64,000 bases of DNA. It comes from Owenia fusiformis. Lineage: Eukaryota; Annelida; Polychaeta; Sabellida; Oweniidae. The stretch spans positions 19,103,936 to 19,167,935 of the forward strand of contig CAIIXF020000006.1 in NCBI GenBank assembly GCA_903813345.2, written 5' to 3'. Below are positions 1 through 64,000 of this stretch, one piece after another. How positions within the stretch are numbered: the stretch's first letter is position 1; the number at the start of each line of letters is the position of its first letter. The notes beneath the pieces are model-generated. The model did not search any database. It was not told where the DNA came from and saw nothing but the letters and a program-made list of their open reading frames with translations. The position numbers and the translations under genes were made by a program.

Positions 1-619
1 ATCCCGATTTGCTAATTATTATCAAGTTACAGTGTTGTTTCCTGCCCTGAAATCACTTTACAAGGTTATTCAAATGATTTTTCAAAATTGAATGTTCCAC
101 TTTAATGCATTAATTTTTCATAATGATGTGTTCAATGTTTACTGTTTCACCTTTACAGGTTCATTTTACATTAAGTCAGTGGGTTCCACTTTCAAGGTGT
201 TCTACTTAAAGAGACGTTCCACCTAACAGGTTCTATTGTACACTTTGTTTGACATAGATTTGACATATATACGCGCTGTTGGAAGTTCAATGGAGATAAG
301 TTATAAGTATTACTGCATGTATTTTTTGAGTGTTTATCTTTTAACACTTTTATAAATCTTTTGTCTGACCTTAAAGATGATTATTGGCCATTGACCAAAT
401 TGAAATTTCTGTTAATTTCGAGATCTCTCTTAAATTTACTATTCCCAAAGGAGAAGCATTTAACAGAACATTGCAGATATTTCATTATTTACCAAATAGT
501 TTCAAGTTAAATCCAATTTGGCTGCCTGAAGACAGTAATTTAACGCATTTTTTAACGCACTTTGGAAAATTGTTAGATTTCTGTCATCTTGTGCTGATAG
601 CAGTGAGCTGGCGGATGCC

Positions 620-1022
620 ACATAAATCAGATCTGGTCATCAAAATTCCAGGAAACTGCTTACCTTAACCAGAAATTTTTGCAGATGCAAGAGCGACTAG
701 TGCAACTTTTGAGTATGCTGGGTAAATTACTTGATGAAATTCCTGGAAAATCACTTATCTGTTCAACTTGAGATTTTTACACTGATGCAAAAGCACACCA
801 GTGCCCAAATCAGATGAGGTTTTTGGGGTATGCTGGCTAAATTACATGGTGGCCATTTTGAATTCTTTGATAAATCTGCCATTTTTGGATTTTTCATGAA
901 TCCTGTCATCAGAATTCCAGGAAAACTGCTTGTCTGTTCAACCTAAAGTTATTACAGATGCAAGAGTAGATTAGTGTCAACAACTGATTAGGTTCTGTGC
1001 AAGCTGTGTAAATTACATTGTG
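620..1022 (+). repeat. Degenerate tandem repeat, about 3 units
   Basis: Three diverged units share ATTCCAGGAAA...CTG, then TTNCAGATGCAAGAG...AGTG, then TATGCTGG-TAAATTAC. They start near 630, 735 and 900. The 94-codon open frame at 384-668 ends in this repeat and shows no recognisable domain. Confidence 0.6.
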
Positions 1023-1310
1023 ATTATGTTTCTAATTGGAAGGGTAAGGTGCAACTTATTTGATGTACAGTGCGTTAAATGTCCCATTATTGTATAACTT
1101 GTGAAAGTGAACAGTGAAAGACATCTCCATATTTGTAGAAAACACAATAATGATAGAGTTACAACTCGTAAAGAAGTTGTACATCAGATCCCATTTTAAG
1201 ACATGGAACCTTATTTTGCCAAACGTTTTGCAAATTGGTATGGAATGGGATGTATTTTTAAAACATTCTGCCATCTATTATTAGAAATTCTACTGATGGA
1301 ATTCTTCTAG

Positions 1311-1327
1311 GTCAGTCAGTCAGTCAG
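1311..1327 (+). repeat. CAGT microsatellite
   Basis: Four to five copies of the tetranucleotide CAGT in tandem (GTCAGTCAGTCAGTCAG). Confidence 0.8.
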
Positions 1328-2180
1328 ATGTAATGACTGCCAAGTTACAATGACTGTCATTTTCAAAAACTGATGTTAATGGAAATTGGCTGTTCAGATG
1401 GAAATATCCACAGTTATTTAATAAAAAAAATTAGGCTATAACCTCAGCAATTCATGCCCGATTTGGGGTTAATTTCACTAGTATTTATTTATTTTTAGCC
1501 AAAAGACACTGCTTGTATATATCTGATTACTTATATCATTTACTGTTAAAAATTAGGTTTGATTTGTTAAACCAATGGTTGGGTGTTATACCAATGGTTT
1601 ATTTAGCAGCACAAAATGGTTGATGTGTCGACCTAACACAAAAGTTTCTTTCTGTTATTCCCTATATCTGCTAGTTGTGAATTGGACAAATAAACAAGAT
1701 TGAAGTAAAACTAGCTGTTTTTGTTTTATGCATTCTAGTATAGACATCATTTTTATTTGTTTTCAAAAATTGCAAAACTATGCCTTACAATTCTCAATTA
1801 ACATTTGAAATTCATCTTGATCCATTTTAGATATCTTTTATTGACTCTTTAGATGTCATGACCTGACATATTAGTCAAAAGTAATGGAATCCCCTGATTT
1901 CAAATATTTCTCCTATTTAAGAATCCAACAACACATCTGAATAATCTTGAAAATGTTTAACAGGTCAAAAGTACAAATTGATTCTTTACTTGGACCTTTA
2001 TACTACTGTTAATCTAGAAATATAAAATTAGGTCACATTTTTGGCCTTGACGTTTGAACTTAACCATAAGATTATGTTAAATTTAGTTTAAGGAAAGAAT
2101 AGGTTTAGATGTGTTGTTAATTATTGAAACATCACTGAGCTAATATAAGATGACATTTAACAAAGTTTTTACTACCTATT

Positions 2181-2353
2181 CAGGGGTTTCATTAGCAGCA
2201 GGCAACAGGCAATTTTCTCCGGTTGTTTTCACAAAATTGCCTGTTGTTTTGAGAGCCTTTCAACTTTTCCATGTTAAATTTATGATTTCCATTAATTTTG
2301 CCTGTTGTTAACATTTGTTTAGCCTGTTGTGAGAAATTCTAGTGAAACCCCTG
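2181..2353. mobile_element. CAGGGGTTTC-ended miniature element, copy 1
   Basis: Starts CAGGGGTTTCATTAG and ends CTAGTGAAACCCCTG, with CCTGTTGT repeated internally. The ends resemble hAT-type termini. No clear target duplication is visible. It lies downstream of the UGT gene and is homologous to 49194-49361. Confidence 0.75.
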
Positions 2354-2493
2354 TTATTAAAAATTACACTTTCTTTATAAAGCAAAAGCTAATTAACTTA
2401 TAAAAGTCATTGTTCACGGTTCAATTTAACCTGTAAGAGACATGACTTGTGCGCCAAAGCCATCAATTTTAATGTCTAATTATTATTTCTTTG

Positions 2494-4077
2494 TCAGTCA
2501 GATTTGTCCTTCTTAAAAGAGAATAAAATACACATGGCTTTCTTGGCTATAATAAACATAACAGTTCCAATCATAATGCAAACACAACACACTAGCGCTA
2601 TAATGTCGAGCAAATAGTATTGGAAGAAATTCAGTTCATTAGCACCTTGGGATCGTAAATGCAGTGCACCTTTGTGGCGTATTACATATTCAGCCCAGTA
2701 GACAAGTTTGTCCTTTGGTGGTATGGGTTGATCATGGTATATAGCAGCAGCTCTGTCAGCATTCTCCTTGTATTTCTTGTTCTCTAAAACCTCAATCATG
2801 GCTCGTCGAAGTTTCTCGCTGGTGATTTCTTTCAAAGAGACAGTTTGACCGGATTTGACTCTTTCGGACAGTTTCTGGCAATAGAAAGGCTGATCCCAAA
2901 AGAATGGTACTCCAACCACAGGGAGGGCGTAATGCAAAGCTTGAAAGCTGGATGAAACTCCACACTGTGTCACAAATAGTTTAGTTGCAGGGTGATTCAA
3001 TAGGCTTTCCTGGGGTATCCATTTACTAACAATAGTGTTATTTCCAATGCCTTCTGGTGTAGGGCCTTCGTAACTCCAGATCACAGTTTGTGGCATGGCG
3101 GCAAACGCTTTGGCAAATATGGTACGAAGTTCTGGCCAGAGTCTACGAAACAGTGACCCAAAGCTGACAACAATAATCCCATTTTTTCCAGCTTTCTCAA
3201 TGATATCTGCATAGTGTTGGCTCAAAGGTTTTGGGTTTTCCAGAAAAAATCCCTCAGTAGAAATGACATGTGGCATGAATGGTGCTGGATAGTGCAGTGC
3301 ATCATTTCTGTTCATGAAAACCAAAGAGACTGTCTTGTGCGCATCTCTTATGTTATCACAGGCATCTTCATATCCAAGTTTTCTACATATCATAATACAT
3401 CTACTATAAGTTTTCTCATTCACGATTTGGAGCTTATACAACTCCCAAACATTGCTCACTCTTTCCCAGAATGACAGTGTGTCTGAGTAAGGCTGGACGA
3501 AAGCAGGAATATAAGCAAGATTAAATCTTTGTACAAGATTTGCACTAAAAGTCATTGGCCCCCAGTTTTCATAGAGAATATATGGAATATTGAAACTTGC
3601 AGCTATAACCCTTGAAACATACATATTCTCATCAGCTACTATCAAGTCAAATTTTGCTCTGGCAATCTTTTTCCAAACAGTTTTATCTTCCAGAGGAGGA
3701 GACATCATTTCATCAAATATAAGTTGTACTGAGTCCAGCACATCCACCCCACCAAACCTCATCATACTGTTTATAAATTCCTGATTCAAAGAATTCATGT
3801 CTTTGGATGGATCTACAGACGGTTTCTTGAAATGCATGACATTGAATGTTTTGTCCATATTATTTGGCTCACCTAATTTAAACATTGCATCATGTTCAAT
3901 CTTGTCAGAGAGCAAGATGGTTACATTGTGTCCTGCATTCAGCAAAACTCTTCCAATGTTTATCACATTCCTCATTCTGCTGTTATAGCCAAAATCCACC
4001 GGTACAACGAGAATGTTTCCACATTCACAAAGAGATGAACAGAGTATGACTGATATCAAAAGTCCTGTGTAATCCAT
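2494..4077 (-). CDS. UDP-glycosyltransferase (UGT), intronless, 527 aa
   Basis: Predicted ER-membrane enzyme that moves a sugar from a UDP-sugar to small lipophilic acceptors. Seen: hydrophobic signal peptide (residues 1-19); acceptor-binding half; conserved FDLIVAD at 143-149 carrying the Asp expected in the catalytic dyad; VVSFGS at 303-308; the UGT signature from W353-P-Q356 to D395-Q396; membrane anchor about 486-511; short basic tail ending KDKSD, a KxKxx-type ER-retrieval signal. Length matches animal UGTs (about 520-530). Odd points: the position of the N-terminal catalytic His is occupied by Arg34 (in NSRMR), the usual THGG is TQCG at 370-373, and the whole frame is one exon, whereas vertebrate UGTs are split. 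The start is the first ATG, directly before the signal peptide; the stop is TGA. An ATTAAA polyadenylation-like site lies about 20 bases past the stop (2468-2473). Family assignment is firm; substrate is unknown. Confidence 0.95.
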   Translation of the reverse strand: MDYTGLLISVILCSSLCECGNILVVPVDFGYNSRMRNVINIGRVLLNAGHNVTILLSDKIEHDAMFKLGEPNNMDKTFNVMHFKKPSVDPSKDMNSLNQEFINSMMRFGGVDVLDSVQLIFDEMMSPPLEDKTVWKKIARAKFDLIVADENMYVSRVIAASFNIPYILYENWGPMTFSANLVQRFNLAYIPAFVQPYSDTLSFWERVSNVWELYKLQIVNEKTYSRCIMICRKLGYEDACDNIRDAHKTVSLVFMNRNDALHYPAPFMPHVISTEGFFLENPKPLSQHYADIIEKAGKNGIIVVSFGSLFRRLWPELRTIFAKAFAAMPQTVIWSYEGPTPEGIGNNTIVSKWIPQESLLNHPATKLFVTQCGVSSSFQALHYALPVVGVPFFWDQPFYCQKLSERVKSGQTVSLKEITSEKLRRAMIEVLENKKYKENADRAAAIYHDQPIPPKDKLVYWAEYVIRHKGALHLRSQGANELNFFQYYLLDIIALVCCVCIMIGTVMFIIAKKAMCILFSFKKDKSD

Positions 4078-4142
4078 CTTTCAATATCAACTTATCTAAC
4101 TGTGATGATATCTGCTTGAATAATTGATACTAAAATATTGAA

Positions 4143-4150
4143 CTTATATA
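4143..4150 (-). promoter_or_regulatory. Probable TATA box of the UGT gene
   Basis: On the minus strand the sequence reads TATATAAG, 65 bases upstream of the UGT start codon. Initiation about 30 bases downstream would leave a 5' leader of roughly 35 bases with no intervening ATG. This is a motif-plus-position inference only. Confidence 0.45.
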
Positions 4151-4768
4151 ATCACTAATACCAAAATTTATTGGCATTCCATGTTGACGCACATATATCT
4201 TTGATGTACATATTTCTTTGGACCAAAGGGTATGTCGTAAAATATTGAGTGGTCTTTAGTAATCACTTACAGTTTGCCAGACTTGACATTTGACATGTAG
4301 GTTACCATGTCTGAAGTTCAATAGAGATAAGGAGTAAGTAGCACTGCATGATTTTTTGTTAGCATATCTGCAACACAGAACTTTTTTCACGTTGATGGCG
4401 TGTTTGTTCTCGTGAGTGTTCCAGTTTGTGTCATCACAATTTCAGGAATCTTATTTTCAGCTTAGATAGGCCAACAAAATTGCTTTTATTAGAAATTTAG
4501 CATATTTAGAACATATTTGTAGGAGACAAAGTTATCAATTTTAGAAAACATTTTTGTAACAAGGATGACATATCCTTGTGACATCACAATTTTTTGAAGT
4601 GGCGCAAAATTCAATATACGGTTTTATTGTCTTCAAATCAAACGTTTTCATTTTGTAACACCCAAGGGTGATATGTCCAAAGCGTGTTATAAGGAGAAAA
4701 TCTATTTTCAAGAAAGAGTTGACTAAATACTATAATAAAAAGATAGGGAACTTATTTTAGATTTTGAT

Positions 4769-5029
4769 ATGGTTGGCACTGCACTTCAGTATATCCGTGC
4801 CACAAAGGAAAATGATCTCAACCTCCACATTGGAGCACACTCAGCCATGAATAGTGCATTCTTTGCCATGGACCATCAAAATTATGCCAGATTTCACTGT
4901 TACCAATTTCTCACCCTTCTCAACCTGGATAAGACACATCCTGGTGCAACAGAGCTCATCTCAAACAATGGATTTTCTGTTTCAAGATCAGATGTATCAT
5001 GCTCACGAAATCCTGTGGACATTACCTGA
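4769..5029 (+). pseudogene. Fragment of a multicopy transposon-associated protein family
   Basis: An 86-codon open frame with YIRATKENDLNLHI, then FFAMDHQNYARF, then HPGATELISNNGFSVSRS and NPVDIT. The pattern hydrophobic-D-H-x-N-Y-A/S-R, followed by a GxxSV-type turn and P-V/I-D, is typical of a large uncharacterised protein present in many near-identical copies in cnidarian, mollusc and other invertebrate genomes, as I recall the family. The C-terminal parts of the same family lie at 14983-18108. Only the middle domain is present here, so this is a relic. Confidence 0.55.
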
Positions 5030-5132
5030 TTTGCTATAAGTTCTGAATAGGATTGAATACAAATGACTGTGAGGTGGACTCTAACTATAATTTGAAACAC
5101 AGGATGTGAAGGTTTCCACAATTGCTATACAT

Positions 5133-7776
5133 CAAAGGGGGGGGGGGGTATTACTGGTTGATATTGATATAGATGATTATGTACCAGCTTTTTTCCTTAC
5201 CTCATTCAATACTGGGCCAAAAAGCACTAAAATACTGACGAATTTTTGAAAATTGCCATATATGGTACCTCTGAAATAATATATGAAGTGTATACATTGG
5301 CATACATATATAGTGTTATATATCATTTTAAAGCATATGATATACTCTTTCAGAATGAACAGGTTTTTAAGTCCCATTTTATAAGTTGTCATAGTTACAA
5401 GATTCCAAAAAATACATTGAGTTTTTAAGGCTTAATGTATTGTAGAATAAAGAGTAATCTAACTTACAAGAGAGTATTCAGCATTTGTAAAAACAATATA
5501 GAACAATAACTGTCAGAAAGCCCTAAAATATACTATTTATTAGGTCAAAAAGACATAACATACTTGTGTAAAAACATAACTAGGTGTTAAGACATAACAT
5601 AAGTAACATGAAATGTTTTTGAAAAACTTTTTACCACAGTTGCAATATGATATAAGTGAATTCTGTGCTTGATGCTGATGCAGGTTTAGCAAAATGGCAG
5701 CAGCTGTTACTTTTCAGCTAAGCTGTATATTTTTTTTATTAATTATAAACTTCATGTCTACTTACTAAATTCCTGAAAATTTCATCTAAGTTAAGGACCT
5801 CATCAAAAAAATCATTAGAACTCATTAAATACACTAGTATTTAAATAGTTTTCGGATTAAATTGTTGTCAATCAGTGACCATTATATAAAAGACCATGTT
5901 TTATAGAATGTTTTCAATAATTGGTTTAAGAGAAAAACAATTCAGTTTGCCATATCGATATCAATCCTTTATGCCAAACTAAATAGGAGCATATTTAATC
6001 ACTAGAAAACAGAGTTGTGATGAGTACAGTATCAGAATGTTAGTCCTCTATTTCATGAATTTGATTGAGGCACAAATTTTTGCTTAGTTATCAGTACATT
6101 ATTTCTGCGTCATATTATTGCCTTTATGCTTATTATCCTAAAACCTCTTTGTTAAAGGTAAAGAGGATAAATTCCCAAAATAATTTTTTTTTTTAATTAA
6201 CATGGTGAGTGGAGTTAGATAAGAGCCTTTAAAAGTTGGATGATTTCTGAATAAGAACTCAAAACAATGAGAAAATTCTTATAAAAAATTGAATTGTCGT
6301 GCCATACATTCCTTAACATGCACATGTATTTTCTGTTTTCAGTCGAGGAGTGATACAGAATCTCATTGATATTTTGGGATGGCGGTGTCTGGGTCTGTGT
6401 AGGCCAGATAAAACGGACTGGTATCGTACGTATGCTGACTCTAACACAAATGCTATCACAACAAAACCGAAATCCCTGGCAAGAGATAACTACCAGTTTG
6501 TGTAACAATACTTTGTATTAGTAAAACCTCTGTGTACTCTCAAGCAAAGACACAAAAAACAGGGACTGTGCAGTGGACTGTATACTATTAGATATTTAGT
6601 GTTACAGGCTTACAAAATGATTGATTTACAGACACGTTTGGTCTACAGTCTACAATCACCTTTGTACTGTCCTGTCCTCTGTGTGAACATGTGATTATCA
6701 GAAAATGTTTAAACTATAACATAGCAAATGAGTAAATGAATATTTAGCAAATCTTTGTTAAATCTTTGATTCTACATTAACCTTGAATTTAGTGTGTCCT
6801 TTATGTTTGTTCTATATTGCCATTATGAATCTTTGGAATATCAACAATGACACTGCATTTTATGATAGCTAGGAACTTTTTAGGGATCATGCAAAAAGTG
6901 TTTGTGAGACAATTGAGGGTGTATCTTTTACACACTGTTTTTGTGAATAATTAAGCAGTAGGAATTAGATTTTAGGGATCTGACATTTCTCCAGAATTTT
7001 TTTTTCTGAACTGTGTTTTCTGATTAATCTTGATCTAAAAATGACTGTTAACATGGTAAAGGATTGGTCCTCCACAGAGAATTATATATTGTCTGTGAGG
7101 TTGGAGGAATGAATTCAGTTCTTGATATTAATTCACTTTTTGATAAACATTTGTGTTTTGACATGCTCCCTAATATGTCTGAGCTGAGCATACTTATCAG
7201 AAAAAACGAGTTCATTTACACTGATGTACTTATTTGACTGATAAAGTACTCTTTTGAAGAAGTACTTAATAGTTCAATATACTGTCATCTGTCACGCAGC
7301 CACAATAAATCAGCGGTTTCAATGGACGAGAGCCTAATTTTAAACAATGAAAACAAAAAAGGTTGAATTATTGACAGTATTGCTAAATTCCTCAGTGCAA
7401 CCTGTCAATTCCTTTACTAACAAAGGCCAGTCACCTTATTTAGAGTTTCTTTTTGGTGCAGGGCACTGTGATCGATAAAGTTGCATGTGTTAGCTCTACA
7501 TGCATTCTGACAAAAAATACAGATAATAGACAATAGATGGCGTGCTTGTCACTAACAACACATATAATATCAATATTATTTAACAATTGTTGAAACAATA
7601 TTTTTATTGTTAATAGAAGGATAACACGCTCATTAATACAATGTAGGTACACATTGATACAACTTAACTTGGATATGTAATATTCTGACCCCTGGTATTA
7701 TTAGCTCCCTCATTTATACAGGGACCTATTTCATTGAAGCTAAAATATTTTTCTTGTATAATGTACCTCCAAGCTC
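5133..7776. other. No gene seen
   Basis: AT-rich sequence with a G run near 5139-5148 and short repeats of ACATAACATA near 5549-5600. The open frames (for example 6215-6508 minus, 7440-7652 minus) have no recognisable domain, no codon pattern and no plausible splice context. Confidence 0.6.
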
Positions 7777-7781
7777 AATTA

Positions 7782-8317
7782 CACTGGTGATCCACTCGAT
7801 TACGCTGGTTACCAAAACGAGCCGTTTTGGTCACAAAATGTCGGAACATCGAAGGTACGATTTTTCTCGTTTCCTTATTTTACACGTTGTAGGCAGAATT
7901 CCCGCGACATTTTTTAACACAAACGTGTATCAGTATCATATGTTCAAGAAATTGTACATATTTGGGAACAAATAGTCCAGAAGACAACAGAATCATCGAT
8001 TTACTTCCTCACTTAAGTTACATAAACGGTTTCGGTTAAAAGTGCAGATCTTAACTGTTTTTCGAAAAACCGTTTATGTAACTTAAGTGAGGAAGTAAAT
8101 CGACGATTCTGTTGTCTTCTGAGCTATTTTTTTCACAAACATGTACATTTTCTAAAACATATGATACTGATGCACGTTCTTAGAAAAAACGTCGTGGGGA
8201 TTCTGCCTACATCGCATGAAATAAGGAAAAAAGAAAAATCGTGCCTTCGACGTTCCGACATTTTGTTACCAAAACGGTTCGTTTTGGTAACCAGCGTAAT
8301 CGAGTGGATCACCAGTG
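7782..8317. mobile_element. Fold-back miniature element, copy 1 (5-bp target duplication)
   Basis: Arms of about 250 bases are inverted copies that start CACTGGTGATCCACTCG and end with the exact inverse at 8317, joined by a short centre near 8035-8075. The element is bounded by AATTA on both sides (7777-7781 and 8318-8322). The open frames in the arms are complementary images of each other and are not genes. Confidence 0.9.
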
Positions 8318-9022
8318 AATTAGGAAAGAAATGGACATCAAGGGCAAAAAATAGTTCCAGGGGACCATAATTTTACACATCTCAATGTTTGTGTTCTTCA
8401 GAACAATGCTTAATGTCTCCAACTTTTTTTGTGGATGGCATTTGGTGGTTGGCTTTCAGCATCTGTAACAAATTCTTATCATTTGCAATGACTTACAAGG
8501 TGGTGACATATTAATGCCTTGTTAATTAATATTATTAATATAATGTGTAATACAAGACCAATACATAAAGAACAAAGTTGTTTAAGCCTCATCATAAATG
8601 TATGTTTTACTTTTGAATTTTATTGAAAATAAACGTTTTGGATAAGGTAAGGGGAAATTATCTTGAAAATAAAAAAAATAGCCTATTTATGGAACAAAAG
8701 TTTAAAGATTTGTATTGTTGTTGCTACATTTGGACGTAGGAAAAATGTAATTATGATTGAATTTTCCAACTGATTTTGTAACTTTTTATATACATTGAAT
8801 ATAATGTACAAATGTATATGTAAATTTATCTCAACAATTGATCCTAAAATACACCCAAGTATAACGCACAAGAACTCACAACATCAACAGATTTTGAGAT
8901 GGATCTTTGTTCTGCATGTATCAGTTTGAAAAATTGAGGACTTTTTCAATCCTTGATATTGTAATGACTCTTTGATAGCAAGTCGTTATATATATATATA
9001 CAGTCTTGGCTGTAGTGGGTAG

Positions 9023-9091
9023 CCCCTTTAGCTAAGTAGTAAAGTGTCAGTCTTGTGACCGGAGGGTCCTTGGTTCAATTCCCACATGGGG
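9023..9091 (+). repeat. tRNA-derived repeat head (SINE-like)
   Basis: A cloverleaf-like stretch with box A (TTAGCTAAGTAGTAAAG), an anticodon-type loop CTTGTGA, and box B (GGTTCAATTCC). The acceptor stem keeps only CCCC/GGGG with mismatches below, so it is a SINE head or tRNA pseudogene rather than a working tRNA. A short TA run precedes it (8988-9000). Confidence 0.6.
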
Positions 9092-10278
9092 TAATAATAA
9101 TCCCTGGTCGTTACAATATTACAAAAATAAGTTTCTATCAAAGTCCATTGATGCTGTAAGTAAGAAATTGTTATAGATTTTCAATATTTTGGGGTATTTT
9201 AGTGTCTTCTTAGAAATGAACCACTATTTAAAATGTTGTTATGTGAACAAAGAGATATAATATGCCCTCTGTTTTGAATGATTGTTTTTTAAATGACTAA
9301 CTTACTATCTATAATTTTGTATGACCTGTATATATTGCTGTCACTGTCAGTTGTATTGTAAATTTAGTTTTATTCTTAGTAGTGCTGAAGTAAGAATTGT
9401 AGATAAAAATGTATGAGTTTTTGTACCTTAGTGTTATTTATCTTCAGTGAATAAATACATTCTAAAATCTTACACAAAATATAGTTCTGCTCTTGCATTT
9501 TGATTACAATGATTCAAGGGGTTCACAAATATAAAAGGAAGAGTACAGGGTGGTTCAAAAAGTGGAACATTGGTTGAATTTGTTAATCACAAGAAGATGG
9601 GTCATACTGTCATATAAAATGTGCTTGTTACACATTACCACGAAAGGCTACATCTATAAACTTTACAACCAATGCACATTTGAATGAGCTAAAATAAAAC
9701 AGTGGTGTACATTTACATATTTAAGTAAAAAATTATCGTCAGCATAAAAGACCATTCTCGATTTGGAGAACGAAGTTCGTCACTCTAATTGACCTTTTCC
9801 ATATAAATGAAAAATAGATGGCATCATGGGTATTGGTAGAGCTTGGGTAGGGCTAGAATACATGTAAATGTATTGCCAGAGTCACTTAATTTCTTGATTT
9901 AAGAAGTAATTCCATTTGGATCAACTTAAAACATCATTGGGATGTAACTTTATGATCTTATTGACATGTGGATTGTGATTTCACATTAAAATTGTGATCC
10001 TTGGAAGAGTAAATGAACTTTTTAAGGTTTTTCAGCATTGTGTCAATGGGGATTTAGCCCGACCTTTTTTAGACGACCAGTAAATCATTAGAATTTGAAT
10101 AATGGTAAATAACAGTGCAAATCAAAGTTGTTTTGATAGAGAATTACTCACAGAATTCAAATATGCCATCAGATGGAAGAAAACACTAGTTTTTAATGGT
10201 TAAAAATGCAGATCTCCTAAAATCTCATTAAAAACAAGACCTTAACGAGATTTCAAAGCTATATGGAAAAAGGACCAT

Positions 10279-10405
10279 TGAGCGTTATCCCTGCTTCGGA
10301 CAAATTTGATTTTTTTTACATAATATAGATTTGAATGTCTTCTTTTGAATAGTCATAGTTTAATTTGGGTAATATTTCTAGATTTTTCATATAAAAATTA
10401 CTAGT
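10279..10405 (+). repeat. Dispersed repeat, partner of 23243-23375
   Basis: The block from CCTGCTTCGGACAAATTTGAT through TAATATTTCTAGATTTTTCA recurs in the same orientation at 23243-23375, about 80 percent identical by eye. Identity of the element is unknown. Confidence 0.6.
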
Positions 10406-11478
10406 AAACCACCCAACGTGGCTTTTATGATTCGTACCACTTTTTTAACTTGATGTATTGGATATTTCCGTGGGTTGATTTGAAAAAAGACAAACAACGT
10501 ATACATGAATATGTCATAAGCATATAGTGAGATAATTGTTAGATTAGGTTTGCTATAAGTGACTTTAAAACGAAAAAATAAAAAACATTAGTTCACGTGT
10601 TAAAGTCCCATTGACCATGACATCAAGGAAAATTGAGCTTTTTGTCATCAGACATCTTTATAGATGGAACTAGCTATGTACTACATTTTTAAATACACTC
10701 ACATTGTACATGTAGCTGTAATATCTAAGATGTTATTTTTATTGATGAAAAGATTCTTACATACTAAAGTTACATTAAAATATCAATTGCAATAGCCACC
10801 TGTTTTTAACATCCCTTTGTCACTCATCCCTTAATTATTACCGTGGGTACTGGGCTCACATGGTGTTGCTCAAAAGTGAACAATGGCTAAAACGGCAGAA
10901 AATAAAAATAAAGTGCTTAAGATTTATTTTTAAAACTCAACCGAACTATTAACATTTAAAAGCACCGAACGAATTTCCTGGGGATTCCTGATGAGCGGGT
11001 GGGATGGGATGGGAGAGATAAAATGAAATACTAGATAAAATATTGATACCTTTACGCATGTCAATCTCAACATAGAACTGTATTGTAATACGATAGTCTG
11101 ATTATTGTCAATATCCTACACGAAATAATGTACAACGTGTATTCTACATTGAATAACAAACGAAATAAAACTCACTTTTGTACGAATTTATTTTTCATAT
11201 GACACAAAGTAACATAACATTGTTAATATATGTTGCATTTACGACTACTACTGCAAATCATAAAATTCGTACAATATCAAACTTAAGAGTTGTTCACAAA
11301 TACATTGGTATTTTGATATGAGTATCATGTAGTATTAAAATATTAAAATCATATGATCAGCAAGTTTATAAGCTTAATATACGTACATCAAAACTCATGT
11401 TTTTTCAAGGAAAGAAGCTAGATTAGTGATATATTGAAAAATCAAACTACTATACCCCAATACTGTAGCCCGTATTTC

Positions 11479-11678
11479 TTTAAAAGGAATACAGGCTACA
11501 GTGAAGTTGCAAATGGAGGACCTTTGTTTATTTCCATAGTTCTGAAGGAATACTAGATTTTACATTGTATAGATTCATCGAGCAGTTTGCAACGTATTAT
11601 CACCAGAAAGTCCTATGAAAAAGGGTAGAGAATACCCGCTCTATTTGCAACTTAACTGTACCCTGTATTCTTTTTAAA
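11479..11678. mobile_element. Small TIR element, TTTAAAAGGAATACAGG family, copy 1
   Basis: About 38-base inverted ends: left TTTAAAAGGAATACAGGCTA, right the inverse of TTTAAAAAGAATACAGGGTA, both followed by CAGT-AAGTTGCAAAT. The 200-bp body is shared with 14316-14561. Confidence 0.7.
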
Positions 11679-12188
11679 TGCATGTGTTTACGTGGTAGGG
11701 TAGTGTGATACTCCCTCTGCCCATGCCTACATCGTTCAATCTTTTTTTCATAATATAACGCCTTATTAATACAACAGTTATTGAGCTGTTAAGAAAACAA
11801 ACTAACAAACAAACCACCGAGTTTAGACATATACAATATGTATTGTTCTATTATCAAATCATATATTGTGTCCCAATTCTAAAACGTTAACAGTTTATGG
11901 TGTACAATAAAACTATTACTATTAACCACTTTAATATATTTAGACATAAAATATCAAGTTACTCATCAGCCAACAAATCTCAAAATATCGAAAAATGAAA
12001 AATACGAGGTACTTGTTCACTCAGATCTAGGAGTCAATTGGTATTGCTAGTACCTCAACTGAAATACTCGATTCTGATTGGTTGATAAGCGGTCAACGAT
12101 ACGTACTGTTGACTGCTACTAGGTACTGTTGACCGCTACTTTTGAAAAAAAGTTTCATGGCGTCACAAAAAACATTGAAGACGGACAT

Positions 12189-12283
12189 TTTGTAAACGTT
12201 GATGAAAACGATATTTTGACTTTACTAGACAACAAATATAGCAAAAATACAAATAGAAACGTAAAATTAACATTAATTTACTA
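12189..12283 (+). pseudogene. Possible relic of a Crypton/DUF3504-type N-terminal segment
   Basis: One frame reads FVNVDENDILTLLDNKYSKN then TNRN before a stop. The pattern acidic-D/E-I-x-x-L-L-x-x-K-x-S-x-N-T resembles the start of tyrosine-recombinase-related DUF3504 proteins. The stretch is about 30 codons and nothing downstream continues it, so this is a weak call. Confidence 0.25.
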
Positions 12284-13023
12284 ATGAGTACGCCGTGATG
12301 TGCCGAATACAGAGTTTAGCTACTTGCACTGTCTTCAGATTTTCCCCCAAAAAAATGTTGCTAACGTGGTTCGGAGAAAAGGTTGTGAATTGAAGCCATG
12401 CCGATTGATGATTGTCGTCTCTATGTGTATTATTAGTTTCTTCGGACAAACAACCTTCGGTCTCTGTCAACAGTAGTTTCTCGGTTTACAGTCTCGGTAT
12501 ACAATTTTGCCGGTTGACCTCTGGAGAGGTCAACAATAGTATAATGTGTACCTATAGATGGTTCTCAAAGTAAATGAGCAAAAGCGTAACATTTGTATGT
12601 AGCATGCTTCATAAAACACTAAACTTAGCCCAAAAAGTAAGCGTGCATTTCGTTCCTGGCACTGATTGATTAATAAGTGAATACAATTCGTTGAATGCAC
12701 GATGCACTCAAAAGATTAGCAGCTGGGAAAGGCTATTCAACAAAAAGTACACTTTCGTACTCAAAAAAAGGATTACCCTTTTACAACTTTGACAACTTTG
12801 AAGCATGAACTTCGGAAGATCTAACGAAATGTACTTACTGTTACTCTGTGGATCCCAGGGTTTTAATATGTTCTACAAAGTCATGCAAAGACAGACCATA
12901 TATGTACTAAAAGTATATACCTGCTAGTTATATCTGTGACACGTGTATGATATGTATTCCACTTTGAACCACCATCTATTTCAATATTGTGAAAATATAT
13001 ACTTCCCAAATTATGAAATAAAT

Positions 13024-13450
13024 GAGCTTGTATTCGCGAATGCCACTAACGCCTGTCGGCTACCGGATAAACCTACTATACTATTTTATGGGCAATTCAT
13101 TAAAATATGAATGGAATATTGTCAAGTTCTTTTCATATTTAAATGAGTCGCCCATAGAATGGTAGGTTAATCCGGTAGCTGAAATCTTCCATTCCCAAAT
13201 CATAGTCTGAGCTTGTATTCGCAAATGCAACTAACGCCTGTCGGCTACCAGATTAACCTATTATTTTACTGGAAACTCATGTCAATACGAATAGTACCTG
13301 CCACTATTCCATTCATATTTAAATGACTTGGTCATATAATACTGGGTTAATCTGGTAGCCGACAGGCGTTAGTTGCATTCGCGAATATAAGGTTAGCTTG
13401 TATTCAATAATGCAAGAAACGCCTGTCGGCTACCGGATTAAACTACCCCT
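13024..13450. repeat. Cluster of palindromic elements with AACGCCTGTCGGCTACCGGA ends
   Basis: Three copies in a row. Copy a (13024-13180) and copy b (13211-13385) each start near GCTTGTATTCGCGAATGC with the shared motif and end with its inverse; copy b is nearly a full palindrome. Copy c (13396-13450) is only a left half. They surround internal TTCATATTTAAATGA segments. Confidence 0.75.
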
Positions 13451-13506
13451 GGAGTCATCGGGGTTTTAAAGCGGCGTGCAAAGCGTAATCGGGTACACCC
13501 CAGTTC

Positions 13507-13590
13507 TCCAAAACCCAGTTGTCCGAAACCCAGTTATCCGAAACCCAATTCCCCGAAACCCAGTTGTCCGAAACCCATTACTCCGAAAAA
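13507..13590 (+). repeat. 15-bp minisatellite, TCCGAAACCCAGTTR
   Basis: Five 15-base units follow one another without a break, then a partial sixth. As the unit is a multiple of three, an open frame across it codes a five-residue repeat (RNPVV-like), but no gene is supported. A diverged relative of the same pattern occurs at 34601-34672. Confidence 0.85.
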
Positions 13591-13724
13591 TAGTCATAAT
13601 TTACCAGAGAAAGGGGGGGGGCGTAGCTTACTTAAGCTTACGTCAGTTTCATGCCATGTATTTGGCCAAATTAATGGCATGGACGCATTCTGATATTCAT
13701 AGATCTCTCTCTCACTTTGAAGAA

Positions 13725-13945
13725 TTGAAGGCGCTTTAATGCAACGTGCAAAGCCGCTTTGCACGCAGCTGTAAAGCGCCATCAAAGCGCCGTTGGTGTG
13801 AACTTACCTTTAGTTAAGCTACGTTCACACCAACGGCGATTTGATGGCGCTTTAATGCGACGTGCAAAGCCGCTTCGCGCGCCGCATTAAAGCGCCGTTG
13901 GTGTGAACGTAGCTAGCTTACCCTTAAGCTACGTTCACACCAACG
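13725..13945. repeat. Nested hairpins with GTTCACACCAACGGCG motif
   Basis: The motif GCTACGTTCACACCAACG occurs forward near 13817 and 13926 and inverted near 13790 and 13893, with GCGCTTTAATGCRACGTGCAAAGC between. The segment can fold into several strong hairpins and looks like stacked small palindromic elements. Confidence 0.7.
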
Positions 13946-14202
13946 CCGCTTTCTAGGTGTACGTTTCATCGCAATCGTGTCAAAATATAAATTGTAAAAA
14001 GAACACAAAAAATCTTATACGGGCGCCATTTTTCTAAGGTTCACGTTTTGTAAACTTACGTGTTGTTTAATCTCTCTAGACTATCTCTCATCAATGGCTA
14101 ATTGTAGCTTGGTTGAACAATGAAAGTGTTATTTATATAATAACCACGTTGATCGATGCTTGGGCGAATTTTAAGGTTTAAATCAAAAAGACAGAGGTAG
14201 AA

Positions 14203-14275
14203 AGAGCCGTAGTCTTGTGGCAAGTTCCTCACCTCCTATGCGATGAACTGTGGTTCGATTCCCCGTCCATCCTCC
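14203..14275 (+). repeat. tRNA-derived repeat head
   Basis: Box A-like GTAGTCTTGTGGCAAG and a good box B (GGTTCGATTCC) about 35 bases later, followed by a T-rich tract with nine consecutive Ts near 14282-14290. The acceptor stem is poorly paired, so it is a SINE or tRNA pseudogene. Confidence 0.5.
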
Positions 14276-14315
14276 GCACTGATTTTTTTTTATTTTTAAC
14301 TCACTGATGTATCCC

Positions 14316-14561
14316 TTTAAAAGGGGTACAGGCTACAGTGAAGCCGTGAAGGGAGGACGTTTGTTTATTTCAATATCTTTGATTCAGAATGTATACTAGA
14401 TTTTACATACATGTTTATTCCAAGTGTTCTACAATATATTGTATAAATTCATCAGGCAGTTTTCAGTGTATTATTAGCAGAAAAGACCCATCGAAAAGAT
14501 AGAGAATACCTGCTCCATTTGCAACTTCAATGTAGCCCCGGGCCTCATATTTCTTTTAAAA
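14316..14561. mobile_element. Small TIR element, TTTAAAAGG family, copy 2
   Basis: Same body as 11479-11678 (GGCTACAGTGAAG...TACTAGATTTTACAT...TTTGCAACTT), with an internal insertion of about 40 bases and a more diverged left end. Confidence 0.65.
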
Positions 14562-15201
14562 CGTAATCACGTGGTAGGATAGAAGTCAGTGATAAATACA
14601 CCCTCTCCAGCTCACAGCAATTGACTTGCTTATATTCACCACTTGCGTACATGTAGTTCATAGCAAGTGGTGACATCTAATTAATAGATGATAAATCAAT
14701 TTTATAAATGACTTGTGAAATGCCAAAAAATCTAAAGTCACTCTTTTGAGAGGCCCTCTATTGGATAAATATGTTTAGAATGTCCGAGAATATCTCGAAA
14801 ATGTGACACGATTTAAGAATGAATTATTTTCGAATGTTTCTTATAGTCGGGTTTGAATAGGAGATAAGTTCACAGAATATTTCAAAAATATATAGAAGCA
14901 ATCTTTAGGTGGATTTCAAAACTTCATACCATCTTTTTGAGAACCTGAAGTGGCACCAAGCAATCCATTGACTGTTTCACCAAAAATCCAAGATGGCCGC
15001 CACAATGTATCGGCAAATCACTAAAATTGACTAATATCATCATTTAATTTGTCAAAATAGTTAAATACTGATCAAACATGACTAATAATAGTACCTATTC
15101 GATGGTCATATGCATTTAAAGTCACTAGATTATTTTTGTGTGAAAACTGGAGTCCCACAAGGCTCAACTTTATGTCCCCTACTTTTTTAGTCAAATGACT
15201 T

Positions 15202-16500
15202 TCATTGACCATGGGATTTGTACATTGCAATGTATAGAAATCCACTTTTGTAACATGTGCACCTAGGACCACATTTCACCTTGCACCCACACTTGACCAA
15301 TGCTTGGCATGCCTTAGCTGCTTGAGGAAGGGATGTACATGGTGGGATCAGGAGGGACATGTCATACTGCCAGCCACATGTTGTGAACTCAATAACCATT
15401 TTAGTTAACTAAACTATACTGCCTTGGTTAGCAAGTTAAGATTTTCTGTGCAAGGGCTCCTTTTGTTGGTGGTATTTGTCAATGACTGTATGACTGTTAC
15501 AGAACATTAGCCTTCGTACTGCATTGATATCTATCTGGTTGCTGGTTCGATCATATAATAATAAAAAGTAAAATGTTCCAGGGACTGAATGGCTTGATCT
15601 GACAAATCAAGTTTGTTGTAACCATTTGTGCCACTTGTAGAAAAGCTGGAGTAACTTCCTTGAACACATTCCATAGATTGAAGGGCAGATTCTTTGCTAT
15701 GGCCAAAGAATGGTGCAGTTATATACAGTTTATAGAAGGCGTGAATACAGTCATGTTCGAATATAATTTAATACCTGTAATTTTTGAGAGGTCCGAAGGC
15801 AATCCGGATTGACACCTATTGCGCCCTAATCCTGCAGCTATGGCAAGAAAAAGGACATCAGTATCTCCACTTCTGATTATGAAGTATTTTTTACCCTCTG
15901 AGGTCATCTGTTTTATATGAACAAAGAGCCTAGTGTCAGCTTTTTCATGAGTACAAGGTTCAATCATTGCTATATCTAGCAATTTAGGAAAGCACTGAAG
16001 AGATTCCAAAATAGTAGGTATCATTTGCTTTTCATTAACATCAACCTCAGACATAAAGTTGGCCAGGAATGCAAACAGCCTAGTCTGGTTCCATTGGTTG
16101 TTAGAAAGGCTGGCCAATTCTTTGGCATTTGTGCATCTCTGCATAAATCATCCTTCTAGCACCAGTGCCACAATAAATCCTTGTTAGGGACTTATCACTG
16201 TTTTGTATGTAAACATTCCAGACAACATCTAATCTTTGAACACCTTCCATTAGCTGCCTTAACTTGGGATGAAACACCAGAAAGGACCAGAAAGGAGCAG
16301 TCTATTAAAACTGCATCTGCAGTTGGCTTTTCCAATACTTTGGCCCATCTGGCTTAGTTTCTAGGCATTTAAGTAAGTCATTTAGTTGTAGGTCTCAAAC
16401 TCCATGCTTAGCTAGGGATGGCGGGAACTCATGCTTTTCAGGTTTGAAAAACTCAGACCTGTTATTTGTCTTGATTGTCAAAGGCAAGCAATATAGAGCT
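15202..16500 (-). pseudogene. Left-arm relic: CTHExADTR / DTDV family protein, C-terminal half
   Basis: Reading outward on the minus strand: an open stretch at 16144-15719 with NNQWNQTRLFAFLAN, then MIEPCTHEKADTRLFVHIKQ and IIRSGDTDVLFLAIA; farther out, 15399-15202 gives ACQALVKCGCKVKCGPRCTC, the Cys-rich tail. The order ADTR, DTDV, then CxC tail is that of a large multicopy invertebrate protein family with a possible PIN/XPG-like nuclease fold (my inference from the acidic DTD and ADT motifs). Frames are interrupted, so it is not functional. Confidence 0.7.
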
Positions 16501-16654
16501 TAGCAAAAAGGTAATTTTCTTCTCTCAGTTCCTTGACCTCAGGGATCACTGCAGATGATTCTTTGTTTTTTCTCCCTAGACCACACCAACTATGCATGCA
16601 AGTGAATCCTGAAGTCAAGGATCTGAGAAATGATTATGACCTTTTTGCTATTAC

Positions 16655-18077
16655 TCTACATTGCATGCCAATCAAGACACAATGATATGTCTAAGTTTTT
16701 CAAATATGAAAACCATGAGTTCCCGCCATCCCTACATAACCACGGAGCCATGAGACCTACAACAAAAGCAGACTTACTTAAATGTCAAGAAGCTAAGCCA
16801 GATGGATCTGAAGTATTGGAAAAGCCATCTGCAGATGCAATTTTAATAGATGGCATCCTTCTGGTCCATGTGATGCATCCTGGTGTGGCTACCAACTTCC
16901 AAGAATATGGTACCAATGTCTCATCCCAAGTTAAGGTGGCCTATGGAAGGTGTTTCAAGATAAGATGTTATCTGGGATGTCTACCTATAAAACAGTAGGA
17001 AGTCCCTGACAAGGACTCATTGTGGCAATGGATGGTTTATGCAGAGAATGTGATGCCCCAGAATTGGTTAAGCTTTCTAAGAAACAACCAGAACAAGACT
17101 GAGCTGTTAGCATTCCTGGCCAACTCTATTTTTGGGTTGATGTTTATGACTATTGCGGAATCTGTTGAAGTGCTTTCCTCAGTTGCCAGTTACAGTAATG
17201 ATTGAACCTTGTACTCATGAAGAAGCTGATACTACACTAGACTCTTTGTTCAGGTAAAACAGATGACCTCAGAGGGTTAAAAAGACTTCATAATCAGAAT
17301 CAGTGGAGATATTTGTGTAGTTGTTCTTGCCATGGCTGCAGCATTAGGGTACAATAAGTGTCAATCTGGATTGCCTTCTTACCTCTCAAAAATTACAGGT
17401 ATTAAATTATATCATATAACTGCACCATTCTTTGGCCATAGCAAAGAATCTGCCCTTCAAACTATGAAATGTGTTCAAGGAAGTTACTCCAGCTTTTCTC
17501 CAAGTAGCACAAATGGTTACAACAAACCTGACTTTGTCAGTTCATGCCATTCAGTCCCTGAAACATTTTACTGTTCTAGTATATGATTGAACCAGCAACC
17601 AGATAGATATCGATGCAGCGCGAAGGCAAATGTTCTGTGATGGCAATACAGTCATTGATAGAATGCCACCAACAAAAGGAGCCCTTGCACAGAAAATTTT
17701 AAGAACTTGCTAACCAAGGTGGTATTGTTTGGGGCCAACTGTATAATCTCAATCCAACATAGGTATCAGAGTTCACAACATGGGGCTGGTAGTATGACAT
17801 GTCCCTCCTGGTGCCACTATATACAGCCCTTCCTCAAGCAGCATGTGAAGCATTGGTCAAGTGTGGGTGCAAGGGAAATGTGGTCCTAGGTGCACATGTT
17901 ACAAAAATGGATTTCTATGCATTGCTATATGCAAATGCCATGGTCAATGCAAAAAATGGAAAGAAAGTAGAGGACATAAAGTTGAGCCTTGTGGGACTCC
18001 AGTTTTCACACAAAAATGATCCAATGACTTTAAATGGATATGAGCTTCTGATAGGTACTATTATTAGTAATGTTTAA
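16655..18077 (+). pseudogene. Right-arm relic of the same DTDV family protein
   Basis: Open stretches are joined only by frameshifts: 16630-16998 has SKFFKYENHEFPPSL, TTKADLLKC and a following ILIDGILLVHV-type segment; near 17195 MIEPCTHEEADT runs into a stop, and after a one-base shift the frame resumes with in-frame stops; 17332-17586 has ALGYNKCQSGLPS; 17799-18077 has the CGCKGNV...THV tail, poorer in Cys than the left arm. The two relics have decayed independently and share no intact frame. Confidence 0.7.
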
Positions 18078-18108
18078 TCATACATCGTGGCGGCCATCTT
18101 GGATTTTC

Positions 18109-20354
18109 AATCATAATCCATATTATATGTACTAATAAATAACTGGACATACTTTACTACATGTATTTGGATAAGGGATGATCCTTTGGTATAAGTCATA
18201 GTGAAGGTTGGATTCGAAAGTTGTTATGCAGGTAGTTTGCCCTTTGGAAGAATGGCGTTGAAATATTTATAAATACTGAAACTCTATAGATCAGTTTGAA
18301 TATGACGATAAGGTTAAACATCTAAACTTGCGAAGTCAATCAGAGCCAATCATTCCTGAGTAATTTCTTAGCATTATGGGATCCACAGTCTCTACGTTCC
18401 CTTGAAATGAGAGCTTTCAGGAGCTTTACAAAAAGAGAGACTCTGAATTGAATTCTAAGCTCTTTCTTCTTATATTTGAATAAGCAAACCATAGAAACTG
18501 TCTCCATTATCTATATGGTATGTAAATATGTGTGAACACAGGACTATAATGACTGATCTTTGTAAGAGAATAGTACATTACCCTCAGGGGTCTCAGGGTA
18601 CAGGCATGCCCTTTCTACTTTCTATCACATGGCTAGGCTAGGCTAGGCAGCAACAATGTCTAATGAAACAAAACCAACAGTAAGAAACCAACAGTTCAGT
18701 TGAATAAAATGGAACAAAATATTTAGAAAAGCATCAACAACTTCAAATGAAGGCATAAATGGCTTTAAAGTAAAATTAATATACTAATGCATAATCATTA
18801 GAGCGAGTCAGGATTGTTCAATTTAAATATTAAAAACACCTATTGGTGCATCAAATGCAGTGTCAAATGATTTAAATTCTAGGCACAGATATGATTATCA
18901 TGAGGATAGACATTTATAAAGCCAATGCACGGTATACAATACAATATTTCTGGAATTGGTCTTTCCTCACTTGATCTCAAATGGATCATCCCCAAATATA
19001 TACATATCTATGGAGGTGTTACACTTCATAAATTCTGGTATTTCATTAAACTGTCAACTTATAGGACATATGGAATATCTTAAACCTCATTTGCATTGTT
19101 GTTATTGCTTTATCCTTTTAAACTTTCTATTTCAATCATATTTGGCAGAGTAAGAAGTTTGAGTTTAGTTAGTGCCAATAATTTTAGCCAATTCTGCTAG
19201 AGAGCCTTAAAGGAATTCCAGGCGACAGAAATGACGAAATATTGCTTCTGGGACAAGATCAAACGACTTTGACATATTCTATACCCAATCAGCACAAATA
19301 ATTAACAATCAGCACAAATATACATACCATATTAGCAGATATCGGACAAATTCAAAAAGAAATATGTTTTGATCGATAAAATCACTGATTATTACATATC
19401 CAGCAATCGTAATGTTAAATCGGACATCACCTTATCTCCTAACTGGTACTATTACTGAGATTTCGCATCAACACTTTAGTCTACTAAATTATTGTTTAAA
19501 ACTCATATATGTGAGCGTTAATGCAGGGGCATTTCATACAGCCTATAAACACCGCCCTTTCATTAAATGTGTTTTCTGGTTTCCTTAATTTCGCCAATTT
19601 CTTAAGAAATTGATGGATAATTTGAAGATTATATGATCAGACACATAAACATGGCATATACCACATAAGTTTCTCATATTTAGTTGTTGTTTTTTAGTTG
19701 CTGTTTTTTGTTGAACCATATATTACGTACATGGATAACGTATTTTATTTACAAGTAGGCTGCATCTTGTATTAGACCAACATAGCATCAAGTTTCACTA
19801 GAGCTGCTAAGAACACTTCTTATCAGATGTGTTGACAGCTCTCCTGATAAAGAAAGTGACCGGAGATTTCTGGATTTGAAACCGGAAGTGTGTTCTCTGA
19901 GGTCCGCGAAGAAGATGAAGAAGAAAATATAAAGATTTCAGGCAATTCAATTTTGCCGTCGATTTAATTTCAAATGGTTCTAAATAATCTTCGAATGCTT
20001 ACTTTGACTTCTATTAGGCCTAGTGCTGTTTTGACTTCCCCACTTCATAAAAAAACATTATCACTTTTTGCTCGACTCATAAATTTACTCCCGGTCTACC
20101 GAGAGAAATGAAAGTTCTTAGAACCTTTTCAATCCTCAGTCTAAATTCGGCTTTTTAAAGGCTCAAACATCGACAAACATCCGGGATAAAAATAGCCAGC
20201 ATCAGTTGACATACATGTATAGACCTTAATTGATGGATTGGAGGCTAGGATAAAAATGCTGTTGTGTTGCATAAGCCGCTGTTTCCTCGACAGTTCACCT
20301 CTTGTACTGATTTTCTTTGTGCTCTCTCATGTGCTTAAATTCTCACTTGGAGGA
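18109..20354. other. No gene seen
   Basis: About 2.2 kb of AT-rich sequence without a convincing open frame or strong repeat, apart from a GGCTAGGCTAGGC triplet near 18633-18647 and a two-copy AATCAGCACAAATA near 19287-19320. Open frames here are short and patternless. Confidence 0.6.
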
Positions 20355-20830
20355 AGACGTTTTTGCAAAATATTATGCAAAAATATCTCGTCACGTGTAT
20401 AATTCTAAAAAACAGCATTGAAATCTAATGGGCAATAGATTTGGAAGTGTATTCTGTGATGTCCCCGGGCTGATGTCCCTGCATTCACGATAAACTGCGT
20501 CATGATGAGATGTATTTAGAAGAAACAAGATCCTTATCATAGATATATAGGCCCTTCGGAGAATTTAAGGTGTGGGTACTGTGGGAGTCACATTTATCGA
20601 TGAAATGATACATACAATTAAGGTCGTACAATTAAAGGACTTTTGAGCGGAAGTTTTTGCAAAAAGTTGTGAAAAAATATCTTGTCACATGAAAATTCTT
20701 ATAAACAGCATTGAAATCGTACAGGCAATAGATTTTGAAGTGTATCCTGTGATGTCCCCAGGCTAATGTCCCAGCATTCAAGATAAACTGCGTCAAGATG
20801 TGCTGTATCTAGAATAAACAAAATCCCTTT
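20355..20830 (+). repeat. Two-copy direct repeat, about 300-bp spacing
   Basis: The block TGCAAAAATATCTCGTCAC...AACAGCATTGAAATC...GTGATGTCCCC...ATAAACTGCGTCA occurs at 20355-20535 and again at 20651-20830, about 80-85 percent identical by eye. Confidence 0.75.
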
Positions 20831-21045
20831 TCATCCCCAGGTCTTCATCATCCTTTTTGCCATCTTAAAATGAGATTCCCTGTATTCTCTAAGCTTGTGA
20901 CTATAGCAAAGCCAATACAAGTGATTAATTTCATTAAACATTGATGATTGAGCGATGGAGCAACCCCAAGAATTCTAGAAAAATTGTGTACATAATCTCA
21001 GAGAACAAACTTCCGGCTTGTTATTCATAATAAAAAACGTAAAGG

Positions 21046-21164
21046 CTAGAGTACCGACAATTGTCGGTACTCTAGACTCTGATGTGGTGGCACGCTAGAG
21101 GACCGACAAATAAATTGTCGGTACGGGAGATATGCTGTGATTACACGCTAGAGGACCGACAAAT
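21046..21164. repeat. Left array of CCGACAATTGTCGG palindromes
   Basis: Full 14-base palindrome at 21054-21067, itself the core of a perfect 30-base palindrome (21046-21075, arms CTAGAGTACCGACAA); a split copy with ATAA inserted at 21103-21121; a half site at 21154-21164. Spacing is about 49-51 bases. Confidence 0.85.
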
Positions 21165-22311
21165 ATTGATTTTCGAATTTTCTTGCGCATGCGCAATGCG
21201 CGGGGGCATATTTCAGATATCATACGGATATTTTGGGAACAAGTGCAAAACCCGGGGAGGGCATTAGCCCCGATTACCCGGGGATTACCAAACCCAGTCA
21301 AAAAATGGTAGCCCGGGAACAGGGAATGGTAGTAAACGTTGAAAGGCCCAATAAAAAACATGAACAAGTAAGACGTTAGAGAGCTATTAATGCAGAGTAA
21401 ACGGCTATATATATTCTAAACAGACAGGATATTTCTCCTGAGCCGATCAGGCGTAGAAAGGGGAGTTTGCTACCCATTAGATAGAAGAAAATAGCTAGAA
21501 TGTTTTTATCTGAAGCTTATGGTATGAGGTTCCATATCCATCCGCCAAAAGGTATGACCCCTATATAGTCCATTTAAAAACCTGTGGTATCGTTCTAAAT
21601 AACCCATAGTTGGCTTCTAGGGTACCTAGTATGCCACTGTTTGGTATCAAAATAAAGAGGAGTTCAACTTTCATTTGAATTACGAAAATAGCGATGTAGG
21701 TCAAAATAGTTCCGAACGTGAGCATGTTTACTACGCGTTTGCCCGTCATATCAGAATTGAGGAAGTGGTAGCAAACGCGAGTTACAATAAACGGACGCTG
21801 ATATCTCAAAAAGTAACCTGACTCCCTATAATTTGATGTAGGTCAATCGAACCCCTATATGGACAGGTGCATTTTGATATATAACACTATGGTGGGTAAG
21901 CGTTTTATAGTTGATCACGAACGCCATATGTGCAAAGTATTGTTATGAATTTTCGAATTTGGTGTTGGATTACGGTACTCATACCTTATAGCACAATTTT
22001 TGATGCATTTGGCTCCCTTACTTAATGGCCACGATTCCATCTCACAGCGATACAGTGATATATTCGAAATGAGATATATATGTAGAGAGTGACGGGGGCG
22101 AAAGCATCCCCTCCCCTAACTGTATATATCGACCCATTAGATAGAACAAGAAAAGAGCTTTAAAATGTTTTTTAATTGAAGCTTGTAGGACAATTTTGAT
22201 GGAAGTTGAATCAATTTTAGTCGAAATAAATGATGGCTCACTACAAGTTAATGCCTGTACGATTCCATACTGCAAAAGAAGCACTATGCCCCCCCTCAAA
22301 AGAAAAAAGGA

Positions 22312-22382
22312 GACCTTGCCGGGATTCGAACTCGGGACCGAGTGTATACGAGTCGTGCTCGCTAACCACTAGACTACCAGTG
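22312..22382 (-). repeat. tRNA-like sequence within the palindrome-flanked segment
   Basis: On the minus strand, TAGTCTAGTGGTTAGCG (box A) and GAGTTCGAATCCCGG (box B and T arm, one mismatch in the stem). Acceptor pairing is poor (about three of seven), so it is more likely a tRNA-derived repeat than an active tRNA. Confidence 0.5.
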
Positions 22383-22425
22383 ATAAGGTTATTTATAAAA
22401 GTAAAAGTAGTGGATTTATTTATGA

Positions 22426-22580
22426 AATTGTCGGCTCTCTAGCAAAAACACGTAGCAGCCACTTGCGTACCGACAATTGTCGGTTCTCTATCTGGCACTA
22501 CTAGTTGACGATAGAGCGCCGACAATTGTCGGTACCCCAGCAAATACCCATGGACAGTCTCCAGTACCGACAATTGTCGG
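22426..22580. repeat. Right array of CCGACAATTGTCGG palindromes
   Basis: Half site at about 22428-22434 followed by three perfect copies at 22470-22483, 22519-22532 and 22567-22580, spaced 49 and 48 bases. Copies are often next to GCTAGAG or CTCTAGC. With the left array this brackets about 1.26 kb. Confidence 0.85.
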
Positions 22581-22607
22581 TCCTGGAGCCACTCCGAATA
22601 AAAAAAG

Positions 22608-22675
22608 TGCTTCAACGGGGAATCGAACCCACGCCGGAAAAGTGAAAGGCGAGCTGCCTAACCACTATACCAGAG
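22608..22675 (-). repeat. tRNA-Glu-like sequence (UUC-type loop)
   Basis: On the minus strand CTGGTATAGTGGTTAGGCAG, then a CTTTCAC loop as in tRNA-Glu(UUC), then GGGTTCGATTCCCCG, a good T arm. The acceptor ends do not pair well and a T-rich run follows (like a Pol III terminator). A tRNA pseudogene or SINE head is likely. Confidence 0.5.
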
Positions 22676-23242
22676 TGTTTTTCATGATTGGACAAAATTT
22701 TTGCAAATTTATAGTGATATACATGTGTGAAATTTTTAGGTGGCAATCTGGGTTGAAAAACTTTCGAGAGTGTTGTTTTATTGTTTAGATGACGAAAACT
22801 TCGATAAAAAACAATATAAACACAGATTATAAACACAAAGGCTCTCTAGCCAAAACACTATGTTCACAGCTAAATAGCCTTAAATTATGAGGCTCTTTAG
22901 CATTTTGGCTAAAGAGCCTTAAATTTTAAGGTACTCCAGACACTTCGTATCAATGATAACCCTAGGAGTGGAATGGACTGCTGGAAATGAATTTAAACTT
23001 GAACAGACCTTTCCAATAAACCAAGACTAGATTAGCTCGATATTCTCAAACAAAGAAAATGTCAGAATGTCATTACTTTCTGACATTATTAACTGACTAT
23101 AAATTCATAATCCAAAAGATTCAAACCAATATCTCGATTACTTCTTGTGTTTTGGAATTTTTTGTTTGGAAATAAGACTAAAACTTGCTATTCAAAAGAC
23201 GAGTCTCGATTTTGAAAATTGTGTTCACCAGTCTACTGCACG

Positions 23243-23375
23243 TTACGCCTGCTTTGGACAATTTTGATATTTTTACATATCGTAGATTTAATGTTCTCTT
23301 TTGAATATCCATACTTTAATTTAGGTGATATTTCTATATTTTTCAAAATATAATTATTAGCCCAGGAGACTTCTC
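23243..23375 (+). repeat. Dispersed repeat, partner of 10279-10405
   Basis: Same block as at 10279-10405 (CCTGCTTTGGACAATTTTGAT ... TTTAGGTGATATTTCTATA). It lies about 300 bp beyond the 3' end of NDOR1. Confidence 0.6.
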
Positions 23376-23661
23376 CTAACCGAGACTTGTCCTTCCAAAG
23401 TGAACAAAACAGCGGCTGTTTGATTCAATTCAAATTTTGTAATCACGACATCTCCATCCATATATGGCAGAATATTGAGTTGAATCCCTAGGAACCAATC
23501 TTTGCATTTATAAAACCTATGATATCCTGAATATTGTTAATATATCTCAGTTCCTTTTTTGAAAGGTCCTAAATCTGGTCAATATATTTCAGTTTCTTAG
23601 TGTGACAGGTATGATTTTAATACTCCACTGCGTGAATTAGTATTATGGTGTATTAAAGATA

Positions 23662-31054
<7,393 letters not shown>

Positions 31055-31607
31055 TTAATGCTGCAAATATTAAACCATACTATTACAGCAGAGGTTTCAG
31101 ATTTGGCGTAGTGAGCCTGTCTAAATACACTATAACACTTCTTCCTGGGCCTGTGGTCAGATGTTTTGGAATTTTATCAACAGATGCTTATATAAATAAC
31201 TCAGATGCGAGTATGAAGCAACCAGTTTCATCACCAGGTGGCTAATTCGGGGAAGTTGGAAAAAAGTTCACTAGGGGCAATCTGCGCGAGGTTCCATTTT
31301 TAAGTTAGGTTTTTTGCACATGCGCATAAGATCCAGCAATTTAATTGGTTCAAATTATTTAAATGAATGCGCAATCAATAACTAGATTAGAACTTAAGAT
31401 ACATGTATTGTCACTTACGTTCATTATTTCACAGTAGTCCCTACCCATAACTCATCTTTAATTGCGGGAATATAATAGTTTTGTATAAAAACAAAAGCAT
31501 ACACAGAACAGAAGTGTAATAACATAATGATGTAACAAAGCCAGTTTATTAATAATATGTCATGACCCTTGGTAGTATTAACGGACACTACTTAGTATAA
31601 TCTCCTG

Positions 31608-32113
31608 CAGGCCTGTCAACTTGGGAACACCTAACATGAGTGACTTGGAAATGTTGAACACCTCCCCTCAAAATGGGGACATATTGGTCCAAATCTGAAC
31701 ACCTTGATCCAAATTTTGAACACCTTGGTTTAAATTTTATTACATCTTGCTAAATTTTGAACACCTCAAATTTTTCGCGCTCGCTGCGCTCACGTTCCAC
31801 ACATCCATCAAAGGGGGGGGGGGGGGGGGGGGGGGGGTAGGTACGAAAAATTTCGAACGGAATGCGTGACATATACATAATTCGCGTGAAAAGTCCGAAC
31901 AAAATGCGTACATTTTTTACCGGCGTTCGTATTTTTGCTGTGTAGACGATCTTTTTTAGAAATTTTTCTTCAGAAATATTTTTGCTTGACAATTACCAGG
32001 TAAAATGCGTATTTGCGTGACATTTTCTGTCACGCAAAAATAACTGGCGTGACTTCAAATTCTTCAGCAAATGCGTGGCAAATACGCAAATTGCGGGACA
32101 GTTGACAGGCCTG
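31608..32113. mobile_element. hAT-like element with CAGGCCTGTCAAC ends and a G25 run
   Basis: Ends CAGGCCTGTCAAC and GTTGACAGGCCTG, flanked on both sides by CTCCTG (31602-31607 and 32114-32119). Inside, 31680-31770 repeats TCCAAATTTTGAACACCTTG-type units about every 30 bases, 31813-31837 is an uninterrupted run of 25 G, and the right half is rich in GCGTGACA-type palindromes. No coding sequence. Confidence 0.8.
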
Positions 32114-32231
32114 CTCCTGTACTAAAGCTAGTAATATTTAGACTATGACCATCTATATTCTTTGTCATGTTGTGTCTACTAGCCACATATATATACTAGT
32201 ATGTATTTATTCACATATACTAGTGGGTCTA

Positions 32232-32312
32232 GTGGCATTATTACGGATGGTGGGAGGTCCTCCGTCTATCTAAGTAATATATGGAGGACTTCCCACCATC
32301 CGTGGGCATTAC
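32232..32312. repeat. Hairpin with GGATGGTGGGA stem
   Basis: GGATGGTGGGAGGTCCTCC is followed about 20 bases later by its near inverse GGAGGACTTCCCACCATCC. It is a strong isolated hairpin of unknown role. Confidence 0.75.
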
Positions 32313-32916
32313 ACATTTATATTTCATTTTTGTACTTAAGTAGTTTGTAGTTATTTGTATGCTTTGTATATGACCCCTGATGGGGATTGAAATACAATAA
32401 AGCTAATAAATTTGAATTTGTGAACTGACCCCCGTGTGGACGTTTGATGTACAAATTTAAACCGAACTGATCGCAGAAAACCAATTTGAATCATGGGAAG
32501 GAAGTACTTCCATTAATGAAAAACCGAACCGAGTAAAAACCGAACCTCGCGCAGATTGCCCCGACTCAAAAAGTTGGAAAAGGCCAAAAAGTTGAGACTC
32601 GATTATCACCCACGAATTTTATTTTAGACTTTATTAGAGAATAATTTGATATTGTTTTGATTCATTTTTATACCTCATTGATAGAAAATTAAAAAAATAC
32701 ACACTGATTACTATTACCTGAATTTATAGTCAACTGAGTGAAGAATTTTCAATGATAAATGGTTGTTATCGCAAATATTTATTTTTTTAAATTCTGGGTT
32801 CGTACTAAAATAACAACCTCACTTCCGGTTTAGAATAGTGAAACGAAATTGTTGAAAATATTTACTATCAGAATTGCGGGATAATTATTAATTGTTCCAG
32901 TCCTTTTAAACTCTTT

Positions 32917-33451
32917 CACTGGTGATCCACTCGATTACGCTGGTTACCAAAACGAACCGTTTTGGTAACAAAATGTCGGAACGTCGAAGGCACGGTTTTT
33001 CTTTTTTCCTGAATTCACGCGTTGTAGGCAGAATCCCCACGACGTTTTTTCTCACAACGTGCATCAGTATCATATGTTTTAGAAAATGTACATGTTTGCG
33101 AAAAAATAGCTCAGAAGACAACAGAATCGTCGATTTACTTCCTCACTTAAGTTACATAAACGGTTTTTCGAAAAACAGTTAAGATCTGCACTTTTAACCC
33201 AAACCGTTTATGTAACTTAAGTGAGGAAGTAAATCGACGATTATGTTGTCTTCTGAACTATTTGTTCGCAAATATGTACAATTTCTTAAACATATGATAC
33301 TGATACACGTTTGTGTTAAAAAATGTCGTGGGAATTCTGCCTACAACGTATAAAATAAGGAAACGAGAAAAATCGTACCTTCGATGTTCCGACATTTTGT
33401 TACCAAAACGAACCGTTTTGGTAACCAGCGTAATCGAGTGGATCACCAGTG
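32917..33451. mobile_element. Fold-back miniature element, copy 2 (5-bp target duplication)
   Basis: Same family as the element at 7782-8317, same length (535 bp), with the asymmetric centre in the opposite orientation. Flanks are TCTTT on both sides (32912-32916 and 33452-33456). Two copies with different 5-bp duplications show that this unit transposes with a 5-bp staggered cut. Confidence 0.92.
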
Positions 33452-33558
33452 TCTTTAGCGAAAAACATATTTAACATACCATGTAATCCTACTATACCTG
33501 GTGCTTAGCTTTTCTCTGAACCGACATCACTGACATATACATGTACATCTCCATCAAT

Positions 33559-33650
33559 AGGGCCTGATTTACTCACGTCGAGAGCTACCATGTTAGATTT
33601 TGAAAGTATATACTTTCAAAATCTAAGTAGCTCTCGACGGGAGTAAGGCC
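33559..33650. repeat. Hairpin, GTCGAGAGCTAC...GTAGCTCTCGAC
   Basis: Inverted halves meet at TTTGAAAGTATATACTTTCAAA. A relative of one half, with GAGAGCCATGTTAGATTTTG in inverse, occurs near 50117-50152, so it belongs to a dispersed palindromic family. Confidence 0.65.
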
Positions 33651-34007
33651 TGATCAAACTCGACCCACACAATTGTCCGGCTGTGACGAGTGACGGAGCG
33701 TGCTATTTTGCATAGAAAAACTAGGAAATCCACTTGAATTTATTTTTTTACTCATATGTTTCGCTATATCAAAGAAAATTACCTACTGCATGGATTGACA
33801 TTTCCGCGGGTAACTTTCACTTCTGTTTGAAGTCCAACAACGCCTGTAAAAGCTATTGAAAACGGCGCCGGAGAATCATACTCCAAAATGTACCATTTCT
33901 TTTATTTCTTTTTAATGGTACAATATGGTGACACGATAATATTTATATGTTTTCATCATAACTCCGAAGGTATTAATGAGATCATTGGGTTTAATTTTTT
34001 TTATAAA

Positions 34008-34310
34008 AATTGCGATCGCACCCCCCCCCCCCCCCCCCCATAGCCTAACCAATAAAAATAAAACCATGAAAAAGAAGTATAGCGCTTTAAAATGCACAAT
34101 CGCACACCCCCCCCACCCCTTGACTGGAAACCGAATTTGTTTAGCGATCGCACCCCCCCCCCCCCTGACTGAAAGCTGACTATACGCCCCTAATAAGAAA
34201 AGAGCTTCAAAATGATTTTTATTTGATGCTTCTAGCTCAATTTTGAAAACCGAATTTTTTTGGCGATCGCACCCGACCCCCTGACTGAAAGCTGGCTACG
34301 CCCCTGACGT
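34008..34310 (+). repeat. C-run repeats with GCGATCGCACCCCC motif
   Basis: Three to four diverged units of about 110-125 bases, each with GCGATCGCAC or AATCGCACA followed by a C run (19 C at 34021-34039), then CTGACTGAAAGCTG and CGCCCCT. The AGCTTCAAAATGATTTTTATT segment between units also recurs near 21490 and 22155. Confidence 0.7.
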
Positions 34311-36737
34311 TATTTTCAAATATAGAGTCCTACGTTGAATTTAATAAAATTAAGATTGCCCATATTGATTGCTTGCCTTTCATTTTTAACAAATTTAACT
34401 AAATTAAAAAGAAAAAATGGGTGAGAAACGTTGCCTAAGATCTAGGATCTTTTCTTCATCCTAGCCTAAGATTGTCTTTTACATATTTTCCTCAAACCCT
34501 GAGGCTACCCGTACCAAAACACCGACTGGTTGGTGGGGTCGATCCGCGGGGGTCGATCTTTTTAAAAATCTCATTATTGATCCTAATCCAAACCGCGGCA
34601 GTTCGAATCCCAAATGGTCCGAAACTCAATCGTCCGATTTCCTCGATGGTTCGATTCACATTGGTCAAACCCAGTAACGCTAATTTCGATCTATCAAGAT
34701 AGGCTAACGATGCAAGAAATGTGTGAACGTCGGATAAAAATCAGTAAAGTAACTGAATACTAGAATAAATCATTTTTACTAGAAATACGTACTTTTCACT
34801 TTTTGCGCATTATGTTCTTTTCAATTAAGTTGAAAATGGTTAAAACGAAAGGTAATTATAAAAAAAACTACGGTTCCTGACCTGTCAAGCTATCGTTCCT
34901 AAGTAAGGTAATCGATCCTATTTTTTACTGAAATTCAACGTACGCCTATATTTATGAAAAGTACGTATTCCTAATAAAAATGATTTGTTACGGTTACTAC
35001 TGCAACGACTAACCAACCAACACGTTGTAATGTTACGTGCGTTCCATTTCAATTTGTGACTAGCCATTTAAGCGCATCATTGGAAAGCTATTTTTGTCAT
35101 ATGTAGTTTTACCAGGCTAAAGTTTAACAGCTGAGCCATCGAACATTACGTAATCTTTAAAAAGATGAAGGCGAGATTTAAAGACCGACGCAGTGTTTAA
35201 GTGTGTGTTTTTGTTATTTTCAAACTGAACGTAATGTTACTTGCGTTTTGTCATCATGATCCAAAGTGACAAGCCAGAATGACGTCATTGGTCTTATAAC
35301 AACTTTAAAATATGACATTACAGACCACGGTGGGTGATATTACGCTTTTCATGTGCGTCCTTCATCGTTTAAAAGGATTATAACCACGACCTTTTAAATG
35401 TGCTATAGTCATTGGATTCATAGTTTAAATTTTTTCCTATTCTAATTTTGCATCTATCATCTTTATGTAAAAGACCGACAGCGGACCATGTGTACCAAAC
35501 TGTAGAGTAACTGGTCTGCGGTTGGCCTTTTTCATAAGCGTTTTTCATCATGATTTAGAATGGCTAAACACATTTTACACGGTATCTTAAAAGGTACTTG
35601 TCATTGGATTTCTCATTTTTGGTTCTATTTTCCTCTTCTAAATCTCCAGATATTATTTGGATAATGTCTCATTATTTTCATGAAAATTATTTTTTTAATA
35701 TGTACAATACATTATATCTGTAAATCTTAAAACCAAATAACCCAGATGCGAGTAGAAATGATCTTGATTTACTCATTAAAAATGAAAAATTCAGTCAAAC
35801 TAATATCATATTTGAAATCTACATGTAAAATTACATCTAGAAATGTGGTTTTAAAAAGTGTTTATCAACTTTGAAAAATTAATTTTCTTTGAAAATGTGA
35901 CTTCTAGCTCGGGGAGATTCCCCATAGACCCCATGCTATAAAATCACAAAAAATGAAATATCTTTTCTTTTAGTGGACAGATAATATTTTGCTTTACTGG
36001 ACATATTTTCATTAGTATAAGTATCAGACGCATAAGGGTTATATGAAAATTGAGCCACTTAAATTGATAATATTCAAGTTTAAGGGAACTTTCTCATATA
36101 CCTGCCATGTTAATTGACCCGCTTATGAAAATTTTTCAACTACCTACTCACATTTGGGTAATTGACATTCCATTCATGTTCTATGATTTCTGCATCTACA
36201 GGCTCTGGTATGTTAATAATAAAAAAAACATTGCAACTAGATAGAGTACAACTTCTTAAATGATTGTGTAAAGTTGCAATATTGTCCATCTATTCAAAAT
36301 TAATGTCAGATTACAGCAATATTCTATATAGTTTATGTCATTGTTTAAAACAAAGTGCAATAATAAATATATTCTATAACATACATGTTATACTAACAAT
36401 CCAAACGTGAACTTCTTTAGAACTTTTCAATAATTCAAACAGTAAAAATGTTGCAGTTTAAGTCAGTTTTAGAATAATTATACAGGAAAGAAACAATTTT
36501 CCATCATCAATGCTCATTCTTTGTTGCAATACAGTGTAGTGTTACCATCTTCAAAAGTAACTAAATTCCCACAATTGACAGGCTTTAGAGTTTTTTGGAT
36601 TTGGCTCTTTTTTGGTAGTTCAACTCCATGTTCTATCTTGCATTTAAATATCCTAGAAAAGTTAGGGGGGGGTCTATCAGTCTTATGAATGTGATATTCT
36701 AATAGAACCCCCTCCCCCATTCTAAATTGTCATATTA
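34311..36737. other. No gene seen; 3' flank of NDUFV3
   Basis: AT-rich sequence with a degenerate TCCGAAAC-type minisatellite at 34601-34672 and one isolated TGACGTCA at 35280-35287. The last few hundred bases before 36737 include the expected 3' UTR of NDUFV3; no AATAAA was identified with confidence. Confidence 0.5.
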
Positions 36738-39700
36738 CTACTTTTTTGATTTCGGATTTGGTTGTTTCTGTCTATATTGTAGCATGTCAACTTCAAGATC
36801 AACAAATGACATTGTTTGGTGCTGGGAGTATTCCGGAACTTTGTATGTTGTATTGTCAGCATCTGAAACATAATATCAACAATTAAAGTTTGGAAAAATA
36901 GAAATAAAATTCATATATGGAGTCAAACCTGTGTAAGTAGAACATCCCTTGGTTCAAATAAAATGTTTCACTTGGGATGTAGGTGTTACACTTATGTATA
37001 GAGGTTTGATGATTTCAAGTTTGATGAAGGATCATTGTATTAAATGACTGTGAAAGGAGTTCCATTAACAAAGGTGTTTCACTATTAGAGGTGTTCTACT
37101 TCTACTTAATATAGAGGTGTTCCACTTGACAGATTTTAATGAAACTGAAATGTATATTTATTTGGTAGTTAAGGTCAAACTCAAAAGCAATATTTTGGGA
37201 TTATCTTTGAATTGATAGAATAGTGCATCATTATTTTTATATACAGCGAAAATTCACATATTTTGGCATTCCACCATTCTACCATTTGCTACAATTTCAT
37301 GGATCATGGGGGGGGGGGGGATCAATTTATAGATTAATGTAAAGATTAATGTGAAGATTATATTCGTTGGTTAATTGAATATATTGCTTGCACTTTTGTT
37401 GCCATCTACCAGTATATATCTGATTCTATCTTTAAACAACATGCACTCATACCCTGCTTCAGTTCAAATTAGTTCAGGTAATAGCGAAGAAGAGTTAAAT
37501 TATGTCCTTAATAATTATTTGCATTTTAAATTACATGATCACAATTGATCATATTTCATATACCTTTGTCATAATCTAAAATAATTTACAAAGTAAATCT
37601 AGATTAGTCTTTTGATAATTATACCATCTTCCATTATTGAGAGAATCCTAATTTTAGTTATGTATATAGGCTAATACAGATGTACACCAATAGATAAAGA
37701 TCATGCCAGAAAGTTAGTGCTTTAGAGGCTGGGCAAAATTGTGATGTTTTTTTCTACAAAATTAACAAGATCGTCATTGATTAAACCTTTTAGCCCATTC
37801 TCCCTTAACAAAATTACCTTCTTGCCTGCATAGGTATAAGAACAAGCCCCTTAATCCAATTTAAATAGAAAAGAAAGTTGGCCTGACATAAGGAAGAATA
37901 TTTACATAAAGAAGCATGCATGCGGATGTGAAATTCTGTTTGTTAGTAATATTCCATTGAGAAAAGTGGCAGACCTTAAAGCAGGAGACCACTCACTTGA
38001 AACTGTGGTGTCATTTTCATTTAGAACTGTGGTGTCCTTTTTCTTTGGACCTGTGGTATCAGCACCAGCTGTTTCAAAAACTTCATTGGATTTCTCAGTT
38101 TCCATAGCACCAACAGATTTACTTTCAGGTGGAGAATGTTTGTTTAGTTCATTCGAGACATCTGTTTCAACAGCAGAGGTCATAGTTTCATTAGCTTCAC
38201 TAATAGCACCAATCGTACCAGCCCCATCCGCAGTACCAGTTGTATCATGTTTACTAACAACACCAGTGGTTCCAAATTTCCGCACATTACCAGCGGTGTC
38301 AGATTCATCCACAGTATCAATTGATGCAAGTTTGCTCACATCACCAGCAGAACCAGGTTCATCCACAGCACCAAAGCCCCACATTTCATTGACAGGGCTA
38401 GTTGTTTTGCCCGGAGCTGCCTTTATAGAATCTGTACCATCTGTTTTATCAGTAACTGTAGTGTGTTTTTCAGCAGATTTTGTGACATCCTTTTCATCAT
38501 CAGATGAATCTGAGTCACTTGAGGAATCAGAGTCACTTGAGGAACTTGAAGAATCACTGTCATTACCTGTGTCTGTCACTTCTACCTTAGGTTTCTTTAC
38601 ATTGATGGGATCTGCCTTGTTTACAACATCAGTGACATCCTTCTTAACCTGCCCAATGGTAGAAGTAGGGATTACTCGCTCAATGATCTTAGAATGTTCA
38701 ACAATGGGTTCTGCAACATGACTCTCTGGTGGCACTACCTGTTCAACACTTCTAGCATCTTTTTTAACAGTCCCTAGGGCTTTTGGATCAGTTCGAGGAG
38801 TTGAAACTTCAGAATGTTCCATTCTAGGTTCACTTATATCAACTGCTTTTCGTTTAGCTTGTTCTATACCTATTGCATCAATTTTGACATAACCAACTGA
38901 TGAAATGTCAGCTTTGGGCTCACTAAGATCAACCGCTTGTTTTTTAGCTTGTTCAACACTTGTTGGGTCAACTTTGACCTCACCAATACTTAACGATTCA
39001 TGTTTAGGTTCACTCACATCAACTGCCTGTTTCTTCACTTGTTGAATACTTGAACTATCAATTTTAACACTACCAACACTTGCAGTCTCTGCTTTTGGAC
39101 TACCAACTTCACTTTGTTCTTTGATCTTAGGCATCCCTACATATGCCTGTTGTTTATTGGCTGATTCTAACTTAACTTTTCCAACTTTTGGTTTTGCTTT
39201 GACTTTGGGGCTTTCGGGATTTAGTTTATTTAATTTTGTAGACTTACTAGCTGATTTAGGTTTAGGTTCTGTCTTAGTTGTTGCTTTCTTTGTGGTTGTT
39301 GTTTTCTTATCAGTTGTATATGCAAAGCTCAGCCTGGGAGTGATGGAGCCAAACATAGCCTGAAAAATGTAATTTGAAATTTTAACATTAATAACAAGGC
39401 ACATGCAAAATGTCACCACTTGCCATTTTTTACAGATGCTAACTGATGAACACCATCCATAAAAAAATTGGGAGACTATAACTGTATATGTCACCATGAC
39501 ATAATAACATTACTATAGTTTCAAAAGTACACTAAAATCAGAACAACCTACAGTATAAGTTGGAAGTTGCACCATCAATAACCTTCATGGAAACTTTTTT
39601 TCTGTGAGAAGGCACAGAATGATGTCTATATAAAAGTCTACATGTACAGTATTAATAGATTTCCTTGAATCGAAATGACGAAAAATGAGAAGTCATGCAC

Positions 39701-41175
39701 CATAACCAAGGCCTTGATCACAAATACTGTATGATCTGATGATTAATCAGCCTACATAATGACTTGACAATCTCACTGCCAAAATGTCACCACCACCTAG
39801 TTGCTCAAAGTATCATGAGTTCAATCTTTAGTCAGATTTGAACTTCTGAGACTTCGATGATTTTGAAAAGAAAAATTGGTCAATTTGAGGGAAGTTGAAA
39901 AAATACCTTTTTTACCTTGAGAAGGTCTGAGAAGGTCAAAACTCAAATCTAATGTCAGATTTGAACCTCTGAGAACTTGTAGACAATTTTGAAAAAATGG
40001 TCAATTTGAACTTTTGAAGTATGTTGAAAAAATACCTTTTTGACCTTGAGAAGGTCATTGAAGGACAAATCTCAAATCTGAAGACAGATTTGAACTTCCC
40101 AGATGATTTTGAAAAAATTTAACACAACTGGACGATTTGAAGCAAGTTGAAAACAACTTTGACTCTTTTTACCTTGAGCAGATCATCGAAGGTCAAATCT
40201 CAAATATAAAGTCAGATTTGTTAGAGATGATGACTACTAACTTTATCTCGTTCCAAGACTATCTCCACGTTCTAGTCTTGCGACGACTTATTCTTTTGTC
40301 TGTACGATTACAACATGGGAGAATTTTCTACGCTACTTACACTTAAGATACCTATTTGAATAGATTCCTTGGTATTTTAGCATTCTTTTCATGTAGTTGA
40401 ATCCACAATTGTGTGGGTTTATCGGCAGAACGAAGAGGTTTTCGTTTTTGATAGCAATATTTGCGTGTAATATTTAACTTATTTCAACCGTCAAATTCCT
40501 CCATTCAGTTCCCGGCATGCACCAGTCATAAGGGAAATCCCTGGGGAATTCCCCTTCCGACATTTTTAAAATTGCTGATATATTTCCGATGTAAAAACTA
40601 AAATCTCTTCTTTCTGCCGATAAACCCATACAATTGGCGATCTAACAACATAAAAAGAATTCTAAAATACTAAGGAATGTATCGAGGTAGGTAATTTAGG
40701 TGTGCAATGCGTAGTATTTTCTCCAACTTTGTAAAAACATTGACTGACCAATTATACGCACGTACGACCACAATCTAAAGGGGTCGTAGGATGCGATAAC
40801 CTGTACTCTGCCACCAATAAAGACCATAACAATAAGTAATCACTTTTGGTGATGGTTGATGCAGAGCTTCAGCCATGATATTTTTTTCAGAAATAATGTC
40901 AGAAAAGTATTAAATACTTCATGTATTAAAAACTTCATGTTGTTGTTGTTGAAATATTTTGAAATAAAATTTTGGATATTTTGGGCGATAATAGGGAATG
41001 TCAGGATTATATTGGAACTTCTGACTATTTAAACCGTATAACGTACATCGGCAAGGATTTGGAACTATTCTCGAGAATCTCCGATTGAATTAAATTTTTT
41101 AACAGATCGAGTAATATGCGTAAATACCTGTCGTTGAGCCAGAATAGGAATCGTTTTGAAAATTTTAGAGGCCAT
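36738..41175 (-). CDS. NDUFV3: NADH dehydrogenase flavoprotein 3, complex I subunit (3 exons, 511 aa)
   Basis: Accessory subunit of the NADH-binding module of mitochondrial complex I. Exons in transcript order: 41175-41128 (MASKIFKTIPILAQRQ, a basic presequence), 39359-37997, 36862-36738; phases 0 then 1 join exactly. The last exon gives ADNTTYKV followed by TMSFVDLEVDMLQYRQKQPN, matching the family's conserved C-terminal DNTTYK...F-DL...R-PQP core. The central 1363-base exon is low-complexity: Lys/Thr-rich start, three 30-residue repeats at residues 111-200 with a fourth diverged, then a Ser/Asp tract and Val/Thr/Gly-rich repeats. Vertebrates have a comparable long isoform with an alternatively used large exon; here the large exon also supplies the mature N-terminus and its length is not a multiple of three, so simple skipping would break the frame. 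The gene is head to head with RPS11. Confidence 0.9.
38808..39077 (-). repeat. Three 90-bp tandem repeats coding 30-residue units in NDUFV3
   Basis: Within the central exon of NDUFV3 the protein repeats a 30-residue pattern: V/I-G-x-V-K-V/I-D, then I/V-E/Q-Q-A/V-K-K/R-K/Q-A-V-D, then V/L/I-S-E-P-K/R. Three consecutive units fit without gaps; a fourth weaker unit (about 38688-38777) keeps the start and the EP near the end. The repeats remain in frame and differ mostly by substitutions, suggesting a maintained protein repeat rather than a young slippage event. Confidence 0.85.
39826..40220 (+). repeat. Tandem repeat of about 120 bp in NDUFV3 intron 1
   Basis: About three units share CCTTGAGAAGGTC, ACTCAAATCTAATGTCAGAT, TTGAACTTCTGAG, GATTTTGAAAAAA and GGTCAATTTGAA in that order. 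The 69-codon open frame at 40137-40346 arises from the last unit and is not a gene. Confidence 0.7.
40331..40712. mobile_element. Fold-back element of about 380 bp in NDUFV3 intron 1
   Basis: The left arm CCTTGGTATTTTAGCATTCT...GTGGGTTTATCGGCAGAA is matched in inverse by the right arm TTCTGCCGATAAACCC...AGAATTCTAAAATACTAAGG. The arms are about 120 bases and 85 percent alike by eye; no target duplication is seen. Confidence 0.75.
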
Positions 41176-41257
41176 TTTGGTGTTCACCAGAGGGCGCAGA
41201 AGCCGTGATCTGAAAAAGTTGAACCCTTATTCGGTCTTTTCCTGTAGGTTGTTCAAC
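41176..41257. promoter_or_regulatory. Candidate bidirectional promoter between NDUFV3 and RPS11
   Basis: Only 82 bp separate the divergent start codons of NDUFV3 (ATG at 41175, minus) and RPS11 (ATG at 41258, plus). A pyrimidine run CTTTTCCT at 41236-41243 resembles the 5' terminal oligopyrimidine (TOP) start of ribosomal-protein mRNAs. Both leaders must therefore be very short or overlap. No TATA box is seen. Shared control is inferred from spacing. Confidence 0.6.
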
Positions 41258-44200
41258 ATGGCAGAACAAGTATGTAAAACATGCCTTACGTTTATAATAA
41301 ATATTATACTTTCTGAACTACAACTTTCAAATACATTGATCTTAACGCTTCGGATATGTAATGGAGTATCTATCAACATTGTCATTATGAAAATTAAAGC
41401 TCAAGAAGCTGTGAAACCCATCCTCTTCGATACAAATAATTAAAAATGGTGAAATTTTTAAAGAAATTATGTTCAAATTTCTACCTCGAGCAAGACAGGT
41501 TAGGCTACCTGAAAAAGAAGATAGATATTATATCTCTTCTCTAAACAAGCACTGTCAGAGAGGTAATTGCCTACCCTGGCTGAAATCAGCTCTGAAATGA
41601 CAAATACTGCATGCTCAGCCTTCAAGGCTGATTTTGTAGAAAACAGATCTGTCGATCCTTCTCTTACATGGGAGATTTTAGCCTAAAGATACATTGAGTA
41701 TAAATCCATCAGATTTTACCCCCAAGAATGTCCATTTCAACTGTACATCAACCGCATGAGGAAATAAAACAAATTGATCCCGGGGAGGGAAATTCTCTAT
41801 CGAAAAGAAGAACATTAGCCAATCAAAACAATGTTCTACTTTTCTATCGTGTCTCCCGGGAATTTCCTTACGGGAATGTGATATCGTTTGAAAAATAGGT
41901 GTGAAAATAAATTTGTTCCTCTGCGAACTGCATCATGGGAAATATTTTGACCTTATAAGGAACATTTTTCGCGTCTCCTCTTTTGAAGAGGGAATTACGA
42001 TCTGCTCATTTGTACGGATCATTCAATTTGATTTTAATTTTGTAAAAGACTGACTGATCTCCAATTCTCCAACTTGCATGAGAGCAGCCCAATATTTATG
42101 CAATCTTGAATATCATGTATTATTTTGTGTGTGCAGTGTTACTACAGTCCGATGTAGCGAATATATTATTCTCGCGAACTTGAAAAATAATCAGCAAAGA
42201 TAAGCAACCACAGTGCAATATTACGTGAAGAATATATACATATTTTGGATACAAAATGTTTGTATATTTTGGATGGTTTGCCGTTTAGCTATGTAATGAC
42301 CTGTTGTATTCTGATACATGTACTTCCCTGACGTTTTTCTCAAAATGTTTTCTGACAGTGTCCACAACTTTAGAACATTGATGGTATGTTGCCTTGTTTA
42401 CCTTTTAGACTGAGCGTGCGTTTCAAAAGCAGCCTACTATATTCTTGAACAAGAAGAAGGCTCTTGTGAGTGGTAAAAAGCAAGAGCGCTTTGTGAGAAG
42501 TGTCGGCTTGGGATTCAAGACTCCACGTGAAGTAAGTCACATCTGATAATACCATACCATTTTTAACCTGGTTATACATAATTTCTTCAAACCTGGAAAT
42601 GTCTCTTGAAAATTTTATGGAAGTATATATATCCAATTGGTAAAAATAATGTATACAGTCCAATTCAAAACTCTATTGAGAACTTATAATTTAAAAATAA
42701 GCAATTAAATGGCCATATTGCAACAGTATTTGGAAAAATAGAAACATATACAAGGCCTTTACTTTTGTATATTTCAGATAGTTATGTATATTGTGCAGCT
42801 AATTTCAGCCATGTTAATTTTTCCGAAAATAACATGGCAGAGAAGCATCAAAATATAAGAGCTACACAAATGATAGCCAAACTACAAAACAAATTAAAAT
42901 ATACAAAAGTTAGGCCAATTATGAATGTTTCTATGTTTTCATGTACTGTTTCAATGTGGTCCTTGGATTGCTTATTTTTTAGATTCAAAGTACGCAATGA
43001 AATTATGAATCTGACTTACATATTTACAAGAATAAGAGAAACCAAATCCTACACATTGAAACTACCTTGATAATAAACGATGGCATTATAATTATGAGGT
43101 TGTTTTGAAAAGCTGGAATGATGAGACTTCACGATGGTCTTCTGAATTAATTATAAAAAAGTTGATAAACCTGGGTCGCTGACCAGCTTTTGGAGTTCTG
43201 TAGGAAAACCAATATTCAAATTAGCTTACAATGTGTATTGTCACAACCAATATTGTGAAATGGTGCAGTCTTACCCACCTTATATGCATAGCATTTGTTT
43301 CACAATAATCTAGTCATTGCATCAATCAAAAGATTCTAGCTATCTGTTACTATTAAATAACAATCATTAATCCTCCAATTTACAATGCTACATTTTAATT
43401 TTTGTTTCAGGCCACAGAGGGAACCTATGTTGATAAAAAATGTCCATTCACTGGCAAGATTAACATTCGTGGAAGAATCCTTTCAGGCATTGTTTTTAAG
43501 ATGAAGATGCAGCGTACCATCGTCATTCGTAGGGATTACCTGCACTATGTCAAGAAATACAACAGATTTGAGAAGCGACACAGGAACATGTCTGTCCACT
43601 GCAGTCCTGCATTCAGGTTTGTGAATAAAATATGGTGTACTTTATAAGACTTGTGATGTACAGTTTTTTAGGGGAGCAATAAGTGTTAGCATAATTACAT
43701 TCTAAATTTTTATGGTCATTATTCCCATGATTTAGATGTTTTAATCTATACTCCATAGAATAATTAGGTTCTAGATAATATTGTCAAAATCTCAGCTGTT
43801 TGCAATTATACCCAAATGCTTCTGTTCCAAGGAGACTAATCCAGGCATTTTCCATTTTATCTTTAATATCTAATCATGTTCATCCCTTGACAGCAGATAC
43901 TCTAGTAGTGGTTAATTTACTCATCAATTACTTCAAAGCTTCTGCCTTAGAAACAAGTGTATGGTTCAGTTACTGTTTATTCAGCATTATCCTCGAGTTA
44001 AAACCATCTTTTTATTTAGTGATTAATTGGGATTGAATTTGACAACTTAATTATTATGAGCTTACAAGTGAAGACAAGTAAGTTATTTGAAAATTAATCT
44101 GGATGCCTTTTTATCAATTTAAGACATCAGGTTTATTTTCCCCATGTTATTAAATTCACATTGAAAAGCGGAGGTTTTATATTGGCAGCAAGCATCTGGA

Positions 44201-47200
44201 GAAAAACCTATTATTTTACCAGATTTTACCTCAACAATTTTCATGTTTAGATTTTTAATAATTTGGCCTTTTCATTGTTTGCGAGATACTGTGGTAAAAC
44301 CAGACCTTGGTACATAAATTAAATAGACTCCTGATGAGATATTTATTCAGACTTTATTTTTCAACTTAAGGCCAAACAAAAATATATGTCCGTTTCCGGA
44401 ACCCCGACCGACCCTAGTTTGAACCCCCGACCCAGACATTTTTTAGTACACTGAAAAATAAAATATTCTATCTCTGCCCCTACTCGATTGAAACAATACA
44501 TTTCCTTCTGAAATGTTTTACTCACATCAGGCCCAGGTGTCCATATTTCTCATACCCTGGAACACTTGCAGTAATATTATCGTTAGGGCCCCCAAAACAC
44601 TTGGAACACAGGAAATATTGTTTATTTTCTTGAAAAGTTCGCCATTTTTGCTCTTCAAAATAGAGGCCCGCAATCAACTCCCAGAGGGGTCTAGCAATTG
44701 CTAGGGAGACATCTAAGGTTTCGGGTTTCACCCCCTTCAATAAAATTTGCAATTCCCATTTTACCATGCAGATTTGAAATAAGAAAAATAAAATCTTGGA
44801 GGGAAACTCGAAAACACAACAGCTATTTGCATAAATTTTTCACCCTGACCTTTCACTTAGGAATGTTTATAGTGGGAAATTTGAATGTTTATACCACATG
44901 ATTGGTCTATTATAGTTTGATCTGATCACATGACTTATCATCATCATCACGTTTAGGAGGGGTGGAGGCTTTATACCCTGTAATGTTCTCCCATCTGATC
45001 TATTAAAAATTAAAACTGAATTTAGGGTAGGGAACTGATTATTGCTCACTAGTGGCTATTTGTAAAGATCTGAGTACCATGCCTTGTCCAGGAGGGTTTT
45101 GAAGTGGGAAACTATCAATGATACTCTGGGAGAGGGAATTCCAATGTACCACATGAAAATGTTATGTTCTCACAGAGACAAGTTTTCTCTGAATTGTTTG
45201 AATTAAAAATATTCTTCTAAGGTCTTCTAAAGCTGATTCTGTTTATTTTTGAGTCAGAAAAATTATATTTTTGAGGCATATATTAATATGATGACAACTT
45301 TGTAACCTCTGCTGATCCAGTGCTAAATATACTGATATTTGATGTCCATGAAGGCCTTTATCCAGAAGTTTCGAATGTTATGATGGAATAAAATTGATAA
45401 TAGATCAACAGATCAATAGACTTGTTTATTATTATTATTATATAGGGCTAGTGTCAAGGAAAACTTTGTTTTATCGCGATAAGGCCAAACAAAAATATAT
45501 GTCCGTTTCCGGAACCCCGACCGACCCTAGTTTGAACCCCCGACCCTAAGACATTTTTTAGTACACTGAAAAATAAAATATTCTATCTCTGGCCCTACTC
45601 GATTGAAACAATACATTTCCTTCTGAAATGTTTTACTCACATCAGGCCCAGGTGTCCATATTGCTCATACCCTGGAACATTTGCAGTAATATTATCGTTA
45701 GGGCCCCCAAAACACTTGAAACACAGGAAATATTGTTTATTTTCTTGAAAAGTTCGCCATTTTTGCTCTTCAAAATGGAGGCCCGCAATCAACTCCCAGA
45801 GGGGTCTAGCAATTGCTAGGGAGACATCTATAACACTAAGTACTAACTTGGTTTCGGGTTTCACCCCCTTCAATAAAATTTGCAATTCCCATTTTACCAT
45901 GCAGATTTGAAATAAGAAAAATAAAATCTTGGGGAGGGAAACCCGAAAACACAACAGCTATTTGCATAAATCAGCCTGACCTTTCACTTAGGAATGTTTA
46001 TAGTGGGAAATTTGAATTTGAATATTAAGACCACATGATTGGTCTATTATAGTTTGATCTGATCACATGACTTATCATCATCATTATCAAGTTTAGGAGG
46101 GGTGGAGGCTTTATACCCTGTAATGTTCTCCCATCTGATCTATTAAAATTAAAACTGAATTTAGGGTAGGGAACTGATTATTGCTCACTAGTGGCTATTT
46201 GTAAAGATCTGAGTACCATGTAGAAGTGAAGTGGGAAACTGACGTGGCATCAATGATACTCTGGGAGAGGGAATTCCAATGTACCAGATGAAAATGTTAC
46301 GTTCTCACAGAGACAAGTTTTCTCTGAATTGTTTGAATTAAAAATATTCTTCTAAGGTCTTCTAAAGCTGATTCTGTTTATTTTTGAGTCAGAAAAATTA
46401 TATTTTTGAGGCATATATAATATGATGACAACTTTGTAACCTCTGCTGATCCAGTGCTAAATATACTGATATTCGATTTCCATGAAGGCCTTTATCCAGA
46501 AGTTTCGAATGTTATGGTGGAATAAAATTGATAATAGATCAACAGATCAATAGACTTGTTTATTATTATATAGGCCTAGTGTAAAGGAAAACTTTGTCTT
46601 ATCGCGATAATAACAATTTCAAGCGATAATAACAACTACCTTCCTTTGGTATTTAGTTACCTGGAAAAAATCTTACGTAACAATTTTCAATACCAGGTGA
46701 GAAAGTTAAGTTCGAACCCTGACCAAGTTGTTTATTTAGTTCAATATCTGAAGGTTTTAAGTAAGTACGGATCAAATGATTATAGATTGCATGATGAATT
46801 AAGGTCTCATGGCAGTTAAGAGCAAATGACAAAACGAAGAGATGACAAAAAACATAAGATAAAATATTTTTCTGACTGACCTACCCTAAAAAAAATTGAG
46901 TAAAATTTTAATGAAAAATAAAATAATCCTCCTACCTACCTACCCTAATCTGAAAATACATGGAGCAGGAAACAGACATATATTTTTGTTTGGCCTAATA
47001 ACAATTTCAAGCGATAATAACAACTACCTTACTTTGGTATTTAGTTACCTAGAAAAAATCTCACGTAACAATTTTCAATACCAGGCGAGAAAGTTAAGTT
47101 CGAACCCTGACCAAGTTGTTTATTTAGTTCAATATCTGAAGGTTTTAAGTAAGTATGGATCAAATGATTATAGACTGCATGATGAATAATGCAGTGTGGC

Positions 47201-50200
47201 AAATAAGAGGTCGCCAAACGCCAAAAACAGGGAGTGAAAAAAATTTGGCGATAGAAGTTGCGATCTATCTCAACAATTTTGGCGATGGATGTTAGAACTT
47301 CACAGTTTTTATCCCCGACATTCTTGAAAAATGAAGTTTCATAGTTGATCCTATTCCCATTCACAAAGCTTTTTATTCTACCTAAAACATGATCAGAATA
47401 GAAGAACATAAAGCCACCTACCTTAGAGAAGAACAATTTGAAGTAAAATAGCCAGATAATCATCAGTATTTAGAAAAAAACACTGAAAAATCATCTAAAT
47501 TTTGCCGTGAGCAGGCAGGAAGTTAGCCTACTCAGAGGTAACAATTTTGGTATTGTATCTGTATTGATCGCACTGCCATCTTTATAACTTATGAAAAACT
47601 GTTGAAGTCAGGATTCATTTATAACAACCAGATACCTGTCTAGAACTCCTTGCACATTTGATTCCTTTATTTGTTTATCCTCATTAGACTAAAAAAAGTT
47701 CATGATGTTCATTTTAAAGAGGTTCAATTCAAAAGATGCTACATTTTCAAAATATTGATCTCTCCAAACTCTGAAATAAAAGCTTCTTTGATGATACATA
47801 CTCTAGCAGTATAGCCTAATAACACAATTTTCTTTATCTATATTGTTAGTACATACAACTCTAGTGTAGACATTTGATCAGCATGCTCCGTCTAATTTAC
47901 CCTCAAAAAATTTTGAGTAAACAACCTACCTACCTGCCTAGTGCCTACCCCAAATCTGAAATTTCATTGATCAGGAAACAGACATGTGTGGCCTTTCCAC
48001 TTATTTTAAGCAGTTTAATTTACCATTCGTAATTCATGAACAGATTAAGATGAGGGCAAAATTTATACTGACTAGACAAAATTATGGCCAGACGAAAAAT
48101 ATTTTGGCGAGAGTGTTTCAAATGTCTCTGGACAAATCTGGCTATAGTGAAAAAAATCCTTATTTGCCAGACTGATAATGGTCTCATGGCAGTTAAGAGC
48201 AAATGGCAAAACAAGAGATGACAAAACACATAAGATAAAATATTTTCTGACTGACCTACCCTAAAAAAATTGAGTAAAATTTTAATGAAAAATAAAATAA
48301 TCCTCCTACCTACCTAAACTAATCTGAAAATACATGGAGCAGGAAACAGACATATATTTTGTTTGGCCTAAATATACCAATTACTATTGATGCTGGTATG
48401 ATGAGACTACACGATTGTCTTCTGATTCTAATGCAGATAAACCTGGGTCGCTGACCAGCTTAGAAGAGCTCATTTATTAGCTATTTCATTTAAAATTGTA
48501 TCTGTTTTAACTTTAACCTTTTTTTCATGGAAGTTCTATTCATTCTGAAAAAAATCTGCAAGAAAAATGGAAATTCTGCAACTGATTCATTCCCGGATGC
48601 CCATCCGTCTCGAGTACACAAAGGTATTCGAATGATCTTGATCTTGATAGTGCAGAGAAATCTTAATTTTACTGAGTGGCTCCAAGAAAAAATAACAAGT
48701 TTATTGGACCCCTAAACTATATATTCTCCGAGATAAATCTAGATTTAGCATTCCCCTGATAAACTACTGCTTAGCCAATCTGGTGGGATTTCAAAGTCTA
48801 TTACATTTCAAAGCAAATCTGATGTTACTTACTTTTCACATCAATGTCTGTTAGAACTAAAATAAGGACTTAAAGTCCCCTAGGTCCAGAAAATAAATCC
48901 GATCTCGTCTTCTAATCAATTTTGAGCACAAATCTGTAATGAGTCATTAAACAGACATTTATAAAAAAAATATCAATCTCTTGAGAAGAGCACAATATAA
49001 GAGATAGATAAACTATAGGGGAAATCCTTTAATGATGTTCAGCTTAATTATCCCACTGAAACTAGTTTTTGTGGCTCTAAGGAAAAAAAGCCATCTGTCA
49101 TCGGCCTGTCCATTCTGCTGGTACAGATAATGGTTGAAATATTTGGTTGAAATTTTATAGGTTGATACCTTGTGGGCTTAGGACTTCTGCACTCAGGGGT
49201 TTCATTAGCAGCAGGTAGCGGTTTTCACCGGTTTTTTTCACAAAATCGCCTGTTGCTTTTAGGGACTTTTCAACTTTTCCGTCCTCAATTTATGATTTCC
49301 ATTAATTTTGACTGTTGTATTCATTTATTTAGCCTGTTGTGAGAAATTCTAGTGAAACCCCTTGCACTAGATTAATTTTTTTGAAAAATGGTAACTTTGA
49401 TATCTCAAGTATCAGTTGTCAGATTTGATCCAACTTAAGAGTAAAATGCTTAAAAATTTAATAGCAGAGAATAACTTGTATGTAGAAATTCATACACAGA
49501 ATTAATATGGCTCTTTAGACATGTTATATTGAAGTACTTTAATTCCTCACTATATAGGCTGAACTTACTTCCTGCTAAAGCTATTTGGATTTTGATATAA
49601 TGGCTTTCCCACGGAGCATTTGGACAGCTGAATGATTGTGACCTTTGAAATCGAATTAAGTCGATCCGCGGCTTACTTTTGGTCTCTAACTGTGTCTTAC
49701 ATCAGTATCATCAATCCGTGTAAGTATTAGAGCGCTGAAATACTTCTTTTTCGATCAAGACTTGTAAATTGTTCATCGAGTGAATGTTTTTTAGACCTAT
49801 TTCCAATATGGCGGTTTGCTAGGAGCGAGATACGCAAAGAACGAAATGAATTTTGAGAATTAGTTAGGTTCGGACAACCTCCGTAGATTTACGAAAATGT
49901 CCGAGCAGAAAACGCCATATTGGAATTTGGCAGTAAAAACATTCACTCGACTAACAATTACAAGTCTTGATCGAAAAGGAAGTACTTCAGCACTCCAATA
50001 CTTACACGGATTGATGATACTGATGTAAGACACAGTTAGAGACCAAAAGTAAGCCGCGGATCGACTTAATTCGATTTCAAAGGTCACTATTAATCAGCTG
50101 TTCACTTCCCCGTTTGAGAGCCATAAGTTTCAAAATCTAACATGGCTCTCGAAGTGAGTAAGGCTGAACTCATTAAAATCCTTTACTTGACTTGATTTCC

Positions 50201-50624
50201 TTGTGGCCATGCTCTCTATCTTTTACCACATGTTCCAGGCATGTGAATCTATTAAGTATGCAGCATCCTTGTCTGTCAACTCATTTTGTGCAGAAGAACT
50301 TCTTAAACTGTGCTAACTTTCTATGAGACCAAAATCCTGTCATGTTTATCGCTAAGAACACGATTATTGCAGGTACATTATACATGTATGCTCATGTATG
50401 GATTATACACATCTGGTTGAATTATGGAACTTAAATTTCTATACACTATAATTTCAATTTTTATGTGCTTGAATTAACTTGTACTTCTATATACTTCCAG
50501 GGATGTTGCTGTCGGAGACATTGCAACAGTTGGAGAGTGCAGACCCCTTAGCAAGACCGTCAAATACAACCTCTTGAAGGTTACCAAAACTGCGGCTGGC
50601 AAGAAAGCTTTCGCCAAGTTTTAG
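41258..50624 (+). CDS. RPS11: 40S ribosomal protein S11 (uS17), 4 exons, 154 aa
   Basis: Component of the small cytosolic ribosomal subunit that binds 18S rRNA. Exons: 41258-41269 (MAEQ), 42409-42531, 43411-43616, 50501-50624; all introns GT/AG and phases join to 465 bases with stop. Seen: [12 protein letters not shown] near the N-terminus, [43 protein letters not shown], and the S17 signature [13 protein letters not shown] at residues 119-131, ending KKAFAKF. Vertebrate RPS11 has 158 residues; the difference lies in a shorter loop before GLGFKTP. The first exon codes only four residues, so the start depends on the splice at 41269. Introns 2 and 3 host C/D snoRNAs; the 6.9-kb intron 3 is swollen by mobile elements. 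Confidence 0.98.
43109..43190 (+). ncRNA. SNORD35: Box C/D snoRNA, SNORD35 (U35)-like, in RPS11 intron 2
   Basis: An 82-base unit with an 8-bp terminal stem (AAAGCTGG at 43109-43116 with CCAGCTTT at 43183-43190), box C ATGATGA (43118-43124), box D' CTGA (43142-43145), a C'-like TTGATAA (43162-43168) and box D CTGA (43179-43182). The guide before D', TCACGATGGTCTT (43129-43141), is the U35 guide directed at the 28S rRNA segment AGACCGTCGTGA; the fifth base before D' pairs with the C of AGAC, the known U35 methylation site. The host gene is the one that carries SNORD35B in human. The second guide, before box D, has no target I recognise. Confidence 0.9.
44370..46610 (+). repeat. 1.1-kb direct tandem duplication inside the intronic element
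   Basis: Unit A (44370-45482) and unit B (45483-46610) begin with the same GGCCAAAC end and finish with ATCGCGATAA. They are nearly identical apart from a roughly 20-base insertion in B near 45830 and small indels. A further pair of repeated blocks follows: 46611-46800 with 46998-47190, and 46801-46995 with 48178-48368. Confidence 0.85.
44370..48368. mobile_element. Composite DNA element with inverted ends in RPS11 intron 3
   Basis: The left end begins GGCCAAACAAAAATATATGT (44370) and the right end is its inverse, finishing GTTTGGCC at 48368; both sides abut TAA (44367-44369 and 48369-48371), fitting a 3-bp target duplication. The left end occurs twice (44370, 45483) and the right end twice (46995, 48368), so the structure is nested or recombined. 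No recognisable transposase is seen; the 105- to 140-codon open frames inside (45637-45954 minus, 47041-47463 minus) match nothing I know and overlap the repeats. Confidence 0.75.
48392..48459 (+). ncRNA. Second box C/D snoRNA copy (U35-like) in RPS11 intron 3
   Basis: A paralogue of the unit in intron 2: terminal stem GCTGG/CCAGC, box C ATGATGA (48398-48404), D' CTGA (48422-48425), box D CTGA (48451-48454), and an identical ACCTGGGTCG before box D. The D' guide reads ACACGATTGTCTT and differs from the intron 2 copy at two positions, one next to the base that pairs with the modified residue, and the C' box is weaker. It could be a functional variant with a changed target or a decaying duplicate. 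It starts 24 bp after the right end of the composite element that fills this intron. Confidence 0.75.
49194..49361. mobile_element. CAGGGGTTTC-ended miniature element, copy 2 (in RPS11 intron 3)
   Basis: About 80 percent like copy 1 at 2181-2353 by eye, with the same terminal inverted ends. TGCACT occurs on both sides (49188-49193 and 49362-49367), a probable target duplication if the last base of the right end has been lost. Confidence 0.75.
49625..50101. mobile_element. Fold-back element in RPS11 intron 3
   Basis: Arms of about 200 bases run inward from CAGCTG (49625) and CAGCTG (50101): left GACCTTTGAAATCGAATTAA and GTCGATCCGCGG, with exact inverses on the right. The centre 49826-49902 is not paired fully. 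The 75-codon open frame at 49860-50087 lies wholly in the right arm and is spurious. Confidence 0.85.
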
Positions 50625-52120
50625 ACATGTCAAATTACATGTAAAGACATTTTACAAAAAAGGAAAAAAATATTCAAAAACCAAATCTGTGAAGTTTTGT
50701 TGATTTAAACCAGAAATCTGCATTGTATTTGTAGTCATAATTTGCCTGAAGTCCCTTTTGAGCTCTTACATGTCGTACCACCTCAAACATATGATATCAA
50801 TGATGGAGTGAAGTAGATTAGTGGGGTCTAAAGATTTGATTGATGCAGGACTACAGTGCTCACCATAGATAAATGACATCTGGATTTGCTGAAGTGAAGA
50901 ATTCCCATGTTAAAAAGAAGAGAATTATCCAGTGACCATGCATTAGTAGTTGAGAGTATACAAAATGTAAAAACTTAGGTAATGAGTATCTAGACGTCCC
51001 AAATCACCATGGTCTGGGAATGGTGATAGGAAATTAAATGCATTTATTTATGGTGGGTACTATAAGTTGTTTGTAGATATTCTAACAACACATTCACTTA
51101 AACATTCCTGCCTGCAAATCACTAATCGATGTAGCTAAGTAGAAGTTGTCTTCGTAATTAAATCCAACTTGACCTTTCTGTCTGTTTAGATAAGGCTATT
51201 TAACTAAATATCATTATCCCAACGAACGAAGTTCAGTAGGGATATATCGAAGCTGTCCGTCTGTTATATTACATTGTGACTGTACAGATGCATGACTTAT
51301 ATAGTGTTCGTTGGGATTTGCTACTCCGTGGAGTTGTTGTTTTCTAGTTTACATTAGGGCAACCAGTGCCCAAGAAATTCGTTCCTCTATTCTCCCACCG
51401 AACCAAGCGGTTGTTTGTGTGTGGGCCATTTTACATTTTATAGGCTCGCGGGTTGTCATAGAAAGATTTGTCCAGCTTGGTCATGTTCAACTTCACAAAT
51501 TGTTTTTTAAGTCTTAGTTTTGTCATACCAGATAAAAATTTAACTGCTCAATGCAATGGGTATATCATTCGTGAATGTAACTCCAAAGCAATTAATTGAA
51601 ATTGCAGTTGTTCCACAGCTTTAACAGCATTCATTCACTATTGGTGAGATGACCTGGCAATACAAATTATATTTGCATTTTGAAAGTTGAAAAGTTTCTG
51701 TGTGATTTAATACAAAATTGGAAACCTAAAAGAAGCGAAGTGGATGCTTGTTTAGAGTTGGAGCATATCCGATAAATGTTTTCATTTTTTTTCAAATTCA
51801 TACAAAGTTTATATAACTTTTAAAATGCAAAAGGCCTCTTGATCACCAATACTGATTTAAGGATGTAAACTATAAAGCACCAATTTCAAATTCTTTGCTC
51901 TGGAGAAAGGATGAATGCTTAGTGCGTCGTTAAAAAATGAAGAAAACCACTATAGACAAAATATCTCTCTTATTAGATATCCTCTACAAATTGGTGACTA
52001 TAATTGGGTACCCAACATGCCTTAGTTTATGAAATACCACATTTTTTTTATTTAATTCAAAAATGACTTAAAATCCGCATTTTGCGCACATGGTGTCCAC
52101 ACAGCTTGTTTTCGTTAGCA
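50625..52120. other. RPS11 3' flank; no gene seen
   Basis: Starts with the RPS11 3' UTR, whose polyadenylation site is not obvious (no AATAAA within the first 200 bases). CCCAACGAACG near 51219 and CGTTGGG near 51309 form a loose inverted pair around a segment ending before the 68-codon frame at 51311-51517, which is not recognised. Confidence 0.5.
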
Positions 52121-53824
52121 CAGTCTCAGGCCTCCTAGACTTCCAACAACGCGAACATCAGTTCTGATACCGCGAACTACGTTCCTTGCACTCGACCCAC
52201 GAATCTCATATCGCGAACGTGAAATCTTATGTCGCGCACGACCATTTCAGGCCTTGTTTCCGAACATATTGTACCTCGCACAGAGATCCGTTACCGCGAA
52301 CAATTTGTACATAATACATCCGGGTGTTTGGGATTCCAAGTTACATGTATATACCAATATGAACCGGATTGAAACAAGGAAACGAAATTCAGTTTCTCCT
52401 CCGCTTTCGCCGGACTTTCGTTCCTTTGAAAAGCATGCAAGATTAACATCACGCCCCGAGTTGGCAGGGCTTTTAAATGATGTGTCAAAGGACAGCACTG
52501 CGTCCCACAGTCATTCATTTTTGGGATCAGAGAGTATCTGCGAACGGTGTGGTGTAATAGGAGATGTCATTTGTAAGAACAACAACGAAAGTGTAGAGGT
52601 GTGTGATAACTGTGGTTGGACCAGAAATTGTCTTGACACTAGTATATCACACGCTTGCACCGATGATCATGTTCCCGACATCCATTTTTGTGACTCATGT
52701 GGATGGCAGAGAGACTCAGCTTATTTCAGGTAGATCTACCGTTTTTGTATAGTTAATCTATTTTCTTACACTGGTTTTAGGTGCCATGGTAGTTAACAGG
52801 AAATGACAAAACAGGAAGTGACAAAACCATGCTGGATTTCAAACATGTTTTGAACCAAGATATCAGAGTTCTGCTTTGACCTCCAGTCAGTTTAACCAGT
52901 TCCACATGCCATTTACATGACCATGATCACCATGACCATGGTCAGAATGACCCTAGACATGATGAAATTAATTTTTCAGCCCTCTGAAATTTGTGACTGA
53001 AAAATAGATAAAAGTAGGAGCTTAGGAAAGGTCACTAAACAGAATCTCTTGCATTCTTCAGAAAATGTGCCTAATATTTTGCTCTCAGTGAAACAATATT
53101 GGGAAATTTGATATCATTCGTTGAAAAAGAAAAAAATGAAACAAACTGAATTGAAAAGCGATATTTTTTCCTTTTTATGACCGCCATCTTTTCAGACAAG
53201 TTTCTAAAATTTTAAAGATTGTATCATTTAGAGCACAGATATAGCACATCAAGTATTCTATAAAATCAGGAATATTGTACATAGGGTAACTCATTTCTTT
53301 ATTATGATGCAATCATCGGCTCAAGTGGACAAAATTGGAAAAAGCTGTCACTAATTTGGCAATACGTTTTGTTACTCAAAAGTCAGGTTTTTGTTTTTGT
53401 TGTTATTACCCAGCCCTTTCACTGAAAATGTCCATGCACGTGATTGCAAGGTAGTCCCAATAATTTGTGTTTCCTAGAGCTTGAAAATACTGTTATCGTC
53501 AATGAGTGGATATTCATTCACATGCATGAAAACTGGGAAAATATTTCTTCCGAATTCCATAGGCTATGAAAACACCTCCTTGGAATTTTACTTATGCGTA
53601 ATAATACGAACAAAATTACGGACTTTTTTCGATCAGATGCGTGGTTCGCGGTAACGGATCTCTGTGCGCGGTACAAGAAATATGTTCGGAAACAAGGAAA
53701 TTGTGGTGCGCGACATAAGATTTCACGTTCGCGATATGAGATTCGTGGTTCGAGTGCAAGGAACGTAGTTCGCGGTATCAGAACTGATGTTCGCGTTCTT
53801 GGAAGTCTAGGAGGCCTGAGTCTG
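52121..53824. mobile_element. 1.7-kb element with long CGCGAAC-rich inverted ends
   Basis: Left end CAGTCTCAGGCCTCCTAGAC (52121) and its near inverse finishing at 53824; pairing continues for about 170 bases (to about 52295 and from about 53640), with repeated CGCGAAC or TTCGCGG motifs inside each arm. No target duplication is evident. The unpaired body holds one Cys-rich reading frame and repeats such as GACCATGATCACCATGACCA. Confidence 0.8.
52359..52733 (+). CDS. Hypothetical Cys-rich, zinc-ribbon-like protein, 124 aa
   Basis: Not recognised. A frame open from 52254 begins in the inverted end; the Met at 52359 is the first in the unique body and is preferred as start. Seen: a basic N-terminus (NRIETRKRN), a Ser/Pro-rich stretch, then CERC, a Cys 9 residues on, CDNCGW, a further Cys/His cluster and CDSCGW, giving paired CxxC knuckles that could bind two zinc ions. 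It ends TAG right after TTTCAG, where CAG/GTAGAT could also be a splice donor, so the frame may be a first exon. It lies inside a mobile element and could be element-encoded, captured or spurious. Confidence 0.4.
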   Translation: MNRIETRKRNSVSPPLSPDFRSFEKHARLTSRPELAGLLNDVSKDSTASHSHSFLGSESICERCGVIGDVICKNNNESVEVCDNCGWTRNCLDTSISHACTDDHVPDIHFCDSCGWQRDSAYFR

Positions 53825-54551
53825 TATATGGCGTATTCGGGTAGCTGCGAAAGTTGCATTCTTGAATATAAACGCTTGCTTAAACAACGCATTCGTGAAA
53901 ACACGCTTACTTAAATGGAAACGATGTACAAGCCTACCAAAAATTATACTAATTGAATGTTTTCGTGTGATCCTAAATATTTTTGAAAATCGATATCTCC
54001 TAAACTTGTTAAGTTATCGAAAGATACAGAAATGTCCAAATTCAAATTAGAATTGGAAAAGGAGATATTCTCTATATTCTGCCAGATTAAAATCGACCAA
54101 CATGAAAATCCGTGCTAGGTTTTTAATAAAATAGGCATGACCTGGAATGATGAGTTGTGACACTTTTTTCGAAACCTCTCCACTCGTCCTTATCGCTTCC
54201 TGCCTCTTTCATTTAAACACAATTCTAAACCATACTTTTCTCTTCTGACGTACATAATTGATCATTGCTGCAACAGATCATCATGATCCATCAAGGTATT
54301 ACCTGATTACAGGAATACACTGGCTTAACAGTATTGCAAAGAAGTCAGTTATAAGGGAAAGAGGAATTATGGCTGTCTATTATCGACCTCCTTCATATAT
54401 TAAGTATACGATTATTCATATACTTGTAATCGTCCAACAACCTGTTGTACAGTACAGGGTATTCCAAAATACGTCAATTTATTAGAGGTCTTGTATACGT
54501 ACCCGAGTCTAGGTTATGGCGCAGAGAGCGCCAGCTGTGTGTTATGCCTTG

Positions 54552-54690
54552 GTAACATTTGCTCCGATTTTCATTACGGCGCCCGGCCGATTGAGTATTT
54601 TGTTCAAAATTGAATACAATATTGAGCAAAACACTCAATCGCCCGGGCACCGGCCGATGGATCGGAGCAAATGTGACTCCGGCGTTAGTC
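54552..54690. repeat. Short inverted-repeat element, ACATTTGCTCCGAT stems
   Basis: TAACATTTGCTCCGAT and GGCCGATTGAGTATTTTG on the left pair with CAAAACACTCAATCG and ATCGGAGCAAATGTGA on the right. The whole fits a small fold-back element; the 92-codon frame across it is not a gene. Confidence 0.7.
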
Positions 54691-57248
54691 TTAATTTGTC
54701 CAATTCTTCTAATCTTTCGTACATCGTCTTAAATGCAGATCAAATATGGGCACACGTAAGTTTGATATCGGTTAAACTATCTGGTCAACCATAACAAGTT
54801 AACTAAATTGAATGATTTTTACACCCGGAGTTGTTTTAAGTTTCATTTTAGATGGATACAAAAAAAAACTGGCCAACTGATCCTTTTCGCCCAAAGAAAT
54901 CAATTCAACAAACAATTCATCCGTACCAATAAAGCTTTATTCTTTCTGCCTACTTTCTTACCCTCTTGCTTTAAACTTCAGGGTCCCATCTCATTTGTCA
55001 GTTTACCAATTGCTCCTATGCCCAGTGGGCAGCATTTGTCAATTTGATGCTAATATGGTCCATTTATTCCACAGAGTACTGTAAAGAACTAGGTATTGTG
55101 GCCTAACAGCCACGAGAGGCCAAATATGTTGTCATGTGACTAACTTCATTTATCATCGGACTTAATCCAATTACACTAAGTGATATAGACTAACTGTATT
55201 GGCTGTAAAGACATCGTTTTTGTTTGTGCAGGGGCGGATCTGGGAACCAACAAGGGGGAGGGGCAAATTTCAGGTCAGAGAAAAAACTTCGCCATGCAAA
55301 CTAATAAAACTATGATCGTAAAAAAACTTTTTGTGATAAAATACGCGACCTGTTTAATTTGCTTGTGACTACCGAAGAATTACCGTTTATACACTTCCAA
55401 AAATATGGGTATTCGTAGTTTTTTCTTATTTTATGTGGTATTTCTTTACGAAACAAAGTGCTCGAGTATTTTCGTAAATGCTACAAGTAGATTCTGCGCG
55501 CGCAGGAATGGTGTCACTCTAAACGTACTTGAAGCACTCAATGGCAATGGCAATGTATGTGAACGCCAAATGTGAATGCATACTTTGTTGTTTACAATAA
55601 TATTTGTATTTCTGGAATGCAGTCTTCAAAAGCAAAAGGTATTAATAAATCATTTTTATAATATACTGTATTATGTTGTCACGTCAATGACTTATATTGA
55701 TAACATAGGGACCGATACTGGTGATCTTTACGGTTTAGTATCTGTCTACATTGCTGATAAATCTCATTCATATCCATTACATGAACGTAATAATGGCCCA
55801 GCCAAGTTTGCTAATTGAAATACTTTAAATTTCACATTCTTTCACGTTTTAAATGACACCAACATCTTCTTACTATAAAGCACGATCGTCCGTTCGTCTG
55901 TCTCTCCCTGTCCCTCTGTCCGAACATGTACATATCCTTCTATCTGTTCAACCTTGGGTCATCATACTTGTTCAACATACTACATGTTATCCATGGGTCG
56001 AGGTATTCTATAAAGATTTGAGACTTCTTTTGGGGGTGTGTGGGGGTATTGTAACCCATCACGACTCATGATTAAGTAACCTGAGGTCAAAGTAAGCTTA
56101 ATGGGCCAAGGTCAATTTCCAGATACTTGGCGTTTTAAGGTGTTTGGGACTGCTCTGACCCTTGGCGACCCATATATTAGTTGGGTGACTCGATGTCAAG
56201 GTCAATGTGTATTGGTCAAGGGGTTTCCAAGGTCAAAGGTCAATATCTAGGTGGCATTTTAAGACCCTGTGGGGGTCAAAGGTCAATTTCTAGGTATTTA
56301 GTGTTTCAAAAAGGTATGGATGCTCTGTTCCACTCGAATAGGTTAGATTGCTGATGTGTATTAAATGTTAACTAAACCGGTCGTTTAACAAATGCGAGGA
56401 ACTAATAACTGCTGTACTTCTTTGAGATTGGATATTATAAGGTTTAACAAAGATACATTATTTCTCGAAGGTCCATCAATATAACTGTGCAAGGGATCTT
56501 TCGTACAACTGAGCAGGAGTAGATACAACACGTACGTGTGTTTAACTCTGTATTGCTAGCAGGTCTGTGGTCCGTCCCCCTCCCCAACTCAGTCTCAAAT
56601 TCATGCGTTTTCCATCAATCGAGTGATTTGGGGCAAATATTGTCAAAGACCCCCTGGAATTTTTTAAAAACGGGACCCCCTTGGCGAAAACTGGCTATAG
56701 GGCTAGATATCTTAAACTTAAGTCCAGGTGTCGAGATCATTATCCATGACTCGGGATCCATGAATTATTCATATCAATAAAATAGTAAATTACATCACTG
56801 AATTTGACATGGTTAATAAATCTATTTATTCTTCCGCGTATACTTATCTCTATTTTAACAATACATCTACAAGTCATTATTTCAGTTGGACTTAATATAG
56901 CCTGCTATTTTCAATATCAATTTGTAGAACAGCACGAAAAAGCCACCACATTGTCACGTGTTATTTATCTTAATGTGTTGTTTTTTAACATATACCTGGT
57001 GTGTACAAATAACATTCCGTATTTGTTCATTTACATCCGAAATATACATCGCAAAAAGATACATAATGATATTTTGCTAATTATGAAGTATATTTGTCGA
57101 AATGATTAGTTAATAATTTCAGAAATAAATAAGGCAATGATGAAAATGTTCATCACCTGTCATTTTTTACGGACGCCGGCCGCCGAATGCCGATCACCAT
57201 CTACAAAAACAATTGGACACTCTAACGAGCTCTAACGATATATCACTT
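54691..57248. other. No gene seen; short dispersed repeats
   Basis: Contains AGGTCAA-rich sequence at 56070-56310 (CCAAGGTCAATTTCCAGATA and relatives, repeated about four times) and a CCCCCTGGAATTTTT...GGACCCCCTTGGC block at 56645-56700 that recurs at 30537-30590 near NDOR1 exon 1. No open frame has recognisable features. Confidence 0.55.
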
Positions 57249-57250
57249 TA

Positions 57251-58051
57251 ACCCTACTATCACACCAAACTAGTTCTCACTACGTTCTCGAAAATGGGCT
57301 TCAACTGTATACAAACGGACTGGACCTACTAAGAACCGTTTGGGATCTATTTACAAACTTCATCGAACGTACTCGAACGGGTAGGTCCTCTAGAACTTAG
57401 ACAATGCTCAAAATGTTCTCGTGGGCGTCACGTTCTACAATTAGAACGAGTGACAACGCACCAACGACGAGCTGGACGTACTACGAACGGAACCGTCGTA
57501 TTTCAATCCTACTAGGGACGTTTTAACAACGAGTGGAACTGTCTGAGGACGTGTTGAGAACGAGGTAGAACTAATTGCAAACGGGTTTAAACTGATTAAG
57601 AACGTATTTAACACTGCTTATGAACGAGTTAGCAAAAATATAGCTATTACACCAAACAAGTTGCCATTGCGTTCTTCAAAACTTGTTTTAAACTGTGTGC
57701 AAACGGAATGACCGTAGCTGCAACTTTCTAAGGTCTATTTATGAACGTTCTCAGACGGGAATAAGATTTTAGAATTTTGAATCGATTCAAAATTCGATGG
57801 CGACCATACTGTTCTGTAATCAGGTCATGTTGACCTTTTAGACTAAGGGACGCGTTCTACGACGTTGCACACCGACGTGGTGCGACCTGAACGAACTGCG
57901 AACGAGATGGACGTATTGAAGACTGTTTAAGAACGAAGAAGCTAATTATTTCAGACATATTTCCCGACCACAGCCAGATTGAGCCCGTTTTACGACGTTT
58001 TCGTAGGACTGGCAAGAACGGGTAAGAACTAGTTTGGTGTGATAGTTGGGT
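57251..58051. mobile_element. 0.8-kb TA-flanked element of degenerate 21-22 bp repeats
   Basis: Ends ACCCTACTATCACACCAAAC and the inverse GTTTGGTGTGATAGTTGGGT, with TA on both sides (57249-57250, 58052-58053). Most of the body is degenerate direct and inverted units of the type GAACGAGTTRGAACTNNTTA, clearest at 57535-57630. A second internal ACACCAAACAAGTTGCCATT lies near 57651. There is no coding capacity. Confidence 0.75.
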
Positions 58052-59409
58052 TAGCGTAGCATAAAAATCTATACGAAATCTCTTAGCATAAATGGCATCC
58101 TTTGATTATTTTAAGTGGCAGCAGAGATAGACTAGGGATAGTATAGATAGGGCAAAATCCCGGAGCATTTTATTTTATTTAATTTAAATCTACTAAAATA
58201 ATATATTACAACACGAGCTCTTCAATCGCTTTTCAGCATTGTCAGAAGAGTATAGAGACGAAGGGATATAAAAAGCATATTACAAATGTGCATAATAGCG
58301 CAGTCAGATGTCCAGAAATGAGCCCTTTATAGTTCGACTTTTTCAGGAAAGCAACAAACTTGGCACAGTTGTAGAAACACTTGATCTGAGTGGAAAATGA
58401 TTTCGGGGCAAGTGATCCGGAGTGGTCTTCATGGATTTTTTAGTCTCTGACCCCAACCCCTATCAGGCGGGGAGGGGGTACATTATAAAAAATAAATAAA
58501 AATGGTTTTGAAGTAAATTTTTTTAAATGACTTCATTTGGTGATTGCTCTGAGCCTTGAAATTGAGACAAACGGATTGTAGAAGTGGTGTTTAGTGAGGA
58601 AAATACATAATGAATGAATACAACGTGAATTCATATTTTAAAGGGTCAAATATGGGACATCAAGTACTGTATTTCAAGAATTTGATGTCTGATCATCTTC
58701 GAAAAAATCATACTAATAGGGGTATAGGTGTTCATCACAAATATAGAATATGGCTTGGGTAGCTCATGTATTCTTTGAGATAAAAATTATCGAAAATTGA
58801 ATTTTTAAGCCCTTGCGGCCTAGGGGTAACCTTATTCTACCTTAATAATTTTTAAGATATGCAATGTATGGGTCTCATATGAGCTCAAAATGGTGCATTG
58901 AGTCTTGTTTTGTCATATTATTCCTAATTGGATTGAAAAATGATTGGAACTTTTCAAAAAAAAAAAAAATTTCATTATCGCTTCTGAAGGGCCAGGGGTA
59001 ACCATATTTTACCTTGATAACTTTCAAGGTTTGTAATATATGTATCTCAAATTAGCTCAAGATGGTGCATATAGTTCTGTTTAATCATAATACCTCCAAT
59101 AAGATGTAGAAAATGATTGGACATTTCTTAAAATTTGAAATTTTCATTTTAGCTTATGATGGCCTGGGGGGGGGGGGGCTTATTTAATCTTGAACTTTTC
59201 TTAAATATGAGACGTATGCATCTCAAATGAGCTTAAAATTGTGTCATATACTCTTGTTTTGTCATATTATTCCTTAGGAGATGTAAAAAATAATGGAAAT
59301 TTGAAAAATGACATCTTTAGCTTTTGACAGGTCAGAGGTGATTTTATCATATATTACCATAATATAGAAGCAAAGGATGGAGTGAGTTTAGCAGCCCCGT
59401 CCCCATGAC

Positions 59410-59449
59410 CAATGCCATTGGCAGCTTGGGTCTTAAAGCATTTATGACC
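59410..59449. repeat. Perfect 12-bp hairpin, GCAGCTTGGGTC
   Basis: GCAGCTTGGGTC, a 13-base A/T-rich loop, then GACCCAAGCTGC. It sits just inside the left arm of the 5.35-kb inverted structure. The role is unknown. Confidence 0.75.
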
Positions 59450-60857
59450 CAAGCTGCAATAAACCATGCTGACCTATTCTCAACCAATCAGCGAGCTTGA
59501 AGGAACAAGTGCTAAATGCGTGTACGCGATTTCGTCAGAGAAAATGACCATATAGAAAGCCGTCCTTATTTCGACAACAAACTCTGATTAGCGCAGTGAG
59601 TTCAGAGATTTATTGAAAACTGATAGAGTGAAGACGAAGCTCTCTTTTGAGAAGGAAAGTCGAATGAATGCAAAGGGTAGTAAGTCCAGTCACCTTATCC
59701 TGATGGGGGGGGGGGTTAAGGTGAGCTGCTTCTGTCAAGGATTCTGTCAGTGAATAATGACAGTCAATGATTGGGCACAAGAATGCCAAATGTTATTAAT
59801 TTTCAAGATAAAATGATCTCCAAATGGGGAACTTTATTCCTACTGAGATAATGATTAACAACAATTAGAAAACTCAGTGACACATTTAAATCTCAATCCA
59901 TTTATTCCATTTTAGCACTACCAATAGCAGTAGAATACAGATGTAACATCACATCCAATGATTGTATGAAAAATGGGGAGGGTTAAACTTTGGCCATGGG
60001 CAGGTAGATATTGATAGGATTTCTCCCTTACCATATGCAATCCAAATTAACTTTTTCAGTTTTTAACATCACATATATGCCAGGATAACCACATCAGAAT
60101 TAAATGTAAGGAGTATTATTCTTTCTCTTGAAGGCCATGATTGAAGCAGTCTTACTGAAAATATTGAGAAATATCCTTGAATCTGCTTCTTCTTAAGAGC
60201 AAGGGCAGAACCTCACTGTTGGGCTAAAACATTGCATTGCTTCCTTAATTTATGTGGTCACTATCTTCTTTCCATCCATTTCAAGGGTTTCAGTTTCCTC
60301 CTTAGACTATCCTTGTTCCAGTTCCACAAGTCTCTCTAGTGCTGTTTTAAAGGTGCAACAATTAGTGCAAAGGGGCCATTCAACGATCATGGACCAGTGT
60401 CAAAATATATTCAAGTTTGGATATTTCATCAAGACTAACATATATGTTTATTTTTTTCCAAAGAAACCCCCTGGATGAACATTATTTCAGCTGATTCCTC
60501 TTGAAATGTTTTGGATCTTAAAAATCTATAAGTGGGCCTCCCTTTATAGAAGCTTTGAACTGAATTTACACTTCTTAATGCTAAAATTGATAGTTTATCC
60601 ATACATTTTAAGAAAATAGGTATGTCAAAGAAGATGTTTAGCCAAATACTACCCTGATAGCTCAGAAAAAGTAAAAATAATTTAATCTTCTACAGACCTT
60701 GTTGCCCCTTTAAGCTAGTGTCCTGGTAAACATTCCAGCTGACATCAAGGCAATGAACTACAAGTATTTACAGACTTTTACGTGGGTAATATCATATTTG
60801 CATAATCACCCAATTTTCTTTATACAGTATATCACTGTTAGCATGTTTAACTATACA

Positions 60858-60917
60858 TGCCCTGTCTATTATTTTGGCATCTACATACATGCCCTGTCTA
60901 TTATTTTGGCATCTACT
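60858..60917 (+). repeat. Two-copy tandem repeat of about 32 bp
   Basis: ACATGCCCTGTCTATTATTT followed by TGGCATCTAC occurs twice in immediate succession with no differences, so it is a young duplication. Confidence 0.85.
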
Positions 60918-61145
60918 ATGTAGCTTAGTCATTCAACTTTGATGTTAATGAGCATAGATACAAAACTGGAACAGTGAGGAAAGTATATCCTACTAATTTT
61001 CTTCTGTGGAATTGGCAAGATTTCCTAAGATAGTTGGAACAAGAGGGAGCTGTTTTCCTTCCAGGCATCAAAACTGAAACCCTGGAGGAAGATCATTGCA
61101 CAGAATTGGTCGAATAGCCGATAGATGTCATTCATTGATTAAACA

Positions 61146-61445
61146 TGACGTCATGTTTGAGATCTTAAGATAAATCTGACGTCATGACGTCAGTGCCATA
61201 GAAACTGAGATTGTCTTGTTTTATTTTGACGTCATTCCAATGTAATGAACCAGTTATATCACCAAAAGTTAACATATTTTGTTTGAAATTGGCCGAAAAG
61301 TTAAAGGTATTAGGATTCAAATCTCAACGGAATCAAACAGATCAACCTTCAAAGTTACAGAAACCTGAGATGACTAAGGCTCCACGTGTATTTTACTACT
61401 CCTACCACACCGTTGAAGTTTACTCCTTTCATCATTTTGACGTCA
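61146..61445. promoter_or_regulatory. Cluster of five TGACGTCA (CRE) octamers
   Basis: Perfect palindromic CRE octamers at 61146-61153, 61177-61184, 61185-61192, 61227-61234 and 61438-61445. In known biology TGACGTCA binds CREB/ATF bZIP factors. No gene start is recognised nearby, so a regulatory role is unproven; they may belong to a repeat. Confidence 0.4.
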
Positions 61446-62449
61446 TTTTGCATTGACTTCAATGGCGTAATAGGTGATTTTTGTTAATTTATTTCAAAGT
61501 TATTTCGCCGAAAATTTGTGACACCTAGATTGTTCAAAGTGGGTTAGATTGATAGGCATTAGTACCTAGTTACAGGAACCTGAGATGACTAAGGTGCCAT
61601 TTCAAAGTCCCGCGTTCTGTTAACGTTCAAAAGTTTTCAACTGAGGAAATCCCATTGACTTTTAAAAACCGGAAGTCAAGGTTTTGCGCATGCGCATTGT
61701 ATTTTTGGAAAAATTCTGGGCAATGATGGCAAGAAGATTGTGACCTCACAATGAGGTAATGCAATATCTTAGCCCGATAGTGAAGTATCTGCCATCACCA
61801 TTCGCTCGTATGAAGAATTCTAGAAAGCATACCAAAGACTGCTTCTGTCATGACCTAATAAGAATCATAGTCAATACAGTTGATTTTGGTGTGGTTTAAA
61901 CTGTCAGTAACTTGTGCTGAAAATGTCAATTTGTATTGCATATGGCCTATGGTGAGGGGAAATTCCTCCAGTATGTACGACCTGCCTTAGATATTTCAAG
62001 GCCACTTGGCCATGAGCTATGTAGCTGTAGGAGAGACTGTCAGAATCCATAAATTGTGACTCCTTTGATTAGGTTTTATAGATTTGGATTATATACTCAA
62101 ATGATAATATACAGAATCTTAACAATGCTACTACTCGTGCTAGTATGAACTGGACTTATCAAACATTTTCACATCTTAGAAAATGTTCTATAAAACTAGA
62201 TAGTATTGCCATTGGTACTAGAAAGGAATAAATGGCTGTTGAGATTCATTTTTTATAACTGTTAATCATTATTGTATATCTCAGTAGGAATAATATGACA
62301 AAACTAGACTATATTCACTATTTTGAGCTCATTTGAGTAGACAATATGATATATCTTTGTTTAAATTTTTAAGGTAAAATTAGGTCATTCCTGACCTATC
62401 ATAAACTACACTACCAATCTCAAACTGCATCAAGCAGCATGGTTTCATA

Positions 62450-62625
62450 AACAGTGCTGTAAAAACAGTACTGTACACAGCTGTTTTCTAAAACAGTACT
62501 GAGCTGTAAAAACAGTACTGTACTACATGTACGCTGTCCAAAACAGATGGTGTTAGAATAGCATTGCACATTGCTATATAGTGCAGTACTCTGACTGCAC
62601 TGTTCAGTACTGTTTACAGCGCTGC
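62450..62625. repeat. AAACAGTACTG short repeats
   Basis: ACAGTACTG(T) occurs at least four times in about 80 bases and again near 62605, mixed with inverse halves (CAGCTGT, GCGCTG). It is a local cluster of short palindromes. Confidence 0.6.
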
Positions 62626-64000
62626 AAGAAGATGTTGCGGATTGGGGTAGTAATATGAAAATGTAATTTTCTTATAATTTCCAATCATTTTTTCACTCCT
62701 TGGGAATGATACGATAAAACAGGACTAAATATACAATCTTAAGCTCATTTGAGGTGACTATGTCTCATATTTAGAAAATTATTAAGGTAAAATAAGGTTA
62801 CCCCAGGGCCATCAAGAGGTTAAGTGAAAATTTTGATTTTTTAGATATATCCGATCATTTTCTACATCTTATTGGAACAAGTATGATAAAACAGAACTAT
62901 ATGCAACATCTTGAGCTAATTTGAGATGCATATATTACATATCTGGGAAATTATTAGGGTAAAATATGGTTACCCCTGGCCCTTTAGAACCGAAAATGAA
63001 AATTTGATTTTTTACATCTAATTAGGAATAATATGACAAAACAATACTTAATGCAACATTTAGAATTCATATGAGGCCCAAACATCGCGTATCTTAAAAA
63101 TTATTAAGGTAAAATAAGGTCACCCCTAGGCCGCAAGGGCTTAAATATCCAAATTTCGATAATTTATTTCTCAAAATTTACATGAGCTACACAAGCCATA
63201 TATCATATGAGTGATTAACACCAATATCTCTATTAGTATGAATTTTTTCAGGGTGATCAGACATCACATTCTTGAAATACAGTACTTGATGTCCTATATT
63301 TGACCCTTTGAAAGATGAATTCACGCTAGATAATTGGGTTAAAATGTATTTTCCTTCCTAAACACCACTTCTAAAATAGGTTTTTCTCAATCTCAAGGCT
63401 CAAAGCAATGACCAAATGAAGTCATTTAAAGAAATATACTTTACAACTCTTTTTATTTATTTTATTATAATTTACCCCCTCCCCGCCTGATAGGGGTGGG
63501 GGTCAGAGGCTTAAAATCCATGAAGACCACCCCGAATCAATTGCCCCGAAATCATTTTTCATTCAGATCATATGTTTCTACAACTGTGCCAAGTTTGTTG
63601 CTTTCCTGAAAAAGTCGAACTACCAAAGGGACATCTGACTGCGCTATAAGGGTGCTGGTCAGGCATATGGGCCTTTGGTGACATCAGGTCTGGAAACCGT
63701 AGCAATGTTTTCAACTAGCATGTCAAAGACGAATGCGTTCTTCAGGCAGCATATAATATCTATACTTAGGGACCCAGCCTGAATATTTTTGTTTTTGAAT
63801 ATTGGAGAGTATTACGCGAGATTTTTTCATTTTCTTGTTGGAAAATATATTTATTTTATGATGTGGGGTGATATCTAGAGTTTGAGGCTTGCGAAAATAA
63901 GATATCCTCATCTTTATACCCCCCACCCTATACTTTCAGGGGGGTCAGAAGAAAATAAACTTTAATTCATAACTTTGGAAGTAAATGAGATACAAACTTA

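Follow-up and report, generated by a model that had tools for sequence, protein, structure and literature searches.

Two box C/D units in the introns of RPS11

The second and third introns of the RPS11 gene of the annelid Owenia fusiformis each harbour one box C/D unit, and it is very probable that both are intron-encoded genes of the U35/SNORD35 kind (snR73 in yeast), unit 1 guiding modification at the U35 site of the large subunit rRNA and unit 2 being a constrained paralogue with a weakened guide. The sequence elements, the host introns, the copy number and the complementarity to conserved LSU rRNA, on which this reading is built, were observed directly in the DNA. Positions are collected in Table 1 and refer to the window, i.e. 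the whole stretch of 64,000 nucleotides that was analysed.

Table 1. Positions in the window of the RPS11 exons and introns and of the elements of the two box C/D units
Feature	Position	Strand	Basis or remark
RPS11 exon 2 (TERAFQKQ...GFKTPRE)	42409..42531	+	tblastn 61%; Pfam Ribosomal_S17_N
RPS11 intron 2	42532-43410	+	contains unit 1
Unit 1, U35-type box C/D snoRNA, RPS11 intron 2	43108..43191	+	boxes, stem, Rfam scan, genome pattern scan
Unit 1 C box ATGATGA	43118-43124	+	no mismatch
Unit 1 D' guide TCACGATGGTCTT	43129..43141	+	12 bp (one G-U) to LSU AGACCGTCGTGA; -21.3 kcal/mol
Unit 1 D' box CTGA	43142-43145	+	perfect
Unit 1 C' box TTGATAA	43162-43168	+	2 mismatches
Unit 1 D-box arm AAACCTGGGTCG	43167..43178	+	candidate accessory pairing beside U35 site
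Unit 1 D box CTGA	43179-43182	+	no mismatch
RPS11 exon 3 (...SPAFR)	43411..43616	+	tblastn 79%; splice sites
RPS11 intron 3	43617-50500	+	contains unit 2
Unit 2, paralogous box C/D snoRNA, RPS11 intron 3	48391..48461	+	81% identity to unit 1; boxes and stem intact
Unit 2 C box ATGATGA	48398-48404	+	perfect
Unit 2 D' guide ACACGATTGTCTT	48409..48421	+	two changes relative to unit 1; -13.7 kcal/mol
Unit 2 D' box CTGA	48422-48425	+	perfect
Unit 2 D-box arm	48439..48450	+	identical to unit 1
Unit 2 D box CTGA	48451-48454	+	perfect
RPS11 exon 4 (...AKF, stop)	50501..50624	+	tblastn 73%

The host gene was recognized as RPS11 (uS17) by the joined exon peptide, which matched Pfam Ribosomal_S17_N (2e-30) and Ribosomal_S17 (3e-24). 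The exons were placed by tblastn with the human RPS11 protein as query (61-79% identity), and the introns read from the sequence are bounded by consensus splice sites. RPS11 is a broadly expressed gene. Both units stand in the sense orientation, one in each of introns 2 and 3, as is expected of intron-encoded snoRNAs. Against the reading of them as such genes, each is far from its 3' splice site, unit 1 by about 220 nt and unit 2 by about 2040 nt; the imperfect C' boxes, the low Rfam scores and the missing 28S target, all described below, count against it too.

A box C/D snoRNA was defined by a C box (RUGAUGA) and a D box (CUGA) closed by a terminal stem within 60-100 nt. In both units the C and D boxes are free of mismatches and nine stem pairs are formed, in unit 1 as the 9-bp stem AAAAGCTGG/CCAGCTTTT and in unit 2 with one internal mismatch. 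The internal D' and C' boxes are present in both: D' is a perfect CTGA, and C' is imperfect, with three mismatches in unit 2 (CAGATAA); this box is commonly degenerate. The terminal stem scores of -110 (unit 1) and -75 (unit 2) both fall below the 'expressed' filter of SnoBIRD, -25 (PMC12309372).

An earlier note on this DNA had described, in a gene it named as RPS11, a complete C/D snoRNA in intron 2 with a U35-type D' guide containing one G-U pair and the modified C at +5, and a second unit in intron 3 with the same D-box guide and an altered D' guide. The analysis bore out each of these points.

Complementarity to the U35 site

Positions 2-13 of the unit 1 D' guide pair with the LSU rRNA in the 12-bp duplex, and guide position 5 (43137, G) faces the U35 cytidine, the first C of GACC, known as human 28S Cm4506 (PMC3511168; PMC6466398). 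The G-U pair is no local divergence, since the Rfam SNORD35 consensus yields the same one. A SNORD35/U35 guide was taken to form at least 10 bp with the LSU U35 site and to place the target C at the +5 nucleotide. Unit 1 does so; in unit 2 two mismatches leave 6 bp as the longest unbroken run.

The O. fusiformis 28S across the U35 site was not found in the searchable assembly, where the U35 stretch found no match and 28S/18S occurred only as a truncated, rearranged copy (G000 C10:25644134). In the other genomes searched, a 33-nt LSU string round the U35 site recurs letter for letter in LSU rRNA of both eukaryotes and archaea; some of these exact matches lie on eukaryotic rDNA contigs present as contamination in bacterial MAG records. 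We infer that the U35 target may reasonably be assumed to be conserved in the O. fusiformis 28S as well.

Two observations on these rDNA records stand apart from the guide. In the region of the truncated copy (G000 C10:25640000-25649900, L019) the truncated 28S is fused to a shortened 18S, and an apparent coding sequence lies upstream and ends before the rRNA; the locus is probably an rDNA-derived or R2-like junction and no working rDNA unit. The contaminating eukaryotic rDNA contigs (LSU_rRNA_eukarya) were met in the bacterial-filed MAGs L029, L035, L039, L040, L042, L046, L049 and L052.

For expression, assembly and methylation by the units we infer the following course. Both would be transcribed inside the RPS11 pre-mRNA, and exonucleolytic trimming of the spliced intron lariats to the terminal stem would release them for assembly with 15.5K, Nop56, Nop58 and fibrillarin. 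The D' guide of unit 1 would base-pair with AGACCGTCGTGA, which belongs to the peptidyl-transferase domain of the 28S, and the cytidine at the fifth position from D' (human Cm4506) would thereby receive its 2'-O-methyl group. Unit 2 probably acts via its unchanged D half, or as a poor U35 guide.

Relation to known U35 families

In a permissive cmscan of 7 kb, unit 1 scored 35.1 bits with sn3071 (E 1.1e-4), a match that tops its list across the 498-Mb genome (E 0.0018), and 23.5 bits with SNORD35 (RF00211); unit 2 gave 19.0 and 19.5 bits with RF00211 and RF01166, respectively. The Rfam gathering cut-offs are 36 (RF00211) and 40 (RF01166). Because these scores lie under the cut-offs, neither unit is reported at curated thresholds, and default Rfam annotation misses the RPS11-hosted copies. 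A covariance search with Rfam SNORD35, which the earlier note had proposed as a check, detected both units in the 7 kb scanned, at scores short of the 36-bit cut-off. Unit 1 is classed as U35-type by its guide and layout and not as a scored member of RF00211.

The guide core CACGATGGTCTT of unit 1 equals the Rfam consensus of SNORD35 (U35, RF00211), the vertebrate family for 28S Cm4506, including the G-U pair; the target and the +5 cytidine are the same, and one human copy is also RPS11-hosted. Unit 1 nevertheless differs from this family in its C-to-guide spacer, loop and D arm and remains under the 36-bit cut-off. Its best Rfam match is sn3071 (RF01166), which we take to be a nematode family and the C. 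elegans counterpart of U35. The two share ATGATGAGACT...TCACGA.GGTCTTC and the GCTGA layout, whereas the D arm is unlike and the 40-bit cut-off is not reached; a host gene of sn3071 was not found. The yeast and plant families snR73 and AtU35 have the same target site as unit 1 and have been placed, together with U35, in LECA (PMC3511168); among the matches listed, which hold only the best of the clan, neither unit matched these families.

Six U35 units in the genome

The pattern TGATGA-N3-14-CACGATNGTCTNCTGA was found six times in the genome and not once with the reversed control, about 0.009 matches being expected from composition. Instead of the two units of the earlier note there are thus six, two each in RPS11, BTF3 and PRRC2. 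The BTF3 host was recognized by its NAC domain and carries its two pattern-matched copies in successive introns; in PRRC2 the two copies are again intronic, and the same strand encodes a BAT2_N domain 3-4 kb upstream of them.

All four BTF3/PRRC2 copies share the guide TATCACGATGGTCTA, which forms 13 bp, a mismatch and then 4 more pairs (-24.1 kcal/mol). With SNORD35 they score 28.6-40.7 bits, above unit 1 of RPS11, and three of the four exceed the gathering score (36.4-40.7); none matches sn3071 at E up to 10. Since the RPS11 pair prefers sn3071, the genome, judged by these scores, contains two U35 subtypes, an sn3071-like one in RPS11 and a vertebrate SNORD35-like one in BTF3 and PRRC2. With four more U35 genes in the BTF3 and PRRC2 introns, the U35 site would be redundantly guided.

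The introns of BTF3 hold three U35 copies in a row (L017:4814, 5276 and 5651; G000 C1:43261.8-43262.7 kb), the third of which (L017:5651, TTTCACAATGATCTACT) follows the next BTF3 exon and is decayed, with D' lost. The PRRC2 loci (L005:1098-1170; L004:848-916 and 2114-2182; minus strand) also include a unit resembling SNORD110 (36.6 bits, E 1e-4, under the cut-off), with weaker SNORD82-like matches nearby, and PRRC2 may host several snoRNAs beyond its U35 copies.

History of the association between RPS11 and U35

By the exon boundaries (SPxFR^DV), intron 3 would correspond to intron 4 of vertebrate (chicken) RPS11. The good unit lies in intron 2, and the weakened unit 2 is alone in the counterpart of chicken intron 4. 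Ribosomal-protein introns often receive snoRNAs and are common landing sites, so convergence on the same host gene is plausible.

The competing historical account is that U35 already resided in RPS11 of the bilaterian ancestor and descended vertically to O. fusiformis and the vertebrates, and that it later moved from one intron to another, between 3 and 2. It concerns history and is compatible with the functional reading given above; we hold it tentatively, as somewhat less probable than its contrary. Besides the intron correspondence and the two units in O. fusiformis RPS11, it can draw on human RPS11, which hosts SNORD35B as the earlier note had said (PMC6466398), and on chicken RPS11, which hosts U35 in intron 4 (PMC2653536). 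However, U35 moves: BTF3 and PRRC2 host it in this genome, and RPL13A does so in human (PMC6466398). Of the six units, moreover, the RPS11 pair resembles vertebrate SNORD35 least (23.5 and 19.0 against 28.6-40.7 bits). Across eukaryotes the location of intronic snoRNAs is unstable over deep time, and their deep positional stability has been rejected (PMC3511168).

The earlier note's view that gene and guest appear never to have parted since the bilaterian ancestor is therefore unsupported as it was worded: U35 is multi-copy over several hosts in this genome, so a vertical host-guest association is not established, the four BTF3/PRRC2 copies are nearer to vertebrate SNORD35, and it is intron 2 that holds the good unit. 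Our literature searches yielded no report of an RPS11-hosted U35 from an invertebrate. One guide family distributed over three host genes of a single invertebrate genome, in what appear to be two sequence subtypes, makes a clean case, and a shared host gene is an unsafe sign of vertical inheritance.

Unit 2 as a probably constrained paralogue

Units 1 and 2 have their final 26 nt in common, from C' through the D arm and the D box to the stem, and outside this identical part only 4 of 36 non-loop positions are changed. The differences are concentrated in the loop, where 14 of 18 positions differ or are missing, compared with 4 of 62 elsewhere (p 5e-9); the divergence of the 3' half versus the 5' half, taken on its own, is not significant (p 0.13). 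Such a distribution would be the signature of constraint over drift in unit 2, though the identical 3' half may instead stem from gene conversion. As the flanks of the two units have no similarity, the copy is either old or was made by a route that moves the snoRNA alone. Through the two changes in the D' guide, one of them a mismatch adjoining the methylation position, the U35 duplex loses stability, from -21.3 to -13.7 kcal/mol. Unit 2 thus looks constrained, with its U35 guide weakened, a paralogue that retains the D half while the methylation guide has slackened.

That unit 2 is instead a pseudogene, a silent relic drifting in a repeat-swollen intron, appears unlikely to us. The two mismatched guide positions, one beside the methylation site, the poorest C' box and a place some 2 kb short of the 3' splice site, within an intron rich in repeats, would suit a relic; simple neutral drift, however, would spread the divergence evenly, and here it clusters in the loop, while the C and D boxes are perfect, the terminal stem is stable and the 26-nt 3' half is identical. 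By the thresholds of PMC12309372, unit 2 has neither the mutated boxes nor the unstable terminal stem of a pseudogene and passes the published expression filters, which predicts an 'expressed' call.

Retargeting of unit 2 to another RNA through its D' guide is improbable: the guide has changed twice while the boxes stayed intact, and it forms 10 consecutive pairs (two G-U) with human 18S AAGACGGTCG, but its best score, 18, is matched or beaten by 60% of shuffled guides, which average 18.4, no significant target emerged among the rRNAs and snRNAs scanned in comparison with those guides, and the matching stretch differs in the single 18S copy found in O. fusiformis. Where the earlier note had suggested duplication with retargeting or decay, the paralogy stands; decay is made unlikely by the boxes, the stem and the loop statistics, and for retargeting no significant target emerged. 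A constrained paralogue with a weakened guide remains our reading of unit 2.

The D arm and a candidate accessory pairing

The exact 18-mer comprising AAACCTGGGTCG and the D box occurs in the searched genome only at the two RPS11 units; near-matches to the D arm elsewhere are no commoner than for reversed controls, and four that were inspected lack the C-box and guide context. When the D arm was compared with human rRNAs and snRNAs, and also with LSU sequences of four eukaryotes, none of its scores exceeded those of shuffled guides overall. Locally, within 20 nt either side of the U35 site, the D arm pairs with GAGCTGGGTTTA directly 5' of the site (-13.5 kcal/mol; uncorrected shuffle p 0.004, both flanks having been tried after the fact). 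An alternative pairing joins AACCTG to CAGGTT 3' of the site (p 0.014), and this alternative has p 0.015-0.38 in the BTF3 and PRRC2 copies. These values give no more than a hint that the D arm may pair next to the site in the role of an accessory guide. Van Nues and Watkins described accessory pairing in over half the box C/D snoRNAs (PMC5389607), and the likeness to those snoRNAs is that the RPS11 D arm could, by prediction, pair directly beside the guide target. It is improbable that a single snoRNA uses both arms to hold an unbroken part of the peptidyl-transferase loop in a clamp and that unit 2 was selected for this clamp, as chaperone or accessory, after its methylation guide relaxed.

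Repeats in the window

Intron 3 is enlarged by nested repeats (44367-48374), among them a near-identical 1.1-kb tandem duplication (44367-45482 and 45480-46610), and the last repeat copy stops about 20 nt upstream of unit 2. The repeats have 29-32-nt inverted termini (AGGCCAAACAAAAATATATGTC...) beside TAA and look like copies of a DNA transposon. Elsewhere in the window, positions 9022-9093 gave an Rfam tRNA match of 34.7 bits that was not called by ARAGORN and possibly represents a tRNA-derived SINE.
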